NCBI GenBank assembly: GCA_947164985.1 | Contig: CAMUYI010000002.1 | Location: forward strand, 277,886-341,885 | Reading direction: 5' to 3' | Source: an uncultured Bacteroidales bacterium | GTDB lineage: Bacteria; Bacteroidota; Bacteroidia; Bacteroidales; Paludibacteraceae | DNA: 64,000 bases | In this document: positions 1-64,000 of the stretch, piece after piece | Layout of the letters: every line of letters starts with the position of its first letter | Numbering within the stretch: position 1 is the first letter of the stretch | Position numbers and translations under genes: made by a program | The notes under the pieces: model-generated | The model's database searches: none | Seen by the model: the letters and a program-made list of their open reading frames with translations, nothing else | What the model was told of the DNA's origin: nothing

Positions 1-436
1 TTTTCTTCTCAACACCATGGACAATCATGCCTTAGAGCGCTTATATTACTCCATTTATGCTCCCGAAAACATGGACAATGACGTAACGAGTGGACGAGAT
101 ATTTTATATGATAAAGCATGGCATAATTTCATAAATTCTCCTTTGATCGGTTCTACGTTTTTCATTGAAGGAGAGTATGTACATAATAGTGTATTAGAGT
201 CATTCATGGGAATGGGCATCTTTGGAGGTCTTTTATTTATCATTATGGTCATTTATTCACTTGTAGTGGCTTTCCATATGGCAGAGCAGGAGAAACAATA
301 TCTATTTTGCACATTATTATTTGTTCAATATCTATCATATAGTTTGTTTTCACGCACCTTAAGCATGTTACCTCTATTTTGGATGTCGCTCTATTTAGTA
401 CACACTTTGAATACATATAGAACTCAAAAGACATGA
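1..436 (+). CDS. O-antigen polymerase/ligase-like membrane protein, C-terminal part
   Basis: The reading frame is open to the left edge, so the gene is truncated at its 5' end and the ATG at base 17 is internal. What remains is a periplasmic-loop-like segment ('YVHNSVLESF') followed by three hydrophobic segments, as in the Wzy_C/WaaL family that polymerises or ligates lipid-linked glycan at the inner membrane. The stop overlaps the next start by 4 bp (ATGA), which suggests translational coupling inside a glycan operon. Family assignment is by pattern only; polymerase and ligase cannot be told apart here. Confidence 0.65.
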   Translation, partial: FLLNTMDNHALERLYYSIYAPENMDNDVTSGRDILYDKAWHNFINSPLIGSTFFIEGEYVHNSVLESFMGMGIFGGLLFIIMVIYSLVVAFHMAEQEKQYLFCTLLFVQYLSYSLFSRTLSMLPLFWMSLYLVHTLNTYRTQKT

Positions 437-1566
437 AGATTCATATTTTGACAGCTTGTTTCTATCCTGAATTACATCCGAGAGCTTTCAGGGCCTTTGA
501 GTTGGCGCGCGAATTGGTACGCCAAGGTGATGAAGTACATGTCTCCATACTGACAAAAGTAAAGGGAGTAGATTATCAGGCCATGCAGCAGGAATATGGT
601 TTTCATATTTATATTATAGAATTATACACACGCCAATTGGGACAAACAGGCCAGACCGGATTATCCTTAACATCTGTAAATCCTGTCAAACAGAAGTTCT
701 ACTCTATATACCGATGGTTATTGGAGTATCTGTTGGCAGGTAACTTATTCCGCTATGCACCTAAAATTGCCAAACAATTGACGATCGATCCGGATACCGA
801 TTTGTTCATCTCCCTTTCTACCCCATTTATGGATATATATGCTGGTGCATTATATTGCAGAAAGCATCACTTATCAAACACGCTTTTTATTGCCGACAGC
901 GGCGATCCGTTCTCCGGAAGTCAGCAAACAAAACGTGCATTCTATATGCGCTGGTTAGAACGTTGGGTGTATAAACAATATAACTTTTTAGCGATACCTA
1001 CAGAGGGAGCTATACCGGCTTATAGTAAGGTTATCCCCGCAGAGAAGATCTGTATTATCCCTCAAGGCTTTGATTTTAAGGCGACGCCTCTTGCTAAGTA
1101 TCAAAATAATTCTATACCTACTTTTGCTTATGCCGGTGTGTTTTATCAGGACATTCGTAATCCAGAGTTCCTATTGGCATATATGGCGAAACAAGACCGG
1201 AATTTTGTTTTCCGGATTTATCTGCGCCATAAAGATCCATATACAGAGACTATTTTGGATAAGTACCGTGGGTTATTAGGAAGCAAGTTACAGATTCAGT
1301 ACGGCGTAGAACGAGCAAAACTGATATATGAATTGAGTCAATGCGATTTTTTGGTCAATGTAGGCAACAACAATAGTACTCAATTGCCATCCAAACTCAT
1401 CGATTACGGCATCACCAAACGCCCTGTCTTCCATTGTACGGCCAATCATTTTGATCAAAAAGTATTTGAACAATTTTTGGCAGGTGATTATTCAGCCGCT
1501 ATACCTATTGATATTGCACCATACGCTATCACAACTATTGCACAACAATTTAAGAAACTAAGATGA
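433..1566 (+). CDS. glycosyltransferase, GT4-like
   Basis: A 377-residue protein. The N-terminus 'HILTACFYPELHPRAFRAFE' fits the donor-side start of GT-B glycosyltransferases (glycosyltransferase 4-like N-terminal domain), and the C-terminal half has the expected alternating strand/helix pattern with 'LPSKLIDYGITKRPVF' near the nucleotide-sugar site. It presumably adds a sugar to a lipid-linked repeat unit in the cytoplasm. It overlaps the genes on both sides by 4 bp, so it belongs to the polysaccharide operon. Sugar and linkage cannot be read from the sequence. Confidence 0.75.
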   Translation: MKIHILTACFYPELHPRAFRAFELARELVRQGDEVHVSILTKVKGVDYQAMQQEYGFHIYIIELYTRQLGQTGQTGLSLTSVNPVKQKFYSIYRWLLEYLLAGNLFRYAPKIAKQLTIDPDTDLFISLSTPFMDIYAGALYCRKHHLSNTLFIADSGDPFSGSQQTKRAFYMRWLERWVYKQYNFLAIPTEGAIPAYSKVIPAEKICIIPQGFDFKATPLAKYQNNSIPTFAYAGVFYQDIRNPEFLLAYMAKQDRNFVFRIYLRHKDPYTETILDKYRGLLGSKLQIQYGVERAKLIYELSQCDFLVNVGNNNSTQLPSKLIDYGITKRPVFHCTANHFDQKVFEQFLAGDYSAAIPIDIAPYAITTIAQQFKKLR

Positions 1567-2309
1567 AGAAATTTTTGCTCATATGCGTTAACTATAAGTC
1601 TGACGAAGCACTCCGGTTATTTCTGGAGTCTGTTCATCGTGCCGCTGAAGGCGTAAAAGATCTTATACAGGTAGATGTAAAGGTAGCTGATAATTCGAAA
1701 GATAATGTAGGTTATTTAGGAGGAGCAAGAAGAGAACTTTTGCAAATAGACACTAAGATACTTGATACGTATGATTACCTTGCTATTTCGAATGTAGACT
1801 TGGAAATGGACGAGTCATTTTTCAAGAATCTTTTGGATGTTCCAACGCAATCTGTAGGCTGGATAGCTCCTTCTATTCTGTCTCGTTTAGAACAAAAAGA
1901 TCGCAATCCGAAGATTCTTCATCGCCAATCCAAGAGACATATGCAAATAGCTAAGTTAATATATATCCATCCTCTGATTTACCGGATGTATGTATCATTG
2001 GTGTATAACAGACGTAAGTCACAAACACGATATGATCAACAATTCATCTATGCGGGGCATGGATCATTTATGTTATTTACCTGTCCGAGTGTTATTCGTA
2101 AGTGTATCAGTAAATTTACACCTTTTCTCTTCTGTGAGGAGCATTTTTTTGCAGAGGAACTACGTGCTCATGATTTAAAAGTGATATATACCCCAAAACT
2201 GGTGATCTATGATAGCGATCATATATCCACATCTGCCATGCCGTCCAAACAATATTGTCGATACAATAGAGAAGCCATACAATTTATTATTAAAAATTAT
2301 CTATCATGA
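1563..2309 (+). CDS. glycosyltransferase family 2, rhamnosyltransferase-like
   Basis: A 248-residue GT-A type protein. It opens with 'LLICVNYKSDEALRLFLESV', and 'VADNSKDNVGYLGG' and 'ISNVDLEMDESF' correspond to the nucleotide-binding segment and a DxD-like acidic motif (here N-V-D-L-E). It overlaps both neighbours by 4 bp. It probably transfers a sugar during repeat-unit assembly. It is shorter than typical rhamnosyltransferases (about 290 residues), with a compact C-terminus and no membrane anchor visible. Confidence 0.7.
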   Translation: MKKFLLICVNYKSDEALRLFLESVHRAAEGVKDLIQVDVKVADNSKDNVGYLGGARRELLQIDTKILDTYDYLAISNVDLEMDESFFKNLLDVPTQSVGWIAPSILSRLEQKDRNPKILHRQSKRHMQIAKLIYIHPLIYRMYVSLVYNRRKSQTRYDQQFIYAGHGSFMLFTCPSVIRKCISKFTPFLFCEEHFFAEELRAHDLKVIYTPKLVIYDSDHISTSAMPSKQYCRYNREAIQFIIKNYLS

Positions 2310-3577
2310 CCCAAGTAGAACGATATGTATATGATTTGGTGAAATCAAAACCCTGGTTGAAAGATTTTTTACGGAACGTCTATCAATCTGTTTTCGATAT
2401 GCTACCACGCAAGAAGGATTGGTTCGCTTCGGAATTTCAATATAAGGAGCATTTCTTTATAGGCTTCCATGACGTGCAGCCTTTCTCCCCGGATGGCACT
2501 AAACTTATTGCTCAGCACGCCGATATAGAGGGGCGCATGCCTAAGGAGAACGATGCACTCCACGTCGGATATTTTGATTTCACAGATGGTCAATTGGGTG
2601 ATTTTCATCCTATTGCAGATTCTTTTGCATGGAATTTTCACAAAGGTTGTAGGTTACAATGGATAGATAACACACATATATTGTTCAATACGCGCGCGAA
2701 AGAAAAACCTTTTGCTGTCATCTATGATGTTGCTCAACAGAAAGCCGTAGAGTTGCCTTATCCAATAGACAGTGTTTGTCCTAGAGGAAAGGTAGCCACA
2801 ACGCAGAGTTATGAGCGGCTCGAATATTTGATGCCAGGATATGGATATCAGTACATTAAAGATGAGGGCTATTGTGAGGAAAATGCGCCAACGCAAACAG
2901 GCTTGTTCCTATTAGATCTACAAACACAAAAAAGAACATTGTTATTCTCTATGGCAGACATGCAGAATGATGTGACAGACGTTTACCCTTCCGCTAAACA
3001 GGCCTTTCATTATATCACTCATTCCTCATTTTCTTCGGACGGACGATATATTGCCTGTTTACATCGATTTGTACAATTATCTGATTTGGATGCCCGCACA
3101 ACTCGATTAGTTATTTATGATACAACAACCAAAAAACGATTCACACTCCCGACAGAAGGAATGGTATCTCATTATGCATGGAATACGAATAACCAAATAG
3201 TAGCCTATTGCCGTATTAATGGCATGGATAGACATGCGCTTTTTACGATAAAAGACGGACAATGCGTTGCTGCTCATCCTATTGCCCATGATAAAATCAA
3301 TTCGGACGGACATCAATCGTGGCTAAATGCAAGGGCATTTGTTACAGACACATATCCAGACAAATACCGCATGGCTAAATTATTTATCGTCGATTGCGAG
3401 AATAACGATATAAAACCTCTTGCAAGTATCTATTCCCCTAAGGCATTTCAAACGAAAAACATGTATAATCATATTGCTTGTGATTTGCATCCACGCTGTT
3501 CGCGTAATGGGGAATATGTATGTTTCGACTCTCCTAGAACAGGTGTGCGCTCATTGTATTTACTAAAAGTGAATTAA
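2306..3577 (+). CDS. beta-propeller protein of a glycan locus
   Basis: A 423-residue protein without signal peptide. After a helical N-terminus of about 40 residues it shows repeated blade-like segments of the TolB/WD40-like type: 'FSPDGTKLIAQHAD', 'FSSDGRYIACLHR', 'CSRNGEYVCFDSPRTG', spaced as in six- or seven-bladed propellers. It overlaps the upstream glycosyltransferase by 4 bp and lies 3 bp before the next one, so it is co-expressed with glycan assembly. I do not recognise a catalytic motif. It could be a scaffold, a lyase-like glycan-modifying enzyme or a chain-binding protein; the function is unknown. Confidence 0.6.
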   Translation: MTQVERYVYDLVKSKPWLKDFLRNVYQSVFDMLPRKKDWFASEFQYKEHFFIGFHDVQPFSPDGTKLIAQHADIEGRMPKENDALHVGYFDFTDGQLGDFHPIADSFAWNFHKGCRLQWIDNTHILFNTRAKEKPFAVIYDVAQQKAVELPYPIDSVCPRGKVATTQSYERLEYLMPGYGYQYIKDEGYCEENAPTQTGLFLLDLQTQKRTLLFSMADMQNDVTDVYPSAKQAFHYITHSSFSSDGRYIACLHRFVQLSDLDARTTRLVIYDTTTKKRFTLPTEGMVSHYAWNTNNQIVAYCRINGMDRHALFTIKDGQCVAAHPIAHDKINSDGHQSWLNARAFVTDTYPDKYRMAKLFIVDCENNDIKPLASIYSPKAFQTKNMYNHIACDLHPRCSRNGEYVCFDSPRTGVRSLYLLKVN

Positions 3578-3580
3578 ATT

Positions 3581-4348
3581 ATGGAACTTGTATCTGTCAT
3601 AATGCCCACGTATAACTGCGGACGGTTTATTGCTGAGTCGATCCGTAGCGTGCTTGCCCAGACGTATACCAACTGGGAATTGATCATCGTGGATGATTGT
3701 TCGACTGATAAAACGGAGGACGTTGTGGCATCTTTTGACGACCCGCGAATCCATTACTTGCAAAACGAGCAGAATGAGGGCGCTGCGTTGACGCGCAACA
3801 GAGCCTTACGCGAAGCCAAAGGACGCTATATTGCTTTTTTGGATTCAGATGACTTGTGGCTACCGACTAAATTGGAACGACAGATCGCGTTTATGAAGCA
3901 GAACGGATATGCGTTTACTTATCACGAGTACACGGAGATTGATGAAGAATCGAATCCTATAGGCATCTATGTGAGCGGAAAAAAACATGTACGACCGTTT
4001 GATATGTATTGTTGTTGTTGGCCGGGATGCCTTAGCGTTGTTTATGATGCGAAAACCATTGGTCTTATTCAAATACCCGATATTCGCAAGAATAACGACT
4101 CAGCCATGTGGTTGCAAGCGATTCGCAAAGCAGACTGCTACTTGCTGCCGGAGAACTTAGCGCAATACAGACGTCGTACGGGTTCTATTACACCGACATC
4201 CGTATGGAAGAAAATAGGCTGGCATTACATCCTTTTCCGTCAAGGTGTGGGAATGAATCCTATAGCCTCTACCTTTTGGATGATCATGAATATAGTAGGA
4301 AACAGTTATAAGAAGATTAAATACGTTAAACGATATGAAGAAGTTTAA
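3581..4348 (+). CDS. glycosyltransferase family 2
   Basis: A 255-residue classical GT2 protein. 'VSVIMPTYNCGRFIAESIRS' is the UDP-sugar binding start, 'IIVDDCSTDKTEDV' the second nucleotide-binding strand, and 'IAFLDSDDLWLPTKLERQI' carries the DSDD metal-binding motif. 'NNDSAMWLQAIRK' matches the catalytic-base region (the ED motif is replaced by N-D-S). It overlaps the downstream aminotransferase by 14 bp. Its role is addition of one sugar to the repeat unit. Confidence 0.85.
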   Translation: MELVSVIMPTYNCGRFIAESIRSVLAQTYTNWELIIVDDCSTDKTEDVVASFDDPRIHYLQNEQNEGAALTRNRALREAKGRYIAFLDSDDLWLPTKLERQIAFMKQNGYAFTYHEYTEIDEESNPIGIYVSGKKHVRPFDMYCCCWPGCLSVVYDAKTIGLIQIPDIRKNNDSAMWLQAIRKADCYLLPENLAQYRRRTGSITPTSVWKKIGWHYILFRQGVGMNPIASTFWMIMNIVGNSYKKIKYVKRYEEV

Positions 4349-5540
4349 TATTCCATTTTCGCCGCCGGACATGACAGAAGCGGAGGTGAATGAAGTACGT
4401 GAAGCGGTGCTCTCCGGATGGATCACCACCGGTCCGCGTACCAAAGAGTTAGAGCGACAGATTGCGTCGTATGTAGGCGTGGAGCGTGCCGTGTGTCTCA
4501 ACTCGGCGACAGCCTGTTTGGAAATGGCCTTGCGCTTATTGGATATCGGCGAAGGAGACGAAGTGATCGTTCCGGCTTATACCTATACGGCTTCGGCGTC
4601 AGTAGTTTGTCACGTAGGTGCTAAAGTGGTGTTTATCGATAGCCAGAAAGATAGCCTTGAGATGAATTATGAGGCCGTAGAAGCAGCGATCACACCGCGC
4701 ACTAAAGCCATTATCCCGGTGGACTTGGCCGGTATACCGTGCGACTACCAGCGGATCTTCGATATCGTGGCGCGAAAGAAAGCCCTTTTTGTGGCAGCTA
4801 ATGACCTGCAAGCCAAGATCGGTCGTATCGCTATATGTGCCGATGCCGCACATGCTTTTGGAGCTTCGTGGCATAATAAGATGGTAGGAAGCATTGCCGA
4901 TTTTACTTCCTTCTCTTTCCATGCTGTGAAGAACTTCACCACGGCGGAAGGCGGTGCGTTGACTTGGAATATACAAGGGGTAGATAATGAGGCGCTTTAC
5001 CATCAGGTACAACTCTACTCGCTCCATGGGCAGTCCAAAGATGCATTAGCTAAGACTCAACTCGGCGCATGGGAATACGATATTGTAGGACCGTGGTACA
5101 AATGCAACATGACCGATATAGCAGCGGCTTTGGGTCTGGTGCAGATGAAGCGTTACCCTGCCCTTTTGGCACGCAGAAAAGAGATCATCGCGCGCTATGA
5201 TGCAGCTTTCAAACCGCTAGGCGTGGAGGTTCTCAAACATTATACAGACGACTATACCTCGACCGGTCACCTTTATCTCACGCGTATTCCAGGGGCTGGT
5301 CTGGAGAAACGACAGGCGATCATCGTCGCAATGGCAGAACGCGGTATAGCCACCAATGTGCATTATAAACCGCTACCGATGATGACGGCTTATAAGGCTT
5401 TGGGCTTTGATATTAAGAACTACCCGAACGCTTACGCGCATTTTGTGAATGAGATCACATTGCCGTTGCATACGCGTCTGACAGACGAGGAGATCGACTA
5501 TATCATCGAACAATACACGGCTATTTTGAAGAATAGATGA
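4335..5540 (+). CDS. DegT/DnrJ/EryC1/StrS sugar aminotransferase
   Basis: A 401-residue PLP-dependent aminotransferase that makes an amino sugar from a nucleotide-linked keto sugar. Visible features are the 'NSATACLEMAL' phosphate-binding segment near residue 56, 'YTYTASAS' near 82, D170 ('ADAAHAFG') for the pyridine nitrogen, and the Schiff-base lysine K199 in 'SFHAVKNFTTAEGG'. Length is normal for the family. It overlaps the genes on both sides (14 bp and 4 bp). A 4-amino-4,6-dideoxyhexose is the usual product of such neighbours, but the exact substrate is unknown. Confidence 0.88.
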   Translation: MKKFNIPFSPPDMTEAEVNEVREAVLSGWITTGPRTKELERQIASYVGVERAVCLNSATACLEMALRLLDIGEGDEVIVPAYTYTASASVVCHVGAKVVFIDSQKDSLEMNYEAVEAAITPRTKAIIPVDLAGIPCDYQRIFDIVARKKALFVAANDLQAKIGRIAICADAAHAFGASWHNKMVGSIADFTSFSFHAVKNFTTAEGGALTWNIQGVDNEALYHQVQLYSLHGQSKDALAKTQLGAWEYDIVGPWYKCNMTDIAAALGLVQMKRYPALLARRKEIIARYDAAFKPLGVEVLKHYTDDYTSTGHLYLTRIPGAGLEKRQAIIVAMAERGIATNVHYKPLPMMTAYKALGFDIKNYPNAYAHFVNEITLPLHTRLTDEEIDYIIEQYTAILKNR

Positions 5541-6124
5541 TACGATTTTGTGACATAGTATTCAGTTTTTTCGGTCTGCTTTTGCTTAGTCCCTTGTTCC
5601 TCATCGTTGCCTTATGGATCGTCATTGATGATCCGGGACCGGTCTTCTACCGCCAACAACGGGTGGGACGAGATAATAAGGACTTCGGTTTGCTCAAGTT
5701 CCGCTCTATGCGTGTCGGAGCCGATAAGATGAGCCTGATCACTATAGGTGACCGTGACCCTCGTGTCACGCGCGCGGGATATTACATAAGGAAATACAAA
5801 CTCGATGAACTTCCGCAGTTATGGAATGTTTTGGTTGGTAATATGTCCTTAGTCGGTCCGCGACCAGAGGTGCGCCGTTATGTAGATACGTATACCGAAG
5901 AGCAAAAAAAGGTGCTCTCCGTGCGACCGGGTATTACCGACTATGCCTCCATCGAATATATTGATGAGAATACCCTTCTGGCTGCGTCTGATGATCCTGA
6001 TAAGACTTATATAGAAGAGATCATTCCGGCAAAAATAGCTCTGAACATGAAATGGATCAATCATCAAACAATCGGTGAATATTTGAAAATCATTTTCCTT
6101 ACATTTGCAAAAATAATACGATAA
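5537..6124 (+). CDS. initiating sugar-phosphate transferase (PglC/WcaJ-type)
   Basis: A 195-residue bacterial sugar transferase that loads the first sugar-1-phosphate onto undecaprenyl phosphate. It has one N-terminal membrane segment ('[20 protein letters not shown]'), then '[20 protein letters not shown]', 'KFRSM', '[20 protein letters not shown]' and 'PRPE', the standard signature of monotopic phosphoglycosyl transferases. The short length and single membrane segment point to the small PglC-like class rather than full-length WcaJ. It ends the glycan operon and gltX starts 5 bp later. Confidence 0.9.
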
Positions 6125-6129
6125 ACTAT

Positions 6130-7668
6130 ATGGAAAGAAGAGTAAGAGTTCGTTTTGCGCCAAGCCCTACCGGCGCACTCCACATTGGCGGTGTTCGTAC
6201 CGCTTTGTACAACTATCTTTTTGCCCGTCAACATGGCGGTGACATGCTGCTTCGTATCGAAGATACAGACAGTACGCGCTTTGTGCCCGGTGCAGAAGAA
6301 TACATTCTCGAAGCCTTAGAATGGTTAGGCATCGGTATTGATGAAGGTCTTCGCATGCGTAATGGTAAGATTGAAGCCGTTGGTGAACATGGTCCATACA
6401 GACAGAGCGAGCGTCGCGAGATCTATCATCAGTACGTTAAACAGTTGCTTGATTCGGGTCATGCATACATTGCGTTTGATACACCTGAAGAACTTGAGGC
6501 TAAGCGTGCAGAGATCCCTAATTTCCAATACGACGCCCGTACTCGTTTAGCAATGCGTAACTCCCTTACCATGCCGGCTGAGGAGGTAAAAGCGCTGATG
6601 GATAAGGGTGAGAAATATGTGGTGCGTTTCAAAGTGGAGCCGGACGAGGATGTACACGTGCATGATTTGATTCGTGGTGAAGTAGTGATCAACAGTAATA
6701 TTCTGGATGATAAGGTGCTGTACAAATCCGCGGATGATCTGCCTACGTACCATTTGGCTAATATTGTGGATGATCACCTGATGGAGATTAGCCATGTTAT
6801 TCGTGGTGAGGAATGGTTACCTTCCGCTCCGCTTCATGTGCTGCTTTACCGCGCGTTTGGATGGCAGGACACGATGCCGCAGTTTGCGCACCTGCCATTG
6901 TTGCTCAAACCGGACGGAAATGGTAAACTGAGTAAGCGTGACGGTGATCGTCTCGGTTTCCCTGTCTTCCCACTGGAGTTCCATAACCAGAAAGATGGTA
7001 CGGTTTCTAGTGGCTATCGTGAGAGCGGATACCTTCCGGAGGCTGTGATCAACTTCCTCGCGCTACTTGGCTGGCATGGAAGCGGCGACCAAGAGCTATA
7101 CTCGATGGAGGAACTTATAAAGGATTTCAGCCTTGACCGCGTGTCCAAATCGGGTGCTAAGTTCGACTATGAGAAGGGCAAATGGTTTAACCATCAGTAC
7201 CTGCAATTACGCAGCAATGAAGAACTCGCACAAATGTTCTTGCCGACATTAAAGGCTAACGGCATCGAGAATCCGGATATGCAGATGGTGGCAACCGTTG
7301 TGGGACTCACCAAAGATCGTGTGAACTTTGTTCCGGAACTGTGGGAACAAACGAACTTTTTCTTTGTAGCTCCGACGGAGTATGACGAGAAATCGCTCAA
7401 GAAACGTTGGAAAGAGGATTCGCCGAAACACATGACCGAGTTACTTGAGGTGCTTGAGAATGCGCCTTCATGGGACGCAGAGACCTTGGATGGTATCGTG
7501 ATGCCTTGGATTGAGGCTCATGAGTACGGTGTGGGCATCGTGATGAACGCTTTCCGTATCTGTCTCGTCGGTGCGGCACGTGGTCCGCATATCTGGGCGA
7601 TCACCGATGTGCTCGGAAAAGAAGAAACCTTAGCACGTGTTCGCGCTGCACTAAAAATCCTAGGATGA
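6130..7668 (+). CDS. gltX: glutamyl-tRNA synthetase
   Basis: Charges tRNA-Glu with glutamate in the cytoplasm. The class I signature '[19 protein letters not shown]' (HIGH equivalent) is at residues 10-28 and the KMSKS equivalent is 'GKLSKRDG' near residue 265. The C-terminal anticodon-binding helical domain ends normally. Length 512 fits Bacteroidales GltX. It starts 5 bp after the sugar transferase, so it may be read from the glycan operon. The stop codon lies inside a decamer tandem repeat that continues to the recQ start. Confidence 0.97.
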
Positions 7669-7692
7669 CCTAGGACGACCTAGGAATACCTA
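7659..7692. repeat. short tandem array, 10-nt unit (CCTAGGAnnA)
   Basis: Three units, CCTAGGATGA / CCTAGGACGA / CCTAGGAATA, plus a partial fourth. The array contains the gltX stop codon and reaches the first base of the recQ ATG, so the whole gltX-recQ gap is repeat. It is one of the short phased arrays scattered over the window. Confidence 0.9.
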
Positions 7693-9407
7693 TGTCCCCA
7701 CGCGAAGCGTTAAAAATATTTTTCGGATACGATGATTTCCGGCCCTTGCAGTCGGAGATCATCGAGTCCGTCTTAGCAGGGCGTGATACGCTCGCGTTGA
7801 TGCCTACCGGCGGAGGAAAGAGTGTCTGTTTCCAGATACCTACTCTCGTCATGGCGCAGGACGATCCGAATAAGCGCTTATGCCTCGTCATCACGCCGCT
7901 TATCGCTTTGATGCGGGACCAGGTGGAGAACCTCAAGGCACGGGGGATACATGCCGCGGCGATCTATACCGGTATGTCGTTTGACAAACAACGTGTAGCG
8001 TTGGACAATTGTCTTTATGGTCCGTACCATTTTCTCTACTGCAGTCCTGAAAGGCTTGAGAGTGAAGAGTTTCGCAAGCGTTTGGCTGACTTGCCTATAG
8101 GTCTGATTGCGGTGGATGAGGCACATTGTATCTCGATGTGGGGATACGATTTCCGGCCATCGTACCTGAATATATCAGCTGTTCGGGCTTTGTTGCCAAA
8201 TGTACCGGTACTGGCCCTTACGGCGACGGCTACACCGGAAACCATCAATGATATACAAGATAAGTTGGGTTTTGCTGAAAAGAATGTACTGCGCAAGTCC
8301 TTCCGACGGGAGAACCTGACGTATGTGGTACGGCGTACGGATAATAAACCCGAACAAGTAGCACATATCTTATCCAAAGTGCCGGGGTCAGCCATTGTGT
8401 ATGTACGGAACAGAAAGCGTGCACAAGAGTTGAGTGAGTGGTTACGGGTGACGGGTGACGGATTGCGGGTTGACTACTACCATGCGGGATTAACGACCAA
8501 AGAGCGTAATGAACGGCAAGAGGCGTGGACGAGAGGAGAGACGCGCGTTATTGTGGCTACCAATGCGTTCGGTATGGGTATAGACAAGCCTGATGTGCGG
8601 CTCGTGATACACTATGACTTGCCGTCCCACCTGGAGAATTATTATCAGGAAGCAGGACGGGCAGGTAGAGACGGACAGACGGCTTATGCGGTTTTGCTCT
8701 TTGACCCGCGCGAAGATCCGATGAAGATTCAACAACGCATCACGAATACGTATCCGCCTAAGGAGTTCGTTGAGCAGGTCTATCATAAGACGATGGATTT
8801 CCTGCAGATAGGGGCCGGCAGCGGGTATGGACATCGGTTTATGCTGCATATAGATGAACTATGCCATGTGATGAAGTTGCCGGTTATACAAACCTACTCT
8901 GCCCTTCATCTGCTTACTCAGGCAGGATATATCGATTTCGAAGAGGAACATGAGACGCTACCCCGCGTGCAGATCAAGGTGCCGCGGCACCTGTTAGGAG
9001 AGTATAATCTATCTTCCGATCAAGCATACATGCTAGATACGCTAATGCGTTCCTATACCGGCATCTATACCGACCTTCAATATGTACGGGAGGCTGACGA
9101 TAAGAACAATCATCAGTTGTTAGTCTCTTTGGCTCAACGGGGCATCATCACCTATATTCCTCGTTCTGTCGGTTGCTCGCTTACTATGACAAACGAGCGA
9201 CAGACAGAGATCTATCTATCGCCCGTTATCTTTGAGCAGCGCCAAGAGCGCTTTGTCGCTAAAATCAAGGCTATGCTGGAATATGCGGAGCAGAACCAGT
9301 TTTGCCGTGAGCAGGTCTTACTCGCTTATTTCGGAGAGAACACTACTGTCCCCTGCATGCGTTGTGACGTCTGCCGGGAGTTGAGCCACCGAATCATTGC
9401 TGAGTGA
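7692..9407 (+). CDS. recQ: RecQ-family ATP-dependent DNA helicase (short form)
   Basis: A 3'-5' superfamily 2 helicase for recombination and repair. Walker A 'PTGGGKS' is at residues 38-44; other motifs are 'VDEAHCISMWGYDFRP' (DEAH plus aromatic-rich loop), 'ALTATATPETI' (motif III), 'ATNAFGMGIDKPDVR' (V) and 'YYQEAGRAGRDGQ' (VI). The Cys cluster 'CMRCDVC' sits at the C-terminus, with no HRDC domain behind it; at 571 residues this is the short Bacteroidota form. A heptamer repeat encodes 'LRVTGDGLRV' between conserved strands. The last 90 bp overlap the convergent AsmA-like gene. Confidence 0.93.
   Translation: MSPREALKIFFGYDDFRPLQSEIIESVLAGRDTLALMPTGGGKSVCFQIPTLVMAQDDPNKRLCLVITPLIALMRDQVENLKARGIHAAAIYTGMSFDKQRVALDNCLYGPYHFLYCSPERLESEEFRKRLADLPIGLIAVDEAHCISMWGYDFRPSYLNISAVRALLPNVPVLALTATATPETINDIQDKLGFAEKNVLRKSFRRENLTYVVRRTDNKPEQVAHILSKVPGSAIVYVRNRKRAQELSEWLRVTGDGLRVDYYHAGLTTKERNERQEAWTRGETRVIVATNAFGMGIDKPDVRLVIHYDLPSHLENYYQEAGRAGRDGQTAYAVLLFDPREDPMKIQQRITNTYPPKEFVEQVYHKTMDFLQIGAGSGYGHRFMLHIDELCHVMKLPVIQTYSALHLLTQAGYIDFEEEHETLPRVQIKVPRHLLGEYNLSSDQAYMLDTLMRSYTGIYTDLQYVREADDKNNHQLLVSLAQRGIITYIPRSVGCSLTMTNERQTEIYLSPVIFEQRQERFVAKIKAMLEYAEQNQFCREQVLLAYFGENTTVPCMRCDVCRELSHRIIAE
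8445..8472. repeat. heptamer tandem array inside recQ
   Basis: Four 7-nt units: CGGGTGA, CGGGTGA, CGGATTG, CGGGTTG. They are translated in frame as part of 'LRVTGDGLRV', just before 'YYHAGL', a position where RecQ loop lengths vary. Confidence 0.75.
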
Positions 9408-11147
9408 CGGAGCATCTTCTCCCAAAATCTCCAGCAATCCTTCTATCTCTTCTTCGCTTAGGTTCTTACGGTCATTCACACCCATCATAGGTCCAAAGAA
9501 GACCTTTAGTAAGGCCCGACCGATCACTTTGTTGAGATTGAATTTCGGGTTTGTCGCATCACCTGTCACCGGTACATCCAGCACAACTATATCTTGCGCG
9601 GAAGTAAGCATCTTGACACCAAGTCGAACAGGGACGTCCTTGTATTTGGCTTTGGTCATCAGATCGCGCCTACCTACTCTCGGATGATTCATGATGATTC
9701 GGTTAGAGCCTTTCAGTTTACCGGATACCACATCCATGCGGCTATCGACACGCAGGTCACCACCATTCAAGGGATAGCCGGTATAGTTACGGCATAAGGC
9801 ACTGAAATCACGCAGTTGAACACCGGTCATCTTCAGTTCTGCCCGCGTGTCCTGGTGCGCTAAGTCCGTACCGCCGATGAAATCCAGTTTCAGTTTGGCA
9901 TCGGAAGTTAAAGTAGCATCGATCTTCACGGCATTGCGACCGTTGGTTGCGATGTTATCGCCCGTTATTTCGAGCGTTTGGATACCATATTCCCACTCGT
10001 GTTTCATCGAATAGTCGTGGTACATCAGGTCATGACCCGTGATCAGTACTTTCTTCGCCATCCAGACGAGGGGTTTATCCGTAGATGGCTCGACTTCTTG
10101 CGCTTTCGAGGTCTCGACCGAATCGACCGCTTCTTCTGAATCTTTCTTGAGAAGACGACTTAGGGTATTCCAACTCTCATGTACCTCGTAGTCACCGGTG
10201 ATGCCGGTGAGGATGAGGCTATCGAGGATGAAGGTTTTGGTATTAAGGTCACCTTTGTTGACTACTACCCGTAGTTCATCCATCGCTGCGACCTGATCAT
10301 CGTGCGTGTCTTTGATGCTCAAACCCGTCATCGCCAAACGACCTTTAAGTTGAATATTAGTGATATTATCCAAACTACCGTCTACATGAATGTTTCCGTT
10401 CACTTTTGCCCCTAAACCGCTGACATTCAAGTAATCCTGCACCAAGGGTAAGGCTACATCCGTATGCACGTCCTCTAAGTTCAGCCGAACGGCATAGCGG
10501 TTCGATTGCATCTTGTAACCGGCGATGATGCCTACCCGACCACCTGTCGGTAGACCAAACTCCAGACCGGCATTAGTCTGCTTGTTATCAAAGAAGACAC
10601 CCGGGATGCGCAGCGATATATCCTCTACTTTCCATTGTTTATCAGAGATCACATCGCGGTAACGCACGGAACTGTTGTTAATGCGAATGTCATCGAGCGC
10701 AATCGTCCAAGGACTTTTATCGCTTGTCTCGGTTGCTTCGATGGTCGTTTTCACTGTATCTTTTGGGCTGAAACGCTCCATGATATCGGAGAAATTGAGT
10801 CGGTCATGACTCTTGAGCACCTGACCGTTGAAGCCGTCCAGATGGATGGCACGGATCTTGACACGCTTGGCAAGCAGTTGAGGATAAGCGATTTGCACGT
10901 AGAGTCGGTCAAACGAGATGAAGTTCGTCTCGCCGTTGGCTTCTTTACATTCAAAGCCATTAATCCTCACTCCGCCCCAGAACGGATTAATGATCACTTG
11001 GTCGGCATGGAGTTTACGACCTACGAGAGTTTCGCCATGATTGTTGACGATGTACTTGGCTATCGGAGAGACGACGCCAAGTATCAAAGCAAAGAGGAGC
11101 ACTATTGCTAGCGCTCCCCATCCACATATCTTCCAGAATGTTTTCAT
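9318..11147 (-). CDS. AsmA/DUF748-like envelope protein
   Basis: A 609-residue protein with one N-terminal membrane anchor ('IVLLFALILGVVSPIAKYIV') and a long beta-rich periplasmic part. The pattern 'VNNHGETLVGRKLHADQVII' near the start and 'VRVVVNKGDLNTKTFILDSL' in the middle resembles DUF748/AsmA-like bridge proteins that act between the two membranes in lipid transport or outer-membrane upkeep. The last ~29 residues are encoded antisense to the end of recQ and look low in conservation, as if an older stop was lost. It is 17 bp downstream of tsf and may share that transcript. Confidence 0.7.
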   Translation of the reverse strand: MKTFWKICGWGALAIVLLFALILGVVSPIAKYIVNNHGETLVGRKLHADQVIINPFWGGVRINGFECKEANGETNFISFDRLYVQIAYPQLLAKRVKIRAIHLDGFNGQVLKSHDRLNFSDIMERFSPKDTVKTTIEATETSDKSPWTIALDDIRINNSSVRYRDVISDKQWKVEDISLRIPGVFFDNKQTNAGLEFGLPTGGRVGIIAGYKMQSNRYAVRLNLEDVHTDVALPLVQDYLNVSGLGAKVNGNIHVDGSLDNITNIQLKGRLAMTGLSIKDTHDDQVAAMDELRVVVNKGDLNTKTFILDSLILTGITGDYEVHESWNTLSRLLKKDSEEAVDSVETSKAQEVEPSTDKPLVWMAKKVLITGHDLMYHDYSMKHEWEYGIQTLEITGDNIATNGRNAVKIDATLTSDAKLKLDFIGGTDLAHQDTRAELKMTGVQLRDFSALCRNYTGYPLNGGDLRVDSRMDVVSGKLKGSNRIIMNHPRVGRRDLMTKAKYKDVPVRLGVKMLTSAQDIVVLDVPVTGDATNPKFNLNKVIGRALLKVFFGPMMGVNDRKNLSEEEIEGLLEILGEDAPSLSNDSVAQLPADVTTHAGDSSVLSEISE

Positions 11148-11164
11148 CTGAATGATTTGTTTAA

Positions 11165-12157
11165 TTACTCAGCTGCAAGCGTGATGCGACGGAAGTCGAG
11201 GATCGTGACGCCTTTTGCTTTGAGTACGTCCTTCACGAGCTCTTTGCTCTCGCTCATGATGTATTGTTGCTCAACGAGCGTGCTCTCTTTCAAGAACTTA
11301 TTCAAACGACCTTGTGCAATCATCTCGATCTTCTTAGCCTGGGCAGCGAGGTTAGCCTCTGCCTCTGCCGGAACTTTCGCACGGATGTCACGAGCAATCT
11401 GAGCCTGCTCCTCGGTCAACCAGCCCTTAGCGGTGTTGGAAGCGATGTGATCATCGCTATCGCAGTGAGCGGGGTTGAGACCAGCCTTACGCAGCGCGTT
11501 CTCAACGGCTTTGTTGATCTCGTCCTGTTTGGTCTTCTCGATAGCTACCTCAAGTTCGTGCTTCTTAACGTCGTCAGCTACGTGATCAGCGTCCAAAGCG
11601 ATCGGCGACATAGCAGCTACCTGCATGGAGATACCATGAACGGTCTCAGCGTCAGAACCTGCCTCTGCAGCAACGAGCGAACTCAGTTTGTTTCCGAGGT
11701 GATTGTAAGCGTCCACTACCGGTGCCTCAAGGCATGCGTAGTCAGCCAACTCCATCTTCTCGCCGGTAACACCGGAACGCTCTGTGATGATCTCAGCCAC
11801 GGTGAAGTTACCGATCTTGAGGTTCTTGAGTTCCTCTTGGCTCTGTACTTTGTTATCCAAAGCAGCATCCAGGATGAGTTTAACCATACCAACGAAGTCC
11901 TCGTTCTTAGCTACGAAATCGGTCTCGCACTTCACGCCTACGATAGCGCCGAAGTTACCTTTTACCTTTGCGAGTACGCAACCTTCCGAAGCCTCACGGT
12001 CGCTACGTTTTGCTGCGATAGCCTGCCCGCGCTTGCGGAGCAAGTCCTTCGCAACCTCGAAATCACCGTTAGCCTCTTCGAGAGCCTTCTTTACATCCAT
12101 CATACCTGCGCCAGTGATGTCGCGCAGTTTTTTGATATCAGCTAATGTAACAGCCAT
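11165..12157 (-). CDS. tsf: translation elongation factor Ts
   Basis: The GDP-GTP exchange factor of EF-Tu. The N-terminal UBA-like domain '[20 protein letters not shown]' is the classic TsF signature; the core '[13 protein letters not shown]' carries the TDFV motif that contacts EF-Tu. At 330 residues it is longer than the 283 of E. coli, as usual in Bacteroidales. It follows rpsB on the minus strand with a 36-bp gap made almost entirely of a TTAAAAA heptamer array. Confidence 0.97.
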
Positions 12158-12165
12158 ATTCTTAA

Positions 12166-12194
12166 TTAAAAATTAAAAATTAAAAATTACGAAT
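12166..12194. repeat. heptamer tandem array (TTAAAAA)
   Basis: Units TTAAAAA x3 then TTACGAA fill the gap between the rpsB stop and the tsf start. The period is exactly 7 nt. Confidence 0.9.
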
Positions 12195-13003
12195 TATTCG
12201 GCAGCTTCTTCAGCGTCTGCTTTCGGAGCAGCTTTGCGGATACGTTGACGACGCTCTTTGGGAGCCGGAGCCTCTGCGGTAGCTTGCTCTTGAGCAGCTT
12301 CCTCGTCAGCTTTCTCTACCTTACGCTCCTCGAGACCCTCTTTGATAGCCTCGCAAACAGCGGTGAGGATGACGTCAATAGCCTTCGTTGCATCATCGTT
12401 TGCCGGGATCACGAAGTCAATGTTGTTCGGGTTTGAGTTCGTATCTACGATACCGAATACAGGAATACCCAGACGGTTAGCCTCTGCAACAGCGATCTTC
12501 TCTTTGATCACGTCAACTACGAATACAGCACTCGGCAGACGAGTCATGTCGGCGATAGAACCAAGGTTCTTCTCCAGTTTCTCACGCTGACGTGCGATTT
12601 GCAGTTTCTCGCGCTTCGAAACGTTATCCAGCGTACCATCGGTAGTCATCTTGTCGATCTGGCTCATTTTCTTCACAGCCTTACGGATCGTCGGGAAGTT
12701 GGTCAACATACCACCTGCCCAACGCTCGGTGATGTACGGCATGCCTACCTCTTGTGCGTGAGCAGCGATAACCTCTTGAGCCTGTTTCTTCGTACCAACG
12801 AACAGCACCTTACGGCCACTGCGTGCCAGGTTCTTCAAAGCTTCAGCAGCCTCGTCAACCTTTACGACAGTCTTGTTCAAGTCGATGATGTGAATACCGT
12901 TGCGCTCCATGTAGATGTACGGAGCCATTGCCGGGTTCCATTTGCGTTTGAGGTGGCCAAAATGTGCACCAGCCTCGAGCAATTGATCAAAATTTGTTCT
13001 CAT
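12194..13003 (-). CDS. rpsB: 30S ribosomal protein S2
   Basis: Signature 'LEAGAHFGHLKRKWNPAMAPY' at residues 10-30 and 'LPSAVFVVDVIKEKIAVAEA' later identify S2 of the small subunit. Length is 269, with a charged Ala/Glu/Lys-rich C-terminal tail ('APAPKERRQRIRKAAPK') typical of Bacteroidota. It lies downstream of rpsI with a 175-bp gap that holds a long hairpin and a heptamer array, and upstream of tsf as in most bacteria. Confidence 0.97.
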   Translation of the reverse strand: MRTNFDQLLEAGAHFGHLKRKWNPAMAPYIYMERNGIHIIDLNKTVVKVDEAAEALKNLARSGRKVLFVGTKKQAQEVIAAHAQEVGMPYITERWAGGMLTNFPTIRKAVKKMSQIDKMTTDGTLDNVSKREKLQIARQREKLEKNLGSIADMTRLPSAVFVVDVIKEKIAVAEANRLGIPVFGIVDTNSNPNNIDFVIPANDDATKAIDVILTAVCEAIKEGLEERKVEKADEEAAQEQATAEAPAPKERRQRIRKAAPKADAEEAAE

Positions 13004-13008
13004 TTTTT

Positions 13009-13036
13009 TGTGTAATGTTTAATGTGTAATGTTTAT
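13009..13036. repeat. heptamer tandem array (TGTGTAA/TGTTTAA)
   Basis: Four units, TGTGTAA, TGTTTAA, TGTGTAA, TGTTTAT, immediately 5' of the rpsB start on the minus strand, where a ribosome binding site would otherwise be. Confidence 0.85.
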
Positions 13037-13117
13037 TAAAAAGCTCCTTGTATTTTGGAATTCCCGTTCACGCGCATAATACATTATTAAATACACGCGC
13101 ACGCATATGCGTTTGAG

Positions 13118-13168
13118 ACTCCAAAACAATCGTGTGGTAATCCCGAAGGAGTCCACACGATTTGGAGT
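13118..13168 (-). promoter_or_regulatory. long hairpin in the rpsI-rpsB gap, candidate S2 leader
   Basis: Nested complementarity: ACTCCAA/TTGGAGT outside, ATCGTGTGG/CCACACGAT inside, and a UCC-UUCG-GGA tip on the minus strand. There is no U tract, so it is not an ordinary terminator. Its place between rpsI and rpsB suits either an autoregulatory ribosomal-protein site for S2 or an mRNA processing site. The structure is seen; the role is inferred. Confidence 0.6.
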
Positions 13169-13178
13169 GTTCTTCCGA

Positions 13179-13565
13179 TTAACGTTTACTGAACTGGAAG
13201 TGCTTACGAGCCTTCGGCTGACCCGGTTTCTTACGCTCAACCTCACGAGCGTCACGAGTCATGAAGCCTTCAGCCTTCAACGCAGCCTTGTCTTCCGGAT
13301 TAATCTTCACCAGCGCACGTGCGATAGCCAAACGCAGAGCCTCTGCCTGACCTTTGAAACCACCACCGTCAAGGTTAGCCTTGATATCGTATTTCTCAGC
13401 AACGCCGAGCTTGTTCAGCGGCTGAAGAACGATATAGCGCAGAATAGAAGACGGGAAATATGTCTCGATGTCACGACCGTTGATCACGATCTTGCCGGCA
13501 CCATCATTTACGTAAACACGAGCTACTGCCTCTTTACGACGACCTAATGCATTAACTGTTTCCAT
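13179..13565 (-). CDS. rpsI: 30S ribosomal protein S9
   Basis: A 128-residue protein with 'NALGRRKEAVARVYVNDGAG' at the N-terminus and 'EALRLAIARALVKI' in the middle. The basic tail ends 'KKPGQPKARKHFQFSKR', whose C-terminal Lys-Arg reaches the P-site tRNA. It is 8 bp downstream of rplM, the standard L13-S9 pair. Confidence 0.97.
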   Translation of the reverse strand: METVNALGRRKEAVARVYVNDGAGKIVINGRDIETYFPSSILRYIVLQPLNKLGVAEKYDIKANLDGGGFKGQAEALRLAIARALVKINPEDKAALKAEGFMTRDAREVERKKPGQPKARKHFQFSKR

Positions 13566-13573
13566 ATCTTCTA

Positions 13574-14029
13574 TTATTTCAGGGTGTTAATATCAATTAC
13601 TTTCGGTTGTTGTGCCTGCATGTTGTGCTCTGCACCTGCGAAAATGTACAGGTTAGTGATCTGACGAGCACCCAGACGATTCTTCGGCAACATACCTTTT
13701 ACTACTTTGCGAACGAGCTTGTCAGCGCCCTTAGCCATCAGGTCAGCCGGAGTGAACTCACGTTGGCCACCCGGGAAACCGGTGTAGCGTACATACACGC
13801 GATCGTTCCATTTGTTACCTGTCAGCTGCACTTTGTCAGCGTTCACGATGATTACATTGTCACCACAGTCCACGTTCGGAGTGTAGGACGGTTTGTACTT
13901 ACCACGCAGCAGTTTAGCTACTTTGGAGCACATACGGCCGAGGATCTGGCCTTCAGCGTCAACCACTACCCACTCTTTCTTAGCGGTAGCTTTGTTTACA
14001 GACACTGTCTTGTAAGAATTGTATTCCAT
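13574..14029 (-). CDS. rplM: 50S ribosomal protein L13
   Basis: A 151-residue L13: 'KEWVVVDAEGQILGRMCSKV' near the N-terminus and 'KMLPKNRLG'-like 'VVKGMLPKNRLGARQITNLY' near the end. The ORF track begins 18 codons upstream, but family length and the A-rich, SD-less context ('aaaattaATG') favour the start MEYNSYKTVS at 14029. It is the first gene of rplM-rpsI-rpsB-tsf, behind a structured leader and a clear promoter. Confidence 0.95.
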   Translation of the reverse strand: MEYNSYKTVSVNKATAKKEWVVVDAEGQILGRMCSKVAKLLRGKYKPSYTPNVDCGDNVIIVNADKVQLTGNKWNDRVYVRYTGFPGGQREFTPADLMAKGADKLVRKVVKGMLPKNRLGARQITNLYIFAGAEHNMQAQQPKVIDINTLK

Positions 14030-14049
14030 TAATTTTGTTTGTTTTAGGC

Positions 14050-14095
14050 TTGGCCGACAGACATCTATTAAGCGTCTCCGCACTGCCCAGCCAGG
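14050..14095 (-). promoter_or_regulatory. structured leader of rplM, candidate L13 leader
   Basis: In the roughly 118-nt 5' leader the minus strand can form GGCU(g)GGCAG paired with CUGUCGGCC, enclosing a small GCG-GAGA-CGC hairpin. A ribosomal-protein leader upstream of L13 is an established class in Bacteroidia; the match here rests on position and fold, since I could not run a covariance model. Confidence 0.55.
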
Positions 14096-14151
14096 CGATT
14101 TATAATTATTGTTTTACATGCGTTCTCGCGTTGTACGCGCGAAAAAGCGTG

Positions 14152-14183
14152 CAAAGGTACTGCTTTTTTTTGACATGACCAAA
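14152..14183 (-). promoter_or_regulatory. promoter of rplM-rpsI-rpsB-tsf
   Basis: On the minus strand TTTG, 20 nt, then TACCTTTG, followed by CAC. This is the Bacteroidota -33/-7 pattern. No other promoter of this quality is seen before tsf. Confidence 0.8.
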
Positions 14184-14235
14184 TTTTTTTTCAAAAATCT
14201 GCTAAAAATCTTTCATTTTACTATAGAAAACACAG

Positions 14236-14262
14236 AAAAATCGCCCGAAATGAGCGATTTTT
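14236..14262 (-). terminator. terminator after the 126-residue small gene
   Basis: AAAATCGC/GCGATTTT stem with an 8-9 nt loop and flanking A and T runs, about 20 bp beyond the stop codon at 14284. It separates the accessory cassette from the rplM promoter. Confidence 0.65.
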
Positions 14263-14283
14263 CCTTGAGAGTGCGCAGAGCGA

Positions 14284-14664
14284 TTAACCGTGTTGCTGGT
14301 CGTACTCGGCGCCGCAGACCATCCAGTAGTAGGCCTTGAGGGTCTTCTTGCCGCCTGCGAGGTCTTTCTGAGCCATGAAGGCTTGTTGGTCAGCAAGTTG
14401 TTTGCTCAGATCGGCTGCACGGGTTGCAACCATGTCGCGTACTGCGGTGAAGCGTGCGCGGACTGCTACCTCACGGTTCGACAGCGGAGTACTGCGCTCC
14501 ACTTTTCTACGGAGATACAGTCGGTTACAGTCTTTTGACTCGGTCGCTGCTACGCGGTGCGTACCCAAGAGCATCTTGGTACAAGAGTGTTGACCGCTCT
14601 TGCTCGGTTTGGAGAGTGCTCCGGATACATGATCAATACCGGCACTCCATTCTACTTTAGCCAT
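14284..14664 (-). CDS. small cassette protein A (126 aa), unrecognised family
   Basis: No known function. It is clearly homologous to the next gene upstream: both start MAK, share 'VSGAL-K', 'KM-L-THR-A', 'C-R-YLR', 'TP', 'AQKDLA-GKKT' and end in Q-rich residues. The central 'RLYLRRKVERSTPLSNREVA' followed by 'RARFTAV' recalls small phage-linked proteins with a beta-hairpin then a helix. There is no signal peptide or membrane segment. Last gene of the minus-strand cassette, with a terminator behind and a 182-bp structured gap in front. Confidence 0.7.
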   Translation of the reverse strand: MAKVEWSAGIDHVSGALSKPSKSGQHSCTKMLLGTHRVAATESKDCNRLYLRRKVERSTPLSNREVAVRARFTAVRDMVATRAADLSKQLADQQAFMAQKDLAGGKKTLKAYYWMVCGAEYDQQHG

Positions 14665-14846
14665 TTCGCGTGTGGCTATCCTCGTACATGTACCAAAACT
14701 CCGTTTTAGTAGGGAGTACTCGGATGCACCCGCTCTTAACTCGGACTATCGCTACGTTAGCAGTCCTCGTTAGGGGGATGCCCTCTAAGCCACGTGAGAG
14801 GGGTTAAATGTTAATAAAAAGAGTGAGTTTTGGGTTAACCTGTTGA
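14665..14846 (-). other. structured intergenic/leader segment
   Basis: No ORF. On the minus strand several complementary blocks follow each other: CCCTCT/AGAGGG near 14800, GGACT...AGTCC enclosing GCTA-ACG-TAGC near 14755, and ACTCC...GGAGT near 14710. The segment lies just 5' of small gene A and could be its leader or a small RNA. No promoter box of the -33/-7 type was found in it. Confidence 0.4.
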
Positions 14847-15239
14847 TCAGCCTTGATTGGCTTGATCGTAGGCTGCTGCTTCCAAAGACCAGAGGTATGA
14901 CCGCATGGTCTTTTTGCCGTTAGCAAGATCCTTTTGCGCCTTGAAGGCTGCCTCGTCGGCTGCTTGCTTGGTGGGGTCGTTGAGTCGCGTGTTGACTGCT
15001 GCCGAAACAGCTGCAAACTTGGTGCGGATTCCGGTCTCTTTAGCCGTTACGGGCGTAGTGCGGGTTACGGACTTGAGGTCGCGGAGGTAGACGCGGGAGC
15101 AATCAGGCGAGGTGGTAGGTGCTTTACGGTGGGTAGCCAACACCATCTTTTGGTCTGCCGCGTGCGGGGACTTTTTGTCGATCTTGTTCAGAGCGCCAGA
15201 GACGGTCTCAAACATCGGGGCATAGGTTGCTTTTGCCAT
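14847..15239 (-). CDS. small cassette protein B (130 aa), paralogue of A
   Basis: Paralogue of the gene at 14284-14664, aligning over its full length ('ADQKMVLATHRKAPTTSPDC', 'SRVYLRDLK', 'TKFAAVSAAVNTRL', 'AQKDLANGKKTMRSYLW'). Soluble, basic N-terminal half, Ala-rich helical C-terminal half. No known function. Tandem duplication with divergence of about half the positions implies the pair is old and both copies are kept. Confidence 0.72.
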   Translation of the reverse strand: MAKATYAPMFETVSGALNKIDKKSPHAADQKMVLATHRKAPTTSPDCSRVYLRDLKSVTRTTPVTAKETGIRTKFAAVSAAVNTRLNDPTKQAADEAAFKAQKDLANGKKTMRSYLWSLEAAAYDQANQG

Positions 15240-15265
15240 AGTGAGTAAGTGTTTTTTGTGTTAAA

Positions 15266-15305
15266 CTGGTCTACTGGTCAACTGGTCTTCTAGTCAACTA
15301 GTAGG
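15266..15305. repeat. octamer tandem array (CTGGTCNN)
   Basis: Five units: CTGGTCTA, CTGGTCAA, CTGGTCTT, CTAGTCAA, CTAGTAGG, just upstream of small gene B on the minus strand. Period 8 nt. Confidence 0.85.
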
Positions 15306-15339
15306 ATCGGCTCTTTCTTTAAATAGGTGAGCGTTTTAC

Positions 15340-15447
15340 CTATTTCTTGCGGTGCTTCTCGATGTGGTAGAAGCCAAGAGTGAGGATCTTGATAAGGATC
15401 TCAAAGAGGACTTTAGTCCAACTGGTTTCTTCTTGTTCTGTTTTCAT
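15340..15447 (-). CDS. 35-residue amphipathic peptide, smalltalk-like
   Basis: Missing from the ORF track. Translation MKTEQEETSWTKVLFEILIK followed by a hydrophobic stretch and a basic tail ending HRKK. The 'W-KVL-EI-IKILT' core resembles the Bacteroidota 'smalltalk' small proteins, which are about 30 residues long and usually lie beside a DNA-binding protein gene and an amidase. Here it lies between small gene B and an endolysin-like gene, a similar setting. Such a short ORF needs support from conservation. Confidence 0.5.
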   Translation of the reverse strand: MKTEQEETSWTKVLFEILIKILTLGFYHIEKHRKK

Positions 15448-15489
15448 AATGTAGTTGTTTTAAAAATAAAACAAAAATGCAAGATGTTT

Positions 15490-15879
15490 TTATTTAGCGG
15501 CACAAATCTCAAGGCGGGTCTCTTCTGAGGCGGTTTGCTCGGAAAGCCAGCGGGCGGTAAGAGATTGCTCCATGCTGGCGGAGATAAGGATACAGCCTTT
15601 ACTGTGCTCAGGTAGAGAGCCGCGGTGGAATCGTATTCCGGAACGTCCGGGGACTTGGGATAAGAGGGGTAAGAGCCTCTTAAACTTGGGCGATTGGGTG
15701 ACTTGAACTTTGTAGATCAAGGCGGGGACGAGGTAGTCGGCATTTTCGAGTGTGTCGCAGATATAGTGCAGACGCTCTACGAGGAGGCCGGTACGCTTGT
15801 TGATGTAGTGCGATGTGCGATAGAGTTTGCCGTGGACAGCCTTGTCTTCGGGCATGGCACGGATGAGTTTATAGTACAT
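15490..15879 (-). CDS. DUF5675-like (phage endolysin-associated) protein
   Basis: A 129-residue protein. The C-terminal part 'RFHRGSLPEHSKGCILIS' fits the H-x-G ... T/S-x-GCI-L-h motif of DUF5675, a family found in phages and in Bacteroidota near amidases and holins. The N-terminus carries 'HGKLYRTSHYINKRTG', again as in that family. The start at 15879 (MYYKLIRAM) is preferred over the track start 12 bp upstream. The adjacent holin-like gene supports a wall-degradation or lysis role, inferred only. Confidence 0.6.
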   Translation of the reverse strand: MYYKLIRAMPEDKAVHGKLYRTSHYINKRTGLLVERLHYICDTLENADYLVPALIYKVQVTQSPKFKRLLPLLSQVPGRSGIRFHRGSLPEHSKGCILISASMEQSLTARWLSEQTASEETRLEICAAK

Positions 15880-15925
15880 AAAAAGACACAAGCTAAAAAT
15901 TAATACAAGCTAAAAAAGACACAAG

Positions 15926-16120
15926 CTAGTTTTTCTTCTTGTAGACGTAGTCGATGCCCATCAGCGCGCCGGAGAAGGTGGCGACTTCCCCGAACGCGAC
16001 GAGGAGCGATTCATGGATTTGGCCTTCGGGGTCGATGAAGACTCCGCAGAAGAGTAATATAAGTCCGCCGATGGAGAGCACTGTGGCGGTGATGAGTTGC
16101 AAATTTACTTTCATATTCAT
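15926..16120 (-). CDS. holin-like two-helix membrane protein
   Basis: A 64-residue protein with two membrane segments ('LITATVLSIGGLILLFCGVF' and 'LLVAFGEVATFSGALMGIDY') joined by a short acidic loop and ending in YKKKN, the size and topology of a small holin. It sits 47 bp upstream of the DUF5675-like gene in the direction of transcription. A second start lies 6 bp in. The role as a lysis pore is inferred from topology and neighbour. Confidence 0.6.
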   Translation of the reverse strand: MNMKVNLQLITATVLSIGGLILLFCGVFIDPEGQIHESLLVAFGEVATFSGALMGIDYVYKKKN

Positions 16121-16242
16121 AAAAATGTTTAGCTATTCTCGGCGGAAGCCACTCCTTCCATTCCGTTGGAAGGACGTTCCGGGTGCAAATATGCCCACAT
16201 TTTTGGCGGTTTTGCAAATTTTTCACAAAAAAGTCTACAAAA

Positions 16243-16389
16243 TTATCCCCAGGCGTACTTCAGGAAGGCTTCAATATTGGTTTCATCGACCGGTTGTCCG
16301 AAGCAGTCGAGCAGGTCTTTGACGATACGCGCTTCGATATGTTTTCCTGCGCGTTGATTGAGACATTGATGTATTTCGTGTGTGGTCAT
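16243..16389 (-). CDS. 48-residue protein, unrecognised
   Basis: Not in the ORF track. Begins MTTHEIHQCLNQRAGKHIEA and ends in 'AFLKYAWG'. The start overlaps the stop of the upstream gene as ATGA, a strong sign of a real coupled gene. Predicted helical and soluble, with two cysteines. No function can be assigned. Confidence 0.55.
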   Translation of the reverse strand: MTTHEIHQCLNQRAGKHIEARIVKDLLDCFGQPVDETNIEAFLKYAWG

Positions 16390-16622
16390 AGAGTTCCTTT
16401 CTTTTTTGAGCGTTCAACGATTTCGAGGTTGTATAAGGTCGCTATCTCCCGAAGATGGACCGAGATTGCATCGGGATTGAGTCGGTTACGAATCGGCTTG
16501 TAGAAAGCGAAGATTTTGCCGTTTCGTGTTCGAAAGATGAAGTCATCTATTCGTCCTCTCAATGCTCTCAAATTGCCGTCAACTGATCTGAGTTGAAAGG
16601 CGGTTTTACTATATTTCGGCAT
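16386..16622 (-). CDS. 78-residue cassette protein with R-N-G-K beta motif
   Basis: Begins MPKYSKTAFQLRSVDG. The core 'LRGRIDDFIFRTRNGKIFAF' is a beta-hairpin pattern (G-x-h-x-x-h-h-h-x-x-R-N-G-K) seen in small phage-associated proteins of Bacteroidota. The start at 16622 is chosen because AAAGGAGGT lies 5 nt before it, an unusually perfect Shine-Dalgarno for this phylum, placed inside the 3' end of the upstream gene (14-bp overlap). The track start 69 bp upstream would run far into that gene. It ends in ATGA shared with the next small gene. Confidence 0.65.
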   Translation of the reverse strand: MPKYSKTAFQLRSVDGNLRALRGRIDDFIFRTRNGKIFAFYKPIRNRLNPDAISVHLREIATLYNLEIVERSKKKGTL

Positions 16623-16929
16623 GGGTACCTCCTTTCTTGAATTCGGCCTTGACTTCTGCCCAGATGAGTTTGCGTGGACGTTTGTCGCCATTGGCCATGC
16701 GACGTGATACTTCGGAAGCCATGAGAGCGAAGGATGAGCGGGCTGCTACTTCACCTTTGGTGGGTTTAGTGCGACGCGGTTTGTCTTCGCGGATGTAGAT
16801 CTTCTGTTTGCCGTTTCTGACTTGCGCTACGACGCGCTTGGTGATGACACCTTTGGAGGTGATGATCGTGGTTTTTGATAGTGTGCCGGAGACATTAGCT
16901 ATACCGGCGGGAAATATACAATCTGCCAT
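16609..16929 (-). CDS. small cassette protein C (106 aa), distant relative of A and B
   Basis: 'AGIANVSGTLSK' at the N-terminus, 'VRNGKQKIYIRED' in the middle and 'TKGEVAARSSFALMASEVSR' after it follow the same order as proteins A and B and the R-N-G-K motif of the 78-residue neighbour, so these genes form one divergent family. A basic linker 'KPRRTKP' connects hairpin and helix. No known function. It starts 2 bp after the stop of the upstream gene. Confidence 0.65.
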   Translation of the reverse strand: MADCIFPAGIANVSGTLSKTTIITSKGVITKRVVAQVRNGKQKIYIREDKPRRTKPTKGEVAARSSFALMASEVSRRMANGDKRPRKLIWAEVKAEFKKGGTHAEI

Positions 16930-16931
16930 AA

Positions 16932-17321
16932 TTATTTGTAATTTAGCGGTTTAACATCTTTTAGTTGGAACGCTTGGGCGGCTTTGAGGGTGTAGACTCC
17001 GTAGCGGTCGAAGTACTTGGCAGAGACCATTTTGAAGGACTTCATCATGGAGTTGATATGGTCTGTGCCGTTCCAGTTGAAGGGTATGGGAACACAATCT
17101 TTGATGGCGTAGTACGGGTGATCTTTGATCTTGACACCGCGCATTTTCTGTTCCCAGAGTGTGACCCAAATCTGCCGCTGGCGTTGGAGGGGGATGGCGT
17201 TCCATTGCTCTTTGGCCGGTCCTATCATGTGCCTGTTTTGGGGCGCGATGTAGGGTTTGAGCAATTCGAGCATAGAGGTCCAACTATCCCGCTTGATGAT
17301 AATGTCGTCTAAGGATTCCAT
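16932..17321 (-). CDS. hypothetical protein (129 aa)
   Basis: Starts MESLDDIIIKRDSW at 17321; the track start 75 bp upstream lies in a sequence without coding character. It is helix-rich, Trp-rich ('EQWNAIPLQRQRQIWVTLWE') with 'IPFNWNGTDHINSMM' near residue 85. No signal peptide or membrane segment. I do not recognise the family. Co-directional with, and 2 bp before, small gene C. Confidence 0.6.
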   Translation of the reverse strand: MESLDDIIIKRDSWTSMLELLKPYIAPQNRHMIGPAKEQWNAIPLQRQRQIWVTLWEQKMRGVKIKDHPYYAIKDCVPIPFNWNGTDHINSMMKSFKMVSAKYFDRYGVYTLKAAQAFQLKDVKPLNYK

Positions 17322-17438
17322 AAAAAATTTTGAAAAAGTAGTGAGAGAGACTACAGAGAGAGTATTTACTATGCAGATAGTCTCTCTACTACGCATTTTT
17401 TTCTTTAATCTTTTGGTTCTTTTCTCTTTCTTTTTCTT

Positions 17439-17825
17439 TTAGTCGATGACCTTGACCGTCAGTTTGATCTCGTCGGGTTGTTTGTCGGGATAGAGTTCGA
17501 CGAAGGTCTTGACGTAGCCGTTCATGATAGCTGTGCGAGCTTTGACGCAGTTCTGCTCTTTGACCTTTTCTCTGGCATTCTCTCGCCATAAGACGGCCTG
17601 TTCTTGTTGGTACTTGTGGTAATCGGTAAAGTCAAAGACATCGGTGCGCTGGAGTTGGAAGGTGCCTACGCCTTCGATCTCGAACTCGCCTCGGTCGAGA
17701 CCTTTGGCGGCAAGGATGGTGACGGCTTCGGAGGTAGCAGCGTCGGAGATAGAGTCGATTTGTGCCTTGATGGCTTTCTCTTGGGTGCGCAGGGAGCGCA
17801 GGAGTTTTAAATTTGTTGTTTCCAT
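17439..17825 (-). CDS. hypothetical coiled-coil protein (128 aa)
   Basis: An N-terminal helix 'LKLLRSLRTQEKAIKAQIDS' with heptad character, a short beta section 'EFEIEGVGTFQLQRTDVFDF', then a long charged helix 'YQQEQAVLWRENAREKVKEQ'. Cytoplasmic and acidic. The layout recalls small phage proteins of Bacteroidota but no family is recognised. A GCCGGA-TACTA-TCCGGC palindrome lies 20 bp before its start. Confidence 0.6.
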   Translation of the reverse strand: METTNLKLLRSLRTQEKAIKAQIDSISDAATSEAVTILAAKGLDRGEFEIEGVGTFQLQRTDVFDFTDYHKYQQEQAVLWRENAREKVKEQNCVKARTAIMNGYVKTFVELYPDKQPDEIKLTVKVID

Positions 17826-17844
17826 AATGATAAATGTTTTGGGC

Positions 17845-17861
17845 GCCGGATACTATCCGGC
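17845..17861. repeat. palindromic element, copy 1
   Basis: GCCGGA-TACTA-TCCGGC, flanked by TTTTGGGC and AAAAT. The same flanks and loop recur at 19921 with changed arms. Intergenic copy, 5' of the coiled-coil gene. Confidence 0.75.
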
Positions 17862-17881
17862 AAAATTAACAATGTTTTTTG

Positions 17882-17926
17882 TAAGGTCCGTAGGGTCTTT
17901 AAGGACAGTAAGGTCATTAAGGACCG
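17882..17926. repeat. nonamer tandem array (TAAGGNCNN)
   Basis: Five units: TAAGGTCCG, TAGGGTCTT, TAAGGACAG, TAAGGTCAT, TAAGGACCG, then a decayed continuation to about 17945. Intergenic, between the HNH gene and the coiled-coil gene. Confidence 0.85.
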
Positions 17927-17964
17927 AGTAAAAAGGACCAAGTGAAAAGGGGCCAAATGGGCAG

Positions 17965-18486
17965 CTATTCTTTGTATTTGGCAAAGAAGGTTTTGAAGTC
18001 CTCCAAGGGCATGGAGAAGAAATGATGGAAATCGTCGGCATTGAAGATGCGGGGATCGAAGTCGCAGGAACGCATGAAACGTACGTATTTAGAACGACGA
18101 TTGTTTTCCACGAACGTAACGGGTTCAAGGTTCTGCCACCTGTTGTCCGTCGTGCAGCCGTTGAGATGATCGATACAATCCGCATCCTCTGGGATTGGTC
18201 CTACCCAAGCGAGATAGACGGCATGAGAGACGAGAATGTGCTCACGCACTCCCCAAGCCTGCTTAAATTGCAGATACCGTTGTTTGCGATTCGCGTCGGA
18301 CTGAATTTGACTATTTTCCGTAGTAGTATACGTGCCTTCTATTTCCGTCTCTACCCCACTTGGGGCGATACGCAGACCGATGGTACCATCAAAAGAGACG
18401 AAGAGGCGATAGCCGTTGTCGGGTTCGTGCGGAACAAGGCGCAAGGGTGTGCCGTTAAAATCATACGTTAATAATGTGTAAGCCAT
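17965..18486 (-). CDS. HNH endonuclease-like protein
   Basis: A 173-residue protein. 'VSHAVYLAWVGPIPEDADCI', 'DHLNGCTTDNRWQNLEPVTF' and 'VENNRRS' reproduce the HNH_3 pattern of phage and homing endonucleases (h-H-h-h ... h-D-H-x-N-G ... D-N-R-x-x-N-L ... E-N). The first half is a beta-rich domain of unknown kind, the tail a helical 'FFSMPLEDFKTFFAKYKE'. It may nick or cut DNA, or act in phage packaging. Stand-alone, with its own promoter-like TACTTTTG about 70 bp upstream. Confidence 0.75.
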   Translation of the reverse strand: MAYTLLTYDFNGTPLRLVPHEPDNGYRLFVSFDGTIGLRIAPSGVETEIEGTYTTTENSQIQSDANRKQRYLQFKQAWGVREHILVSHAVYLAWVGPIPEDADCIDHLNGCTTDNRWQNLEPVTFVENNRRSKYVRFMRSCDFDPRIFNADDFHHFFSMPLEDFKTFFAKYKE

Positions 18487-18554
18487 TTTAATATTGTTTA
18501 AAAAATTACTAAAATGGCCGGGCCCAGCCGTTAGCTGTATTTGGAAATCCGCTG

Positions 18555-18562
18555 CAAAAGTA
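18555..18562 (-). promoter_or_regulatory. -7 box upstream of the HNH gene
   Basis: TACTTTTGCAGC on the minus strand preceded by AAAAAGCAG, the same context as the strong promoters of this window. No good -33 TTG is found at 19-20 nt, so it may be weak or regulated. Confidence 0.45.
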
Positions 18563-18583
18563 CTGCTTTTTAAATAGAAACCC

Positions 18584-18598
18584 CGCTCAATTTGAGCG
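18584..18598 (-). terminator. hairpin after the small membrane-protein gene
   Basis: CGCTCAA-T-TTGAGCG inside a GC-rich stem, followed on the minus strand by a short T run (GGGGTTTC). It is 15 bp past the stop at 18613. The U tract is weak. Confidence 0.4.
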
Positions 18599-18612
18599 AG
18601 GCTGCAAAAAAA

Positions 18613-18873
18613 TTACTTTTTGTTGTAAATACGGCGTAAGGTAGCGGGACTTTTGTCTGTTGAGATATCTAATTTGGTATTATAATCATACGGATGATCC
18701 CTCTTCATAATGTCGCACCAACCTTGTATCGTCTCCCTTTCAAATTGTTTGTATTCAAAGCGAATACGAGAGGCTTTTACATGCTTTGTCAGACGAATCA
18801 GATAAATAACAATAAAGAATATCAAGATCATTAATGAGGTAATATCATACGTTTCTTCTTTGCGTTCATTCAT
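18613..18873 (-). CDS. small single-pass membrane protein
   Basis: From the ATG at 18873 the product is 86 residues: MNERKEETYDITSLMILIFF with one membrane helix, then a basic cytoplasmic tail 'KHVKASRIRFEYKQFERETI' and 'DKSPATLRRIYNKK'. The track start 54 bp upstream lies in the promoter region (TAACTTTGC), so the later start is used. No family recognised. Its own promoter and terminator make it a single-gene unit between the HNH and restriction-modification genes. Confidence 0.55.
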   Translation of the reverse strand: MNERKEETYDITSLMILIFFIVIYLIRLTKHVKASRIRFEYKQFERETIQGWCDIMKRDHPYDYNTKLDISTDKSPATLRRIYNKK

Positions 18874-18896
18874 GTTGTTTTTGGTTAAAAAGGACG

Positions 18897-18928
18897 CAAA
18901 GTTACTGCTAAAGTGCAAGATAGCCAAA
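18897..18928 (-). promoter_or_regulatory. promoter of the small membrane-protein gene
   Basis: Minus strand TTTG, 20 nt, TAACTTTG, about 24 nt before the chosen start. Confidence 0.6.
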
Positions 18929-18943
18929 GAGAGGTAAGAGCAT

Positions 18944-18972
18944 AAAAAAATGCAGCCATCAATGATGGCTGC
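18944..18972 (-). terminator. terminator of the type IIG gene
   Basis: GCAGCCATC-AAT-GATGGCTGC, a perfect 9-bp stem with 3-nt loop, followed on the minus strand by seven T. It lies 22 bp past the stop at 18995. Confidence 0.85.
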
Positions 18973-18994
18973 AAATTATAAAAAATTTTATTTT

Positions 18995-21787
18995 TTATTT
19001 GTTCAACTCTTGATACATCTCAAACAGACGCGCGACACAGTCCGATTCAGAGGTCTTGCCAGGTACAAAGCCGTAGGCCTGCATGACAGCCCGATCGTTG
19101 TCTTGGTGGGCACGGCGGAGTTCGGGCGGCATGGCAACCTCATCGTAGAGGTCGGCGAGAGAACAATCGGGATATTTGGCGCGAGCGTCCAAAATGGCTT
19201 GAGCGGTGGCTTCGATGCGGGCTTGCTGTTCGTCAGACGGTGTCGGCCATGGGAAGTTGTTATACACGATGGTATTTGAGTAACGGTAACGCATTTCCAG
19301 ACGACCGCAAACCGCACGCATCCATGCATTGTGAATATTGGATGTCATTACGCCAAAATGGTATAATGAAGCATTAGGTACTACAAAATTGGCATCGCTA
19401 CAAATATTTTCTTTGGTGATATAGCCAATAGGAATATATCGTCTGCGTTCAGAACTAACACGTGGGACTAATAAATAATCACTATCCGGCTGACGGTTTT
19501 CAGTAAACAAAGTCGGATATTCAGCCCATTTTTGAGTAGCCTCTTTAGTACTTGCCAATCGCATTTGCCGCACCTGTTCGATACGTTCAAGAACAGGTGG
19601 ACAAGTACGTAAAACAGAAGGGTTAATATCTACGAGCCATAAGCAATAACGATACTTATTATTGATAAATTCCGTAGATCCGATAAACCTACGTACGTAT
19701 GGCGCTATTTGTGGATACTTGCTCACTAATTCATCTCTTTCTTCTTGCGAAAGGATCAGATTTCCGCCGTCGGTAGGTTGACTACCTTTGATCATCTCAG
19801 GTACAGCACACATGGGCTTCTTGCAATTCTCAATAAAGACATCAGGCGCGTCAAGGAGGTAGCCGTTGATATTGGCGGCATCGATTGTTTGCGCATCGGA
19901 GAGATAGATTTTCTTTGGGCGCCGAATACTATTCGGCAAAATGGACGAAGCCGAGAAACCTATAATGACACAATGCACGTGGGCTTTGATGTCGGCTTCA
20001 GAATCCCAACGGAAGGTGCGATAAGCGAAATCAAATTGGATGCCATATTGCTCAAAGAGCGGTTTCCAAATAGCTGCTACTTGCTCGCCTTGTGTGATAG
20101 AATTGGTAGAAACGAGCGCTGCTTTGATGGCAGGATTCTCCTTCATCATCTCTGCCGATTTGAGGTACCAGCCTGCGACATAATCGATATTGCTACCAAA
20201 GCCTTTCATGATAGCCACGAGGTCTTCTTTTTGCTCTTTGCTCTGGTATGCGTATCCTACAAACGGCGGGTTTCCCATGATGTAGTTGAGTTTATCAGGG
20301 GCAATGACTTCTGACCAATCGACACGGAGCGCATTGCCTTCGTGGATGTAAGCGTTGGTTTTGAGCGGGAGGAAATCCATAGGACGACCGGCAATAGCTG
20401 AGGTCTCTTTGAGTGTCTGGCTTTCCGCTATCCACAAAGCAGTCTTGGCAACCGTACAAGCGAAGTCGTTGATTTCGATGCCGTAGAACTGCGAGATGTT
20501 AACTTTGATAAGGATATCGAACGTGAGGATGTTTTCCCCGCCGAACATGGCTTGAATGACTTTGTTTTCGAGACGACGGAGCGAGAGGAATGTTTCTGTG
20601 AGGAAGTTACCGCTACCGCAAGCCGGATCAAAGAATGTCAGACTTGCTAACTTATCTTGGAAGGTCTGCAAGGCTTGCTTGCGAGGACCAGCTTGTTTGA
20701 TCTCTTGAATCTGTGCGAACTCCGTTTTGAGGTCATTGAGGAAAAGCGGGTCGATGACCTTGTGGATGTTCTCGATAGAGGTATAGTGCATGCCGCCGGA
20801 ACGACGTGTCTCCGGGTTCAAGGTCGATTCGAAGACCGCACCGAAGATAGTAGGAGAGATTTCACTCCAATCGAAGTCGTCGGAAGCTTTGGCAAGGATG
20901 AGTTCTTTGAGTTCGTCCGTGAAGCGCGGCACGATGATTTTCTCCTCGCTGAACAGACCACCGTTCACGTAGGGGAAAGCGGCAATGTCTGGCTCCAGAT
21001 ACGGGTCACGTTCAGCAATCGGCGTATCGAGCAGCACGAACAAATCCATGAGTGCGCGACGGAAATCGGTGGCACCGTACTTAGCCAGATAGTCGTGGAA
21101 AGCTGTGCGGCTGTTGAACAGGCCGGCATCTTCGGCATAGAGACAGAACACGAGACGCACGCAGAGGATATTAAGACTGCGGAGCGTTTCGGGACTATCC
21201 TTGTCGATGTATTGCTCGAGCAATTTATCGTAGATATGACCGACTAACTCACCAGCCTTGACGCTAACTTCCATCTCGCGTTTGAGATGTTCGTTGCCTT
21301 CGTCCACAAGGAATTGCAGGCGGTAGTATTCCTTTTCGAGGTTTTCAAGAAGAATCTTCTGCGGTTCGCCGTTGGGTTGCTCCATGTCATAGACCCAGAA
21401 CTCGCGGAAGTTACATGTGACGATCCAACGCGGGCGCTGGCTGTACGGCAGTTCTGCGGCATAGCGTTTGGCCTGTTGGAAAGGATTGAGGGACGTACCA
21501 TCGGACTGTTTGATCGGTTCACCAAGGTCTTTCTTGATACTCTTCTGCTCGATCATAACGTGCGTCGAAGGGATGAAGCCGTCGATGAAGGACGTGTGGT
21601 CAAGGTGTACCTGTTGCTCGTAGAGCAAGAAGGTATCCACGTGCTCGATGCCGAACACTTCGGTTAAGAGTGTGCTCCAGAAGATTTGGCTCTCGCCTTT
21701 CTCGTAGCCCTTACCTTTCCATCTTTCTGCAAATTCCTTTGCTGCTTTTTGTTGCTGTATCTGGGTCATAGCATTAGGATTTGTCAT
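18995..21787 (-). CDS. type IIG restriction-modification enzyme (MmeI-like)
   Basis: From the ATG at 21787 the product is 930 residues. The N-terminal nuclease has D69 in 'FIDGF' and E80-x-K82 in 'HVMIEQKS', a PD-(D/E)xK site. The gamma-class N6-adenine methyltransferase has motif I 'FDPACGSGNFL' (386-396) and motif IV 'NPPF' (506-509), followed by a target-recognition region. One polypeptide would methylate and cut; no separate specificity or nuclease gene is nearby. Residues 615-625 ('SSILPNSIRRP') are encoded by a palindromic element. The track start 165 bp upstream would run through a structured RNA-like leader and is rejected. Confidence 0.88.
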   Translation of the reverse strand: MTNPNAMTQIQQQKAAKEFAERWKGKGYEKGESQIFWSTLLTEVFGIEHVDTFLLYEQQVHLDHTSFIDGFIPSTHVMIEQKSIKKDLGEPIKQSDGTSLNPFQQAKRYAAELPYSQRPRWIVTCNFREFWVYDMEQPNGEPQKILLENLEKEYYRLQFLVDEGNEHLKREMEVSVKAGELVGHIYDKLLEQYIDKDSPETLRSLNILCVRLVFCLYAEDAGLFNSRTAFHDYLAKYGATDFRRALMDLFVLLDTPIAERDPYLEPDIAAFPYVNGGLFSEEKIIVPRFTDELKELILAKASDDFDWSEISPTIFGAVFESTLNPETRRSGGMHYTSIENIHKVIDPLFLNDLKTEFAQIQEIKQAGPRKQALQTFQDKLASLTFFDPACGSGNFLTETFLSLRRLENKVIQAMFGGENILTFDILIKVNISQFYGIEINDFACTVAKTALWIAESQTLKETSAIAGRPMDFLPLKTNAYIHEGNALRVDWSEVIAPDKLNYIMGNPPFVGYAYQSKEQKEDLVAIMKGFGSNIDYVAGWYLKSAEMMKENPAIKAALVSTNSITQGEQVAAIWKPLFEQYGIQFDFAYRTFRWDSEADIKAHVHCVIIGFSASSILPNSIRRPKKIYLSDAQTIDAANINGYLLDAPDVFIENCKKPMCAVPEMIKGSQPTDGGNLILSQEERDELVSKYPQIAPYVRRFIGSTEFINNKYRYCLWLVDINPSVLRTCPPVLERIEQVRQMRLASTKEATQKWAEYPTLFTENRQPDSDYLLVPRVSSERRRYIPIGYITKENICSDANFVVPNASLYHFGVMTSNIHNAWMRAVCGRLEMRYRYSNTIVYNNFPWPTPSDEQQARIEATAQAILDARAKYPDCSLADLYDEVAMPPELRRAHQDNDRAVMQAYGFVPGKTSESDCVARLFEMYQELNK
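19921..19937. repeat. palindromic element, copy 2 (in frame)
   Basis: GCCGAA-TACTA-TTCGGC with the same flanks as copy 1 (TTTGGGC / AAAAT). The arms differ from copy 1 at paired positions (GGA/TCC to GAA/TTC). It is translated on the minus strand as 'LPNSIRR' within the type IIG enzyme. Confidence 0.75.
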
Positions 21788-21803
21788 TACGCTATGACCG
21801 GCA

Positions 21804-21893
21804 TAAAAAAGCGGGCATTCGTGATAGTCACTCTCCCCGCATATCTGGGCTCTCGCTAGCCTGTGTAGTGGTTCAAGCAACATCGAAGCCCGC
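21804..21893 (-). promoter_or_regulatory. structured RNA leader of the type IIG gene
   Basis: Minus strand: GCGGGCUUCG pairs with CGAA(u)GCCCGC over 10 bp around a ~60-nt interior holding hairpins GGCU-AGCGAG-AGCC and GUGA-CUA-UCAC; six U follow the closing stem, 17 nt before the start codon. That is the form of a terminator-linked riboregulator or a small RNA whose terminator precedes the gene. Further upstream the ~325-nt leader has CGCAGAGA-AGCG-TCTCTGCG (22050-22070) and GCCC-CAAAA-GGGC hairpins. No known class recognised. Confidence 0.55.
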
Positions 21894-22115
21894 CGTGTAT
21901 AGATACAATACGCCCCAAAAGGGCATATGTATATACATACACCGACAGACATTCATTGTTGCAATGCCTTGACTACACATTTTGAATTTGCGAGATTCAG
22001 ATATGCCAAGAACAAAGCGCAATAAACGCTGTTTATAATCTCAACATGTCCGCAGAGACGCTTCTCTGCGATCCGGTTTTACGTCATGGATGGGACGATA
22101 TGTTTTCAAATCGGG

Positions 22116-22275
22116 TGCAAAGGTACTGCTTTTTTACGAATTATGCAAGATTTTTGGAGAAAAAAAATGCGGCGGGCGGCGCGCGCAGCATACGTATCCC
22201 CCCCTAAACAACAAAAGAACGTTTCTTCACATCATGAAATGATGTACTTGCCAAAACTAACCGATGGCACATACA
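22116..22275 (-). repeat. 160-bp duplicated promoter region, copy A
   Basis: Ungapped near-duplicate of 23608-23767. It contains a promoter on the minus strand (TTGC at 22145-22148, 19 nt, TACCTTTG at 22118-22125) for the type IIG gene. The distal 70 bp ('taaacaacaaaagaacgttt...' to 'ggcacataca') differ from copy B at about one position, and hold the inverted repeat ACATCAT-GAA-ATGATGT. Confidence 0.85.
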
Positions 22276-22280
22276 GGCAT

Positions 22281-22318
22281 AAAAAAAGAGACGGCTCACG
22301 CTGAACGTGAACCACCTC
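22281..22318 (-). terminator. terminator of the secreted two-domain protein gene
   Basis: Minus strand GAGGTGGTTCACG-TTCAG-CGTGAGCCGTCTC then seven T, 31 bp past the stop at 22349. Strong intrinsic terminator, placed directly upstream of repeat copy A. Confidence 0.85.
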
Positions 22319-22348
22319 TTGCGATACGGATAGCCTAACGGCTATGAT

Positions 22349-23536
22349 TTATTTAACCTCTGCGCCTTGTACGTTGTAGATCTTGCCGTTCTTCTCGATG
22401 AGGAGTTGGCCGTCACGGAAGAATTTGGTAGCTTGTACTTGGTTGGTTTGTACATTCTCTACGCTTGTCGTTCCGCCTTGGCTTTCTTCGATGGTAAATA
22501 CGATTTGTGAGACATTTTCAAAATTACCACTAAATGTAGTTTCGTTGGCATCACCTGTCCACACAGCACCCGGGCTTGTTTCCGTCCAACCGCTTCCACC
22601 AAGCCTATTAATGGTTGCAGTGATTTCAATCCTCGTGAAGTTTCCTAAAGAAGTCGAGAACTTAAGGGCATCATTAGAATACCCCTTCCATTCTCCATCC
22701 ATCCCATCAATTTTTCCATCCAATACCGTCAACGTGACACCACCTTCAGTGAATGAATCACCTTCGTGCATGTCAATACTTGATAAGGTGCTGTTGTTCC
22801 ACGTTACGGTGGTGGTTGCCGGAGTAGGAGTAACGGCCGCAAACTCAGCCATGAAAGCTGCTGTCATGTACATGTCGACGGTCAGCGGGTTATCAACGGT
22901 GGGGAGAGCAACGAATTCACATTCGGTAAATTCGCAAATAGAACTACTTGCTTTCCAGCCGGTGAACTCATAGCCCTCGTTCGGTGTAGCAAGGAGTGTT
23001 ACCTCTGCGCCCTCCGGAACGGTGTATGTACCGTCACCATTATCGATGATGTCGTTGCTTGGGTTCTGTAAGGCTACTGATCCCATCGCTGCATCGTTCA
23101 CATGGAGCTGCAGGGTGTGGGTAGTGGGTTGCGGAGCGGGTTCTGCGATGGTAAATACAATTTGTGAGACATTTTTAAAATATATACCAAATGTAGTTTC
23201 GTTGGCATCACCTGTCCACACAGCACCCGGGCTTGTTTGCGTCCAACCGCTTCCTTCAAGCCCATTAATGGTTGCAGTCATTTCAATCCTCGTGAAGTTT
23301 CCTAAAGAAGTCGAGAACTTAAATGAGGCCTCAACAGAATTCCCCCTCCAATCTCTCGTCCCAGCAATTCTTCCATCCAATAACGTCAACGTGACACCAT
23401 CTTTAGTGAATGATTGACCACCTTCGCGCATGCTAATACTTGATATGGTGTTGCTGTCCCACGTTACGGTGGTCTCAGCATACATGCCCACGCTCATGAG
23501 CGCGGTAAAGAGAAGAGTAAAGATTTTTTTCTTCAT
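22349..23536 (-). CDS. secreted two-domain protein with T9SS-like C-terminus
   Basis: A 395-residue protein with signal peptide 'MKKKIFTLLFTALMSVGMYA'. Two homologous ~110-residue domains (each with 'TWDSNTISSISM' or 'TWNNSTLSSIDM', 'FSTSLGNFTRIE', 'TSPGAVWTGDANETTF', 'NVSQIVFTI') flank an InlB-type repeat ('GYEFTGWKASS') of the Listeria-Bacteroides repeat class. The end 'FFRDGQLLIEKNGKIYNVQG' is like C-terminal sorting domains of Bacteroidales secreted proteins. Probably a surface or matrix protein. Its promoter region is repeat copy B. Confidence 0.78.
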   Translation of the reverse strand: MKKKIFTLLFTALMSVGMYAETTVTWDSNTISSISMREGGQSFTKDGVTLTLLDGRIAGTRDWRGNSVEASFKFSTSLGNFTRIEMTATINGLEGSGWTQTSPGAVWTGDANETTFGIYFKNVSQIVFTIAEPAPQPTTHTLQLHVNDAAMGSVALQNPSNDIIDNGDGTYTVPEGAEVTLLATPNEGYEFTGWKASSSICEFTECEFVALPTVDNPLTVDMYMTAAFMAEFAAVTPTPATTTVTWNNSTLSSIDMHEGDSFTEGGVTLTVLDGKIDGMDGEWKGYSNDALKFSTSLGNFTRIEITATINRLGGSGWTETSPGAVWTGDANETTFSGNFENVSQIVFTIEESQGGTTSVENVQTNQVQATKFFRDGQLLIEKNGKIYNVQGAEVK

Positions 23537-23607
23537 AATGTTAATAAATTTTAGTTAATAAGTAATGTAAATTTTTGTATTTTATTTGTTGTATTTCAGA
23601 AATCGGC

Positions 23608-23767
23608 TGCAAAGGTACTGCTTTTTTGCGACATACGCAAGAGTTTTGAAGAAAAAAAATGCGCCGCACGCCGCGCGCGCCATAGAGATACCCCCATAAA
23701 CAACAAAAGAACGTTTCTTCACATCATGAAATAATGTACTTGCCAAAACTAACCGATGGCACATACA
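23608..23767 (-). repeat. 160-bp duplicated promoter region, copy B
   Basis: Carries the promoter of the secreted protein gene on the minus strand (TTGC at 23637-23640, 19 nt, TACCTTTG at 23610-23617). Same length and order as copy A, 1492 bp away. The promoter-proximal 90 bp have diverged moderately, the distal 70 bp hardly at all. Confidence 0.85.
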
Positions 23768-23777
23768 CGCCGCATGG

Positions 23778-23936
23778 TGGCTTGCGGAGCGGGCAGGCCC
23801 TGCGCTTGCGCTAAGACTCGCGTGATTCGCAGCACAGCTGCTCAATTACGCTACGTCTTGCGCTACGCTTTCCCCAAAAATTAAAAATTATTTGGGGACC
23901 CCAATGCACGAATAGCGAGGGACGCTCCGCAAGCCA
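23778..23936. repeat. 159-bp inverted-repeat element
   Basis: Perfect 14-bp terminal inverted repeats TGGCTTGCGGAGCG / CGCTCCGCAAGCCA. Inside, CTCGCGTGATTCG faces CGAATAGCGAG and CCCCAAAAA faces TTTGGGG, so the whole element can fold into one long imperfect hairpin. No ORF. MITE-like or a structured RNA; no obvious target-site duplication. Confidence 0.6.
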
Positions 23937-23941
23937 GAAAC

Positions 23942-23962
23942 GTCATATCGTGGAGATATGAC
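23942..23962 (-). terminator. hairpin after the HAD gene
   Basis: GTCATATC-GTGGA-GATATGAC, a perfect 8-bp stem 19 bp past the HAD stop codon. No U tract, so it may act as an RNA stabiliser rather than an intrinsic terminator. Confidence 0.4.
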
Positions 23963-23980
23963 AGCGAGGGGCTAATCTGC

Positions 23981-24607
23981 CTATGCCCGAGCCCATTCAG
24001 CAAGGGATGCAATAGAAGAGAAGGTGCGCCAAGGGACGGTTTGTTCGGCAGAGAGGCGGTTGAGTTCGAGGTCATCGATGAAGATGACTTCGTCGTCGGG
24101 CGCGGGATGGATGGCTTGGTGGACGGCGCGGTAGATCTCCGGATCGGGTTTGGCCATATGCATCTTCTGCGAGAGGAAGAGGGCATCGAAACGCGGGGAG
24201 AGGTTATAAGTGCGGTCGATGAACTCAAAATGGAGGTCATTGCCATTGGAGAGGAGGTAGGTCTTGTATCCCCTACTCCTCAGGTCGTCAATGAACGCGA
24301 GTCGTTCAGCAGGAAGGTCTTCCAGCATCGCCATCCAGGCATCGATGACCTGTTGGGGTGTGGTACCGGGACGGCAGTACGCCAGTACTTCGCGGACAAA
24401 GGAATCGGTCGAGATCAGTCCTTGCTCAAAATCCACCATCAGTTGTTTGGATGCCACGCTGACGGCTTTGACACCTTCTCCGCGGCTATCCATACTTAAT
24501 ATAGTGCGCATGTTCTGCTCACCCATCAACTCTTCGAACGCGTGCATGCAACGCGCCACATTTAGATTAATCAGTACTCCTCCAAGGTCAAACACAAAGA
24601 TCGTCAT
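23981..24607 (-). CDS. HAD-family phosphatase
   Basis: A 208-residue haloacid-dehalogenase hydrolase of subfamily IA. Motif I 'IFVFDLGGVLINLN' (nucleophile Asp in a D-L-G variant), motif II 'TYLLSNGND', motif III lysine in 'HMAKPDPEIY' and motif IV 'VIFIDDLELN' are all present. It resembles YihX-like sugar-phosphate phosphatases. The ATG at 24607 is used because the track start is a TTG inside the -7 box. The second Asp of motif I is replaced (D-L-G rather than D-x-D), as in other GGV-type members. Confidence 0.85.
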   Translation of the reverse strand: MTIFVFDLGGVLINLNVARCMHAFEELMGEQNMRTILSMDSRGEGVKAVSVASKQLMVDFEQGLISTDSFVREVLAYCRPGTTPQQVIDAWMAMLEDLPAERLAFIDDLRSRGYKTYLLSNGNDLHFEFIDRTYNLSPRFDALFLSQKMHMAKPDPEIYRAVHQAIHPAPDDEVIFIDDLELNRLSAEQTVPWRTFSSIASLAEWARA

Positions 24608-24631
24608 AAGCCATTTTTTCAAAAAATCGTG

Positions 24632-24662
24632 CAAAGATACACTTTTTTTTGCATATATGCAA
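24632..24662 (-). promoter_or_regulatory. promoter of the HAD gene
   Basis: Minus strand TTGC, 19 nt, TATCTTTG; the -33 box is half of the palindrome TTGCATATATGCAA. Confidence 0.75.
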
Positions 24663-24815
24663 TTTTTTATAACAAATATTTGTTTGTAATTTCGGTCCTC
24701 CCTACTTAATTATATATAAGCAGGGTCCCCCCGAAGTTACGTTCGCACAGTTGTACAAATAACAAGTCTTTCCCAATAAAAATATAAAATAAATTTAATT
24801 TTTACCGTTAAACCC

Positions 24816-24846
24816 TTGTATATTTCAAATATTTGTAGTACCTTTG
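24816..24846 (+). promoter_or_regulatory. promoter of lepA
   Basis: TTG, 20 nt, TACCTTTG followed by CAGCCG. The -7 box ends only 9 nt before the lepA ATG, so the transcript must have almost no leader. Upstream (24695-24740) CCCTACTTA/TAAGCAGGG forms a hairpin; nothing else is seen in this gap. Confidence 0.75.
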
Positions 24847-24855
24847 CAGCCGATT

Positions 24856-26688
<1,833 letters not shown>

Positions 26689-26715
26689 TCCATTTAAAAT
26701 TAATACATTAATACT

Positions 26716-28020
26716 ATGCTTGAGCATTTAATTCCTGCGTGGATGTTAATCCCGTTTGTGGTGATGCTATTATGCATTGCCGTGCTGCCGCTCATTCCGC
26801 ATGTGGGTGAATGGTGGGAAGAAAATCTGCACAAGTTGTATGTATCTCTGATCCTCGGTGTACCGGTAGGTATCTGGCTATGTTTCAATGGCATGAGCCA
26901 TGAGTTAGAGCATCAGATGATTTACGACTATGTGCCGTTTATTTTACTGCTGATGGCGCTATTTGTGACGACCGGAGGTATCTGTATCCGAGGTGACTTG
27001 AAAGCGACGCCGACGACCAACACCATCATCTTGGCGATCGGCTGGGTACTGGCTTCGTTCATGGGTACGACAGGTGCAGCGATGTTACTGATTCGTCTGC
27101 TGATCGCCACGATCTCGCAGCGTAAGTACAAAGTACACACGGTGATGTTCTTCATCGCTATTGTCGCTAACTGCGGTGGTTTGCTGTCGCCGTTAGGTGA
27201 TCCTCCTTTGTTCCTGCTGTTCCAGAAAGGTACGCCGTTCATGTGGTGGATGCAGAACATGCTGCCGGAATGGTTTGCAACGGGTGCGCTGTTACTGCTG
27301 ATCTACTTCCTGATCGATACGTATTATTATAAGAAAGAGCCGACAGTGAACCTGATGGCCGATGTACGCGAGAGTACGAAGTTGCAGGTGAGCGGTCTGA
27401 TCAATATCGTTTGGTTGCTCTGTGTGATCTGCTCGACGATGTTCATCAACTCGACCTATATCCCAGCGATGGGCGAGCATGATGCGCCGTGGTATCTGAA
27501 GCTTCTGCGTGAATGGGCATTTATCGCTATCATCGGTCTGAGTTGGCTCACGACGCCGAGAGAGACGCGCGTGAAGAACAACTACAGTTGGACGCCGATC
27601 TTGGAGGTAGCATGCGTATTCCTGGGTATCTTCGCGACGATGACGCCGGCGTTGATGTTCCTGCAGCAGAACCCGCTTCCTGTGACCGCTCCGTGGCAAT
27701 TCGTTTACTGCACGGGTGCGTTGAGTGCATTCCTGGATAATGCGCCGACGGCTATGGTCTTCCATGCGACGGCTACTACCCTGCCCGCTGATGCCGCTAC
27801 GGCTGTAGCAGGTATCGCACCGGAGTTCATGAAAGCGATCTCGATGGGTGCTGTCTTCTTTGGCGCCCTGACTTATATCGGTAATGGACCTAACTTCATG
27901 GTTAAGTCGATCGCTGAGCAAGAAGGTATCGATATGCCGTCGTTCTTCGGCTATATGATTAAGTTCTCGCTCATCATCTTGTTACCGGTTTACATCATCG
28001 TTCAACTGTTGTTTATCTAA
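26716..28020 (+). CDS. nhaD: NhaD-type sodium:proton antiporter
   Basis: A 434-residue inner-membrane protein with about 11-12 hydrophobic helices, of the ion-transporter superfamily. 'NCGGLLSPLGDPPLFLLFQK' and 'LSAFLDNAPTAMVFHATA' are the paired hairpin motifs of NhaD antiporters, and 'TGGICIRGDLKATPTTNTII' the first cytoplasmic signature. It exports Na+ against H+. It overlaps dedA by one base (TAATG), so they form a coupled pair. Confidence 0.88.
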   Translation: MLEHLIPAWMLIPFVVMLLCIAVLPLIPHVGEWWEENLHKLYVSLILGVPVGIWLCFNGMSHELEHQMIYDYVPFILLLMALFVTTGGICIRGDLKATPTTNTIILAIGWVLASFMGTTGAAMLLIRLLIATISQRKYKVHTVMFFIAIVANCGGLLSPLGDPPLFLLFQKGTPFMWWMQNMLPEWFATGALLLLIYFLIDTYYYKKEPTVNLMADVRESTKLQVSGLINIVWLLCVICSTMFINSTYIPAMGEHDAPWYLKLLREWAFIAIIGLSWLTTPRETRVKNNYSWTPILEVACVFLGIFATMTPALMFLQQNPLPVTAPWQFVYCTGALSAFLDNAPTAMVFHATATTLPADAATAVAGIAPEFMKAISMGAVFFGALTYIGNGPNFMVKSIAEQEGIDMPSFFGYMIKFSLIILLPVYIIVQLLFI

Positions 28021-28661
28021 TGACAATTGTTGATAATATCATCTCGTGGTATTCGGCGCATATGAACTATGCGTCGATTACTGCGTTGATGGCGGTAGAG
28101 AGTTCGTTCATCCCCTTCCCGAGCGAAGTGGTGATCCCGCCGGCTGCTTTTGTAGCCGGTCAACCGGAGAGTGTATTATGCGCGACAGGCGTGTATCCGA
28201 TCGATGTACTGATTATAGTCCTTTTCGGTACGTTAGGCGCGATGATCGGTGCGATCATCAACTACGGGCTGAGCGTATGGTTAGGCCGACCGATCATCTA
28301 TAAGTTCGCTGACAGCAAGGTAGGTCATCTGTGTCTACTATCGAGCGAGAAGATCCAACGCGCGGAGGAATATTTCCGTGAGAAAGGCAATGTATCGACG
28401 TTCATCGGTCGTTTTATCCCTGGTATCCGTCAGTTGATCTCCATTCCGGCGGGTCTGAGTCGCATGCATTTCGGTGCGTTCCTTTGGTGGACTTTCTTGG
28501 GCGCGTTCATCTGGAATTGCGTACTGGCATTGGTCGGCTATGTTGCCGCCGGTCAGATGAGCCTGATAAAAGAATATAGCCACGAATTATCCGTAGCTAT
28601 ACTCATTATCTTCGGTTTAGCAATCGTTTATTTTGTCGTAAAAAGACTGCTAAAACGTTAA
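28020..28661 (+). CDS. DedA-family membrane protein
   Basis: A 213-residue protein with 5-6 hydrophobic segments. 'SSFIPFPSEVVIPPAAFVAG' with the conserved Glu, and 'FIGRFIPGIRQLISIPAGLS' with the R-x-x-P-x-x-R motif, define the DedA/SNARE-associated family, now linked to undecaprenyl-phosphate or phospholipid flipping. It is translationally coupled to the antiporter; both could belong to envelope ion and lipid homeostasis. The stop codon lies in an octamer array. Confidence 0.88.
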   Translation: MTIVDNIISWYSAHMNYASITALMAVESSFIPFPSEVVIPPAAFVAGQPESVLCATGVYPIDVLIIVLFGTLGAMIGAIINYGLSVWLGRPIIYKFADSKVGHLCLLSSEKIQRAEEYFREKGNVSTFIGRFIPGIRQLISIPAGLSRMHFGAFLWWTFLGAFIWNCVLALVGYVAAGQMSLIKEYSHELSVAILIIFGLAIVYFVVKRLLKR

Positions 28662-28687
28662 ATCGTTAAATTGTTAAATGGTTAGGC
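28656..28687. repeat. octamer tandem array (NGTTAAAT)
   Basis: CGTTAAAT, CGTTAAAT, TGTTAAAT, GGTTAGG. It contains the dedA stop and spans the whole gap to the convergent gene's stop codon. Confidence 0.85.
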
Positions 28688-29626
28688 CTTCAGCCAAGCG
28701 CTGAGGGCTTTTCTTTTGTCTATCACTTCGGCCAGCAGACAAGCTCCGATCCATCCAATCAGGAAGAAAAGGATCAAATAAGTGAGGCGATCGGTCTTGG
28801 GTTTGGCATCCACGGCGAAGTGGTTTTCCAATACGACAGGAGCGGTCGCTAACTGTAAGCGATAGTCCATCATCTGCATGTGTTCTTGCTGTTTGTAGAT
28901 TTCATTGAGGAACAGACGTACACGGCGATCACCGCTGAAATAAACACCATGATCACTGGAATTGGCAGGAATAATCGTGTACTTGAAATAATACGCACTG
29001 GTAAGGCTATCCAATTTAAGGGCCTGACGATGATCAAAAGCGACCTGCTCACGCAAGTTCTCCAGATAAATGCCATAGGACTGCTGCAGCGCTTCATCGC
29101 TATTGAGCGTTGCCAGCAAAGCCTGCTCTATCTCCGGCACAAGCTCCATATCGCGCTTCTTGATAGAGAATTGCAAACAAAGACGGTCATTCATCTGCAC
29201 ATGGACCGTATCCGTCGCCTTTACCTTATGCTTGAAATCAACATAATCAGCCTTTCCGTCCTTCATCACATCGATCACACGGAACGTCTTGAAATTAAAG
29301 ACTTTATCCTTTAATAGGTAGGGCTCGATCGGTGCCTCCTGCGGAAGTAATTGTTTGGATAGCAGGGGTGCATATGCCTGGTCAAACTGCTGGATAGAAG
29401 CGCCATTAAGCATAGCGATCGCATTGACGCGATACGTAAGGTTCTCAGAACGCGACAGGAATAAAGCACAAGCCAAAGCCAAGACGACGATGGTGATGAC
29501 AATATACCAATAGCGGTAAGTCAGACGGATCATACGTGCCAGCACGTTCCAACAGGCATTGATGCCGCGACCTATACCACGAGCAATGGTGACGCATAAG
29601 TCCCAAAAATTCATTTCTTTTTCCAT
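28682..29626 (-). CDS. Wzz-like chain-length determinant protein
   Basis: A 314-residue protein with membrane segments near residues 40-60 ('WYIVITIVVLALACALFLS') and 285-303 ('YLILFFLIGWIGACLLAEVI') and a periplasmic domain between them, with helical stretches such as 'NLREQVAFDHRQALKLDSLT'. This is the topology of polysaccharide co-polymerases. There is no kinase domain. It follows ftsZ by 17 bp, so it may be read with the cell-division genes, far from the glycan cluster at the window start. Confidence 0.6.
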   Translation of the reverse strand: MEKEMNFWDLCVTIARGIGRGINACWNVLARMIRLTYRYWYIVITIVVLALACALFLSRSENLTYRVNAIAMLNGASIQQFDQAYAPLLSKQLLPQEAPIEPYLLKDKVFNFKTFRVIDVMKDGKADYVDFKHKVKATDTVHVQMNDRLCLQFSIKKRDMELVPEIEQALLATLNSDEALQQSYGIYLENLREQVAFDHRQALKLDSLTSAYYFKYTIIPANSSDHGVYFSGDRRVRLFLNEIYKQQEHMQMMDYRLQLATAPVVLENHFAVDAKPKTDRLTYLILFFLIGWIGACLLAEVIDKRKALSAWLKA

Positions 29627-29643
29627 AATATTATTTTATAACG

Positions 29644-30909
29644 TTATTTTCTTCTAATCCAGCCGAAGGGGCTATGGGAGGGTTTATCGGGTTCGGACTT
29701 CGGCGTTGAAGTCGGCGTAGCATCCTCCTCTTCCACATTGATGACGATCTCATCGGCAGCCGGTGAAGCGACGCGTTCGCGTACAGGTTGCGGAGCCTCG
29801 ACACCCTCTGCCCGCAGCGTATCACTAAGGTCAATCAGTTGTGCGGGTTCATCGTCCATCGGCTTGGGCGTCTGCGGCGGGTAATTGTCACTGATCGCCT
29901 CATCGATGGTCTTACGACCTTCTTCGGCATCTTCGGAAGGCAGACCATCCACTTTATAACCGGTAGCAATGACGGTGACGCGTACATCTTCGCCAAGGGA
30001 CTCATCGATGGAAGCGCCCCACTGCACTTCGATATCATCGCCTACCTCTTGGACGAACTCGTTGATCTGGTCGATCTCCTCCATGACGATTGCATGTTCG
30101 GTAGAGCAGTAGAACTGCAGCAGGATACGCTCGGCGCCATGCACATCGTTGGTATTAACCAACGGAGAGTTGAGGGCATCGTTGATGGCATTGGTGATTC
30201 GGCGCTCACCGGACGCACGACCGATATTCATGATGGCTACGCCACCCTTGCGGAGCGTATTACGCACGTCAGCGAAATCGGTATTGATATAGCCCGGTAC
30301 GGTGATGATCTCCGCGATGGAGCGCGCTGCATTGGCTACCACGTCATCGGACTTGGAGAAAGCGTTCAGCAGGTTGAGTTCCGGGTAAATCTGTTTGAGT
30401 TTCTCATTATTAATAATGAGCAACGCGTCCACATGCTTGGCGAGACGTGCCACACCTTTCATCGCTTTCTCTATCTTACGCTTGCCTTCGAAAGCAAAAG
30501 GAATCGTGACGATACCTACGGTAAGGATCCCCATCTCTTGCGCCACTTCGGCTACGACAGACGAGGCACCGGTACCGGTACCGCCACCCATACCGGCGGT
30601 GATGAAGAGCATCTGCGTGCCGTCATTGAGGGCTTCACGAATATGATCCCTACTCTCCTCAGCGTACTGGCGGGCGGTCTCAGGATCACCTCCGGCACCT
30701 AAACCGGGACCGAGTTGCAGTTTATTCGGTACAGACGATTTGATCAGTACCTGCCGATCGGTGTTGCAGACCAGGAAAGAGACATCCTTAAGTCCCTGGC
30801 GATGCATGTAGTTAACTGCATTGCAACCGCCGCCACCGACACCGATGACCTTAATAATACTATCTTCTGTTAAGCCTTCCAAAGGCAATGTCATTACTTC
30901 GTCTTCCAT
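29644..30909 (-). CDS. ftsZ: cell division protein FtsZ
   Basis: Tubulin-like GTPase that forms the division ring. The GTP signature 'GGGTGTG' is at residues 108-114, 'VIGVGGGGCNAVN' at 21-33, and the T7-loop is 'NTDFADVRNTL'. The long disordered C-terminal linker (from about residue 330) contains Pro/Asp/Glu-rich sequence and ends in the basic 'SPFGWIRRK', the short tail that binds FtsA. Length 421. Upstream ftsA is separated by a heptamer array. Confidence 0.97.
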   Translation of the reverse strand: MEDEVMTLPLEGLTEDSIIKVIGVGGGGCNAVNYMHRQGLKDVSFLVCNTDRQVLIKSSVPNKLQLGPGLGAGGDPETARQYAEESRDHIREALNDGTQMLFITAGMGGGTGTGASSVVAEVAQEMGILTVGIVTIPFAFEGKRKIEKAMKGVARLAKHVDALLIINNEKLKQIYPELNLLNAFSKSDDVVANAARSIAEIITVPGYINTDFADVRNTLRKGGVAIMNIGRASGERRITNAINDALNSPLVNTNDVHGAERILLQFYCSTEHAIVMEEIDQINEFVQEVGDDIEVQWGASIDESLGEDVRVTVIATGYKVDGLPSEDAEEGRKTIDEAISDNYPPQTPKPMDDEPAQLIDLSDTLRAEGVEAPQPVRERVASPAADEIVINVEEEDATPTSTPKSEPDKPSHSPFGWIRRK

Positions 30910-30911
30910 AT

Positions 30912-30946
30912 GATTTCAGATTTCAAATTTATGATTTAGGATTTAT
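30912..30946. repeat. heptamer tandem array (GATTTCA)
   Basis: GATTTCA, GATTTCA, AATTTAT, GATTTAG, GATTTAT. It fills the whole ftsA-ftsZ gap and overlaps the ftsA stop codon. Confidence 0.88.
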
Positions 30947-32226
30947 TGTTGGTCGATAAACATATCGAGGGTGGATTCTTTCATTTTCTCGAAGAACCCG
31001 GGTTTCTGCACCAGTTGGTCCTTATGGCTATCGCGGAAATCCTGCCCCAACAGGATCGTTCCGATGAGGGAGGTATACTGGGGCGAGAGGTACTTGTCCT
31101 CCGTGTCACGGTGCAGAAGCAGGTTATGTGCACCGTACTGCACTTTGACGGCTGTTTGACTCTGGATGTACTCCGCGAGACCTTGCAGCATACTGCCGCC
31201 ACCGGTGAGATAGAGAGTCGATATACGGTTCTCCACCTTCTTAAGTTCCTCCCAAACGGGTGTCAGGATTTCCTGAAGTTTGAGTTCGATAGCTTCTGCT
31301 AATTCCTGCGTAGAGATCACGAAGTCCCCACCGAGTTCAGGAGAAGCGGGGATTCGCAAGCGAACAACCTTCTCCAAGCATTTGGGCGAAGCGCATCCGA
31401 AACGTTTCTTGAGGACCTCTGCCGTCGCAAAATCAAGGCCCTGTTGCTCGAGCATACGGGTGATGTGATAGCCGCCTTTAGGGATCACTTTGTTGATCAA
31501 GTACTGCCCACCTTTGTAGGCCGTGAAGGTGGTCGTTTGTGCGCCAAAGTCGAGTACGGCACAGCCGTTAAGCAGCACGTGGTTACCATCGCAGGTAGCG
31601 AAGGTAGAGAGAAGCGCTTCGGGGCGTACGAACGAATGTTCGATGACGCGACCGGCCTGCGAAAAGGATTTCTGCAGCTGGGTGTCCATGACCTTACGTC
31701 CGCAGAATGCGGTGTAATGGGCTTCGACGAGTGCGGCACGTTGTTCGGGCGAGGGCACTTCGTCCTGCTCTACGCCGTCGAGTTTGAAGAAAGAAGGCAC
31801 GAGACCTAAGACGGCTACGTCGGGGTTATGCAGTTCAATCTTCTGCTTACACTCCCGTTCCATCTCGTCTAATAGTTCCTGACTGATCTCTTTCTTACGT
31901 GCCTGGTCGCGCCGGGAGTGTACGGCGGCTATCTGCATCGACTGGCCGCCTACGGTGATGAAAGCCATCGGCAGTTCGACCTCTCCGATGCGGTTAGCCA
32001 GCAACTTGAGGATCTCGGCAATGACGTAACCGGCATTACTGGACTGCGTGATGATACCTTGTTCGATACAGACGTTTCCTTGTTTCTGCGGCCGTTCCTC
32101 CACGCCAAGGATCTGGAAGAGATCCGGCGCAATCCGCCGCGCCGCCAAGGCACGCACGCTATCGCTTCCCAGATCCATCGCCACTAACGGCAGGGAGTCG
32201 GCTTTTCTTGTTTGTTTTCTTGCCAT
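30943..32226 (-). CDS. ftsA: cell division protein FtsA
   Basis: Actin-like ATPase that anchors FtsZ to the membrane. 'LVAMDLGSDSVRALAA' is the phosphate-1 motif, 'GCAVLDFGAQTTTFTAYKGG' phosphate-2, 'YLTGGGSMLQGLAEYI' the adenosine motif. The C-terminus 'PGFFEKMKESTLDMFIDQQ' is a plausible amphipathic membrane helix. Length 427 and position between ftsQ and ftsZ are standard. Confidence 0.94.
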   Translation of the reverse strand: MARKQTRKADSLPLVAMDLGSDSVRALAARRIAPDLFQILGVEERPQKQGNVCIEQGIITQSSNAGYVIAEILKLLANRIGEVELPMAFITVGGQSMQIAAVHSRRDQARKKEISQELLDEMERECKQKIELHNPDVAVLGLVPSFFKLDGVEQDEVPSPEQRAALVEAHYTAFCGRKVMDTQLQKSFSQAGRVIEHSFVRPEALLSTFATCDGNHVLLNGCAVLDFGAQTTTFTAYKGGQYLINKVIPKGGYHITRMLEQQGLDFATAEVLKKRFGCASPKCLEKVVRLRIPASPELGGDFVISTQELAEAIELKLQEILTPVWEELKKVENRISTLYLTGGGSMLQGLAEYIQSQTAVKVQYGAHNLLLHRDTEDKYLSPQYTSLIGTILLGQDFRDSHKDQLVQKPGFFEKMKESTLDMFIDQQ

Positions 32227-32250
32227 TGTTTGTTAAATAGTTAAGTTAGG

Positions 32251-32997
32251 TTAATATCGACCGATAACCTGGCCTTTGAAACGCAGGTCGTATTCGGTAT
32301 AGTTCTTCTCTTGGACGTCCGGCGGACGGTTCTGAAGGAACGTGCGGAACTTACGCAACTTACGGTCGTAGCGATGCATTGATCCCAAGACCGCCTTTTC
32401 GATCTTTCCGTTGTCCGCATAATAAACATAGACCATCTGCGGCGATTTGAGTTCCAGATGATGGATGCGCTCCTTCCAATAGGGTTCGTCATCGAGCCAT
32501 GCCGCAAAATCCGCCAATATGCCTGCCGCGGACTGCACGCCTACCGTACCGGTGACCAGCAGCACCTGATCGCGTATCGCATTGCGGGACGGCATGACCT
32601 TACGATCCGAGTCGATATAATAATTCTCCAGCGCGGTCTGCACATGCAAGACAGGCACACGCTGCGTAAGGCGCACACGCACCACATGCCGGGGCGTAAG
32701 GTAACACTCGGCAGTACGTACCATCGGGTGACGCAGGATGGCGTTCTCAATACGCTGCAAAGAGACGATATTAAGTTTACGGCCTACGGGATAGAGGTCC
32801 GCCTGTTGCAGGAGTGCCGTCAACTCGGTCTCCGAGATGTAAAGGCGTTCGTCGCTATCGGTAATGTTGTATTCGAGTGCGGCACACGGAGCATCGGTCG
32901 GGCGGGAACGATAGCCCCAGACCGTGGCAGCCACGAGGCATGCTACGGTGATGACGATGCCGATGACTGCTCCTACTATGTGCGCAACTTTATTCAT
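32251..32997 (-). CDS. ftsQ: cell division protein FtsQ
   Basis: A 248-residue bitopic protein: short cytoplasmic end, membrane helix 'IVGAVIGIVITVACLVAATV', POTRA-like region ('LYISETELTALLQQADLYPV') and beta domain ('VLLVTGTVG'). Sequence similarity in this family is low; the call leans on topology and on the order murC-ftsQ-ftsA-ftsZ. It overlaps murC by 4 bp (ATGA). Confidence 0.85.
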   Translation of the reverse strand: MNKVAHIVGAVIGIVITVACLVAATVWGYRSRPTDAPCAALEYNITDSDERLYISETELTALLQQADLYPVGRKLNIVSLQRIENAILRHPMVRTAECYLTPRHVVRVRLTQRVPVLHVQTALENYYIDSDRKVMPSRNAIRDQVLLVTGTVGVQSAAGILADFAAWLDDEPYWKERIHHLELKSPQMVYVYYADNGKIEKAVLGSMHRYDRKLRKFRTFLQNRPPDVQEKNYTEYDLRFKGQVIGRY

Positions 32998-34364
32998 CTA
33001 ATAGTACGCAATGCACGCGTGACAGATGGCACGAGACGGTCAATGTCTCCGGCGCCGATGGTGAGTACGACTACAGGTTTATCGGTAGCAGTCACCCGTT
33101 TCTTGAGTTCGGCCACCAGGTCATTCTTTGCGATCACTACGCCTCCGAGCATCTCGCTGGTCACGCCTTCGATGGGTTCTTCGCGCGCCGGATAGATCGG
33201 CAGCAACACACACTCGTCCAAGGTAGAGAGCACCGCTTTGAAACCCTCCGCAAAATCACGCGTACGGGTATAGAGGTGCGGCTGGAAGACACCGATGAGC
33301 CGACGCTCGGGATAGAGACGACGCACCGAATCGATGGAGGTAGCGATCTCCTCCGGATGATGAGCATAGTCGTCTATGTAAACCACTTTCGGTGTATTGA
33401 CATGAATATTGAAGCGACGCAGCACCCCTTGGAAGGAAGCCACGCCATGACGTAACTCATTGGCTTTGATGCCATTGAGCCAAGCGACACTCATCGCAGC
33501 GACGGCATTTTCTATATTCACCCATACTGGCACGCCTAACTGCAGGTCGGCAATGAGTTCGGTAGGTGTATGAAAATCAAAATGGATCTGCCCTTTGCTG
33601 ACGACGATATTATCGGCATAGAAATCCGCCGGCGAGTTCACGCTATAGGTGTATAACTTGCAGCCTTTCTTGAGTCGCGGCTGAAGGGCAATGCCCTGCT
33701 TCATGACGAGGGCGGTAGAGATCAGACTTGTGTAATGGGCAAACGCCTCGCGGTACGCCTCTTCCGTACCGTAAATATCGAGATGGTCTGGATCAACGGC
33801 CGTGACGATCGACATGTAAGGCGTCAGATGATGGAACGAACGGTCGTACTCATCAGCCTCGACGACCACAAAGGGACTGTTCTTATCCAGAAGCAGGTTC
33901 GTGCCGTAGTTCATACTGATGCCGCCGAGGAACGCATTGGTGCCCAACTCCGATTGATATAGCAAATGGGCCAACATCGTACTGGTCGTCGTCTTACCGT
34001 GGGTACCGGCGACGCACAGCGCTTTCATCTGACGCGTCACAAGACCAAGAACCTCGGCACGCTTATGGATATCGAATCCTTTCTCACGCAGATAAGTATA
34101 GATCGCACTGTCCTCCGGCACCGCTGGCGTACGTACGACCAGCGTGTGTTGCTTGGAGAAAGGCGCGAGTTGCACCGAGGTGGGATCATCGACGTACGTG
34201 ATGACAATTCCCTCCTGCTCAAGTTCTCGCGTCAGATCAGAGGGCGTACGGTCATAGCCCGCCACAGGAAATCCCTGATGATGAAAATAACGCGCCAAGG
34301 CACTCATTCCGATGCCTCCAACGCCTAAAAAGAATATGTTTTGTATGTCGCTCTGATTTATCAT
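32994..34364 (-). CDS. murC: UDP-N-acetylmuramate--L-alanine ligase
   Basis: Adds L-Ala to UDP-MurNAc, the first peptide step of peptidoglycan. 'IFFLGVGGIGMSALARYF' is the UDP-binding N-terminus, 'VAGTHGKTTTSTM' the P-loop, and 'YIDDYAHHPEEIATSI' the C-terminal domain motif. The ATG at 34364 (MINQSDIQN) replaces the track start, which lies in the promoter. Here murC is the first gene of the transcript; the usual mraZ-to-murG part of the dcw cluster is not upstream. Confidence 0.96.
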   Translation of the reverse strand: MINQSDIQNIFFLGVGGIGMSALARYFHHQGFPVAGYDRTPSDLTRELEQEGIVITYVDDPTSVQLAPFSKQHTLVVRTPAVPEDSAIYTYLREKGFDIHKRAEVLGLVTRQMKALCVAGTHGKTTTSTMLAHLLYQSELGTNAFLGGISMNYGTNLLLDKNSPFVVVEADEYDRSFHHLTPYMSIVTAVDPDHLDIYGTEEAYREAFAHYTSLISTALVMKQGIALQPRLKKGCKLYTYSVNSPADFYADNIVVSKGQIHFDFHTPTELIADLQLGVPVWVNIENAVAAMSVAWLNGIKANELRHGVASFQGVLRRFNIHVNTPKVVYIDDYAHHPEEIATSIDSVRRLYPERRLIGVFQPHLYTRTRDFAEGFKAVLSTLDECVLLPIYPAREEPIEGVTSEMLGGVVIAKNDLVAELKKRVTATDKPVVVLTIGAGDIDRLVPSVTRALRTIR

Positions 34365-34390
34365 AAAATGATAGTACACAAAATCGGGCG

Positions 34391-34438
34391 CAAAGTTACA
34401 AAAAAATTTGCATATGTGCAAGAATTTTTGTAATTTTG
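34391..34438. promoter_or_regulatory. divergent overlapping promoters of murC and an envelope gene
   Basis: Minus: TTGC (34418-34421), 19 nt, TAACTTTG (34391-34398) for murC. Plus: TTGC (34408-34411), 19 nt, TAATTTTG (34431-34438) for the gene at 34448. The two -33 boxes are the two ends of one 14-bp near-palindrome TTGCATATGTGCAA, so RNA polymerase cannot occupy both promoters at once. Confidence 0.8.
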
Positions 34439-34447
34439 CAGCCGGAA

Positions 34448-35725
34448 ATGAGAAAATTTTTTGTAGCTATATTTCTTTTAGGCTTTTTAGAGGCCTTTGC
34501 CATGGATGTAGACTATCGTCTATCGGTCCGCGGCGGAATGATCATGCCCGACGGGAAAGTGGATGCGATGATGGGTCAGAAAGACCATTGGATTCCTGCA
34601 GCCTGCGGTGAGTTCGCGGTCTCTTTTGCCCCGAAATGGCAATCCATGCAGGAATGGAATAATGCACGCGTGGGTGTGGCGCTGAGTTATTGGAAACTCA
34701 ACTGCGAGAAGATCGGCGCCGACGATATCATGGGTCACGCGATCGCGCCTTACGCGTTCGCGGAGATTCCTCTTTATAAAAGAGAGCATTTCGAGTTGGG
34801 TCTGCGGCCGGGTATCGGTTGCTCGTTCATCACCAAGACCTATTATAATACCGTCTTGCCGGAACAGATATACACACATCTTAACTATCCGAATGTGAAC
34901 CGCTCGGTGGGTTCGGTCTTCAATTTCTTTTTCCCTGAGGCGCTTTACTTCTATTTCCCGATTCAGAAAGGCTGGACGGTCGGTTTGACTGCCGGCTGGT
35001 ACCACATGAGTAACGGCAGTATTATTCAACCGAATTCGGGGTATAATATCTTTACCGGCGAGTTGGCTGTCAAGTATAAGCCGTCAGTAATCAGCGATAA
35101 AGATTCAGAGAAAGAGACAACGACCAAGGAGTACAGTTTAGAGAAACTACGAGCCAATAAATGCGAGATTGAGTTTGCTTGGTCCGGTGCACCGCGTCAG
35201 GTGTATTATCGGGATCAGCAGACCTTCTTCTGCTCGGAGTTGCAAGTAGCAGCCTATTGGCGTGCGCACCGTATTTTCCGTCTCGGAGGAGGTATCGATG
35301 TGTTCTATGACGGGGCATATATTGACCGCGTTTCGTATTTCGGCAAGACCTACCTCAAAGGGGCTTCTCAGAAAGATTGCTGGCGGGTCGGCGTGAGTGT
35401 ACAGCCGGAGTTCGTAATGGGCTATCTGACAGCCGGTTTCCATTTCGGAATCTATCTGTACGACCCGGTTAAGAACCGCGAAGTATCCAAAGATGACAAG
35501 AAAGCACATGCGGAGCTATGGGATAAAGGCAATATGCCCAACAAAGGGATTTTCTATTTATATGATCCGATTAAAGCAGGCAGCGCAGGCTACCCGGACG
35601 GGTGGTTATATACGCAGATCGCGCTAAGGTATCGCCTACCCCATCATCTTTTCGTGCATGCTGTGATGAAAGCCCACTTGACGAAAGTGGAGTTTGTCGC
35701 ATTTGGTTTAGGTGTTTATTTATAA
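34448..35725 (+). CDS. outer-membrane/envelope protein, unrecognised
   Basis: A 425-residue protein with signal peptide 'MRKFFVAIFLLGFLEAFA'. The rest is rich in aromatic beta-strand patterns ('VGVALSYWKLNCEKI', 'VGLTAGWYHMSNGS', 'AGFHFGIYLYDPV') and ends in 'VEFVAFGLGVYL', as in outer-membrane beta barrels; 'AGWYHMSNGS' recalls the His/Ser region of PagL-like lipid A deacylases, but at this length that remains a guess. The ATG lies 9 nt after the -7 box. Divergent from murC. Confidence 0.65.
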   Translation: MRKFFVAIFLLGFLEAFAMDVDYRLSVRGGMIMPDGKVDAMMGQKDHWIPAACGEFAVSFAPKWQSMQEWNNARVGVALSYWKLNCEKIGADDIMGHAIAPYAFAEIPLYKREHFELGLRPGIGCSFITKTYYNTVLPEQIYTHLNYPNVNRSVGSVFNFFFPEALYFYFPIQKGWTVGLTAGWYHMSNGSIIQPNSGYNIFTGELAVKYKPSVISDKDSEKETTTKEYSLEKLRANKCEIEFAWSGAPRQVYYRDQQTFFCSELQVAAYWRAHRIFRLGGGIDVFYDGAYIDRVSYFGKTYLKGASQKDCWRVGVSVQPEFVMGYLTAGFHFGIYLYDPVKNREVSKDDKKAHAELWDKGNMPNKGIFYLYDPIKAGSAGYPDGWLYTQIALRYRLPHHLFVHAVMKAHLTKVEFVAFGLGVYL

Positions 35726-35757
35726 CCCATAACCCATAACCCGTAACCCCTCACCCG
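35723..35757. repeat. heptamer tandem array (TAACCCA)
   Basis: TAACCCA, TAACCCA, TAACCCG, TAACCCC, TCACCCG. It includes the stop codon of the upstream gene and runs into the stop of the convergent one. Confidence 0.9.
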
Positions 35758-36977
35758 TTTACCAGATTATCTTCGAGTGCATAGACGTAGTCGAGTGGTA
35801 CGCCATGATCGATGAGGGCACGTCTGTCCGGCCGGAAGAGGTCGTAGAAATCGCGCAAAGATCCGCATAACTGCCGGGCTTGCTTGTAGTTCTCATACGC
35901 CATCATTCGGTCGCCTTTGAGCATCAAACAGTGCGCATAGTTGATAAAATCCTGCGGTTTGTCTGATCCGTTACGGAGAACATCGCGATAGACGCGTTCG
36001 CCTACGTCGGGATTATTCCACATCATCTCGCGATAGCCGCTTTGGAGGCCGATGAAGGCGAGGTTCTTCTCCCGAATGACATTTCCGTTGATCAAGACCT
36101 CATAGAGCCAGGTGTTCGGCAGGTTCGTGATCAATTCTTCCAAGTATTTGGTTTCCTCTTTGGGCGCCCACTCCTGTAGCGTTGGGATGGCGTTCTCCAG
36201 GTTGACCGACTCAACGAGTTTTTGTATATCTTTCGGCAGCCAACTGAGCGGCAGCATGCCCATGGCATAATCTTCGAGCCAGTTCTTTTTCGAACTCTCC
36301 ACAAAAGCACATAGCACTTCAAACACATGATCGCCCTGGTCCCCCATCGCCGTCACGGTGTTGACGAAGGCCTCCTGGATCTGAGGGAAGAAGTCAATAC
36401 GAACGTCATAATGAATGAGTAAAGTAAGAACGTTGGCGATGCATAGATTAGCCACGACTTCGTTCTCCGAAGCCATGCCGTCGATGAGGGTAAGGATGGC
36501 ATCGATGGAGAAACATTCCCGCAGATTGCGTGTCAGCGCCATGATGGCTACCAAGGCCGATGAGGCCTGTTCCTCACTATTCATCGCTTCGCGAAGCCAT
36601 TCGAGGTCTTCGGGTTGCAAGCGGATACAATTCTCAAAATAACGCAAGATCGACTCCGGCGACTGACGGCTGAAACCATGCATCTGGGGCGACAGACCAC
36701 GTTTGAGACGGATATCGACAAAAGCGGCATCGGCTAACTGGTAGGCATCGCCTGTCACTTTATTGAGCGCCGACTCCGCATCGGGATCGTCCACATTGAG
36801 CCATTTGATAAACAGATCATGATAAGTCGAACGAATCGTCTGCAGCGCTTCTTCGTAAGGGTTATTGTCTCCCAACTCATTGAGCCACATACGAATAACC
36901 GTAGAGGCGGTCTCTATCATACATTCGCCCAAAGACCGCTCTATCGTATTCACTTGATCCGCTAACTCGTTTGCCAT
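35751..36977 (-). CDS. all-helical repeat protein, unrecognised
   Basis: A 408-residue cytoplasmic protein, almost fully helical, with HEAT/TPR-like character ('SALVAIMALTRNLRECFSID', 'FINYAHCLMLKGDRMMAYEN'). No catalytic motif or membrane segment. Its start overlaps the stop of the upstream polyprenyl-phosphate glycosyltransferase by one base, so the two are coupled. A regulator or assembly factor for that enzyme is possible but unproven. Confidence 0.6.
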   Translation of the reverse strand: MANELADQVNTIERSLGECMIETASTVIRMWLNELGDNNPYEEALQTIRSTYHDLFIKWLNVDDPDAESALNKVTGDAYQLADAAFVDIRLKRGLSPQMHGFSRQSPESILRYFENCIRLQPEDLEWLREAMNSEEQASSALVAIMALTRNLRECFSIDAILTLIDGMASENEVVANLCIANVLTLLIHYDVRIDFFPQIQEAFVNTVTAMGDQGDHVFEVLCAFVESSKKNWLEDYAMGMLPLSWLPKDIQKLVESVNLENAIPTLQEWAPKEETKYLEELITNLPNTWLYEVLINGNVIREKNLAFIGLQSGYREMMWNNPDVGERVYRDVLRNGSDKPQDFINYAHCLMLKGDRMMAYENYKQARQLCGSLRDFYDLFRPDRRALIDHGVPLDYVYALEDNLVNG

Positions 36978-37957
36978 CAGAGGGTTTCTTTAATGAGGTA
37001 GTCGTTACGACTCGGACTATTACGTATGATCAGTTCAGCAAGGAAGCCGGCCAAGAAGAGCATACAACCGAGGATCATCATCAGGATCGCGATATGGAAG
37101 TACGGGTTGACACCGACCAGCATCGCTTGTACGCCATGCGAGAGGGCGTAGAGCTTCATGCCGCCGACCACAATGACTGCAATGAAACCGATGAAGAACA
37201 TCAGACTACCCACGAGACCGAAGAAATGCATCGGCTGCTTGCCGAACTTATTGAGGAACCAGATGGTCATGAGGTCGAGGTAACCGTTCACAAAGCGGTT
37301 AATACCGAATTTGGAGGTACCGAACTCGCGTTTGCGGTGCTGCACCACTTTCTCACCGATCTTGGTAAAACCGGCGTTCTTGGCAAGGTACGGGATGTAA
37401 CGGTGCATCTCCGAGAAGACCTCGATATTCTTCACAACCTCCAGGCGATAAGCCTTGAGGCCGCAGTTCATGTCATGCAGTTGAATACCGGTGACGCGAC
37501 GCGCCGTAGCATTGAAGAGCTTGGACGGCAGGTTCTTGGTCAAGGCATTGTCATAGCGTTTCTGCTTCCAACCGCTCACGAGGTCATACCCGTCCTCTTT
37601 GATCATCTTGTAGAGCTCCGGGATCTCGTCCGGACTATCCTGCAGGTCGGCATCCATGGTGATCACCACATCGCCCTGCGCAGCCTTGAATCCGCAGTAC
37701 AGCGCCGCCGACTTACCGTAGTTACGACGGAAACAGATACCCTTAACAGGATTCTCCTTAAGTTCCTTAAGTTCCTTAACCTCCTTACGGTCCTTAAGCT
37801 CCTTAATCACTTTCCAAGAGTCATCCGTACTTCCGTCATTGACAAAAATAACCTCATAGGAAAACTTATTTTCCTTCATCACGCGCGCAATCCATTCATA
37901 CAAATGCGGCAACGACTCCGCCTCATTATACAGAGGCACTATTATCGAAATATCCAT
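36977..37957 (-). CDS. polyprenyl-phosphate glycosyltransferase (DPM/ArnC-like GT2)
   Basis: From the ATG at 37957 the product is 326 residues. GT-A domain: 'ISIIVPLYNEAESLPHLYEW', 'VIFVNDGSTDDSW', 'VITMDADLQDSPDEIPELY' (DAD motif). Two C-terminal membrane helices ('FFGLVGSLMFFIGFIAVIVV' and 'ILMMILGCMLFLAGFLAELI') place it with GtrB/ArnC-type enzymes that charge undecaprenyl phosphate. A nonamer array inserts 'KELKDRKEVKELKELKENP' before 'VKGICFRRNYGKS'. First gene of its transcript. Confidence 0.9.
   Translation of the reverse strand: MDISIIVPLYNEAESLPHLYEWIARVMKENKFSYEVIFVNDGSTDDSWKVIKELKDRKEVKELKELKENPVKGICFRRNYGKSAALYCGFKAAQGDVVITMDADLQDSPDEIPELYKMIKEDGYDLVSGWKQKRYDNALTKNLPSKLFNATARRVTGIQLHDMNCGLKAYRLEVVKNIEVFSEMHRYIPYLAKNAGFTKIGEKVVQHRKREFGTSKFGINRFVNGYLDLMTIWFLNKFGKQPMHFFGLVGSLMFFIGFIAVIVVGGMKLYALSHGVQAMLVGVNPYFHIAILMMILGCMLFLAGFLAELIIRNSPSRNDYLIKETL
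37756..37809. repeat. nonamer tandem array inside a glycosyltransferase gene (CCTTAAGTT)
   Basis: Six 9-nt units: CCTTAAGTT x2, CCTTAACCT, CCTTACGGT, CCTTAAGCT, CCTTAATCA. Read on the minus strand as 'KELK'-type triplet-residue repeats, in frame. Confidence 0.9.
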
Positions 37958-37975
37958 AAAAATCAATTTTGCGTG

Positions 37976-38006
37976 CAAAATTACTACAAATTATTCAAAT
38001 ATGCAA
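37976..38006 (-). promoter_or_regulatory. promoter of the GT2/helical-protein pair
   Basis: Minus strand TTGC, 19 nt, TAATTTTG. Confidence 0.75.
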
Positions 38007-38055
38007 GAAAATGCGCATTTTTCGTCAAAAAACTTAACTTTTTGTGTCCAAAAAT

Positions 38056-38086
38056 TTGCATATCCCAAAATATTTTTGTATCTTTG
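38056..38086 (+). promoter_or_regulatory. promoter upstream of the 231-residue ORF
   Basis: TTGC, 19 nt, TATCTTTG. It is 50 bp from the divergent promoter at 37976. The next ATG with a long ORF is about 190 bp away, which leaves a long leader. Confidence 0.65.
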
Positions 38087-38279
38087 TAGCGGATTTTTGA
38101 AGATACCTCTTCTTCGAATTGAGTCGGATACCATCCGACATCGTTCCCCGCCATTCCCTTATTTTCGACCTAAAACAAGAGCAAAACAGAAGGCGGAAGT
38201 AAGGCTTTGTTAAAGCATCCTAGACCATACCTATTTTTAACAACACATAAATAACACATATACAACGATTTAAACACAC
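38087..38279 (+). other. long untranslated leader
   Basis: No ORF and no SD. It holds palindromic element copy 3 (38123) and an A/C-rich stretch ('aacaacacataaataacacatatacaacg') directly before the ATG. Nothing else recognised. Confidence 0.45.
38123..38139. repeat. palindromic element, copy 3
   Basis: GTCGGA-TACCA-TCCGAC: the loop differs from copies 1 and 2 by one base and the outer arm positions have changed in both arms together. Confidence 0.6.
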
Positions 38280-38975
38280 ATGTCAAGGCACTTAAAAACA
38301 CGCACTCAGATGGGTATGAGCAGCATTATTGACCATTATGTCGCTCTTCAGCCCAATTCCACACCTCGCGCCCGGGGAGTGCGCTATTTTGTGCCTATTG
38401 TCTGTTATAAATACTACTGGGGCGCGATGAACTCCGTCAAAGAAGGCCGCCGTTACAAAAAGCACATCGTTGTCCGCCGAATGCCTTATGCCAAAGGCCT
38501 TCTCCAACTCTATACCTACCATTTCCCGAAGACCTGGTCTGCAGCCTGCGTAGCGAATCGCGAACTCATCAAGCAAGCCCAGCGCCAAGCCCACGCCTTG
38601 GAGCATGCTCATACCCGCGAAGCCCTCGAATGGAGACTCCGCTTCTTTAACCATTATTTCTCTGTCGTCAAAGGCGGCGCTGCTCCCGAACCCGGTCTCA
38701 AGCGTTATGCCCGTTTTTACCAATACACCTACGTCTCCATCTACCGCCAACTCCAATCCGCCCGCGATAAAGCCCTTCATCCCGATAAGGATGTCTCCTT
38801 CGAACAAATAGACGTATGTTCATTCCAGGCGGATTCCATCCGCCGCTCTATGTCCGCCTCTCTATCCCGCTCCTTCGCCCACTCTCCGCTCCGTTCCGCT
38901 GCCCGCCGCACCTTCCTCTCTCCATCCTTTGACGAGTCTTTCGTTCTCAAACCCATCGCCTGTTTCTCGGGGTAA
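38280..38975 (+). CDS. basic protein of unknown function (231 aa)
   Basis: A 231-residue protein without signal peptide, rich in Arg, His and Tyr ('RGVRYFVPIVCYKYYWGAMN', 'RLRFFNHYFSVVKGGAAPEP', 'GLKRYARFYQYTYVSIYRQL'). Codons end in C far more often than in neighbouring genes. The last ~60 residues are Ser/Arg-rich and include palindromic element copy 4 ('QADSIRR'). A promoter of the standard type lies upstream. It could be nucleic-acid binding; no family recognised. The antisense ORF is judged a shadow. Confidence 0.55.
   Translation: MSRHLKTRTQMGMSSIIDHYVALQPNSTPRARGVRYFVPIVCYKYYWGAMNSVKEGRRYKKHIVVRRMPYAKGLLQLYTYHFPKTWSAACVANRELIKQAQRQAHALEHAHTREALEWRLRFFNHYFSVVKGGAAPEPGLKRYARFYQYTYVSIYRQLQSARDKALHPDKDVSFEQIDVCSFQADSIRRSMSASLSRSFAHSPLRSAARRTFLSPSFDESFVLKPIACFSG
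38828..38844. repeat. palindromic element, copy 4 (in frame)
   Basis: GGCGGA-TTCCA-TCCGCC. Both arms changed together relative to copies 1-3. It lies inside the 231-residue ORF. Confidence 0.55.
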
Positions 38976-39083
38976 ATAAGGAGTCCCTACGCAGGTCATA
39001 CCTGGTATATACGCTTTCCGCATGGCTCTAAGGCTCTCCTTTATCACAAAGTTACTTTGTTGTACAAAAAAATCCCTCAATAT

Positions 39084-39114
39084 TTGCATATATGCAATTT
39101 TTGTTGTACCTTTG
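39084..39114 (+). promoter_or_regulatory. promoter of fbp
   Basis: TTGC, 19 nt, TACCTTTG. The -33 box is part of the perfect palindrome TTGCATATATGCAA, as at the HAD promoter. Confidence 0.78.
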
Positions 39115-39135
39115 CAGCAAATTTGATTTAAAACC

Positions 39136-41133
39136 ATGCAAGACGAACGATATCTGCGCTTATTGAGCGAGAAATTTCCGAATTCTCAAGCTGTCATTTC
39201 CGAGTTGATAAACCTGCGTGCCATCCTGTCTTTACCGAAAGGGACGGAGCATTTTGTGAGTGATCTGCACGGCGAGTCGATGGCGTTCATTCATATGATC
39301 AAGAACGCTTCAGGAGTGGTGCGCAAGAAAGTCGATGAGGTATATGGCAACACGATTTCCGAAGAAGAGAAACGTGCGCTCTGCGCGTTGATATACTATC
39401 CGGACGAGCGTCTGGAGTTGATCAAGCGTTTCTATGCCGGCGAGAAAGTAGATGGAATATTAAATCTGAATTCTCAAATCTCAAATCTGAAATCTTTAGA
39501 TGAGTGGTATCGTACGCGCTTGCACCAAGTGGTAGAGGTAGCGCGGGCAGTGACGATCAAGTACAGTCGATCGAAAGTGCATAAGTTACTTCCTCCCGAC
39601 TACGCATATATCATCAAGGAGTTGCTGCACGAGACGAACCTGGAGCAGCACGACCGGAACACTTATTACAACGCTATCATCGATGCCATCATCGAGACCG
39701 GCAGTGCCGACCAACTCATCATCGTCATCTCCTATCTCATCCATTCGCTCACGATCGACACGCTGCATATAGTCGGCGATATCTTTGATAGAGGTTCCGG
39801 TGCGGCCAAGATCCTGGACGTGTTGGACACCGTACGTGACTATGATATCGAATGGGGAAACCACGATATCGAATGGATGGGAGCGATGGCCGGGAACATG
39901 GCATTGCTGGCGACCGTACTGCGCGTGAGTATCCGGTACGCCAATATCGAGACGCTTGAAGAGGGGTACGGAATCAATCTGTTGCCGCTGGCTAATTTCG
40001 CGATGACGGTATATGGCAATGATCCGTGTACGATCTGGCAGACCAAAGATTTTGAGAACAATCCGCGTCTGACCCGTTCGGCACAACTGATGGCTAAGAT
40101 GCATAAGGCGATTTCGATCATCCAGTTCAAACTTGAGGGTCAGACCGTACTGCGGCATCCGGAATGGCACATGGATGATCGCGCGATTCTCCATCATTTG
40201 ACAATGGACAATGGACATTGGACATTGGACGGTCAAGCGCTGCTTGACCAGAATCTGCCGACGATCGATCCGAAGGATCCGTATGCGCTGAGTAAGTATG
40301 AGCAAGATCTGATGAATCAGTTATGGCGTTCATTCCGCAAGAGCGAGAAGATGCAGAAGCATCTGAGGATGCTGTATGAACACGGATCACTCTATCTGGT
40401 TCGTAACGGTTTCCTACTCTATCACGCTGCGATTCCTCTGAATGCAGACGGTTCGTTCACTGAAGCCGATGTATGCGGAGAGCGCGTGAGCGGTAAGGCG
40501 CTGATGGACCGTACCGATGCTATCATTCGTCAGGCGTATTACGGAGAAGGCCAAGCGAAAACGGATGCGCTGGACTATATGCTTTATCTCTGGGAAGGCG
40601 CCAATTCGCCGCTCTACAACAAGGATAAGATGACCACTTTTGAGCGGTATTTCCTGCCGAAGGGTGAGGCTTGGGACGAACATAAGGGCGCATATTTCAC
40701 GCTGGCAGACGATGAGGAGATATGCAAGAAGATTCTTAAAGAATTCGGTCTTAATCCTGCGACGGGGCGCATTGTAAATGGTCACGTACCTGTTCGCACT
40801 ATAAAAGGCGAGACTCCGATGCGTGCCAACGGTAAGCGCTTCGTGATCGACGGCGGGTTCAGTAAGCCTTATCAGGAGAAGACAGGAATAGCCGGTTATA
40901 CGCTCATCTATAACAGCCACGGAATCCAACTCGTAGAGCACGAGAGTTTCGAGAGCCGCGAACAAGCGATCCTGTCGGGTAGCGATATTCATAGCCGCAC
41001 CCTACTCCAAGACTTTAGCGGCAAACGTATTCGTATCAAGGACACCGATAAAGGAAAAGAGTTGCTCGAGCAGATTAACAGTCTCGAACAACTCCTTGAG
41101 AACTATCGGAACGGTGTGTTCCGTGAACGCTAA
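39136..41133 (+). CDS. fbp: fructose-1,6-bisphosphatase, class III
   Basis: Gluconeogenic phosphatase of the metallophosphoesterase type used by Bacteroidales and Firmicutes. 'VSDLHGESMAFIHMIKNASG', 'GDIFDRGSGAAKI' and 'IEWGNHDIEWMGA' carry the metal ligands; 'NGHVPV' and 'FVIDGGFSKPYQEKTGIAGY' complete the site. Length 665 is slightly above the family. Two heptamer arrays are translated in frame: 'NLNSQISNLKSLDEW' near residue 112 and 'MDNGHWTLDG' near residue 358, both in variable loops. Confidence 0.95.
   Translation: MQDERYLRLLSEKFPNSQAVISELINLRAILSLPKGTEHFVSDLHGESMAFIHMIKNASGVVRKKVDEVYGNTISEEEKRALCALIYYPDERLELIKRFYAGEKVDGILNLNSQISNLKSLDEWYRTRLHQVVEVARAVTIKYSRSKVHKLLPPDYAYIIKELLHETNLEQHDRNTYYNAIIDAIIETGSADQLIIVISYLIHSLTIDTLHIVGDIFDRGSGAAKILDVLDTVRDYDIEWGNHDIEWMGAMAGNMALLATVLRVSIRYANIETLEEGYGINLLPLANFAMTVYGNDPCTIWQTKDFENNPRLTRSAQLMAKMHKAISIIQFKLEGQTVLRHPEWHMDDRAILHHLTMDNGHWTLDGQALLDQNLPTIDPKDPYALSKYEQDLMNQLWRSFRKSEKMQKHLRMLYEHGSLYLVRNGFLLYHAAIPLNADGSFTEADVCGERVSGKALMDRTDAIIRQAYYGEGQAKTDALDYMLYLWEGANSPLYNKDKMTTFERYFLPKGEAWDEHKGAYFTLADDEEICKKILKEFGLNPATGRIVNGHVPVRTIKGETPMRANGKRFVIDGGFSKPYQEKTGIAGYTLIYNSHGIQLVEHESFESREQAILSGSDIHSRTLLQDFSGKRIRIKDTDKGKELLEQINSLEQLLENYRNGVFRER
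39463..39497. repeat. heptamer tandem array inside fbp, first (AATCTGA)
   Basis: AATCTGA, ATTCTCA, AATCTCA, AATCTGA, AATCTTT; encodes 'NLNSQISNLKSL' in frame. Confidence 0.88.
40202..40232. repeat. heptamer tandem array inside fbp, second (CAATGGA)
   Basis: CAATGGA x2, CATTGGA x2, CGG; encodes 'TMDNGHWTLDG' in frame. Confidence 0.9.
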
Positions 41134-41136
41134 GCG

Positions 41137-42177
41137 TTATAATTTTTCGCGCATCTTTTTATTGAAAAGCCGTGAGCCCTGCAGGTGATTACCATACGGG
41201 GCTATGTCAAACGTGACATTCGGCAGATCGCGGAAGCAACGTTGTAAATGCTCCGCACAACGGATCGTGACCACTTCGTCCTGCGTAGAATGGAAGACAT
41301 AGAGCGGTGCTTTCGGCGTCCAGGACGGACAGATCGTATCGACTACGATGCTCGATCGCTTAAGACCTTCATAGAAACGCGCGACCTCCGGATTATTCTT
41401 ATCCATGCCGGCAGGTTTGAGCCAATGCTTCAAGTTATGGTTGAGGGTATGGATATAGACCTGCATCACCGAATATTTCTTATTCTCGAGATACCGCTGA
41501 TAGAGTTTTTCCGTAGCGGGTGTAAAGAATTCCGTGCGATCCAACTGCAAGTCATATGCCACATCCGTACCCACGACCATCAGGGGAATGAGTGCGGGCA
41601 TAGAGATGCGCTTACCGGCCATCGTCTCATCGTAGGTAACCGCCACGTCATAGGGTCCGTCGCCTACAAAACAACCCTTCACATGAATACGGTCCGCGTA
41701 CGCTTCTTCGATGACGCGCATGGTCCAGAGAGCCGAGAAACCACCTTGCGAGTAACCCATGATATAGATGCTATCGAGCGGGATATGGAGGTTCATCGTG
41801 TCTAACATAGTCTGCGCCGCCAGCACCATGTCGATGCCGTTGATGGCGGTTATTTCTCCCGCCAGATAAGGATGGGGTCGATCGCCTGTGACGCCATAAC
41901 CGATATAATCAGGCACAAGCAACACGTAGTCCTCGCTGAAGAGCGACACTTCGTAGGTCGGCTTGATCGATGGCGCTTCATTATTGGACAAGATCGTATA
42001 ATGCGGAATGAGGATGATGCCTTTGGCGGGTTGGTCAGTCGGTATGGTAACCAGCCCGGAAAGCGTGATCGAGTCGCCGTATTGGTCCACAGAGGGATAC
42101 AGCAGCGATTCATGACGCGCTTGGGCCATCAGACCAAGCGTACATAGGAAACAGGCTATCAGCAGGTATTTACGCAT
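41137..42177 (-). CDS. secreted alpha/beta hydrolase (lipase/esterase-like)
   Basis: A 346-residue protein with signal peptide 'MRKYLLIACFLCTLGLMAQA'. The nucleophile elbow is 'GYSQGG' in 'YIMGYSQGGFSAL'; 'YVLLVPDYIGYGVTGDRPHP' is the oxyanion-side strand; the catalytic acid and base are probably in 'VFHSTQDEVV' and 'YGNHLQG'. This resembles secretory lipases or prolyl-peptidase-like esterases of Bacteroidales. The start overlaps the ddh stop by one base, so it ends that operon. Substrate unknown. Confidence 0.78.
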   Translation of the reverse strand: MRKYLLIACFLCTLGLMAQARHESLLYPSVDQYGDSITLSGLVTIPTDQPAKGIILIPHYTILSNNEAPSIKPTYEVSLFSEDYVLLVPDYIGYGVTGDRPHPYLAGEITAINGIDMVLAAQTMLDTMNLHIPLDSIYIMGYSQGGFSALWTMRVIEEAYADRIHVKGCFVGDGPYDVAVTYDETMAGKRISMPALIPLMVVGTDVAYDLQLDRTEFFTPATEKLYQRYLENKKYSVMQVYIHTLNHNLKHWLKPAGMDKNNPEVARFYEGLKRSSIVVDTICPSWTPKAPLYVFHSTQDEVVTIRCAEHLQRCFRDLPNVTFDIAPYGNHLQGSRLFNKKMREKL

Positions 42178-43031
42178 TATACTAAAGCTTTGACGAGTTG
42201 TTCGGTAGAACCGGGCAGTAAGTCTATCGGAGCCAGTTCAATCATAGTCTTGGCGCCGTAGTCTCCGCGTTCCTTGAGACGGATCGCAGCACGGGCACAA
42301 GACACGAGCACCTGACCGGTGAGGGCCGGATTATTGATCGTCATATTGAACTCAAAACGCTGGTTATGGGTATCTCCGGAGACACCATTGCGGATGAGGT
42401 TGACGCCATGCGCGACATTGTTAAGGGCATCCACGCTCTCGACGGGAATGACATGAGTCTCATCGTGTGCGAAATAGTCATCGGCAAGGATAGCCGCTTC
42501 GACGGTCTTGAAATCAGCACCTTCTTCCAATTCGATATAGACCATGCGACGATGAATACCGGTTCCCAACGGAATGGTCATAGAGAGCGCATTCTTAACG
42601 CCCTTGATGGCCTTGGCTGCCACCGTGTGACCCATCGAACGCCCGGGACCGAAGTTGGTGTAGGTCAGACCTTTCGGTGCGAGTGCCATAAGGATGGCGC
42701 GAACCATCGAGTCTGAACCCGGATCCCATCCGGCGGAGATGATGCTGACGGCTTTATTGGTCTTGCATACAGGGTCTAAGGCGCTACGGAGCGACCAAAT
42801 CTGACCATGGATATCGAAGCTATCAACGGTACAGATACCACGCGCCGCCAGGACGGTCGCAAACTTTTGCACTTCGCGCGTCGGCGTACAGATAAGGACG
42901 GCATCGGCATCGATGCAATCCAGACAATCATTATGATGATAAATACCGGCCAACTCCATATCGGGAGCAGCCTTAATGGCTTCTTCGGCAGCACGGCCGA
43001 TATTACCATAACCTAAAATGGCGATTCGCAT
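42177..43031 (-). CDS. ddh: meso-diaminopimelate dehydrogenase
   Basis: NADPH-dependent one-step amination of tetrahydrodipicolinate with free ammonium to meso-DAP. 'IAILGYGNIGRAAEEAI' is the nucleotide fold; 'SAGWDPGSDSMVRAI', 'TNFGPGRSMGHTVAAKAIKG' and 'GTGIHRRMVYIELEEG' are characteristic Ddh segments. At 284 residues it is a little shorter than the Corynebacterium enzyme. It follows glmS by 1 bp. DapL and DapF for the other route are encoded within 4 kb. Confidence 0.9.
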   Translation of the reverse strand: MRIAILGYGNIGRAAEEAIKAAPDMELAGIYHHNDCLDCIDADAVLICTPTREVQKFATVLAARGICTVDSFDIHGQIWSLRSALDPVCKTNKAVSIISAGWDPGSDSMVRAILMALAPKGLTYTNFGPGRSMGHTVAAKAIKGVKNALSMTIPLGTGIHRRMVYIELEEGADFKTVEAAILADDYFAHDETHVIPVESVDALNNVAHGVNLIRNGVSGDTHNQRFEFNMTINNPALTGQVLVSCARAAIRLKERGDYGAKTMIELAPIDLLPGSTEQLVKALV

Positions 43032-43032
43032 A

Positions 43033-44877
43033 TTACTCTACTGTTACTGATTTAGCTAAATTACGGGGTTGATCGACATCGCAACCTTTGACGACGGCGA
43101 TGTGGTATGCCAACAATTGGAGCGGGATGACAGTGAGGAGCGGCGTGAGGCACTCTTCGGTCTGCGGCACTTCGATGATATAGTCGGCTATTTTGCTGAC
43201 CAATTCATCTCCTTCTGTCACGACGGCTATCACCCTACCCTTACGGGCCTTGATCTCCTGGATATTACTTACCACTTTCTCGTAGGTACCACAATGCGGC
43301 GCGACTACAACGACCGGCATCTCTTGCGATATGAGAGCGATCGGTCCGTGTTTCATCTCAGCTGCAGGATAACCTTCGGCATGGATATAAGAGATCTCTT
43401 TGAGTTTGAGGGCGCCTTCCATAGCTACCGGGAAATTATATCCGCGGCCAAGATAGATAAAGTTCTGCGCGTAGGTAAAGGTCTTGGCAAAATCAGAGAT
43501 ACGTTTGTTCTGCCCCAATACGCGTTCGATCTTATCGGGTATCTGACCCAACTCACGCACAATACGGAGGTACTGCTCTTCGGTCATCGTACCTTTTGCT
43601 TTTCCGATACAAAGGGCGAGCATAGTGAGGGCAACGACCTGCGCCGTAAAGGCCTTGGTTGAAGCGACACCGATCTCCGGGCCAACATGGGTATAACAAC
43701 CGCTATCAGAGACACGCGGGATAGAAGCACCGACCACATTGCATATCGAGAAGATGAAGGCACCTTTGGATTTCGCCAGTTGGATAGCGGCGAGCGTATC
43801 GGCCGTCTCACCGGATTGCGAGATGGCGATGACCACATCATCTTTGTTAATCACAGGTTTGCGATACCGGAACTCAGACGAGTACTCCACTTCAACCGGT
43901 ATCTGCGCGAACTCCTCGATGGCGTACATGGCAATCAGGCCGGCATGCCAACTCGTACCGCACGCTGTGATGATGATGCGTTTGGCATTGAGGAAACGAT
44001 CCTTATTATCAATGAATCCGGAGAGGGCGATATTATCCTGACGCACGTTGACACGTCCTCGCATCGAGTCCGTGAGCGTACGCGGCTGTTCAAAGATCTC
44101 CTTGAGCATGAAATGCGGGTAACCGCCTTTCTCGAGTTGGCTCAGCGAGAGTTCGAGGCGCTTGATCTCCGGGGTCTTGGTGACATTATTGATGGTCGTG
44201 ATATCCACTTCTTCGCCTATACGCAAGGACACCACTTCCTCATCATCGATATAGATCACTTTATCGGTATATTCGACGATAGGCGTGGCATCGGAAGCAA
44301 GGAAATACTCGTTCTCACCGATACCGACTACCAGCGGTGAACCCTTGCGGGCCGCGATGAGGGTGTCAGGATGGGTCTTATCGAGGATGGCGATGGCGTA
44401 GGCACCGATGACTTGCTGAAGAGCCAGTTGGACAGCCGTCTTAAGGTCGACGTGTTGGTTAACCTGCGTATATTCAACGAGTTGCACGAGCACTTCGGTG
44501 TCGGTGTCGGACTTAAAGGTATAACCCTGCTCCATGAGTCCGGCCTTGAGAACCGCATAGTTCTCAATGATACCATTATGGATGATCGCCAAGCGCTCCG
44601 ACTCGGAATAATGCGGATGGGCATTGACCGTATTGGGTTCACCATGGGTAGCCCAACGGGTATGAGCGATACCGATACTACCTTCCGTATCTTTCTCGGC
44701 ACAGAAAGCCTCCAATTCAGCTACCTTGCCTTTGGCTTTATAGACATTGAGTTGACCGGCTTCGTTAATGAGCGCGACACCCGCACTGTCATAACCGCGG
44801 TACTCAAGACGATGCAAACCTTTAATCAAAATCGGATACGCTTTGCGTTTACCGATATATCCAACTATTCCACACAT
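43033..44877 (-). CDS. glmS: glutamine--fructose-6-phosphate aminotransferase
   Basis: First step to UDP-GlcNAc, using glutamine amide nitrogen. Cys2 in 'MCGIVGYIG' is the glutaminase nucleophile; 'HTRWATHGEPN' and 'HNGIIENY' complete that domain; two SIS domains follow ('TACGTSWHAG', 'SQSGETADT', 'GRGYNFPVAMEGALKLKEIS'); the end 'PRNLAKSVTVE' is invariant in GlmS. Length 614. It has its own promoter overlapping the 3' end of dapL. Confidence 0.97.
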   Translation of the reverse strand: MCGIVGYIGKRKAYPILIKGLHRLEYRGYDSAGVALINEAGQLNVYKAKGKVAELEAFCAEKDTEGSIGIAHTRWATHGEPNTVNAHPHYSESERLAIIHNGIIENYAVLKAGLMEQGYTFKSDTDTEVLVQLVEYTQVNQHVDLKTAVQLALQQVIGAYAIAILDKTHPDTLIAARKGSPLVVGIGENEYFLASDATPIVEYTDKVIYIDDEEVVSLRIGEEVDITTINNVTKTPEIKRLELSLSQLEKGGYPHFMLKEIFEQPRTLTDSMRGRVNVRQDNIALSGFIDNKDRFLNAKRIIITACGTSWHAGLIAMYAIEEFAQIPVEVEYSSEFRYRKPVINKDDVVIAISQSGETADTLAAIQLAKSKGAFIFSICNVVGASIPRVSDSGCYTHVGPEIGVASTKAFTAQVVALTMLALCIGKAKGTMTEEQYLRIVRELGQIPDKIERVLGQNKRISDFAKTFTYAQNFIYLGRGYNFPVAMEGALKLKEISYIHAEGYPAAEMKHGPIALISQEMPVVVVAPHCGTYEKVVSNIQEIKARKGRVIAVVTEGDELVSKIADYIIEVPQTEECLTPLLTVIPLQLLAYHIAVVKGCDVDQPRNLAKSVTVE

Positions 44878-44882
44878 AATTT

Positions 44883-44917
44883 AATGTACAATGTACAATT
44901 TACAATTTACAATTTTG
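44883..44917. repeat. heptamer tandem array (AATGTAC/AATTTAC)
   Basis: AATGTAC x2, AATTTAC x2, AATTTTG, between the glmS start and its -7 box, so it makes up the glmS leader. Confidence 0.9.
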
Positions 44918-44922
44918 CGGTG

Positions 44923-44953
44923 CAAAATTACTATATTTTTTTGAATTATGCAA
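44923..44953 (-). promoter_or_regulatory. promoter of glmS
   Basis: Minus strand TTGC, 19 nt, TAATTTTG. The -33 box lies at the dapL stop codon (44946-44948). Confidence 0.78.
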
Positions 44954-46109
44954 GCGTTTTCATTCTTTTTAGTGCTTCTTCGACATCTTTTCTATTGGAG
45001 AAGGCCGAAAAACGCACAAATCCTTGTCCGGCATCGCCGAATCCGACTCCCGGCGTACAGACGACCTGACATTGATTAAGCAAGCAGTCAAAGAACGCCC
45101 ATGAGTCTATATGGCCGGGCGTCTTGCACCATATATAGGGTGCGTTTTTGCCTCCATAGACCGTGTATCCCAAAGTGCGCAAACCCTCTGAGAGGATGCG
45201 AGCCGTCTGTTTATAATAGGCCAGATTAGTCGCTATACCTTGCTTCCCCTCGTGTGTATAGGTAGCCAATGCGGCGCGTTGGGCGATATAGGAAGCGCCG
45301 TTGAATTTGGTGCACTGTCTGCGCGACCACATCGCCTGCAGTCCTGTTGCTTTCGGCACGACGGTATAACCGCACCGTACCGCTGTAAATCCGGCCGTCT
45401 TACTGAAACTACGAATCTCAATTGCTACCTCTTCTGCGCCCTCTATCTCATAGATTGAATATGGTATATCCGGGTCATCGATAAAGGCCTCGTACGCGGC
45501 ATCAAAGAGGATAATGCTATGGTTCGTACGGGCATATTCAACCCACCGCGCCAACTCGTCCCGCGTCAGCACCGTACCGGTAGGATTATTGGGAAAACAG
45601 AGGTAGATAATATCGGCTTTTTGTGCAGGCAGGTCTGGATAGAAATTATTCTGCTCCAAACACGGCAGCCAGACGATTTCTCTTCCGGCCATGCGGTTCG
45701 TATCCACATAGGCGGGATAGGACGGCTCTAAGATCGCGACGGTATTGGCGGTATCGAACAGCTCACTGAGGTTACCCAGGTCACTGCCGGCACCGTCACT
45801 GATGAAGACCTCTTCGGGTATGAGGCAGATGCCGAGTGGCGTATAGTCATTGTCGATGATCGCTTGTCGGAGCCAATGATAGCCCTGTTCGGGACCATAC
45901 CCGCGGAAGGTCTCCGCATGCGCCAGATCCTCCACGGCACGATGCATCGCATCGATGATGACCGGCGGTAAAGGCAGCGTGACATCGCCTATGCCGAGAC
46001 GTAAGACGTGCGCATCAGGATGCACTTGCTGATAAGCCTGCGTACGGTTCGCTATCTCTGTAAAGAGATAACTGCCTTTGAGTTGCTGTAAATGCGTATT
46101 AATTTGCAT
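44946..46109 (-). CDS. dapL: LL-diaminopimelate aminotransferase
   Basis: Converts tetrahydrodipicolinate to LL-DAP in one transamination with glutamate. Class I PLP fold with 'RLGIGDVTLPLPPVIIDAMH', 'YGPEQGYHWLRQAI', 'ISDGAGSDLGNL' and 'CFPNNPTGTVLTRDELARWV'; the Schiff-base lysine is in 'IRSFSKTAGFTAVRCGYTV'. These DapL-specific segments (Y-G-P-E-Q-G, D-G-A-x-S-D) separate it from aspartate aminotransferases. It overlaps dapF by 11 bp. Confidence 0.93.
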   Translation of the reverse strand: MQINTHLQQLKGSYLFTEIANRTQAYQQVHPDAHVLRLGIGDVTLPLPPVIIDAMHRAVEDLAHAETFRGYGPEQGYHWLRQAIIDNDYTPLGICLIPEEVFISDGAGSDLGNLSELFDTANTVAILEPSYPAYVDTNRMAGREIVWLPCLEQNNFYPDLPAQKADIIYLCFPNNPTGTVLTRDELARWVEYARTNHSIILFDAAYEAFIDDPDIPYSIYEIEGAEEVAIEIRSFSKTAGFTAVRCGYTVVPKATGLQAMWSRRQCTKFNGASYIAQRAALATYTHEGKQGIATNLAYYKQTARILSEGLRTLGYTVYGGKNAPYIWCKTPGHIDSWAFFDCLLNQCQVVCTPGVGFGDAGQGFVRFSAFSNRKDVEEALKRMKTLA

Positions 46110-46878
46110 ACCATTCTCCCCTAAAAACTTCGGTTGCCGGACCGGTCATGAGGACCGGAGAGGTATTGTCTTTCCATTGGATGAGTAAGTCCCCGCCGGG
46201 CAGATGAACGGTGACTTTCCGTTCGGTCAAGCCATGATAGATAACAGCCACCGCAGAGGCACAAGCCCCGGTACCGCAAGCGAGCGTCTCCCCGGAACCG
46301 CGTTCGATGACGCGTACATCAATTTCATGCTTGTTACGCACATGGACGAACTCGATATTCGTGTTAGTCGGCATATGCGGTATCGTATCTCGGAAGAAGA
46401 CAGCATGGGGATTACCCATGTTGACGGACGTAAAACCGATTGGATCCAAGCCGCTTTGGATAGAGTCCGGCCGAATGATCGGTTTACCCATGTTCACGGT
46501 GACCAGATCTACCCGCTCTTGCATCACATGCAAAGACAAGGACCGGATACCGGCGAGCGTCTCGATCTGCATATGTACATCGCGGCATAAACCACTCTCG
46601 TACAGGTATTTAGCGACGCAGCGTATGGCATTCCCACACATCTCTGCTTCCGAGCCGTCGGCATTGAAGATCCGCATGCGTGCGTCTGCCACTTTGGAGG
46701 GCAAAATCAGCACGAGTCCGTCGGAACCGATACCGAAATGGCGATCGGAGACGGCACGCGCTAAAGCCGCCAAATCAGTCTTGGCAATGATTTCAGCCGT
46801 GGTCTTCGGAAAACAGTCTATATAGACATAGTCGTTTCCCAGCCCGTGCATCTTGATAAAAGTAAGGTTCATATACAT
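46099..46878 (-). CDS. dapF: diaminopimelate epimerase
   Basis: Interconverts LL- and meso-DAP with two cysteines: one in 'SEAEMCGNAIRC', the other in 'LACGTGACASAVA'. The N-terminus 'FIKMHGLGNDYVYID' is family-typical. Length 259. Its start lies inside the pyrG 3' end (10-bp overlap) and its end inside dapL, so pyrG-dapF-dapL are tightly coupled. Confidence 0.95.
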   Translation of the reverse strand: MYMNLTFIKMHGLGNDYVYIDCFPKTTAEIIAKTDLAALARAVSDRHFGIGSDGLVLILPSKVADARMRIFNADGSEAEMCGNAIRCVAKYLYESGLCRDVHMQIETLAGIRSLSLHVMQERVDLVTVNMGKPIIRPDSIQSGLDPIGFTSVNMGNPHAVFFRDTIPHMPTNTNIEFVHVRNKHEIDVRVIERGSGETLACGTGACASAVAVIYHGLTERKVTVHLPGGDLLIQWKDNTSPVLMTGPATEVFRGEWYAN

Positions 46879-48464
46879 GCTGCTATAAAATCCAAGAATA
46901 AAGGATGCGGATGCAAGACCGTCGAACTATATTCTGGATGAAATTGTGTCCCGATATACCACCGTAATGAAGGAATCTCCATGATTTCCACTAATTGTGA
47001 ATCGGGATTGATGCCTGCACATTTCATTCCGTAACGTTCAAACTCATCCTTATAGTTATTATTAAATTCATAACGATGACGATGTCGTTCTTTAATCAGC
47101 ATTTTACCGTGATACGCCTTGACCGTGCGGCTGTCTTTTACCAGCGAACACGCATAGGCGCCCAAACGCATCGTTCCACCTTTCTGTGTGACATGCTTCT
47201 GTTCCGCCATCATGTCAATGACATTATGCGAGGTCGACTCGTCCATCTCACTACTGTTGGCATCGTGGTAGCCCAACACATTACGGGCGAATTCGATCAC
47301 CATCATCTGGAAGCCCAAACAGATACCAAATGTAGGTATATCGTGCGTGCGAGTATATTCTGCAGCTAGGATTTTACCCTCTATACCTCGTTGTCCGAAA
47401 CCCGGACAGATGACGATACCTGCCATGCCGGCAAGTTGTTTGGATACGTTCTCGCGCGTGATAAACTCACTGTTGATAAAATGGATCTGCACCTTATAAC
47501 CTCTGTACGTACCCGCGTGTGCAAGACTCTCACGAATACTCTTGTATGCATCTTGCAGGTCGTATTTACCCACCAGACCTATATGGAGTATTTCCTCTGC
47601 ACGTTTGCGGCAATCCAAGAAGTCCAACCATGATTTCAAATCAGGCTTTGCCGGCCGTTTGATGCCCATCTTATGCAAAATAACCTCGTCCAAATGATGC
47701 TCATACATATTGATCGGCACTTCATAAATACTAGGCAGATCCTGACTCTGAATCACGGCCTCTGTGGCTACATTGCAGAAATGCGCCACTTTGGTTCTCA
47801 ACTCATCGCCCAGATGATGCTCGGTACGCAAAATAAGTACCTCGGGCTGAATACCCAAGCCCTGTAACTGCTTGACGCTGGTCTGTGTTGGTTTGGTCTT
47901 CAGCTCATCTGCAGCTGCCAAGTACGGTACGTAGGTAAGGTGCACATTAAGCGCCCGTTGCGGACCAAGTTCCCATCGTAACTGACGGATAGCTTCCAAG
48001 AAAGGCTGACTTTCGATATCGCCTATCGTACCGCCTATCTCCGTAATAACGAAGTCAAACGGTTGTTTGGAAGCATTTAGCAGAATACGTCGTTTGATCT
48101 CGTCCGTAATATGCGGTACGACCTGTATCGTCTTGCCCAGATAGTCTCCACGACGCTCTTTCTCTATCACACTCAGATAGATACGTCCGGTGGTCACACT
48201 ATTGTCGCGCGTGGTCTCTATACCCGTAAATCGCTCATAGTGCCCGAGGTCAAGGTCGGTCTCCATACCGTCCGCCGTCACGTAACACTCGCCGTGCTCG
48301 TACGGATTCAATGTGCCCGGGTCGATGTTTATATAGGGATCGAACTTCTGAATCGTTATCCGATACCCACGCGCCTGGAGTAACTTACCCAAGGATGCCG
48401 AGATGATACCCTTTCCTAACGAAGAAGCAACTCCTCCAGTGATAAAAATATACTTTGTTTCCAT
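46869..48464 (-). CDS. pyrG: CTP synthase
   Basis: Makes CTP from UTP with glutamine. N-terminal synthetase: 'FITGGVASSLGKGIISASLG' and 'KFDPYINIDPGTLNPYEHGE'. C-terminal glutaminase: nucleophile Cys in 'FGICLGFQMMVIEF', His-Glu near 'TQFHPEYSSTVL'. Length 531 is normal. Its ATG overlaps the stop of the upstream aminotransferase by one base. Confidence 0.97.
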   Translation of the reverse strand: METKYIFITGGVASSLGKGIISASLGKLLQARGYRITIQKFDPYINIDPGTLNPYEHGECYVTADGMETDLDLGHYERFTGIETTRDNSVTTGRIYLSVIEKERRGDYLGKTIQVVPHITDEIKRRILLNASKQPFDFVITEIGGTIGDIESQPFLEAIRQLRWELGPQRALNVHLTYVPYLAAADELKTKPTQTSVKQLQGLGIQPEVLILRTEHHLGDELRTKVAHFCNVATEAVIQSQDLPSIYEVPINMYEHHLDEVILHKMGIKRPAKPDLKSWLDFLDCRKRAEEILHIGLVGKYDLQDAYKSIRESLAHAGTYRGYKVQIHFINSEFITRENVSKQLAGMAGIVICPGFGQRGIEGKILAAEYTRTHDIPTFGICLGFQMMVIEFARNVLGYHDANSSEMDESTSHNVIDMMAEQKHVTQKGGTMRLGAYACSLVKDSRTVKAYHGKMLIKERHRHRYEFNNNYKDEFERYGMKCAGINPDSQLVEIMEIPSLRWYIGTQFHPEYSSTVLHPHPLFLDFIAACI

Positions 48465-49636
48465 TATGCCAATGCTGTCTTAATACGGTGCATAGCTTCG
48501 ATAATAGCTTCGTTTCCAATAGCAAAGGACAGACGGATACACGATGGATCACCGAATGCCGAACCAGGCACAACAGCCACATGCGCCTTCTCCAGTAACA
48601 TTTCGGCCACCTCGTCTCCATTACCGATCGCGCTCACATCCGGGAAAAGATAAAAAGCACCATGTGGCTCTACAAAACGCCATCCTTTCACTTCGCGTGC
48701 CAAGCGACAAATAAGATCTCGTCTTTCTTGAAATTCCGCTCGCAAATACGATACGCTTTCTTGATCTGCTGTCAAGGCTGCTTCTGCCGCTTTTTGAGCT
48801 ATCATCGTCGCGCATGTAAACTGCTGGCTCTGCAATCGGGTACATGCAGCAATAAATGAGGTATTCTTGCACATCATCCACCCGATTCGATAGCCTGTCA
48901 TCGCATAGGTTTTACTGACACCATTCACAACAATAAGACGTTCCGCCAAATCCGTATAATATGCCCAACTACGTGCCGTCGTGCCGTACGTCAAGCCGTT
49001 ATATATCTCATCTGACAGAATCGATATCTCCGGATACTCCCACAACACAGCAACTATCTCATCCATACGTGAGTCCGAATAGATAGTGCCTGTCGGGTTA
49101 TTGGGAGAACAAAGGATAATGAGACGTGTATGGGAAGTAATGGCATCTCGTAACTGTGCTGCTGTCAAACAGTAGTTTTCTTGAGCAGTAGTAGGAATAC
49201 TTATCACCTTTCCACCTGCCAATTTAACCATCTCTCCATAACTCACCCAACTCGGAGTTGGAATGATCACCTCATCTCCTTCATTAATGATCGTTTGTAT
49301 CGCATTGAAGATAGCAGCTTTTGCACCCACAGAAACGATCACATCCTCCGCTTGCCATGTTATCGCATTGCCATCAAAAGCATTTTGATGCTTGGCGATC
49401 GCCTGACGTAAGGAAGAAATTCCCGGTACAGGACCATAATGAGACCAGTTATCCGCAATAGCTTGCTGAGCTGCCTTTTGGATGAACAAAGGTGTGGGTT
49501 GGTCGGGTTCACCAAGAGACATATTGATTACATCCACTCCCTGTTCCTGCAACGCCCGACAGCGAGCGGCCATCGCCAAGCTCTGAGAAACCGATATCTG
49601 TTGTATTCTATGAGCGATCTGCATTTCAGATTTCAA
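48464..49636 (-). CDS. class I aminotransferase (aspartate aminotransferase-like)
   Basis: A 390-residue PLP enzyme of the Igamma/Ibeta aspartate aminotransferase type. 'VINMSLGEPDQPTPLFIQKA', 'LCSPNNPTGTIYSDSRMDEI', 'ILSDEIYNGLTYG' and the lysine in 'VNGVSKTYAMTGYRIGWMMC' are visible. It probably makes aspartate or related amino acids from glutamate. It starts 1 bp after the glnN stop, linking it to ammonium assimilation. Confidence 0.9.
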   Translation of the reverse strand: MKSEMQIAHRIQQISVSQSLAMAARCRALQEQGVDVINMSLGEPDQPTPLFIQKAAQQAIADNWSHYGPVPGISSLRQAIAKHQNAFDGNAITWQAEDVIVSVGAKAAIFNAIQTIINEGDEVIIPTPSWVSYGEMVKLAGGKVISIPTTAQENYCLTAAQLRDAITSHTRLIILCSPNNPTGTIYSDSRMDEIVAVLWEYPEISILSDEIYNGLTYGTTARSWAYYTDLAERLIVVNGVSKTYAMTGYRIGWMMCKNTSFIAACTRLQSQQFTCATMIAQKAAEAALTADQESVSYLRAEFQERRDLICRLAREVKGWRFVEPHGAFYLFPDVSAIGNGDEVAEMLLEKAHVAVVPGSAFGDPSCIRLSFAIGNEAIIEAMHRIKTALA

Positions 49637-49637
49637 T

Positions 49638-51851
49638 TTAATGAATGAACATCAGTTCGCGGTACTTTGGCAGAGTCCACATCTCATCATCGACGATGAG
49701 TTCGAGGGCATCGGCATGGTCACGTATCTCTGCCATGAGCGGCAGGACGTTATCGTGATATGCGATGGCTTTGGCGCGCTCGTCTGGCTGACGGTTCGCT
49801 TTATGCCGCGCATCGGTCATGCGATCTACGCCTTCGAGGATCGCACCGGAGTGCTCTTCGATCTGCTTGATGATGCTATAGTCCATCGCATTGAGACTTG
49901 CAGTCTCGTCTGCCGAGAAGACTTGCTTGACAGAGAGCACGTTCTGCAGCAACATGGTCTGATAACGCTTGGCAGCCGGCAGGACATGGTTCACCACAAG
50001 GTCACCCATGACGCGGCTCTCGATCTGCAGTTTTTTAACATACGTTTCCCACTTAACCTCACTGCGGCTATGCAATTCTGCCTCGCTGAGGACGCCCGTT
50101 GTGCCGAACATTTGTATAGAAGAAGGGAGTAAGTAGTTATCGATGATTTTCGGTACGCTGGTCTCGCAGTCCAAGCCACGTTTGGCTGCTTCGGCTTTCC
50201 ACTCGTCCGAATAGCCGTTGCCGTCAAAACGGATGGCTTTGCAGGCCACGATATATTTCTTGATGACGTCAAAGAGTACGCGCTCTTTGGCCTCGCCTTT
50301 CTCGATACGGGCATCAACCTCATCCTTGAAAAGCATGAGTTGCTCAGCGACCGCTGCATTGAGCGCCAGCATGGCTGCACCGCAGTTAGCCGACGAACCG
50401 ACCGCACGGAACTCGAAGCGGTTTCCCGTGAAAGCAAAGGGCGAGGTTCTATTGCGATCCGTATTATCCAATAAGATCTCCGGTATATTCGCAACGCCGA
50501 GTTTCATCTCTTTCTTGGCATTGATAATGATGGCTTCTTCGGCAGAAGCGTGCTCGAGTTTGTCGAGAACGGCTGTGATCTGCTTACCAAGGAAGACGGA
50601 GATGATAGCCGGCGGTGCTTCGTTGGCTCCCAGACGATGTTCGTTGGTTGCACTCACGATCGAGGCCTTGAGCAAGCCGTTATGGCGCTGAACCGCCATG
50701 AGGACATTGACGAGGAAGGTGATGAACTGCAGGTTCTGGTAAGGGTTCTTACCCGGCGCAAGCAGGTTGATACCGGTATTGGTCTCCAGCGACCAGTTAC
50801 AGTGCTTACCGCTACCGTTGACGCCGGCATAGGGTTTTTCGTGGAGCAGTACACGGAAATGATGCTTCTCAGCTACGCGCTCCATGATGGACATGACAAG
50901 CAGGTTATGATCGTTAGCCAAATTGACATCCTCATAGATAGGCGCCATCTCGAACTGATTCGGCGCCACCTCATTATGACGCGTACGTACAGGAATGCCG
51001 GCCTTGAGGGCTTCGTACTCGAGTTCGCGCATGAAAGCCAGTACGCGAGCCGGGATAGCACCGAAATAATGATCCTCCAACTGCTGACTCTTGGCGCTGT
51101 TATGGCCCATGAGGGTGCGGCCGGTGAGCATCAGATCCGGACGGGCGTTATAGAGGGCTTCGTCCACAAGGAAATACTCCTGCTCCCAGCCCAGGTTCGC
51201 ATGCACGTGCTTGACCTGCTTGTCGAAATAACCGCACACCTCGCGTGCCGCATGACAGAGCGCCGCGGTGGAGCGGATCAGAGGCGTCTTATAATCCAAC
51301 GCCTCACCTGTATATGCCACAAAGACCGTCGGGATACAGAGCGTATCGCCGATGAGGAAAACCGGACTCGAAGGATCCCAAGCGGAGTACCCGCGTGCCT
51401 CGAAGGTGTTTCGTATTCCACCGGATGGGAAAGAGGAAGCATCGGGTTCTTGCTGATAGAGACTGTCACCGCTGAACTCCTCAATCAGCGTACCATTCTT
51501 CAAAGTGAAGAAGGCATCGTGCTTCTCCGCCGTACCGCCTGTGAGGGGTTGAAACCAGTGCGTGAAATGGGTTGCTCCATGATCCATCGCCCATTTGCGG
51601 ATACCGATAGCTACCACGCCGGCGATGTCACGATGGATCGTACGACCGTTATCTACATCGTCAAACAATTGATCCAATACCTCCTGCGCGATATATTCCT
51701 TCATCTTATCACGCGTGAAGACATCGCTTGCGAAATAGTCCTTTACTTTGCCTTCCGGCACCTCGACATTGGCAGACTTATGCTCAAATGCCATTTTTAA
51801 CGCTTCAAAACGAACATTGCTCATACTTTTGACGTTGTTTTTAGTTTTCAA
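49638..51851 (-). CDS. glnN: glutamine synthetase type III
   Basis: ATP-dependent ammonium assimilation. 'GTAEKHDAFFTLKNGTLIEE', 'NGSGKHCNWSLETNTGINLL' and 'HRLGANEAPPAIISVFLG' are GSIII hallmarks; length 737 matches the large GSIII dodecamer subunit. An alternative ATG nine codons in (51824, MSNVRFEAL) fits family starts equally well. It has its own promoter and heads the glnN-aminotransferase-pyrG-dapF-dapL run. Confidence 0.96.
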   Translation of the reverse strand: MKTKNNVKSMSNVRFEALKMAFEHKSANVEVPEGKVKDYFASDVFTRDKMKEYIAQEVLDQLFDDVDNGRTIHRDIAGVVAIGIRKWAMDHGATHFTHWFQPLTGGTAEKHDAFFTLKNGTLIEEFSGDSLYQQEPDASSFPSGGIRNTFEARGYSAWDPSSPVFLIGDTLCIPTVFVAYTGEALDYKTPLIRSTAALCHAAREVCGYFDKQVKHVHANLGWEQEYFLVDEALYNARPDLMLTGRTLMGHNSAKSQQLEDHYFGAIPARVLAFMRELEYEALKAGIPVRTRHNEVAPNQFEMAPIYEDVNLANDHNLLVMSIMERVAEKHHFRVLLHEKPYAGVNGSGKHCNWSLETNTGINLLAPGKNPYQNLQFITFLVNVLMAVQRHNGLLKASIVSATNEHRLGANEAPPAIISVFLGKQITAVLDKLEHASAEEAIIINAKKEMKLGVANIPEILLDNTDRNRTSPFAFTGNRFEFRAVGSSANCGAAMLALNAAVAEQLMLFKDEVDARIEKGEAKERVLFDVIKKYIVACKAIRFDGNGYSDEWKAEAAKRGLDCETSVPKIIDNYLLPSSIQMFGTTGVLSEAELHSRSEVKWETYVKKLQIESRVMGDLVVNHVLPAAKRYQTMLLQNVLSVKQVFSADETASLNAMDYSIIKQIEEHSGAILEGVDRMTDARHKANRQPDERAKAIAYHDNVLPLMAEIRDHADALELIVDDEMWTLPKYRELMFIH

Positions 51852-51876
51852 TCCGATTAAATTTCAAAATCGACCG

Positions 51877-51907
51877 CAAAATTACAACAAATTTTTGAAA
51901 CGTGCAA
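51877..51907 (-). promoter_or_regulatory. promoter of glnN
   Basis: Minus strand TTGC, 19 nt, TAATTTTG, about 20 nt before the first ATG. Confidence 0.78.
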
Positions 51908-51995
51908 GATTTTTAACAAAAAAAATTAGTCTAAGCTCACTTAAGCGTGTTTTTTTGTTAAAAAGCTTGTCGTTTGCACAACAGTGCGACTGTAA

Positions 51996-52029
51996 TTTCG
52001 GCGGGAGCCCGCTCACGGGAGGGCCGAAA
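51996..52029. other. two-step hairpin between the BspA-like gene and glnN
   Basis: TTTCGGC/GCCGAAA outer stem with CCCG-CTCA-CGGG inside. No U tract. It is beyond the BspA-like terminator and about 90 bp upstream of the glnN promoter. Role unknown; a regulator site or RNA element is possible. Confidence 0.45.
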
Positions 52030-52040
52030 GTACAACAAAT

Positions 52041-52067
52041 AAAAAAAAGCGCCGAAGCGCTCTTTTT
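52041..52067 (-). terminator. terminator of the BspA-like gene
   Basis: Minus strand AGCGC-UUCG-GCGCU followed by eight or more T. It begins at the stop codon. Confidence 0.82.
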
Positions 52068-54420
52068 ACTGAACTCGCTGTCCGTGCAGCGTGTAAACCT
52101 TATCGTCTTGCAGGATATAGACGTTACCCTGACGAATGAGTTTTTGTGCTTTGTTAGCCGGATTGACGATGATGTCGGACGGATTTGGTGTCTGCGTGTT
52201 GGCTTGATAAACCGCTTGCAGCACGATACCATCGTTCAGGTTTCCCGGCAGTACTTGCCAATAGAGGAAAGTAAAGCCCGGAACACGCGGTTCGTGCGGC
52301 ACTGCCCATGTCTGCGCCTCCATGTAGAAGAGCGAAGAGTCTTGCTTGAGGTAGGTAACGTTCACGATCTGGTCTTCGAACTGCAAGTCGGTTGCGACAC
52401 CAATGATATTGTAGAATTCTTTCCATACATCCGCTGCCTGATAGAGGTCAATATAATCCATCGGCACATAGAGAATACAGGTCTGTTTATTCACATTATA
52501 CAACGCGCGGGTAGGAATCGATTGCGGCGTGATGGCATAGTTATGAATCGCCATTAATTTGGAGCAGTTATAGAACGCATCTTGGTTGATCGTCGTGACG
52601 GAAGCCGGGATCACCACGTTCTCCAGCGCCGTACAGCCCTCCAGCACACTGGTCGCCAAGGTTTTGATACCAGCCGGGAAGGCGAAGTTCTTGATAGCCG
52701 AACAGAACGCGAAGCCATAGGTGCCGATAGAGCTAACAGAAGCCGGAATAATGACGTCCTTAAGCAGGGAACAACCGTTGAAAGCATACTGACCGATGGT
52801 CGTCAGGTTCTCGGGCAGAACGACATTCTGCAACTTGTTCATCTTATAGCACAAATAGCCGGGAATACTCTGCACACTGTCGCCTACAATAAACGAAGTG
52901 ATCTGCGAACTCGTGCTATAGAACGGGGCAGAGTCGCCTGTACCGATGGAGCAAGTCTTAGGCAGCCATGTGACCGAAGTGGTCGGGTTGCCTTGGAAAG
53001 CCGCACTTCCAATGGAAGTCACGGTACTTGGGATCGTGATATCCGCAAGTTTACAGTTTTGGAACGCCCGTTGGTTGATGGTCGTTATACCTTCATGCAG
53101 GGTCACATTCGCCAATTTGGAGCAGCCGTAGAAAGCATCCGTACTGATGGTCGTCAAGGTTGCAGGCAGTTCGATAGACTCCAACGACGTACAACCCTCT
53201 AAGAAGCTGGTAGGTAAGGTCTTCTGCGTTACGGGCAGGTTGATGGATTTCAAATTCGTGCAGTAATAAAATGCATATTGCCCCAAAGAAGAAACCGAAG
53301 GCGGAAGGACGATCGTATCCAGTAGACTCATCTTATAGCAGATGTACGAAGGCACGGTCTGCACGCTGTCACCAAAGGTGAAGGAAGTAATTTTCGAACT
53401 CGTGCTGTAGAACGGTGCAGAGTCGCCTGTACTGATCGAGCAGGTCTTCGGCAGCCAAGTAACCGAGGTCGTCGGGTTACCTTGGAAAGCCGCACTTCCA
53501 ATGGAAGTCACGGTACTTGGGATCGTGATATCCGCAAGTTTACAGTTTTGGAACGCCCGTTGGTTGATGGTCGTTATACCTTCATGCAGGGTCACATTCG
53601 CCAATTTGGAGCAGCCGTAGAAAGCATCCGTACTGATGGTCGTCAAGGTTGCAGGCAGTTCGATAGACTCCAACGACGTACAACCCTCTAAGAAGCTGGT
53701 AGGTAAGGTCTTCTGCGTTACGGGCAGGTTGATGGATTTCAAATTCGTGCAGTAATAAAATGCATATTGCCCCAAAGAAGAAACCGAAGGCGGAAGGACG
53801 ATCGTATCCAGTAGACTCATCTTATAGCAGATGTATGCCGGCACGATCTTCACGTTCGGACCGAAGGTGAACGAAGTGACCTTCGAACCGTTGGAGTTAT
53901 AGAACGGTGAATCTTCTCCCGTACCTGTACTAATGGAATTGTTAGACGGCAGCCAGGTAATCGATTTGATAGGATTGTTATAGAATGCCTTATTGCCGAT
54001 CGACGTCACCGTACTCGGAATAACGATCGTATCCTGGTTACAGTTGTAGAAGGCACGCTGATTGATCGTCGTCAGACCTTCCGGCAGATTCACATCGCCT
54101 AATTTGGTACAGCCGTAGAAAGCATCCGTATTGATAACCGTAATGCTGTTCGGCAATGTTACCGACTGCAGGTTCGAGCAACTTTCGAATGCCGATGTAC
54201 CGATGGTCACAACCGGATAGGTATAGTTGTTATAGTACACGGAAGCCGGAACGGTCACGTTGATATAGGCTTTATACGTGGACTGATCCGATGTCTGGTC
54301 TTTGACCAAAGTAGCGGTAGTGTTACCTAAGGAATAGTACAAACCATCAATGAGGACAGTCTCCGCCAAGAGGTTCATTGCGCAGATGAGCGCGAGGAGT
54401 AAGAAGGATATTTTTTTCAT
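52066..54420 (-). CDS. BspA-like leucine-rich-repeat surface protein
   Basis: From the ATG at 54420, 784 residues, signal peptide 'MKKISFLLLALICAMNLLAE'. About twenty LRR_5 repeats of the Treponema/Bacteroides type ('LTTISTDAFYGCSKLANVTL') fill residues 55-640, then a beta-rich region and 'KLIRQGNVYILQDDKVYTLH', a C-terminus like that of the secreted protein at 22349. Probably exported to the surface and used in adhesion. A 163-residue block is duplicated with almost no DNA change. Single-gene unit with own promoter and terminator. Confidence 0.88.
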   Translation of the reverse strand: MKKISFLLLALICAMNLLAETVLIDGLYYSLGNTTATLVKDQTSDQSTYKAYINVTVPASVYYNNYTYPVVTIGTSAFESCSNLQSVTLPNSITVINTDAFYGCTKLGDVNLPEGLTTINQRAFYNCNQDTIVIPSTVTSIGNKAFYNNPIKSITWLPSNNSISTGTGEDSPFYNSNGSKVTSFTFGPNVKIVPAYICYKMSLLDTIVLPPSVSSLGQYAFYYCTNLKSINLPVTQKTLPTSFLEGCTSLESIELPATLTTISTDAFYGCSKLANVTLHEGITTINQRAFQNCKLADITIPSTVTSIGSAAFQGNPTTSVTWLPKTCSISTGDSAPFYSTSSKITSFTFGDSVQTVPSYICYKMSLLDTIVLPPSVSSLGQYAFYYCTNLKSINLPVTQKTLPTSFLEGCTSLESIELPATLTTISTDAFYGCSKLANVTLHEGITTINQRAFQNCKLADITIPSTVTSIGSAAFQGNPTTSVTWLPKTCSIGTGDSAPFYSTSSQITSFIVGDSVQSIPGYLCYKMNKLQNVVLPENLTTIGQYAFNGCSLLKDVIIPASVSSIGTYGFAFCSAIKNFAFPAGIKTLATSVLEGCTALENVVIPASVTTINQDAFYNCSKLMAIHNYAITPQSIPTRALYNVNKQTCILYVPMDYIDLYQAADVWKEFYNIIGVATDLQFEDQIVNVTYLKQDSSLFYMEAQTWAVPHEPRVPGFTFLYWQVLPGNLNDGIVLQAVYQANTQTPNPSDIIVNPANKAQKLIRQGNVYILQDDKVYTLHGQRVQ
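52991..53346. repeat. internal tandem duplication, copy 1
   Basis: About 356 bp identical, as far as I can see, to 53480-53835; the looser repeat extends to a 489-bp period (163 codons), in phase with the leucine-rich repeats. Confidence 0.85.
53480..53835. repeat. internal tandem duplication, copy 2
   Basis: Second copy of the 489-bp unit. The borders on both sides (52908-52990 against 53397-53479) are clearly diverged, so the identical core suggests recent duplication or gene conversion. Confidence 0.85.
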
Positions 54421-54440
54421 ATTCAAACAATTTTGCGCTG

Positions 54441-54471
54441 CAAAATTACACAAAAAAAATGACATACGCAA
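54441..54471 (-). promoter_or_regulatory. promoter of the BspA-like gene
   Basis: Minus strand TTGC (54468-54471), 19 nt, TAATTTTG (54441-54448). The -33 box lies in the loop of the upstream gene's terminator hairpin. Confidence 0.78.
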
Positions 54472-54481
54472 ATGTATGTCA
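54452..54481 (-). terminator. terminator of the VWA-domain gene
   Basis: Minus strand TGACATAC-ATTTGC-GTATGTCA then eight T, 8 bp past the stop at 54489. It shares bases with the next promoter. Confidence 0.8.
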
Positions 54482-54488
54482 CTTTTTT

Positions 54489-56240
54489 TTAATGAACCAA
54501 TATTTTTTTTGTATGCCACTCGCCGTCGTAGAAGGCTTTGACGAAATAAACGCCGGTGGATAATTGGATTCCGAGTCGGGACAGTTGGCTATCGCTGGCT
54601 TCCGACAAAATACCGTTATATATGCGGATGAGCTTGCCGGAGACATCAAGCAGGTATAACGTCGTCGGTCCGTGCGGTATAGAGGGATCTTGGGTTATCT
54701 CCTGCTGACTAAACGGATTCGGGATGAACTGCTCTTCCAGTTGCTCGATTTGCTCCTCGTGCCAGTGTCCCGTGCAATCAGGCATATAACTGAACTCAAC
54801 GATGGTGCGGACGAGCATGTCGTTGAGGTGCTCTACCTTGAGGCTGTCCGTCGTCGGCTTGAGGTGTGGCAGACCGATCCCGGAATCATCGGTAAGGAAG
54901 AAGGACGTACCATTGGTAGCCAGCGCCATGGCACGCAGCAGGTATTCCCCACTCTCACCTATACCGCTACATACGACCGGCACGATACGAACACCCATCG
55001 CGGCAGCATTCAAGATCTGTTCGTGCAGCAAAGCGATCGTTGCACTGTCTTCATGACAAGGCGCATCTAATATAAGGAACGCGATGCGCGCACGCGCGTT
55101 GTCATCCCATCCGGCACTATTCAGCGCCGCCATGAGTGCCTCCGGAACAGCCTCCGGATAGTCACCGCCTCCTGCCGCATGTTGCTTGTCAATAAAAGTC
55201 TGCGTGGTAGCGATATCGTCGGTCAGGCGCGAGATGCGCGTGATATACTCATCGCCATGATCGCGATATACAACGGCGCCGGTACGTATAGCCAAACCAC
55301 CGGTAGCTGCTGATGCGCGAGAAATGACATCCTTCATCTCGGCCTGCAGGTAACGCAATTCATCGCCCATGGAGCCCGTGGCATCGAACACGAATAGCAC
55401 GTCCACACTCTGAGGCAAATCGCACTCCGTCTCATCCAGCACGATCGTCTGCCAAGCCGGTTGATCCACATCTGCCGGCGTACCGAATAATCCATTCCAC
55501 AGCTCGGCCTTACCGGTGTTGTCGGTGACGGCTTGGTAGACCGTGTTCCCGTGCTTGTCCGTGAGATTGACCGGATAGTTGGCTATCGGGTAACCATATT
55601 TATTCACTACCTGCACCGTGTAGCGCTGACGCGGCTCTATCTGCCACGTGCGGATAAAATGCTTGTGCGTACTGTCCATCACCATCGGCCATAGCGACCA
55701 CTTCGTGAAGTCATTCACTTCTCCGGCCGTTAGTTTGCCGGCTGAAACCGCATTATTGGTCTCTCCATAATAAGGCAAGATATGCATCTCTGCATCCGCC
55801 TCTTCAAAGACGGCTTCGTCCGCACTGACGGAAGCTGTCATCGTAACCGCCATCTTATCGTACTTGACACCGCGCGGAGCACCTAAGGTATAATAGACAT
55901 CCCCATCCTCTTTCGATGCCTTGCGTGGTTTGGGCGTGAGCGTGATGATCATTAAGGCACTATCGTCCAAGGTTTGTTTCTTGGATTCATAGCCGGTACA
56001 GGTCACGCTGAGCGATTTGCCTTCAATCTGTTCGGGTTTGAGTACCACCCGTCCGTCGTAAGAAGTGGTATAGGTCTTTTTACCGATCTGCACTTGTGCA
56101 AAAGGCACTAAAGCCTGCGTCGTATCCATTACTATAACGGTTAATGGTGAATGGTTAACGGTTAATGGGGTTTTCTTCATGCACGCATTGGCTGTCGTCA
56201 GACACAGCACTGCAACCAAAAGAGAGACAATTTTCTTCAT
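54489..56240 (-). CDS. VWA-domain protein with T9SS sorting domain
   Basis: A 583-residue secreted protein. Signal peptide 'MKKIVSLLVAVLCLTTANA' is followed by a carboxypeptidase-regulatory-like domain ('VPFAQVQIGKKTYTTSYDGR'), a VWA domain whose MIDAS starts 'LFVFDATGSMGDELRYLQAE' (D-x-T-x-S) and a type A C-terminal sorting domain ('STGVYFVKAFYDGEWHTKKI'). It is likely a surface adhesion or sensing protein moved by the type IX system. A heptamer array just after the signal peptide encodes 'TPLTVNHSPLTV'. Confidence 0.85.
   Translation of the reverse strand: MKKIVSLLVAVLCLTTANACMKKTPLTVNHSPLTVIVMDTTQALVPFAQVQIGKKTYTTSYDGRVVLKPEQIEGKSLSVTCTGYESKKQTLDDSALMIITLTPKPRKASKEDGDVYYTLGAPRGVKYDKMAVTMTASVSADEAVFEEADAEMHILPYYGETNNAVSAGKLTAGEVNDFTKWSLWPMVMDSTHKHFIRTWQIEPRQRYTVQVVNKYGYPIANYPVNLTDKHGNTVYQAVTDNTGKAELWNGLFGTPADVDQPAWQTIVLDETECDLPQSVDVLFVFDATGSMGDELRYLQAEMKDVISRASAATGGLAIRTGAVVYRDHGDEYITRISRLTDDIATTQTFIDKQHAAGGGDYPEAVPEALMAALNSAGWDDNARARIAFLILDAPCHEDSATIALLHEQILNAAAMGVRIVPVVCSGIGESGEYLLRAMALATNGTSFFLTDDSGIGLPHLKPTTDSLKVEHLNDMLVRTIVEFSYMPDCTGHWHEEQIEQLEEQFIPNPFSQQEITQDPSIPHGPTTLYLLDVSGKLIRIYNGILSEASDSQLSRLGIQLSTGVYFVKAFYDGEWHTKKILVH
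56139..56170. repeat. heptamer tandem array inside the VWA gene (GGTTAAT)
   Basis: GGTTAAT, GGTGAAT, GGTTAAC, GGTTAAT, GGGG. Read on the minus strand in frame as 'PLTVNHSPLTV'. Confidence 0.9.
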
Positions 56241-56286
56241 AATTTACAATTTTTATAAAATAATACGCAATAATTATGCCAAACGC

Positions 56287-56317
56287 TTGCATAATTCAAA
56301 AAAAAGCAGTACTTTTG
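56287..56317 (+). promoter_or_regulatory. promoter of glyS
   Basis: TTGC, 19 nt, TACTTTTG, 25 nt before the ATG; the spacer contains AAAAAAAAGCAG as at the rplM and type IIG promoters. Confidence 0.78.
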
Positions 56318-56342
56318 CACCCGCAAAAGTTTTTAACGATAT

Positions 56343-57914
56343 ATGGCAACACAAGAAGAAACATTCAAAAAGATCGTAGCGCATTGCAAGGAGTACGGAT
56401 TTGTTTTTCCGAGCAGTGAGATCTATGACGGTTTAGGCGCTGTGTATGACTATGGTCAGAACGGCGTAGAGTTGAAGAACAATATTAAGCGTTATTGGTG
56501 GGATTCGATGACGCTTCTGCACGAGAATATCGTGGGTATCGATGCCGCTATCTTCATGCATCCAACGACCTGGAAGGCTTCGGGACACGTCGATGCATTC
56601 AATGATCCGTTGATCGACAACCGCGACTCCAAGAAGCGTTACCGTGCGGACGTGCTGATCGAAGATCAGATTGCCAAGTACGACGAGAAAATCGCCAAAG
56701 AGGTAGAGAAAGCACGCAAACGTTTCGGTGAGAGCTTTGACGAAGAGATGTTCAAAGCCACCAACGAGCGTGTCAAAGAGCATATCGCCAAACGTGAGGC
56801 GCTGCACGAGCGTTTTGCCAAGGCTATGAACGATAATAACCTCGAGGAACTCAAGCAGATCATCCTCGACGAGGAGATCGTTTGTCCGATCAGCGGAACC
56901 CGTAACTGGACCGACGTACGTCAGTTCAACCTCATGTTCTCCACCGAAATGGGTTCGACGGCCGATGGTGCGATGAAGATCTACCTCCGTCCTGAAACGG
57001 CACAGGGTATCTTCGTCAATTTCCTGAACGTACAGAAAACCGGTCGTATGAAAATTCCGTTTGGTATCGCACAGATCGGTAAAGCCTTCCGTAACGAGAT
57101 CGTGGCGCGTCAGTTCATTTTCCGTATGCGCGAGTTCGAGCAGATGGAGATGCAGTTCTTTGTTAAACCGGGTACCGAGTTGAAATGGTTTGAGCACTGG
57201 AAGCAATTCCGTCTCAAATGGCATAAAGCGCTCGGTCTCGGTGACGAGAAATATCGTTTCCACGACCATGACAAACTCGCGCACTATGCCAATGCAGCTA
57301 CCGATATCGAGTTCCTCATGCCGTTCGGCTTCAAGGAGGTGGAGGGTATCCACAGCCGTACGAACTTCGACTTGAGCAGTCACGCTAAATACAGCGGCAA
57401 GAAGATCGAGTACTTCGATCCGGAGCTCAACCAATCTTACACCCCGTACGTCATCGAGACTTCGATCGGTGTGGATCGTATGTTCCTCAGCGTCATGTGC
57501 TCGGCATACGAAGAGCAACAACTTGAAGGTGGCGATACGCGTGTGGTACTGCACTTACCGCCGGTACTTGCGCCTGTCAAGGCTTGTATCATGCCGCTCG
57601 TTAAGAAAGATGGGCTGCCTGAGAAAGCACGCGAGATCATGAACGAACTCAAGTTCGACTTCAAAGTCGCATATGACGAGAAAGACTCGATCGGTAAGCG
57701 TTACCGTCGTCAGGATGCTGTCGGTACACCGTTCTGCATCACCGTCGATCACGACACCGAGAAAGACGGTTGTGTCACCGTTCGTTACCGCGACACCATG
57801 GCACAAGACCGTGTTAAGATCGAGGACCTGCACGAGATCATCCGTAAGGCTACCGATCCGAAGGAGCTCTACCGCAAGATTGTCGGTGACAGTTTTGAGG
57901 ACACGAATGAGTAA
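56343..57914 (+). CDS. glyS: glycyl-tRNA synthetase, single-chain type
   Basis: Class II synthetase of the eukaryote/archaeal-like alpha2 form. 'CKEYGFVFPSSEIYDGLGAV' is motif 1 region, 'MFSTEMGSTADGAMKIYLRP' and 'ETAQGIFVNFLN' surround motif 2, 'VIETSIGVDRMFLSVM' is motif 3, and the anticodon-binding domain begins near 'LAPVKACIMPL'. Length 523. Monocistronic with promoter and bidirectional terminator. Confidence 0.96.
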   Translation: MATQEETFKKIVAHCKEYGFVFPSSEIYDGLGAVYDYGQNGVELKNNIKRYWWDSMTLLHENIVGIDAAIFMHPTTWKASGHVDAFNDPLIDNRDSKKRYRADVLIEDQIAKYDEKIAKEVEKARKRFGESFDEEMFKATNERVKEHIAKREALHERFAKAMNDNNLEELKQIILDEEIVCPISGTRNWTDVRQFNLMFSTEMGSTADGAMKIYLRPETAQGIFVNFLNVQKTGRMKIPFGIAQIGKAFRNEIVARQFIFRMREFEQMEMQFFVKPGTELKWFEHWKQFRLKWHKALGLGDEKYRFHDHDKLAHYANAATDIEFLMPFGFKEVEGIHSRTNFDLSSHAKYSGKKIEYFDPELNQSYTPYVIETSIGVDRMFLSVMCSAYEEQQLEGGDTRVVLHLPPVLAPVKACIMPLVKKDGLPEKAREIMNELKFDFKVAYDEKDSIGKRYRRQDAVGTPFCITVDHDTEKDGCVTVRYRDTMAQDRVKIEDLHEIIRKATDPKELYRKIVGDSFEDTNE

Positions 57915-57944
57915 TAAAAAAAGCGGCACGCGCCGCTTTTTTTA
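57915..57944. terminator. bidirectional terminator between glyS and the channel gene
   Basis: AGCGGC-ACGC-GCCGCT flanked by seven A and seven T; works for both convergent genes. Confidence 0.9.
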
Positions 57945-58721
57945 TTTCAGTTTACGCTTGATTTCGTCAAGGGTCTTTTGCAGTTCGTCAATTTTCTGAC
58001 TTACCTCATCGTTATTGTCTTGCACCATCGCATCGACGAAGATCGAGTTGATGAACGACATTCCGATGATACCGCCTAAAATGAGTTGGAAGCAGAAATA
58101 GAGTCGCACAAACTCCGCCGCCATAGTTGTGATGCCGTAGTACTCGGCGATTGCGTTGGGAATCTCATACCACCCTTCTACCGTACATATCTGGAACACA
58201 GCGTATATTGAACGCAGCGGTGTACCGAAATGCATGGGGTCAGCGTCACGGAACAGGCTGCAGTTGAGCAGACCGAAGATGATGATGATGACCAGAAAAC
58301 TAAGCAAGATCGCATACGACTCCCGCATAGCCCGTTTAAACCCTTCAATGACCTTGGCGAAGTTCGGGAAGAAATGCAGTACGCGGAAGAAACGCAGTAC
58401 ACGTAGCAATCGGAAGATCATCAAGAAGGACAGATCGGCCATATCGTTCGGGATAAACAGAGCAGCTACCGATGGTAAAGAGAGGATGACCAGCGAACCG
58501 TCTAACCTATTCCATCCGTCACTCCAGTAACCCTTCACGCCGTACTCCTTATGCTTGACGATCATCTCGAAAAGGAAGATGAACGTACAGATGGTATCCA
58601 GGATACCCATCAAGTAGTTCTCGTACCCCGATACCTGCATATAGATCAACGCCGAGTTGATCAGGATAACGACGAGAATGAACCGTTCATTCAGCAGGAG
58701 TTGTCTTATTTTCTCTCTCAT
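57942..58721 (-). CDS. voltage-gated cation channel, NaChBac-like
   Basis: A 259-residue six-helix protein. S4 'FRLLRVLRFFRVLHFFPNFA' (104-122) has four regularly spaced arginines. The pore loop reads 'FQICTVEGWYEIPNAI', with filter T-V-E-G-W (180-184); NaChBac has T-L-E-S-W. A coiled-coil tail 'SQKIDELQKTLDEIKRKL' would hold a tetramer together, as in bacterial Nav channels. Conducts Na+ or Ca2+; the Gly in the filter is the form seen in some calcium channels. It starts 7 bp after the aminotransferase stop. Confidence 0.9.
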   Translation of the reverse strand: MREKIRQLLLNERFILVVILINSALIYMQVSGYENYLMGILDTICTFIFLFEMIVKHKEYGVKGYWSDGWNRLDGSLVILSLPSVAALFIPNDMADLSFLMIFRLLRVLRFFRVLHFFPNFAKVIEGFKRAMRESYAILLSFLVIIIIFGLLNCSLFRDADPMHFGTPLRSIYAVFQICTVEGWYEIPNAIAEYYGITTMAAEFVRLYFCFQLILGGIIGMSFINSIFVDAMVQDNNDEVSQKIDELQKTLDEIKRKLK

Positions 58722-58727
58722 AAGGGT

Positions 58728-59921
58728 TTATTTCTCGTTGTTATACGCTTCAAGGGCTTTGCGGAGCACGATCATCGCTTTGGCCAGGTCCTCTTTATTG
58801 AGCACATAGGCCATGCGGACCTGATGACGACCGTCTTCGGGATTCGTATAGAAACCTGTTCCCGGCGCCATCATAACGGTCGAGCCATCGTATTGGAAAT
58901 CGGTGAGGCACCATTTGCAGAATTTCTCCACATCATCGACCGGCAATTCGACCATCACATAAAATGCGCCGGTAGGAGCAGGGGCAAAAACGCCGGGTAT
59001 CTGATTGAGTTGGTCGATCAAAAAATTACGTCGACCCAGATACTCGTCATACACCTCCTGCATGTACTCTTCAGGTGTGGAGAGGGATGCCTCGGCGATG
59101 ATCTGACCGAACAGAGGAGGACTCAGACGCGCCTGACAGAATTTCATCACCGCTTCGCGTACGGCCTTGTTCTTCGTGATGAGGGCTCCGATACGGATAC
59201 CACACTCACTGTATCGCTTGGAAACGCTATCCACGAGTACCACGTTCTCTTCGATGCCCTCGAGGTGACATGCGGAGATATAGGGCGACTTGGTGTAGAT
59301 GAACTCGCGATATACCTCATCTGAGATGAGGTACAGGTTGTATTTCTGCACCAGGTCCCGAATCTGCCGCATCTCCTGCTTGGTATAGAGATAACCGGTC
59401 GGGTTATTCGGGTTACAGATGAGGATGGCGCGGGTCTTCGGCGTGATCTGCTTCTCAAACTCCTCTACCGGCGGCAACTTAAAGCCGTTCTTGATATCGG
59501 TCTTAACGGACTTAACCACTGCGCCTGCTGAGATAGCGAACGCCATGTAGTTGGCATACGAGGGATCGGTCACAATGATCTCATCGCCCGGATTGAGGCA
59601 ACTCATGTAGGCAAACATGATGGCTTCCGAACCGCCGGCGGTGATAATGATCTCGTCCGGCGAAAGGTCAATGCCGTAATTGGCATAATAGCTGACCATT
59701 TTCGTACGCAGCGATTTCAGACCCTGCGATGGCGAATATGCCAGAATATCCTGCTGATAGTTCCTCACCGCCTCCAATGCTTGAGGTGGCGTCTGGATAT
59801 CGGGTTGACCGATATTGAGGTGATAGACATGTACGCCTGCCAACTTGGCGGCATCGGCATACTTAGCCAGTTTTCGAATAGGCGACTCAGGCATGGACTG
59901 AGCCCGTAAACTTATCTCCAT
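58728..59921 (-). CDS. class I aminotransferase
   Basis: A 397-residue PLP enzyme. 'YHLNIGQPDIQTPPQALEAV', 'ILICNPNNPTGYLYTKQEMR', 'YLISDEVYREFIYTK' and the lysine in 'VDSVSKRYSECGIRIGALIT' are visible. Usually annotated aspartate aminotransferase, but the S-K-R-Y-S-x-C-G context marks a separate Bacteroidota subgroup of unsettled substrate. It overlaps the lipoate ligase gene by 35 bp. Confidence 0.88.
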   Translation of the reverse strand: MEISLRAQSMPESPIRKLAKYADAAKLAGVHVYHLNIGQPDIQTPPQALEAVRNYQQDILAYSPSQGLKSLRTKMVSYYANYGIDLSPDEIIITAGGSEAIMFAYMSCLNPGDEIIVTDPSYANYMAFAISAGAVVKSVKTDIKNGFKLPPVEEFEKQITPKTRAILICNPNNPTGYLYTKQEMRQIRDLVQKYNLYLISDEVYREFIYTKSPYISACHLEGIEENVVLVDSVSKRYSECGIRIGALITKNKAVREAVMKFCQARLSPPLFGQIIAEASLSTPEEYMQEVYDEYLGRRNFLIDQLNQIPGVFAPAPTGAFYVMVELPVDDVEKFCKWCLTDFQYDGSTVMMAPGTGFYTNPEDGRHQVRMAYVLNKEDLAKAMIVLRKALEAYNNEK

Positions 59922-60525
59922 ATTGTTCTATGTATGCGCGCAACGCGTGTATGTCCGCGAACGCTTCTGTTAATTCTTTGAGGTTCGCTACCCGTTGTCG
60001 TACGGAAGCCACACCATGTTTGGCGAGTTTGTCTGTCGTAGGCGTGATGGCCTGTTGCAAGGCATCAAGATTGACGTCAAACAGCAGGGTCGAATGCACG
60101 ATGGTACCGGTAGGCGATGTGAAGCACGCGGCTCCGGAAACCTTACGGCCCTCCACTAAAATATCATTATGTTCGGTCGTCACCGCCGGTATATTTTTGG
60201 CGGCAAGCGCACTGCGAACGAAATCTAAAAAATCTGCAAACACTTGTTCGCTATGTGTAGAGGGAGAGATATACGAGAGCATCAAGTTGCCTTGATCGGC
60301 ATAGACGCACCCTCCTCCACTCTTGCGTTGCACGACAGCGATACCGTTTTGGCGGCAGTAAGCTTCGTTCACTTCTACCTCTGCCGACTGATGTCGACCG
60401 TAGATGACGGTAGGTGACACGATCCAGGTAAAGAGCGTCAACTCCTTGACGTCCTTGACCAGATTCTGCTCTATCTGCAGATACTCGGTCAAAGGCAAAC
60501 CCTCTGCAAACCTTTCAACTTTCAC
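59887..60525 (-). CDS. lipoate--protein ligase family protein
   Basis: A 212-residue BPL/LplA/LipB domain. 'VVQRKSGGGCVYADQGNLML' is the lipoyl-AMP binding loop (R-x-S-G-G-G) and 'HNDILVEGRKVSGAACF' carries the catalytic lysine. It is short: the C-terminal accessory domain of LplA is absent, so it may be a lipoyltransferase or need a partner. The start is GTG, in a heptamer array that also supplies the upstream GAAAGG; no ATG is available in frame. Confidence 0.82.
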   Translation of the reverse strand: MKVERFAEGLPLTEYLQIEQNLVKDVKELTLFTWIVSPTVIYGRHQSAEVEVNEAYCRQNGIAVVQRKSGGGCVYADQGNLMLSYISPSTHSEQVFADFLDFVRSALAAKNIPAVTTEHNDILVEGRKVSGAACFTSPTGTIVHSTLLFDVNLDALQQAITPTTDKLAKHGVASVRQRVANLKELTEAFADIHALRAYIEQYGDKFTGSVHA

Positions 60526-60546
60526 CTTTCAACTTTCACCTTACAA
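60512..60546. repeat. heptamer tandem array (CTTTCAA/CTTTCAC)
   Basis: CTTTCAA, CTTTCAC, CTTTCAA, CTTTCAC, CTTACAA. It spans the gap between the guanine deaminase stop and the lipoate ligase start and encodes the first codons of the latter. Confidence 0.92.
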
Positions 60547-61818
60547 GCATGGTTCGGTCAGTTCGACTCCGCGGCAGAAACGACGTTTGATATCGCGATC
60601 ATCGCCGAGGTAGATATAGCGTTCGAGACGTTGCTCAAGGGTATAGTTATCGTAATTGAGGTAACGGTCATCAACCAGCAGGGCATCGAACTCATAACTG
60701 GGTTCGAACGAACCGACTTTACCGAAGAACGATCCGCCGCCTTTGGTAGCCAGGTAAAAGACTTCACTCAGACTGAGGAACGACATCTCGCCTTTCGTCT
60801 GCGCATAGTTGAGTTTGGATACCTGGATCGCATACTGCATCACGCGCAACATGGACATGTGGTGACCGGCAGAGACGTCGGTACCAAGGGCGACGTTGAT
60901 ACCCGCGTTGAGGAACTTACGGATCGGCGCCATGCCGGAAGAGAGGTTACTGTTCGACATCGGACAGTGCACCACATAAACGCTGTTCTTGCGCATCAGT
61001 TCGAGTTCTTCACCGTCGGTATAGCAGCAATGCGCCATGAGCGTAGGCGTCTGACCGAACAGACCGTACTTGTCGTACGCACCGCCGTAACAAGTGGTGT
61101 CCGGCTCAAGTTCCTTCACCCAACTGATCTCAGAACGGTTCTCACTCAGGTGAGATTGTACCGGCATACCGGTTTCGGCAGCGTACTCACCTAAAGCGCG
61201 CAGCATCTTATCCGAACAGGAAGGCACAAAACGCGGCGTGATGATCGGTTGCACCAGACCCTCTCCGTGTTCGTCGAGGTGTGCCTTGAGCATACGCATA
61301 CCCTCTATCAGTTCGGCTGTCGTGTTCTGCAGCGTTTCGGGACTGTTGCGGTTCATACCCACAATACCTACCATCGCCCCCATCCCTGCTTGAATGAAAA
61401 GGTCCGCCAAGATACGCGTGGACTCAGGATGGATCGTACCGAAAACGGCACTGCGCATCGTACCTTGCATCCATAGTTCGTGTACGAACCGGCGGTACAT
61501 GCGACGCGCATATTCCGGATCAGCGTACTTCGTCTCCTCCGGGAAGGTATAGGTATTGAGCCAAGGCAGCAATTCGAGATCAAGCGCCAGGCCCATATTA
61601 CGGTACTGCGGCGCATGGACATGCAGGTCATTGAATGCAGGAATGAGAATCTTGTCACCAAAATCCATCACCTGTCGACGCCAGTCCATATTCTCCGGCA
61701 GTTCGGTATAGATACCTTCAATCAGGCCGTTGGATTTCACAACGATATAGCCATGCGGAATGATCTCGAACTTACCCGGCGTAGGGGTATGGATGATGTT
61801 AGCTCTGTATATTTTCAT
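60541..61818 (-). CDS. guaD: guanine deaminase (amidohydrolase)
   Basis: Hydrolyses guanine to xanthine. Metal ligands: H-x-H in 'AFNDLHVHAPQYRNMG', His in 'PVQSHLSENRSEISWV', His in 'LMAHCCYTDGEELELM', Asp in 'VALGTDVSAGHHMSML'. 'PQYRNMGLALD' and 'PRFVPSCSD' are guanine-deaminase segments. Length 425. It overlaps gtrA by 20 bp. Confidence 0.9.
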   Translation of the reverse strand: MKIYRANIIHTPTPGKFEIIPHGYIVVKSNGLIEGIYTELPENMDWRRQVMDFGDKILIPAFNDLHVHAPQYRNMGLALDLELLPWLNTYTFPEETKYADPEYARRMYRRFVHELWMQGTMRSAVFGTIHPESTRILADLFIQAGMGAMVGIVGMNRNSPETLQNTTAELIEGMRMLKAHLDEHGEGLVQPIITPRFVPSCSDKMLRALGEYAAETGMPVQSHLSENRSEISWVKELEPDTTCYGGAYDKYGLFGQTPTLMAHCCYTDGEELELMRKNSVYVVHCPMSNSNLSSGMAPIRKFLNAGINVALGTDVSAGHHMSMLRVMQYAIQVSKLNYAQTKGEMSFLSLSEVFYLATKGGGSFFGKVGSFEPSYEFDALLVDDRYLNYDNYTLEQRLERYIYLGDDRDIKRRFCRGVELTEPCL

Positions 61819-62245
61819 GCTTTTTATGCTTAAAGAAGAGTAAACAAATCAAATAATTGATGCAGCCTCCGATGAAGATGACCACATAACTGATATACAC
61901 ATTCGATAAGTTTGGCAGCAATGCGATACAAAGGGGCAACAGACCCAACTGTATCGGCAGATTGACGGCGCGTGCTATCAGGAACCCGCCTGCATTCTTC
62001 CATGAAGGACGAGTGCCGAAAGTGTACCAGTTAAGCAGCAGGTAATTGATTCCCATCTCTACCAAATAGCCCAACACAAAGGCAGTGTAGTACAAAATAC
62101 CCGTTTTGATCTCTTCCGGCACCTTAAATGCAAGCAGGAAAAGTTCGAAGAACCATGTTTGCAGGAACATACCCGTAGTGCCGACTACGGCAAAGCGTAC
62201 GGCACTTCGGATCTTCTCCGGCAGATAACTCGTCAATAATTTCAT
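61799..62245 (-). CDS. GtrA-family membrane protein
   Basis: A 148-residue protein with four membrane helices. 'FAVVGTTGMFLQTWFFELFL' is the GtrA start, 'NYLLLNWYTFG' the central N-x-x-x-x-R/W-T-F motif. GtrA proteins are thought to flip undecaprenyl-linked sugars or act in cell-wall glycan linkage. It lies 4 bp after alaS, so it is co-transcribed with a tRNA synthetase. Confidence 0.85.
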   Translation of the reverse strand: MKLLTSYLPEKIRSAVRFAVVGTTGMFLQTWFFELFLLAFKVPEEIKTGILYYTAFVLGYLVEMGINYLLLNWYTFGTRPSWKNAGGFLIARAVNLPIQLGLLPLCIALLPNLSNVYISYVVIFIGGCINYLICLLFFKHKKHENIQS

Positions 62246-62249
62246 TGCG

Positions 62250-64000
62250 TTAAGCAGTTAGATTATTTAAGAGTTCTTCCATTGCGGCATTCAAGCCGTT
62301 GACGTCACGTCCACCGGCTGTTGCCATCCACGGCTGACCACCGCCACCGCCTTGGATATGCTTGGCTGCCGACTTGATCATCGCACCGGCGTTCTTACCT
62401 TCGTTCACCAACGGCTGGCTGAGGAAGACGGCGATAGTCGGCTTTCCTTCCCATTGGGTAGCAGCGACCACAGCAAACTTGACGTCATTGAACTTGCCAC
62501 GCAGCAAAGGCATAACGCCACGAATCATATCGGGGTTAAGTTCACTCTGCAAGCGAACGAGTTTAATATCACCAAAGTCTTCCGCTGATGCGATGATACG
62601 ATCACGGAACATCTCAATTTTTTCCGCCACGTACCGATCAATACGTTTTTTCAAATCGGTATTTTCCTCTATCTGCTTCAGGATTGCGCCCTCCAAATCA
62701 GGAGCATTATGGAATATATCCCGTAGATGGTTGAGTATATCCTGCATACCATAGTATAACTGGTCAGCTTTTGCGCTAGTGACAGCCTCAATTCGACGAA
62801 CTCCGGCCGCAATGCTGGTTTCCATGATAATACGTACAGAACCGATACGTCCTGTTGAAGACACGTGACATCCACCGCACAATTCTACCGAGGGACCATA
62901 TTTAATCACGCGTACGTCATCTCCGTATTTCTCGCCAAACAACGCCATAGCCCCCATTGCCTTTGCTTCTGCTATCGGTGTATGACGGCTTTCTTCCAGG
63001 TGAATATCCTGACGGATGAGTTTATTCGCGAGTTTCTCTACTTCGCGGAGTTCCTCCGGCGTCACTTTCTGGAAATGGCTGAAGTCGAAACGCAGACTCT
63101 CAGGTGTGACAAGACTACCCTTCTGCTCCACGTGTTTGCCCAACACTTCGCGTAACGCATAATGGAGAATGTGAGTAGCCGAGTGGTTACAAGCGATGGC
63201 TTGACGACGCTCTGCATCTACCTCTGCCACAAACGTAGCCGTCGGATCACTCGGTAACTCAGCCATAATATGTACCGGCAGATTATTCTCCCGTTTCGTA
63301 TCGATAATTTTCCATTTTCCATTTTCCATTTTCAATTCGCCGGTATCACCAATCTCACCTCCCATTTCGGCGTAGAACGGCGTCTTGTCGAGCACCACTT
63401 GATAGAACGAGTTGCCTTTCTGGCTCACCTGACGATAGCGAAGGATACGGCACTCCACGCTCAGTTCATCGTATCCGACAAACTCCGTTTCGCCTTCGGC
63501 CAACACGGTCCAGTCGCCGAGGTCTTGCTTATTAGCCTCGCGGCCCATCGATTTCTGGTGTTCAAGGGCTTTGTTATACTCGTCCTCATTGGTCGTGAAG
63601 CCGTTCTCACGCAAGATCAGTTCGGTCAGATCCAACGGGAAACCATATGTATCTTTGAGGGTGAATACATCCACGCCACTGATCTCTGTCTTGCCGGCCT
63701 TCTTTGCCTCGTCCATCAACTTGTCCAGCAGACCGATACCCTTGTCGAGGGTACGCAGAAACGCCTCTTCCTCGGACTTGATGACCGGAGTGATCTGTGC
63801 CTCTTGTGCTTTGAGTTCCGGATAAGCTTCACCGAGGTCATCGATCAGTTGCGGTACCAATTGATACAAGAACGCACTACGCATATTGAGGAACGTATAG
63901 CCGTAACGCACGGCACGACGCAGGATACGACGGATGACGTAGCCGGCTTTCTCGTTACTCGGCAACTGACCGTCCGTGATGGCAAAAGCGATGGTACGGA
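62250..64000 (-). CDS. alaS: alanyl-tRNA synthetase, C-terminal part
   Basis: The frame is open to the right edge, so the N-terminal catalytic half is outside the window; the track start at 63965 is an internal TTG. Visible: 'LPSNEKAGYVIRRILRRAVR' (tRNA-recognition domain), editing-domain zinc site 'NHSATHILHYAL' and 'ELCGGCHVSSTG', and the C-Ala domain with 'GGGGGQPWMATAGG'. A heptamer array encodes '[14 protein letters not shown]' in the editing domain. Confidence 0.95.
   Translation of the reverse strand, partial: RTIAFAITDGQLPSNEKAGYVIRRILRRAVRYGYTFLNMRSAFLYQLVPQLIDDLGEAYPELKAQEAQITPVIKSEEEAFLRTLDKGIGLLDKLMDEAKKAGKTEISGVDVFTLKDTYGFPLDLTELILRENGFTTNEDEYNKALEHQKSMGREANKQDLGDWTVLAEGETEFVGYDELSVECRILRYRQVSQKGNSFYQVVLDKTPFYAEMGGEIGDTGELKMENGKWKIIDTKRENNLPVHIMAELPSDPTATFVAEVDAERRQAIACNHSATHILHYALREVLGKHVEQKGSLVTPESLRFDFSHFQKVTPEELREVEKLANKLIRQDIHLEESRHTPIAEAKAMGAMALFGEKYGDDVRVIKYGPSVELCGGCHVSSTGRIGSVRIIMETSIAAGVRRIEAVTSAKADQLYYGMQDILNHLRDIFHNAPDLEGAILKQIEENTDLKKRIDRYVAEKIEMFRDRIIASAEDFGDIKLVRLQSELNPDMIRGVMPLLRGKFNDVKFAVVAATQWEGKPTIAVFLSQPLVNEGKNAGAMIKSAAKHIQGGGGGQPWMATAGGRDVNGLNAAMEELLNNLTA
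63308..63337. repeat. heptamer tandem array inside alaS (AATGGAA on the minus strand)
   Basis: Minus strand AATTGAA, AATGGAA x3, AA. In frame as '[10 protein letters not shown]'. Same unit as in lepA. Confidence 0.92.

Follow-up and report, generated by a model that had tools for sequence, protein, structure and literature searches.

A multi-copy cassette of lysis-type genes dispersed in a rumen Paludibacteraceae genome, a putative relative of the HU–smalltalk–amidase loci

Bacteroidales genomes contain loci that combine an HU-HIG protein (PF18291), a smalltalk peptide (NF033879) and an N-acetylmuramoyl-L-alanine amidase, often with DUF4248 and BT4734_N/DUF3987 genes. These loci are common in gut Bacteroidales, almost absent from the literature we searched, and dispersed in many copies per genome (PF18291 gives 17–21 matches in each of three other Bacteroidales genomes); at L279, one such locus among those compared and from another Bacteroidales genome, an amidase and a DUF4248-like gene adjoin HU-HIG and smalltalk. 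We set against these loci, against the holin–endolysin–spanin modules of tailed phages and against phage satellites a cassette from the genome of a rumen Paludibacteraceae bacterium (G000), contained in a stretch of 64,000 nucleotides (the window). Compared loci carry L-numbers, and cassette copies are named by locus.

Reading the open frames of the window shows eleven small minus-strand ORFs with rplM on one side and a Type IIG restriction-methylase gene on the other; the cassette extends over approximately 14234–18564. The first gene encodes an HNH endonuclease (HNH_3, 17965–18486; PF13392, E = 5e-7, also matching PHROG HNH families, best E = 5e-12), and is preceded by a Bacteroidota-type promoter box, AGTACTTTTGCA (18553–18564); like boxes precede HNH in most full-length copies. 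There follow a coiled-coil protein (cc128, 17439–17825), with HNH-adjacent homologues in most full-length copies; the cassette marker protein p129 (16932–17321); A106 (16609–16929), recognized by the profile of a new family that we term A (E = 5e-24); the 78-aa p80 (16386–16622), which overlaps both A106 and p48; and the 48-aa p48 (16243–16389). Homologues of p80 and p48 occupy the same slots elsewhere, those of p48 at seven loci. A possible internal promoter box, read from the sequence (TATTTGC, 16185–16191), stands upstream of a holin-like small membrane protein (hol64, 15926–16120), itself followed by a DUF5675 endolysin-like protein (15490–15882; PF18925, E = 5e-16), a small hydrophobic peptide of 35 aa (st35, 15340–15447) with relatives at 13 loci, the A-family protein A130 (14847–15239, profile match) and the terminal A-family protein A126 (14284–14664, profile E = 1e-47). 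An intrinsic terminator-like hairpin on the same strand (14234–14264, 13-bp stem and T run) closes the cassette before the rplM promoter, rplM starting near 14029 and flanking the A126 end. The ATGA overlap of p80 with p48, the overlap of A106 with p80 and tight gaps elsewhere confirm the cluster of small minus-strand genes proposed by an earlier sequence-only reading, and the base skew of the region is unlike that of the adjoining ribosomal operon. Noncoding DNA around the possible internal promoter is 92% identical to L036 over 16182–16234, and the A126 3′ end with its hairpin is shared by four loci of the same genome (L020, L021, L022 and L025). Short tandem repeats of 16–17 bases lie at 15880–15928 (the DUF5675 start) and at 15259–15290 (before A130); a similar repeat stretch precedes the terminal A gene in L017.

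DUF5675 and HNH_3 are the only Pfam families in the cassette, and an Rfam search gave no match above the gathering score. Pfam and PHROG searches found no integrase, capsid, portal, terminase or tail gene in the window cassette, as the sequence-only reading had stated. That reading counted four related small proteins; the profile unites three (A106, A130 and A126), and p80 is not detectably related to them. It also counted as a member a membrane peptide at 18613–18876 (minus strand), which we place outside the unit because it has its own promoter-like box, a terminator-like hairpin on either side and no counterpart at any of the loci fetched. Immediately upstream of the cassette stands the MmeI-type Type IIG restriction-methylase (18998–21952, minus strand; PADLOC REase_MTase_IIG, Pfam MmeI domains).

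Instead of the single locus first described, the cassette is one of at least 17 copies at scattered sites in the G000 chromosome. Gene order was read from maps of 17 G000 sites, 19 loci of relatives and then 80 named loci. The 5′ part runs HNH, coiled coil, p129, then HTH or small proteins, the same across sites and species; the 3′ part holds either holin, DUF5675 and small peptide or a smalltalk-lipoprotein, followed by one to three A genes. The objection that relatives might keep these genes in no common order thus fails. Many copies are without holin and DUF5675 and have smalltalk-lipoprotein and A genes only; lysis may therefore not be their common denominator. The A-family profile gives 43 matches in G000, some at contig ends, and detects A genes in four more genera of the family. 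Searches with A130 gave 18 hits within G000, hits in 22 of 36 further genus members and none in 24 genomes of other families. The marker p129 occurs in 10 copies in G000, in five in another genus member and at 31 of the 80 genus loci, and was not found outside its own genus among 247 genomes of the order. Relatives of A126 are encoded in 388 GTDB contig stretches, 80 of which were kept, almost all from rumen Bacteroidales or Paludibacteraceae bins; one cassette (L076) lies on a Lachnospiraceae-labelled contig, probably a binning error. All 14 DUF5675 genes of G000 fall in cassette loci or a DUF3987-like locus, and cc128 has a near-identical copy in contig C33 (L206).

We found no mobility mechanism for the cassettes. 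G000 has four integrase matches, none at the listed cassette positions, and the cassette maps read contain no virion or packaging genes. Downstream neighbours are alike in three pairs among 73, and 47 of the 73 are oriented as the cassette. Of 30 genus loci inspected, G000 among them, only three have an A gene upstream of rplM. Gene order past the rplM promoter differs among the relatives compared, so that the comparison gave no precise insertion ends. DNA similarity to these relatives stops at the rplM promoter (window 14188–14208), and the arrangement of genes upstream of rplM varies greatly within the genus. The upstream stretches inspected in rplM-anchored relatives hold no prophage; the sequence-only reading had named a complete prophage at this site in close strains as a refuting find. 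Synteny there varies too much to compare occupied with empty sites cleanly. An integron-like array was considered and rejected, as no common element lies upstream of 255 A genes.

Comparisons of cassette genes with their best matches give omega values mostly of 0.02–0.3, that is, purifying selection, and together with the conserved order this shows the ORFs to be real genes. A126 gives omega 0.12–0.16, its same-genome paralogues about 0.13 at a dS of about 0.4; p48, p80 and A106 are under weaker constraint, and st35 gave 0.88 in one short comparison. These values bear on the idea of selfish homing, with HNH as its driver and the lysis genes as passengers, for which the scattered sites and the first position of HNH in full-length copies would speak. 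We consider it very improbable: passengers would not stay at an omega of about 0.1, and HNH, the least conserved gene (best match 36%), was detected at no more than 15 of the 80 loci, many of which are truncated by contig ends. Since selection keeps the genes intact, the cassettes probably still make cells lyse. Ten same-genome A126 copies are approximately 90–96% identical in protein, and for 48 of 66 terminal A proteins the closest relative is encoded by the same genome, where shuffles would lead one to expect 4.8. A130 has a 99% identical copy at another site in G015, the closest relative, against which the window copy looks mosaic: DNA identity is approximately 95–99% over most of the length of A130 and DUF5675, and mostly 60–80% in the stretches between. 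Recombination between copies would both spread and homogenize the cassettes.

The predicted holin and endolysin belong to families seen in phage lysis loci, and the lysis-type gene content of the cassette, already noticed in the sequence-only reading, is well supported. In phage contig L330 homologues of hol64 come directly before lysozyme and spanin-like genes, and in L329 before a spanin-like gene. Thirty-five viral contigs encode relatives of DUF5675; in several, tailed-phage contigs included, a gene for a spanin-like lipoprotein follows immediately. Such relatives also stand in viral contigs of 3–5 kb (L312–L321), L312 having a microvirus gene layout. Records of crAss-type phages annotate a DUF5675 relative as a putative transpeptidase, and its HxG...SxGC motif resembles, by eye, that of L,D-transpeptidases (lipobox, DUF4248-like and spanin-like assignments are likewise motif readings by eye). 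The cassette thus shares holin and DUF5675 families with tailed-phage lysis modules, and some copies share spanin-like lipoproteins, but it differs in having no head, tail or packaging genes, in its 17 or more chromosomal copies and in the attached A proteins.

Phage-type HNH and lysis genes would also suit a reduced phage satellite or prophage relative, replicated and packaged by a helper phage and using its own lysis genes for exit. Satellites such as PICI and PLE are likewise short, with phage-like genes, defence genes nearby and a primase, the last found in some cassette relatives: DUF3987/BT4734_N primase-like genes occur in some copies or sister loci (L028, L203, L204 and L266), and one A gene lies within a terminase and portal-like region (L197). 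Unlike satellites, the copies inspected have no integrase, capsid-remodelling or packaging gene, and the integrases of G000 are not at cassette sites. The A family is without a match in 2.9 million viral contigs, 50,697 phage records or plasmids, and cc128 without one in viral contigs. That purifying selection acts on many copies of one genome weakens the simple form of the idea, a satellite remnant, and we judge a satellite origin of this kind unlikely. In L197 the A-family gene (8036–8344), on the opposite strand, is enclosed by phage genes of terminase, portal-like and DUF1320-like type.

The nearest likeness is to the HU–smalltalk–amidase loci, which the sequence-only reading had invoked 'with different partners'; sister loci, a smalltalk match and the HU locus L279 uphold it. 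Both are dispersed in many copies per genome, and both combine a small hydrophobic peptide, a wall-cutting enzyme and a small HTH-type protein. The earlier naming of a smalltalk-like peptide in the window needs amending: st35 has no smalltalk or other NCBIfam match, and it is a sister-cassette lipoprotein in the same slot (L023) that scores 24.8 bits for smalltalk against a cut-off of 24.7. A DUF3987 primase, frequent in HU–smalltalk–amidase loci, appears in sister loci of the cassette. In other genera these read DUF3987, HTH, Amidase_3, spanin-like, A (L198) and A, Amidase_2, spanin-like (L201), and in a member of the genus BT4734_N/DUF3987 stands beside A and DUF5675 (L203). Apart from the A cassettes, a conserved locus of DUF3987-like primase, small protein and DUF5675-like gene was seen at L266 (1984–4387) and L269 (4572–6985). 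The cassette differs in having the unrelated-looking A family for HU and DUF5675 for the amidase, and adds an explicit holin and the HNH–coiled coil–p129 head. It contains no HU-HIG domain: the PF18291 matches of G000 number just three, all weak (best E = 1.3e-8), and those listed lie at C4 and C23, away from this cassette. No N-acetylmuramoyl-L-alanine amidase is present in the window cassette, amidases being found only in the sister genera, at L198 and L201. Because sister loci hold DUF3987, amidase and A, or smalltalk, and L279 holds HU, smalltalk and amidase together, we infer that the cassette is a variant of the HU–smalltalk–amidase class, with A substituted for HU and DUF5675 for the amidase.

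The A family (no Pfam match) is represented by an AlphaFold model of A130, with a C-terminal three-helix bundle (pLDDT 91–98) and a low-confidence N-terminal half that has strands; the fold has no match in the PDB or BFVD. The p129 model is of medium confidence and its fold has no PDB match. From their position and basic residues, A proteins probably bind nucleic acid through the basic N-terminal half. On balance we lean towards reading the cassette as a self-contained transcription unit of phage origin, dispersed in many copies, whose core activity would be controlled lysis of its own cell and which would constitute a lineage-specific version of the HU–smalltalk–amidase loci. Upon a trigger, the genes at the upstream end (HNH, coiled coil, p129 and HTH) would act on DNA or on expression; holin, DUF5675 and smalltalk or spanin-like peptide would next permeabilize the membrane and cut the wall, with A proteins in the position of HU.

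The company of the cassettes raises the question of what such lysis would serve. PADLOC reports 135 families in 78 genes flanking or inside G000 cassettes against 38 in 80 control genes, counts of families and not of positive genes, and the control families shown come nearly all from a few gene types; defence enrichment beside the cassettes is accordingly suggestive. Confirmed singly by locus are PDC-S02 and ThsB in L018, AbiEii and WYL in L031, PDC-M30A in L032, PDC-S27 in L017 and PDC-S05 in L026, and PDC-M29A lies inside cassette L018. Such defence genes, common beside or inside cassettes (the Type IIG restriction-methylase, L018, L031, L017 and L032), could speak for abortive infection, an altruistic defence in which phage infection would switch on late genes and the cell would lyse before phage mature. 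Proximity is not function, though, defence genes cluster at variable sites anyway, and the cassette has no sensor of known type, leaving this a rather doubtful account of the whole. A module that releases vesicles, bacteriocins or extracellular DNA (with lysed cells and A protein as a biofilm scaffold) would make use of the lysis genes, a possible nucleic-acid-binding protein and the many maintained copies; the cassettes show no recurrent gene for bacteriocins or secretion, and we think it distinctly improbable.

Within the reading of controlled own-cell lysis, we propose tentatively that the cassettes form an undescribed class of dispersed lysis elements, at 17 or more sites per genome, lacking recombinase and virion genes, conserved in order, maintained by selection and homogenized inside each genome, in which A, in place of HU, might couple nucleic-acid binding to programmed lysis; gene transfer, DNA release or abortive infection are its conceivable, if speculative, purposes. 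A full set of lysis-type genes kept by selection at many sites of one chromosome calls for explanation, since such genes are dangerous to carry. A second line with HU and amidase swapped suggests what is essential, namely a small hydrophobic peptide, a wall enzyme and a partner of DNA-binding type, and thereby makes the function of the whole HU–smalltalk–amidase class testable.
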